Shown here: positions 1-7,254 of the stretch, one piece after another | Layout: the number at the start of each line of letters is the position of its first letter | Numbering within the stretch: position 1 is the stretch's first letter | NCBI GenBank assembly: GCA_017400025.1 | Contig: JAFQAF010000360.1 | Location: forward strand, 1-7,254 | Source: Oscillospiraceae bacterium | GTDB taxonomy: Bacteria > Bacillota_A > Clostridia > Oscillospirales > Ruminococcaceae | Length of the DNA stretch: 7,254 nt | Direction of reading: 5' to 3' | Translations under genes and position numbers: made by a program | Notes under the pieces: model-generated | Seen by the model: the letters and a program-made list of their open reading frames with translations, nothing else | Told to the model about the DNA's origin: nothing | Databases searched by the model: none

Positions 1-930
<930 letters not shown>

Positions 931-946
931 TTTAATTACAGCATTT

Positions 947-976
947 AAACAGCACACATCAGTGTGCTGTTTTTTT
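947..976 (+). terminator. Intrinsic terminator of gap
   Basis: An 11-bp perfect stem, AAACAGCACAC (947-957) pairing with GTGTGCTGTTT (962-972), closes a four-base ATCA loop and runs into a T-tract that ends at 976. It begins 17 bases after the gap stop codon. This is a classic Rho-independent terminator. It should end gap transcription, and the last T residues double as part of the -35 of the next promoter. Confidence 0.95.
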
Positions 977-1003
977 GCACTTTTTAAAATAATATGCTAC
1001 AAT
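975..1003 (+). promoter_or_regulatory. Sigma-A promoter for the radical SAM gene
   Basis: The -35 TTGCAC (975-980) and -10 TACAAT (998-1003) are separated by 17 bp, and TG at 995-996 gives an extended -10. The predicted transcription start is near 1010, leaving a leader of about 55 bases before the ATG at 1065. The -35 begins in the T-tract of the gap terminator, so the two signals overlap by two bases. A ribosome binding site GGAG (1055-1058) sits six bases before the start codon. Confidence 0.8.
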
Positions 1004-1064
1004 AAAATAATCACAGGGGTAAAATTACAGTGCCCCAATTTAGAACCAGTTATCGGAGTACAGT

Positions 1065-2732
1065 ATGAAAATAGTTCTTTGCAGTATCAACAGCAAATAT
1101 ATTCACTCATCCTTGGCGGTATGGTATCTGCTTGCAGCAGCAAAGCAGTCCGGCACAGCCCACGAGGTAAAAGTAGTTGAAAGTACAATAAACAGCCAGG
1201 TAGAGGATATAGTTGCGGCAGTTATAGCTGAAAAACCGGATGCAGTGGGTTTTTCTGCATACATATGGAATATTGAATATGTCCGAAAGGCTGCACATAC
1301 CATGAAGCTGATAAATCCGGATATCAGAATTTTTCTGGGTGGCCCGGAAGCAAGTTATGATGCCGAAGCACTTCTTGAAAATGATTATATTGACTGGATA
1401 ATAAAAGGTGAAGGGGAGGCCCCTTTCATACAGCTGCTGAAGGATAACTTTTCAGCGCCTGTAAAAACTGTTCTCAGCGGACCATGCCTGCCTTATATCA
1501 ACCCATATACGGAGGAATATATGGCGGCACTGAATGGCAGAATTGCCTATCTGGAAACAAGCAGAGGCTGCCCGTTCAGCTGTGGATTCTGCCTTTCCGG
1601 CCGCGATGAAACAGTGCGCTTTTTTGATATGGAGGAAAACAAAAGAAATATAGTTCTCCTTGCAAACTCCGGTACAAAAACTGTAAAGTTTGTGGACAGG
1701 ACCTTCAACTGCAATGATAAAAGAGCCCTTGAAATATTCAGATTCATCACTGAAGAAAGAGCAAAAGGAAATATCCCGGCAGATGTTATTTTCCACTGTG
1801 AAGTGGAAACTGACCTGTTTACACAGTCCACACTGGACTATCTGAAAACAGTCCCTGCAGGCCTTTTCCAGTTTGAGGCAGGCTTGCAGAGTTTCAATGT
1901 GGAAACACTCAAAGCGGTAAACCGCCGCACTGATATGGAAAAACTGGTGCATAATCTGAAGGAAATTGTTTCCGGCGGCAATATCCACCTGCATATAGAC
2001 CTTATTGCAGGGCTTCCTCACGAAGATTTTGCCTGCTTTGCCCGCAGCTTCAACCAGGCCTATGAAATAAATGCAAATGTAATTCAGCTGGGCTTTCTGA
2101 AACTGCTGAAAGGTTCAACCCTTGAGAAGGAAAAGGAAAAATATAATTACAAAAGCTGGAATTATGCGCCGTATCAGGTAGTCAGCTGTGACAGCATTTC
2201 ATACAGTGACCTCAATGAGCTGAAAAAATGTGAGGACGCTGTTGAACGTCTTCTCAACAGCGGCAAATTCCCTCATACAGTGCCTTATCTCATAAATGAA
2301 ACCGGATTAGAGCCTTTTGATTTCTTCTATAAATTCGGCTGTTATGTGGCGGAGAGTGGCATTAAAAATCCATCACTTGAAAAGTATGCCTTTATGCTGT
2401 ATGAATATTTTACCGGAGAATTCGGCACAGATAAAAAACAGCTGAGGGATGTTATGGTAACTGACAGAATTATCACAGACAACACAGGCCGCCTGTTCGG
2501 TTTTACACATATTCCGGATAAAAATTTCAGAAAAATAACAACAGCCCTGCGCCAGCAGACTGTTAATATCTTTGACAATCAGCGGGAAAAATCTGCAAAA
2601 GGGAAGATTGGTTTTGCGGTGCTTTACACCTGCGGCAAAGTTATTCTTGCGGATTATACGGAAAAAAATCCGGTTACAGACCAGTTCCGGTACAGAATAG
2701 CAGAGCTTGATGATTTTCTGCAGGAAAAATAA
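1065..2732 (+). CDS. B12-binding-domain radical SAM protein (DUF4080-type)
   Basis: A 555-residue cytosolic protein. Residues 1-125 look like a Rossmann-type cobalamin-binding domain (MKIVLCSINSKYIHSSLAVW at the start, FLGGPEAS at 90-97, KGEGEAPF at 114-121). The radical SAM core follows, with the cluster-binding motif C169-x3-C173-x2-C176 inside LETSRGCPFSCGFC. Later core strands include FQFEAGLQS (268-276) and HIDLIAGLPHED (310-321). The C-terminal part, from about residue 360, matches what I recall of DUF4080, a domain of unknown function found after this core. The cobalamin domain lacks the canonical DxHxxG motif, though a His (H14) lies nearby. Family knowledge supports S-adenosylmethionine cleavage at a [4Fe-4S] cluster and possibly B12-dependent methyl transfer or rearrangement. 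The substrate is unknown and the neighbours do not reveal it. The ATG at 1065 is supported by GGAG six bases upstream and by the N-terminal motif beginning immediately. The gene is intact and appears monocistronic. Confidence 0.9.
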   Translation: MKIVLCSINSKYIHSSLAVWYLLAAAKQSGTAHEVKVVESTINSQVEDIVAAVIAEKPDAVGFSAYIWNIEYVRKAAHTMKLINPDIRIFLGGPEASYDAEALLENDYIDWIIKGEGEAPFIQLLKDNFSAPVKTVLSGPCLPYINPYTEEYMAALNGRIAYLETSRGCPFSCGFCLSGRDETVRFFDMEENKRNIVLLANSGTKTVKFVDRTFNCNDKRALEIFRFITEERAKGNIPADVIFHCEVETDLFTQSTLDYLKTVPAGLFQFEAGLQSFNVETLKAVNRRTDMEKLVHNLKEIVSGGNIHLHIDLIAGLPHEDFACFARSFNQAYEINANVIQLGFLKLLKGSTLEKEKEKYNYKSWNYAPYQVVSCDSISYSDLNELKKCEDAVERLLNSGKFPHTVPYLINETGLEPFDFFYKFGCYVAESGIKNPSLEKYAFMLYEYFTGEFGTDKKQLRDVMVTDRIITDNTGRLFGFTHIPDKNFRKITTALRQQTVNIFDNQREKSAKGKIGFAVLYTCGKVILADYTEKNPVTDQFRYRIAELDDFLQEK

Positions 2733-2779
2733 TTTGAAAATCGAATAATTTGAATTTAAAATAGTTTGAACCTCAAAGT
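2731..2779. promoter_or_regulatory. Three tandem FabT-like operator boxes, 16-bp period
   Basis: Three 17-bp boxes of the form A-N-TTTGA-N3-TCAAA-N-T are tiled at 2731-2747, 2747-2763 and 2763-2779, so each starts exactly 16 bp after the last and shares one base with its neighbour. Box 3 has a perfect TTTGA-ACC-TCAAA core. Box 1 (TTTGA-AAA-TCGAA) and box 2 (TTTGA-ATT-TAAAA) each have one mismatch in the right half-site. A 10-bp direct repeat ATAATTTGAA recurs at 2729, 2745 and, with one change, 2761. The array begins within the stop codon of the upstream gene and ends just before the promoter of the MarR gene. The dyads resemble the FabT box as I remember it from streptococci. Binding by the adjacent MarR protein is inference. 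Confidence 0.7.
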
Positions 2780-2781
2780 TT

Positions 2782-2813
2782 TTAACATTTCTATCACATT
2801 TAGGTACTATAAT
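2782..2813 (+). promoter_or_regulatory. Promoter of the MarR-degV operon
   Basis: A consensus -10 TATAAT lies at 2808-2813, predicting a start near 2820 and a leader of about 33 bases. The -35 is poor: the best match, TTAACA at 2782-2787, would need a 20-bp spacer, while the hexamer at the ideal 17-bp spacing (2785-2790, ACATTT) matches badly. Such a promoter may be weak or depend on a bound regulator. It lies between operator box 3 and box 4. Confidence 0.6.
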
Positions 2814-2818
2814 GTGAT
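2793..2818. repeat. Perfect 8-bp inverted repeat enclosing the -10
   Basis: ATCACATT (2793-2800) and AATGTGAT (2811-2818) are exact reverse complements around a 10-base spacer, and the second arm overlaps the TATAAT box. Its sequence differs from the TTTGA boxes around it, so it could be a site for another regulator. It is nested inside the larger 2758-2841 inverted repeat and could form the tip of a cruciform or a read-through RNA hairpin. Its function is unknown. Confidence 0.5.
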
Positions 2819-2819
2819 T

Positions 2820-2836
2820 ACTTTGATATTCAAACT
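2820..2836. promoter_or_regulatory. Fourth FabT-like operator box, at the transcription start
   Basis: ACTTTGATATTCAAACT has a perfect TTTGA-TAT-TCAAA core and the same A-N...N-T flanks as the upstream boxes. It covers roughly +1 to +17 of the predicted transcript, just before the ribosome binding site at 2844-2847. A repressor bound here would block initiation or early elongation. Together with box 3 it forms an extended inverted repeat: 2758-2770 pairs perfectly with 2829-2841, and 2773-2779 pairs with 2820-2826. Confidence 0.7.
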
Positions 2837-2843
2837 ATTTTTT

Positions 2844-2847
2844 GAGG
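2844..2847 (+). promoter_or_regulatory. Ribosome binding site fixing the MarR start
   Basis: GAGG five bases before the ATG at 2853. This supports 2853 over an in-frame TTG at 2766, which would add 29 hydrophobic residues (translated from the operator region) and lies upstream of the predicted transcription start. Confidence 0.8.
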
Positions 2848-2852
2848 TAAAA

Positions 2853-3305
2853 ATGGAAAAAATCAAACATGACATCAATACGTTTCTTGTAGATGCTTTT
2901 AACAGCCTTATGCAGATTGAGGAAAACTATCTTCAGAAAGGTGCTTTCAGAAATATATCTGTAAAGGAAATGCATCTTATTGACGCGGTGGTGAAATTAA
3001 AAGAAAACAATATAGCAAAACAGATTGCCAAAGAGCTGAATATTACACAAAGCTCTCTTACTACTGCAGTAAACACCCTGGAAAAGAAGGGGATGTTGGT
3101 GAGAAAGCCTGATGAGAAAGACAGACGAATAGTAAAAATATGTGCTACAGAAAAAGCCAGGGAAGCATACGAGCTTCATAAAAAATTCCATCAGGAGCTT
3201 GTGGACACTGTGGTAAACGAACTGACCGAACGGGAACTCAATGCGTTTGTGGACGGTCTGAACAAAGTACGCTATTTCTTTGCCGATAAAAAGAACGGCA
3301 AATGA
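2853..3305 (+). CDS. fabT: MarR-family transcriptional regulator, FabT-like
   Basis: A 150-residue protein of normal MarR length. N-terminal helices form the dimer region. The winged helix-turn-helix runs from about residue 52 to 95: ENNIAKQIAKELNITQSSLT leads into the recognition helix, NTLEKKGMLVRK follows, and the wing carries the diagnostic DEKDRR at 87-92. The N-terminal stretch ISVKEMHLIDAV, the following HTH and the later LHKKFHQELVD closely resemble streptococcal FabT as I remember it. FabT represses fatty-acid synthesis genes and binds DNA more tightly with long-chain acyl-ACP. Two perfect and two near-perfect FabT-like boxes flank its promoter, which suggests autoregulation. The gene is 16 bp upstream of a DegV fatty-acid-binding protein and probably shares its transcript. 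MarR-family assignment is firm. The FabT assignment is a strong inference rather than proven, since a close MarR paralogue could have another ligand. Confidence 0.9.
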   Translation: MEKIKHDINTFLVDAFNSLMQIEENYLQKGAFRNISVKEMHLIDAVVKLKENNIAKQIAKELNITQSSLTTAVNTLEKKGMLVRKPDEKDRRIVKICATEKAREAYELHKKFHQELVDTVVNELTERELNAFVDGLNKVRYFFADKKNGK

Positions 3306-3310
3306 TTATA

Positions 3311-3316
3311 AAGGAG
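3311..3316 (+). promoter_or_regulatory. Ribosome binding site fixing the degV start
   Basis: AAGGAG, ending five bases before the ATG at 3322, just after the MarR stop codon. It selects this start over an in-frame TTG at 3280, which lies inside the MarR gene and would add 14 residues not expected in the family. Confidence 0.85.
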
Positions 3317-3321
3317 ACAAA

Positions 3322-4161
3322 ATGAAAACAGTTATTATTACAGACTCAACTTGTGATATTTCAAAAGAACAGCTGGATATTCTGAATGTGGAGGTAGTGC
3401 CGCTTTCAGTTAATTTCGGAGACAAAAGTTACCTTGACGGCATAGATATAACCAAAAAAGAGTTTTTCAGAATGCTTGCAGAAAGCAGCGAAAACCCTAC
3501 AACAAGCCAGCCTTCACCGGAATCTTTCCTGGAAGTTTTCAGCCGCCACAAAGAGCAGGGAAATGAGGTTGTCTTTATCGGGCTTTCTTCTGTTCTCAGC
3601 GGTACATGCCAGTCTGCACGCATTGCAAAGGAGATGTGTGATTACGATAAAATCCATATAGTTGACTCCCTCAGCGCCACAGCAGGTATGGAACTGCTTG
3701 TAAGAGTGGCCTGCGATATGAGAGACAAAGGTGAAGATGCTGCTGCAATAGCAGAAAAAATCACAGCACTTGTGCCAAAAGTAAGGCTGTTTGCTGTAGT
3801 TGATACCCTTAAATATCTTGTAAGAGGGGGCCGTCTTTCCAAGGCTGCAGGTCTTATCGGCGGCGCACTTGGCGTAAAGCCGCTTATAACAGTTGCAGAC
3901 GGTTCGGTTGTATCCATAGGCACAGCACGTGGTCAGAAGGGTGCATTTGACAAACTGGCAAATATCGTGGAAGAAGCAGATATAGATACATCCCTGCCGG
4001 TAATTCTCACTTATACAGAATCACAGGAAAATATGCATATGTTTGAAGCATATCTTATGGAAAAAGGTATGAAATTTGACTGGATTTACAGTGAGGTAGG
4101 CAGTGTAATCGGCACACACGTAGGCCCTGGCGCATATGCTGCAGTATATTTTGTAAAATAA
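3322..4161 (+). CDS. degV: DegV-family fatty-acid-binding protein (FakB-type)
   Basis: A 279-residue cytosolic protein, complete and of typical family length. It opens with the family hallmark MKTVIITDSTCDIS. It then has PTTSQPSPESF (59-69), the lipid-binding motif that includes the conserved TSQPS, and GLSSVLSGT (87-95). The middle carries DTLKYLVRGGRLSK (161-174) with GGALGVKPLI (180-189). The C-terminus has GSVIGTHVGPGA (260-271). DegV proteins bind one fatty acid. In the FakA/FakB pathway they present it to the kinase FakA, and the acyl-phosphate is used for phospholipid synthesis. No FakA gene is in this window. The gene follows a FabT-like regulator after 16 bp and has no promoter of its own that I can see, so it is probably the second gene of that operon. 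Fatty-acid preference cannot be told from the sequence. No strong terminator with a U-tract follows. Confidence 0.95.
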   Translation: MKTVIITDSTCDISKEQLDILNVEVVPLSVNFGDKSYLDGIDITKKEFFRMLAESSENPTTSQPSPESFLEVFSRHKEQGNEVVFIGLSSVLSGTCQSARIAKEMCDYDKIHIVDSLSATAGMELLVRVACDMRDKGEDAAAIAEKITALVPKVRLFAVVDTLKYLVRGGRLSKAAGLIGGALGVKPLITVADGSVVSIGTARGQKGAFDKLANIVEEADIDTSLPVILTYTESQENMHMFEAYLMEKGMKFDWIYSEVGSVIGTHVGPGAYAAVYFVK

Positions 4162-4222
4162 AAACGGGTATTTAACATATTTAGTGGTATGAAATTTTAC
4201 AATAAAATCTAACAATAACAAA

Positions 4223-4256
4223 TTTAGGGGCGTCGTGGTATTGCGACTCCCCTAAA
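4223..4256. repeat. Large imperfect palindrome upstream of hsdR
   Basis: TTTAGGGG (4223-4230) pairs with CCCCTAAA (4249-4256). After one mismatch (C4231/T4248), GTCG (4232-4235) pairs with CGAC (4244-4247), leaving a short GGTATT-containing loop. As RNA this would be a stable hairpin, but on the + strand it is followed by AATTATGG rather than a U-tract, so it is at best a weak terminator for degV. Its right arm contains the -35 of the hsdR promoter, so it could be an operator. Minus-strand read-through would meet a more T-rich tail, but no minus-strand gene needs a terminator here. Confidence 0.7.
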
Positions 4257-4269
4257 ATTATGGTATAAT
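4241..4269 (+). promoter_or_regulatory. Extended -10 promoter for hsdR
   Basis: TATAAT at 4264-4269 is preceded by TGG (4261-4263), a perfect extended -10. Seventeen bases upstream is the -35 TTGCGA (4241-4246; 4 of 6 consensus bases). The predicted start is near 4276, giving a leader of about 54 bases. The -35 lies within the palindrome at 4223-4256, which suggests possible repression at this point. This promoter would make hsdR independent of the MarR-degV operon. Confidence 0.8.
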
Positions 4270-4292
4270 TTGGTTAAATATCAATAACATTT

Positions 4293-4314
4293 TTGGTGGT
4301 CTGATTTCCGCCAA
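4293..4314 (+). promoter_or_regulatory. Leader hairpin just upstream of the hsdR ribosome binding site
   Basis: TTGGTGG (4293-4299) can pair with CCGCCAA (4308-4314), with one G-U wobble, around an eight-base loop. The stem ends one base before the purine-rich ribosome binding site AGAAAGGA (4315-4322 region), whose GG lies nine bases before the ATG. It could influence translation initiation or mRNA stability, though this is inference from a short stem. Confidence 0.4.
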
Positions 4315-4329
4315 GAAAGGAAACAAAAA

Positions 4330-7230
4330 ATGGGAAAGAAATTATCTGAATACGATGTAGAGAATTTCTTCGTTGAACGACTGGAAGAAATGGGCTACAC
4401 TTACGCCAACATTAATCACTATGAAGATTTGTTGGTTAATTTTCGTGTTCAATTTTGTAAATTAAATGAAAAAGCTCTTGTTGAAAAGAAAGGCGTAGCA
4501 GAACTGTCCGATGCAGAATTTAATAGAATTCTTATCCGTCTGGAAAACCACTCTGTCTATGAGTCTGCAAGAATTTTAAGAGAACAGTGGGTTCTTACGT
4601 TGGACAATGGCAAAACTGTATATGTAAGATTTTTAACCAACGACCCAGCTCAAAACTTTTTTCAAGTTGCAAACCAGATAACAATGGATAAAGAACACAG
4701 AAATGATGTTCTGTATAAAAACCGTTATGATGTTTCTCTTCTCATTAATGGTCTTCCACTGGTACAGGTTGAACTGAAGCGTCCGGGTGTAGAAATCAAC
4801 GAAGCTATCAACCAGATAAATAGATACAGGGCACATTCTTTTAAAGGTCTGTTTAATTACATTCAGGTTTTTGTTGTATCCAATTCTGTACAGACAAAGT
4901 ATTTCGCAAATGCAAACTTGAGAAAAGCAGATGGTGAAATTAACAATATTCTGAAGTCTCTTGTTTTCTATTGGACAGACGATGAAAACCGCCGTATCAA
5001 TAAGCTTAATGATTTCACAACAGCATTTCTTGAAAAATTTGCAATTACTGAAATGCTGACCAAATACTTTGTGATTAAGGAAACAGAACCTGTTCTGATG
5101 GTTATGAGACCTTATCAGATTTATGCAGTAAAGAAAGCCCTGGACCGTATTAAACTGAGCAATATGAACGGTTATGTGTTTCATACAACTGGTTCCGGTA
5201 AAACACTGACTTCATTTAAGCTGGCTACACTCCTAAGAGACGATAAAAGCATTGATAAAGTATTTTTCCTGATTGACCGTAGCGACTTGGACGACCAGAC
5301 TGTAGAAGAATACAACAGTTTTGAAAAGGACTGTGTAGACAACACAGATAACACATATACTCTTGTAAATGCCATCAATAACTCCAGTAAAACATTGATT
5401 ATTACAACCATTCAAAAGATGGCAACAGCCATTAGGAACGATAAATACAGAGTGATGATTGAAGCCCTGAGAGATAAAAAGTGTATTTTCATTATCGATG
5501 AATGTCATCGCTCCCAGTTTGGTAAGATGCATACACAGATTGAAAAATTCTTCAATAACGCCAATTACATTGGTTTTACTGGTACACCTATCTTTGAAGA
5601 AAATAAATCTGCAGACAGAAGAACCACAGCAGACGTTTTCAAGACTGCAGCAAATGTAGATTCCTGCATCCACAAATATATGATAAAAGAAGCTATTGCT
5701 GACGGCAATGTACTTCGCTTCTCTGTAGAATATTTAAGAAGTATCAATATTAAGTCTACACAGGACCCAACAATTGATGTTGATAAACTTGATGACCCGG
5801 AATACTGTAAACGTCACAACATTGATATGAACGGGCTGTATCACGAACCAGAGAGATTTGAAAGAATCACAAAAGATATCCTGAATAGCCTCGAAAAACA
5901 CACAAGACCACAGGGCAAAGATGTTTATACAGCTATTTTTGCAGTTGACAAAATTGAAACCCTGATGGAATACTACAGAAACTTCAAGAAGTTCAATGAT
6001 AAAGGCTATAAAGTAGCAGCTATCTTCACTTATGGTGTAAATGAAGACATGGATGGTCATAGCGCACATTCCAGAGAATATCTTGACGAGTGTATTTCTG
6101 ACTACAATGAAATGTTTGGTACAAACTTCGATTCTTCTAACTTTGATGGCTACCGTGTAGATATCAGTAAGAGAATGAAACAGAAGAACATCCCACAGAT
6201 TGACCTTCTTCTCGTAGTCAATATGTTCCTTACCGGTTTTGACTCAAAGCCTACAAATTCCCTGTTCCTTGATAAAGACTTGCAGTGGCACTCATTACTT
6301 CAGGCATACAGCCGTACAAACCGTGTAGATAAACCGACTAAACTCTTTGGCCAGATTATCACCTACCGTAACATAAAGAAAGCTCAGGACGATGCATTGA
6401 AGCTGTTCTCAGGTGATAGCAACCCTAATGAATTTTTGCTTCAGTCTTATGACTATTACACAGCAGAATTCCGCAAACAGGTTGAAGCTCTCCGCAAAAT
6501 TTCTCCAACTGGTGAAGATGCCGGATATATTGTTGATGAAGATGAAAAGAAAAGCTATGTTCTTGCTTTTCGTCTTATCATCCACACTCTTGCGACACTT
6601 AAAACATTCTCCCGTTTTGACTGGGAAGACCTGAAAATATTCCTTGATGAAGATGAATTTGAAGAATACAAGTCTTGGTATCTCACTTTCTATGACGAAA
6701 TGAAACGTGACAGAACCGGCAAAGAAACTGTTCTGGTCGATGTAAACTTTGATATTGAACTTATCCGTACAGATAAAATCAATGTGGTATATATTCTGAA
6801 CCTTCTTAAAGAAGTAAATCGCAAGGATAAGAAAGCCATGGAACAGTCTGTTGATTTGATTCTCCGTGAAATTGAACGTTCTGACAACGAAAATCTTCGC
6901 TATAAGAGCAATATTATGAAAGAGTTCATCACAACACGTTTCTTTGAATTGGACCCAGAAGAAGACCTTATTGAAGCTTTTAGCGATTATCTGGTAGAAG
7001 CAAGAACAGCTAAAATTGAAGAATTTGCAACTGCACATTCAATAGAAAAAGAATTGATAGAAAGCATTATGACTGATTATCAGTGCAATGAAAGAGCAGT
7101 AACAAAAGAAACTCTCCGTAAAATGCTTCTCCCACTTAATCTGGGGCTTATTAAAACCACAAAACTTATTAACGACATTCTTTTCTTCGTAAAAGAAATG
7201 TACAACACATTTACAGCTGCAGGCGAATAA
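4330..7230 (+). CDS. hsdR: Type I restriction endonuclease, R (restriction/translocation) subunit
   Basis: A complete 966-residue motor-nuclease subunit that, with HsdM and HsdS, translocates and cleaves unmodified foreign DNA. The N-terminal nuclease domain has Asp134, Glu148-x-Lys150 (in QVELKRP) and a Q162-x3-Y166 motif; the D/E-x-K/Q spacing equals that of EcoR124I as I remember it. The SF2 motor follows: Walker A TTGSGKT (286-292), motif Ia around FFLIDRSDLDDQ (312-323), Walker B DECH (390-393), motif III FTGTP (416-420), motif V LTGFDSK (634-640) and motif VI QAYSRTNR (658-665). The last 260 residues are helical and charged, as expected for the HsdM-contacting C-terminus. All catalytic motifs are intact, so the protein is probably active if partners exist. 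The ATG at 4330 has a GG-rich site nine bases upstream. No hsdM or hsdS is visible in the window. They may lie downstream, where only 24 bases remain. GC content appears lower than in gap, consistent with an accessory gene. Confidence 0.97.
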   Translation: MGKKLSEYDVENFFVERLEEMGYTYANINHYEDLLVNFRVQFCKLNEKALVEKKGVAELSDAEFNRILIRLENHSVYESARILREQWVLTLDNGKTVYVRFLTNDPAQNFFQVANQITMDKEHRNDVLYKNRYDVSLLINGLPLVQVELKRPGVEINEAINQINRYRAHSFKGLFNYIQVFVVSNSVQTKYFANANLRKADGEINNILKSLVFYWTDDENRRINKLNDFTTAFLEKFAITEMLTKYFVIKETEPVLMVMRPYQIYAVKKALDRIKLSNMNGYVFHTTGSGKTLTSFKLATLLRDDKSIDKVFFLIDRSDLDDQTVEEYNSFEKDCVDNTDNTYTLVNAINNSSKTLIITTIQKMATAIRNDKYRVMIEALRDKKCIFIIDECHRSQFGKMHTQIEKFFNNANYIGFTGTPIFEENKSADRRTTADVFKTAANVDSCIHKYMIKEAIADGNVLRFSVEYLRSINIKSTQDPTIDVDKLDDPEYCKRHNIDMNGLYHEPERFERITKDILNSLEKHTRPQGKDVYTAIFAVDKIETLMEYYRNFKKFNDKGYKVAAIFTYGVNEDMDGHSAHSREYLDECISDYNEMFGTNFDSSNFDGYRVDISKRMKQKNIPQIDLLLVVNMFLTGFDSKPTNSLFLDKDLQWHSLLQAYSRTNRVDKPTKLFGQIITYRNIKKAQDDALKLFSGDSNPNEFLLQSYDYYTAEFRKQVEALRKISPTGEDAGYIVDEDEKKSYVLAFRLIIHTLATLKTFSRFDWEDLKIFLDEDEFEEYKSWYLTFYDEMKRDRTGKETVLVDVNFDIELIRTDKINVVYILNLLKEVNRKDKKAMEQSVDLILREIERSDNENLRYKSNIMKEFITTRFFELDPEEDLIEAFSDYLVEARTAKIEEFATAHSIEKELIESIMTDYQCNERAVTKETLRKMLLPLNLGLIKTTKLINDILFFVKEMYNTFTAAGE

Positions 7231-7254
7231 TAGTCTGTAGATATTAGCACGAAA

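Follow-up and report, generated by a model that had tools for sequence, protein, structure and literature searches.

A promoter bracket and a 16-bp lattice of FabT-type boxes before the genes of a FabT-like regulator and a FakB-type protein in an Oscillospiraceae bacterium

Genes and FabT-type boxes of the locus

The analysed DNA, referred to below as the window, was a 7,254-nucleotide stretch of an Oscillospiraceae genome (GCA_017400025.1, contig JAFQAF010000360.1). The following features were assigned, with no strand given for the boxes:

to 930, plus strand: GAPDH gene, end only (ORF and domain search)
1065-2732, plus strand: B12-binding radical-SAM gene with a DUF4080 domain, ending directly at box 1
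2731..2747: box 1, core TTTGAAAATCGAA, 1 mismatch; left end shared with the radical-SAM stop codon
2747..2763: box 2, one step of 16 bp from box 1; core TTTGAATTTAAAA with 1 mismatch
2763..2779: box 3, core without mismatch, a further 16 bp from box 2; forms the upstream side of the promoter bracket
2808..2813, plus strand: predicted -10 element TATAAT (from sequence)
2820..2836: box 4, core without mismatch, starting 57 bp from box 3; lies on the predicted start and closes the bracket downstream
2844..2847, plus strand: the MarR gene's likely ribosome-binding site, GAGG (from sequence)
2853..3305, plus strand: FabT-like MarR regulator, 150 aa (family models, PDB sequence and fold matches)
3322..4161, plus strand: DegV / FakB-type fatty-acid-binding protein, 279 aa (Pfam, NCBIfam, PDB match)
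4330-7230, plus strand: hsdR, complete type I restriction gene (domain search)

The MarR protein has a winged-helix fold closest to that of FabT, and its top PDB match, by sequence as well as by fold, was 6jbx, the pneumococcal FabT, which supports the proposal of a previous sequence-only reading that FabT-type boxes stand here at a FabT-like regulator. Among 14 NCBIfam models the FabT equivalog scored best with 124.4 bits, below its cut-off of 200 bits; full equivalog membership was rejected and the protein is named FabT-like. The Lactococcus lactis control genome likewise stayed below the cut-off, which may therefore be narrow. FabT-type palindromes are located at the MarR gene's own promoter. 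A fatty-acid synthesis operon was not found around the gene, the neighbours being the radical-SAM and DegV genes, and no fab gene was found in the window. The few named homologues of the regulator came from Oscillospiraceae or Ruminococcaceae MAGs. In a tree of 34 proteins, from which the L064 protein was left out, strong support was obtained only for the pairing of the window regulator with P0005; from three other MarR proteins, two were placed outside at 89/85 and one inside.

The DegV protein belongs to the DegV fold family (Pfam DegV, 282.3 bits) and its best PDB sequence match was 6dke, a FakB1 protein (6.5e-41). The score with the NCBIfam FakB1 equivalog was 155.2 bits, under the cut-off of 350; full membership was rejected and the protein is therefore called FakB-type, not FakB1. 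Its gene, absent from the sequence-only reading, follows the regulator gene after a gap of 16 bp, and the two are probably part of the same operon, as judged from their arrangement. A FakA gene was not found in the window, and neither hsdM nor hsdS was present beside hsdR. Between degV and hsdR, TTTAGGGG (4223-4230) was noticed by eye opposite CCCCTAAA (4249-4256), perhaps a terminator or a small repeat.

The four 17-bp boxes, with starts at 2731, 2747, 2763 and 2820 and with 1, 1, 0 and 0 mismatches to the TTTGA-N3-TCAAA core, were confirmed as the sequence-only reading had described them. The mismatches to the full 17-mer were 2, 2, 0 and 0, the values of boxes 1 and 2 being worse because 17-mers at a 16-bp step share one base. 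Five matches with up to 2 mismatches were detected in the whole window compared with 1.38 expected, the fifth being inside hsdR at 6746, and at least five were reached in 2 of 200 shuffles. Neither two perfect cores nor a trio of cores phased at 16 bp, allowing up to 2 mismatches, was seen among the 20,000 106-bp sequences simulated with a first-order Markov model for each composition, intergenic or that of the window. A matrix was also built from 42 boxes, all from outside the window and picked by their perfect core, so that it is unbiased at the flanks and the centre only. With this matrix the four best sites of the window were the four boxes (24.5, 18.8, 16.1 and 13.1), boxes 1 and 2 ranking third and fourth, and the next-best score was 9.5, in hsdR. 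At the positions unused in the picking, the matrix revealed a wider preference, T-A-N-TTTGA-N3-TCAAA-N-T-A. Chance AT-rich palindromes were rejected on the shuffle, Markov and matrix results. The 16-bp step corresponds to a computed 1.52 helical turns, about 189 degrees, and 32 bp to about 17 degrees; adjacent boxes therefore lie on opposite faces of the helix, and boxes 1 and 3 on the same face.

Counted from the first base of TATAAT (2808-2813), the core of box 4 begins 14 nt downstream, which places this box over the start site, itself predicted from sequence. The -35 element is weak, TTAACA (2782-2787) being spaced 17 nt from TACTAT (2805-2810) and 20 nt from TATAAT. As box 3 lies upstream of this promoter, the earlier suggestion that the two strong boxes flank it agrees with the predicted elements. 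A perfect 8-bp inverted repeat, ATCACATT-N10-AATGTGAT, extends across the -10 region (2793-2818) and may be a second operator or due to chance.

Recurrence of the two layouts in other genomes

Neither the bracket nor the lattice is unique to the genome of the window. In Subdoligranulum, two perfect cores precede the MarR gene at a distance of 58 bp, compared with 57 bp in the window. In both, the second core begins 14 nt downstream of the first base of TATAAT. The 215,073-bp record has no other perfect core (reversed control 0), and the GC content of the 12.4-kb locus is 58%. The comparison speaks partly against the sequence-only reading: boxes 3 and 4 were matched upstream of the Subdoligranulum MarR gene, but boxes 1 and 2 had no counterpart there. 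Subdoligranulum variabile was the sole relative found with the MarR-DegV order of the window, and its DegV was the best match to the window DegV in the plasmid collection (44.4%). In Lachnospira eligens, two perfect cores 60 bp apart bracket a degV promoter, surrounding TTGACA before an annotated degV that has no MarR neighbour; they were the only ones in 626,744 bp (control 0).

Among 392 Bacilli-type genomes, pairs of perfect cores 44 to 74 bp apart were detected at 16 places in 13 genomes (control 0). Seven places were read as brackets around a promoter-like sequence (L091, L092, L093, L094, L097, L099 and L104), three fall within a single repetitive gene of G064, and the other six are counted as spaced pairs only. 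In the six brackets measured, i.e. all but L099, the distance from the start of the -10 element to the second core was 14 to 16 nt. The genes beside six of the seven brackets were ACP-accB-accC, an accB-type gene, an enoyl reductase gene and a BirA-type regulator gene with BioY; the L097 sequence ends before its gene and was omitted from this list. L091 carries an extra 1-mismatch box 16 bp upstream of its 54-bp bracket, which is near the 16, 16 and 57 bp of the window. The fab operon on a Paucilactobacillus plasmid has two perfect boxes upstream, 50 bp apart; no -10 match was found near the second one by the measure used for the other brackets. FabT-type box clusters also adjoin birA-type and bioY genes at L099 (G083) and L031 (G234), which suggests that biotin supply is part of the FabT-type regulon in some Bacilli.

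The 16-bp step to which the sequence-only reading drew attention recurs as well. Pairs of perfect cores with a spacing of 13 to 43 bp were detected at 25 places in 23 of the 392 genomes (control 0), with exactly 16 bp at 10 of them; the order of G370 (11 of 90 genomes) added 6 double-core places, 4 at 16 bp. In the pooled Bacilli sample the step accounted for 14 of 31 close double-box places, a proportion inflated by near relatives, 7 of the 14 coming from one order; for the same reason the corresponding binomial value is too small to serve as a probability. All but one of the 14 were beside lipid or FabK-like genes: DegV genes at nine, accB with a divergent enoyl reductase at two and FabK-like NMO genes at two, with one unassigned. 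L051, one of the places with the step, lies between HlyIII and M28 peptidase genes. On a contig labelled as a Listeria phage, a FabT-like gene and fabH are likewise preceded by a pair of perfect boxes with the 16-bp spacing.

Triple arrays, searched with up to 2 mismatches to the pattern and one core base free, were present in three of the 245 Bacilli genomes scanned (control 0), two before degV-ACP and one before accB-accC. In the Clostridia, Acetoanaerobium noterae has a triple with 1, 0 and 1 mismatches upstream of an operon with the order accB, accC, accD, one further gene, the MarR gene, fabH and a FabK-like gene. The 2.6-Mb Acetoanaerobium record contained 26 perfect cores (7 in the reversed control). 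Since 19 of the 26 lie within ORFs, a perfect core is not in itself diagnostic of a target; only one of the 26, that at the acc-MarR-fab operon, had neighbours at 16 or 32 bp.

A match to the window MarR protein was present in 69 of 195 Bacilli-type genomes, and the neighbours were studied at 20 of these loci. At 10 of the 20, degV directly adjoins the MarR gene in the order degV-MarR on the same strand, and all 10 have a box near the start of degV, perfect in nine and with one mismatch in L006. The scan of genome contigs gave a single distant locus and no close Oscillospiraceae DNA for alignment. On the locus of a distant Fusobacterium MarR (25% identity), no box was present even when 1 mismatch was allowed. 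No relative was detected in the viral contigs with the MarR alignment or with DegV, and the triple-lattice pattern had 0 matches in them. On six human-faecal 'phage' contigs, the DegV genes had no perfect box, one contig having a 1-mismatch core downstream of DegV. Several sequences filed as plasmid or phages (L062, L065, L106-L111) look like bacterial chromosome: the 2.6 Mb 'plasmid' carries the acc-fab operon, and the 'phage' contigs carry a FabT-like gene with fabH, or degV.

The window joins two layouts that recur elsewhere, the promoter bracket and the exact 16-bp step. The arrangement looks real because similar layouts recur before the fatty-acid genes of distant bacteria.

One array or separate elements

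The boxes could belong to two promoters instead of one array. A second promoter-like sequence, TTGAAA (2734-2739), 17 nt, TAAAAT (2757-2762), runs through boxes 1 and 2 and would start transcription in box 3, as TATAAT would in box 4; in that case boxes 3 and 4 would each be an ordinary operator at a start site, and the hexamers of the upstream promoter would account for part of boxes 1 and 2. The sequence agrees with the consensus at 10 of 12 bases, and a box directly after a TAAAAT-like -10 element was seen by eye in L044, L045, L055 and L056, like box 3 here. However, the 3 promoter-like sites found compare with a shuffle mean of 1.8 (sd 1.2), and boxes 1 and 2 keep their third and fourth ranks with the outside matrix. 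This division into two promoters is considered unlikely.

About equally doubtful is that boxes 1 and 2 are a decayed, functionless tandem duplication of box 3 and that only boxes 3 and 4, as a bracket, are active. The single core mismatch in each of them, with the left halves kept and the right halves different, and the presence of the bracket alone in Subdoligranulum are consistent with such decay. The exact step with two perfect cores at the 14 other places, where the paired centres are mostly different, argues against it, as does the extra upstream box of L091.

The stop codon of the radical-SAM gene abuts box 1 and no terminator-like site was found on the plus strand in 2600-3000, so boxes 1 to 3 could serve as a roadblock to read-through from that gene. 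This role is improbable, as the other lattices sit at or after a promoter and not only behind an upstream gene, and the read-through is hypothetical. An attenuator hairpin formed by the inverted boxes in RNA was rejected as the main device on the shuffle-folding and Rfam evidence and is very improbable: the strand folds better than 200 of 200 shuffles (z -3.21) and the arms 2758-2779 and 2820-2841 are 91% complementary, but palindromic boxes pair mutually by nature, a transcript starting in box 4 would be without the upstream arm, and no Rfam match reached the gathering score.

Proposed control and its significance

Given the boxes, their phasing, the recurrence of both layouts at lipid genes, the kinship of the regulator to FabT and the gene order, the region can with good confidence be taken as the operator of a FabT-like repressor that would respond to acyl-ACP and control its own gene together with the FakB-type gene behind it, through a bracket and an upstream lattice. 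Autoregulation by the predicted repressor is likely, and its form is most likely a graded autorepression of the putatively co-transcribed regulator-FakB operon. A dimer binding to box 4 would cover the transcription start and one on box 3 would sit directly upstream of the promoter, so that the two would flank the polymerase site. Boxes 1 and 2 would lengthen box 3 upstream at 16-bp steps, and neighbouring dimers on opposite faces might pack side by side and cooperatively aid each other's occupancy. Acyl-ACP derived from outside fatty acids via the Fak pathway would strengthen the binding and close the operon, which would reopen as acyl-ACP falls. The arrangement of the boxes may in this way set how sharply the genes are switched off.

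The published excerpts give ANTTTGATTATCAAATT as the FabT operator probe of streptococci and enterococci and name one FabT site at fakB4 of Streptococcus pyogenes (PMC10138225); for Enterococcus, FabT sites at several promoters are described, the number per promoter not being stated in the part available, and binding is strengthened by acyl-ACP (PMC9083066). The window shares with these operators the palindrome, the MarR fold and the sites at the regulator's own promoter. In contrast, it has four boxes in a bracket and a 16-bp lattice, and its regulator is followed by FakB and not by fabH. As in the FabT-fabH-acpP fab operons (Cronan 2026, PMC13046290), and in that of the Paucilactobacillus plasmid, the regulator lies inside the operon that it presumably controls, whereas the window operon contains an uptake-type gene and no fab gene. 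In titles and abstracts, MntR and DtxR/IdeR, which are from other families, are also described with several dimers on neighbouring operators. MepR, which is not of a different family, likewise loads more than one dimer on operators lying side by side. None of MntR, DtxR/IdeR or MepR was the source of the exact 16-bp step across two or three palindromes. No description of FabT box arrays was found in the literature on FabT sites, arrays or Clostridia, covered mainly as titles and abstract openings.

According to the excerpt of PMC12594616, the fak genes of Enterococcus faecalis are not regulated by FabT, and control of a FakB gene by FabT was called 'perverse' by one group because fatty acids would block their own use. 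Control of FakB thus cannot be assumed from kinship. Known FabT operators are reported to be bound weakly, with deletion of fabT lifting transcription only 2- to 5-fold (PMC13046290, in part).

A broader proposal is offered tentatively, its chances being somewhat short of even. FabT-type repressors of the Bacillota may share an operator grammar of single start-site boxes, promoter brackets of about 54 to 60 bp and lattices in which two or three dimers sit on opposite faces at 16-bp steps; each promoter would combine these elements in its own way and so determine the sharpness of the acyl-ACP shut-off; control of the FakB uptake gene would then be old and widespread in the family and no oddity of a single streptococcus. 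The locus bears on the dispute whether FabT controls fatty-acid uptake. The linkage of regulator and FakB genes and the bracketed or phased boxes at lipid promoters of distant orders provide natural test cases for two questions: whether arrays make tight repression out of weak binding at single sites, and whether uptake is under FabT-type control in many bacteria.
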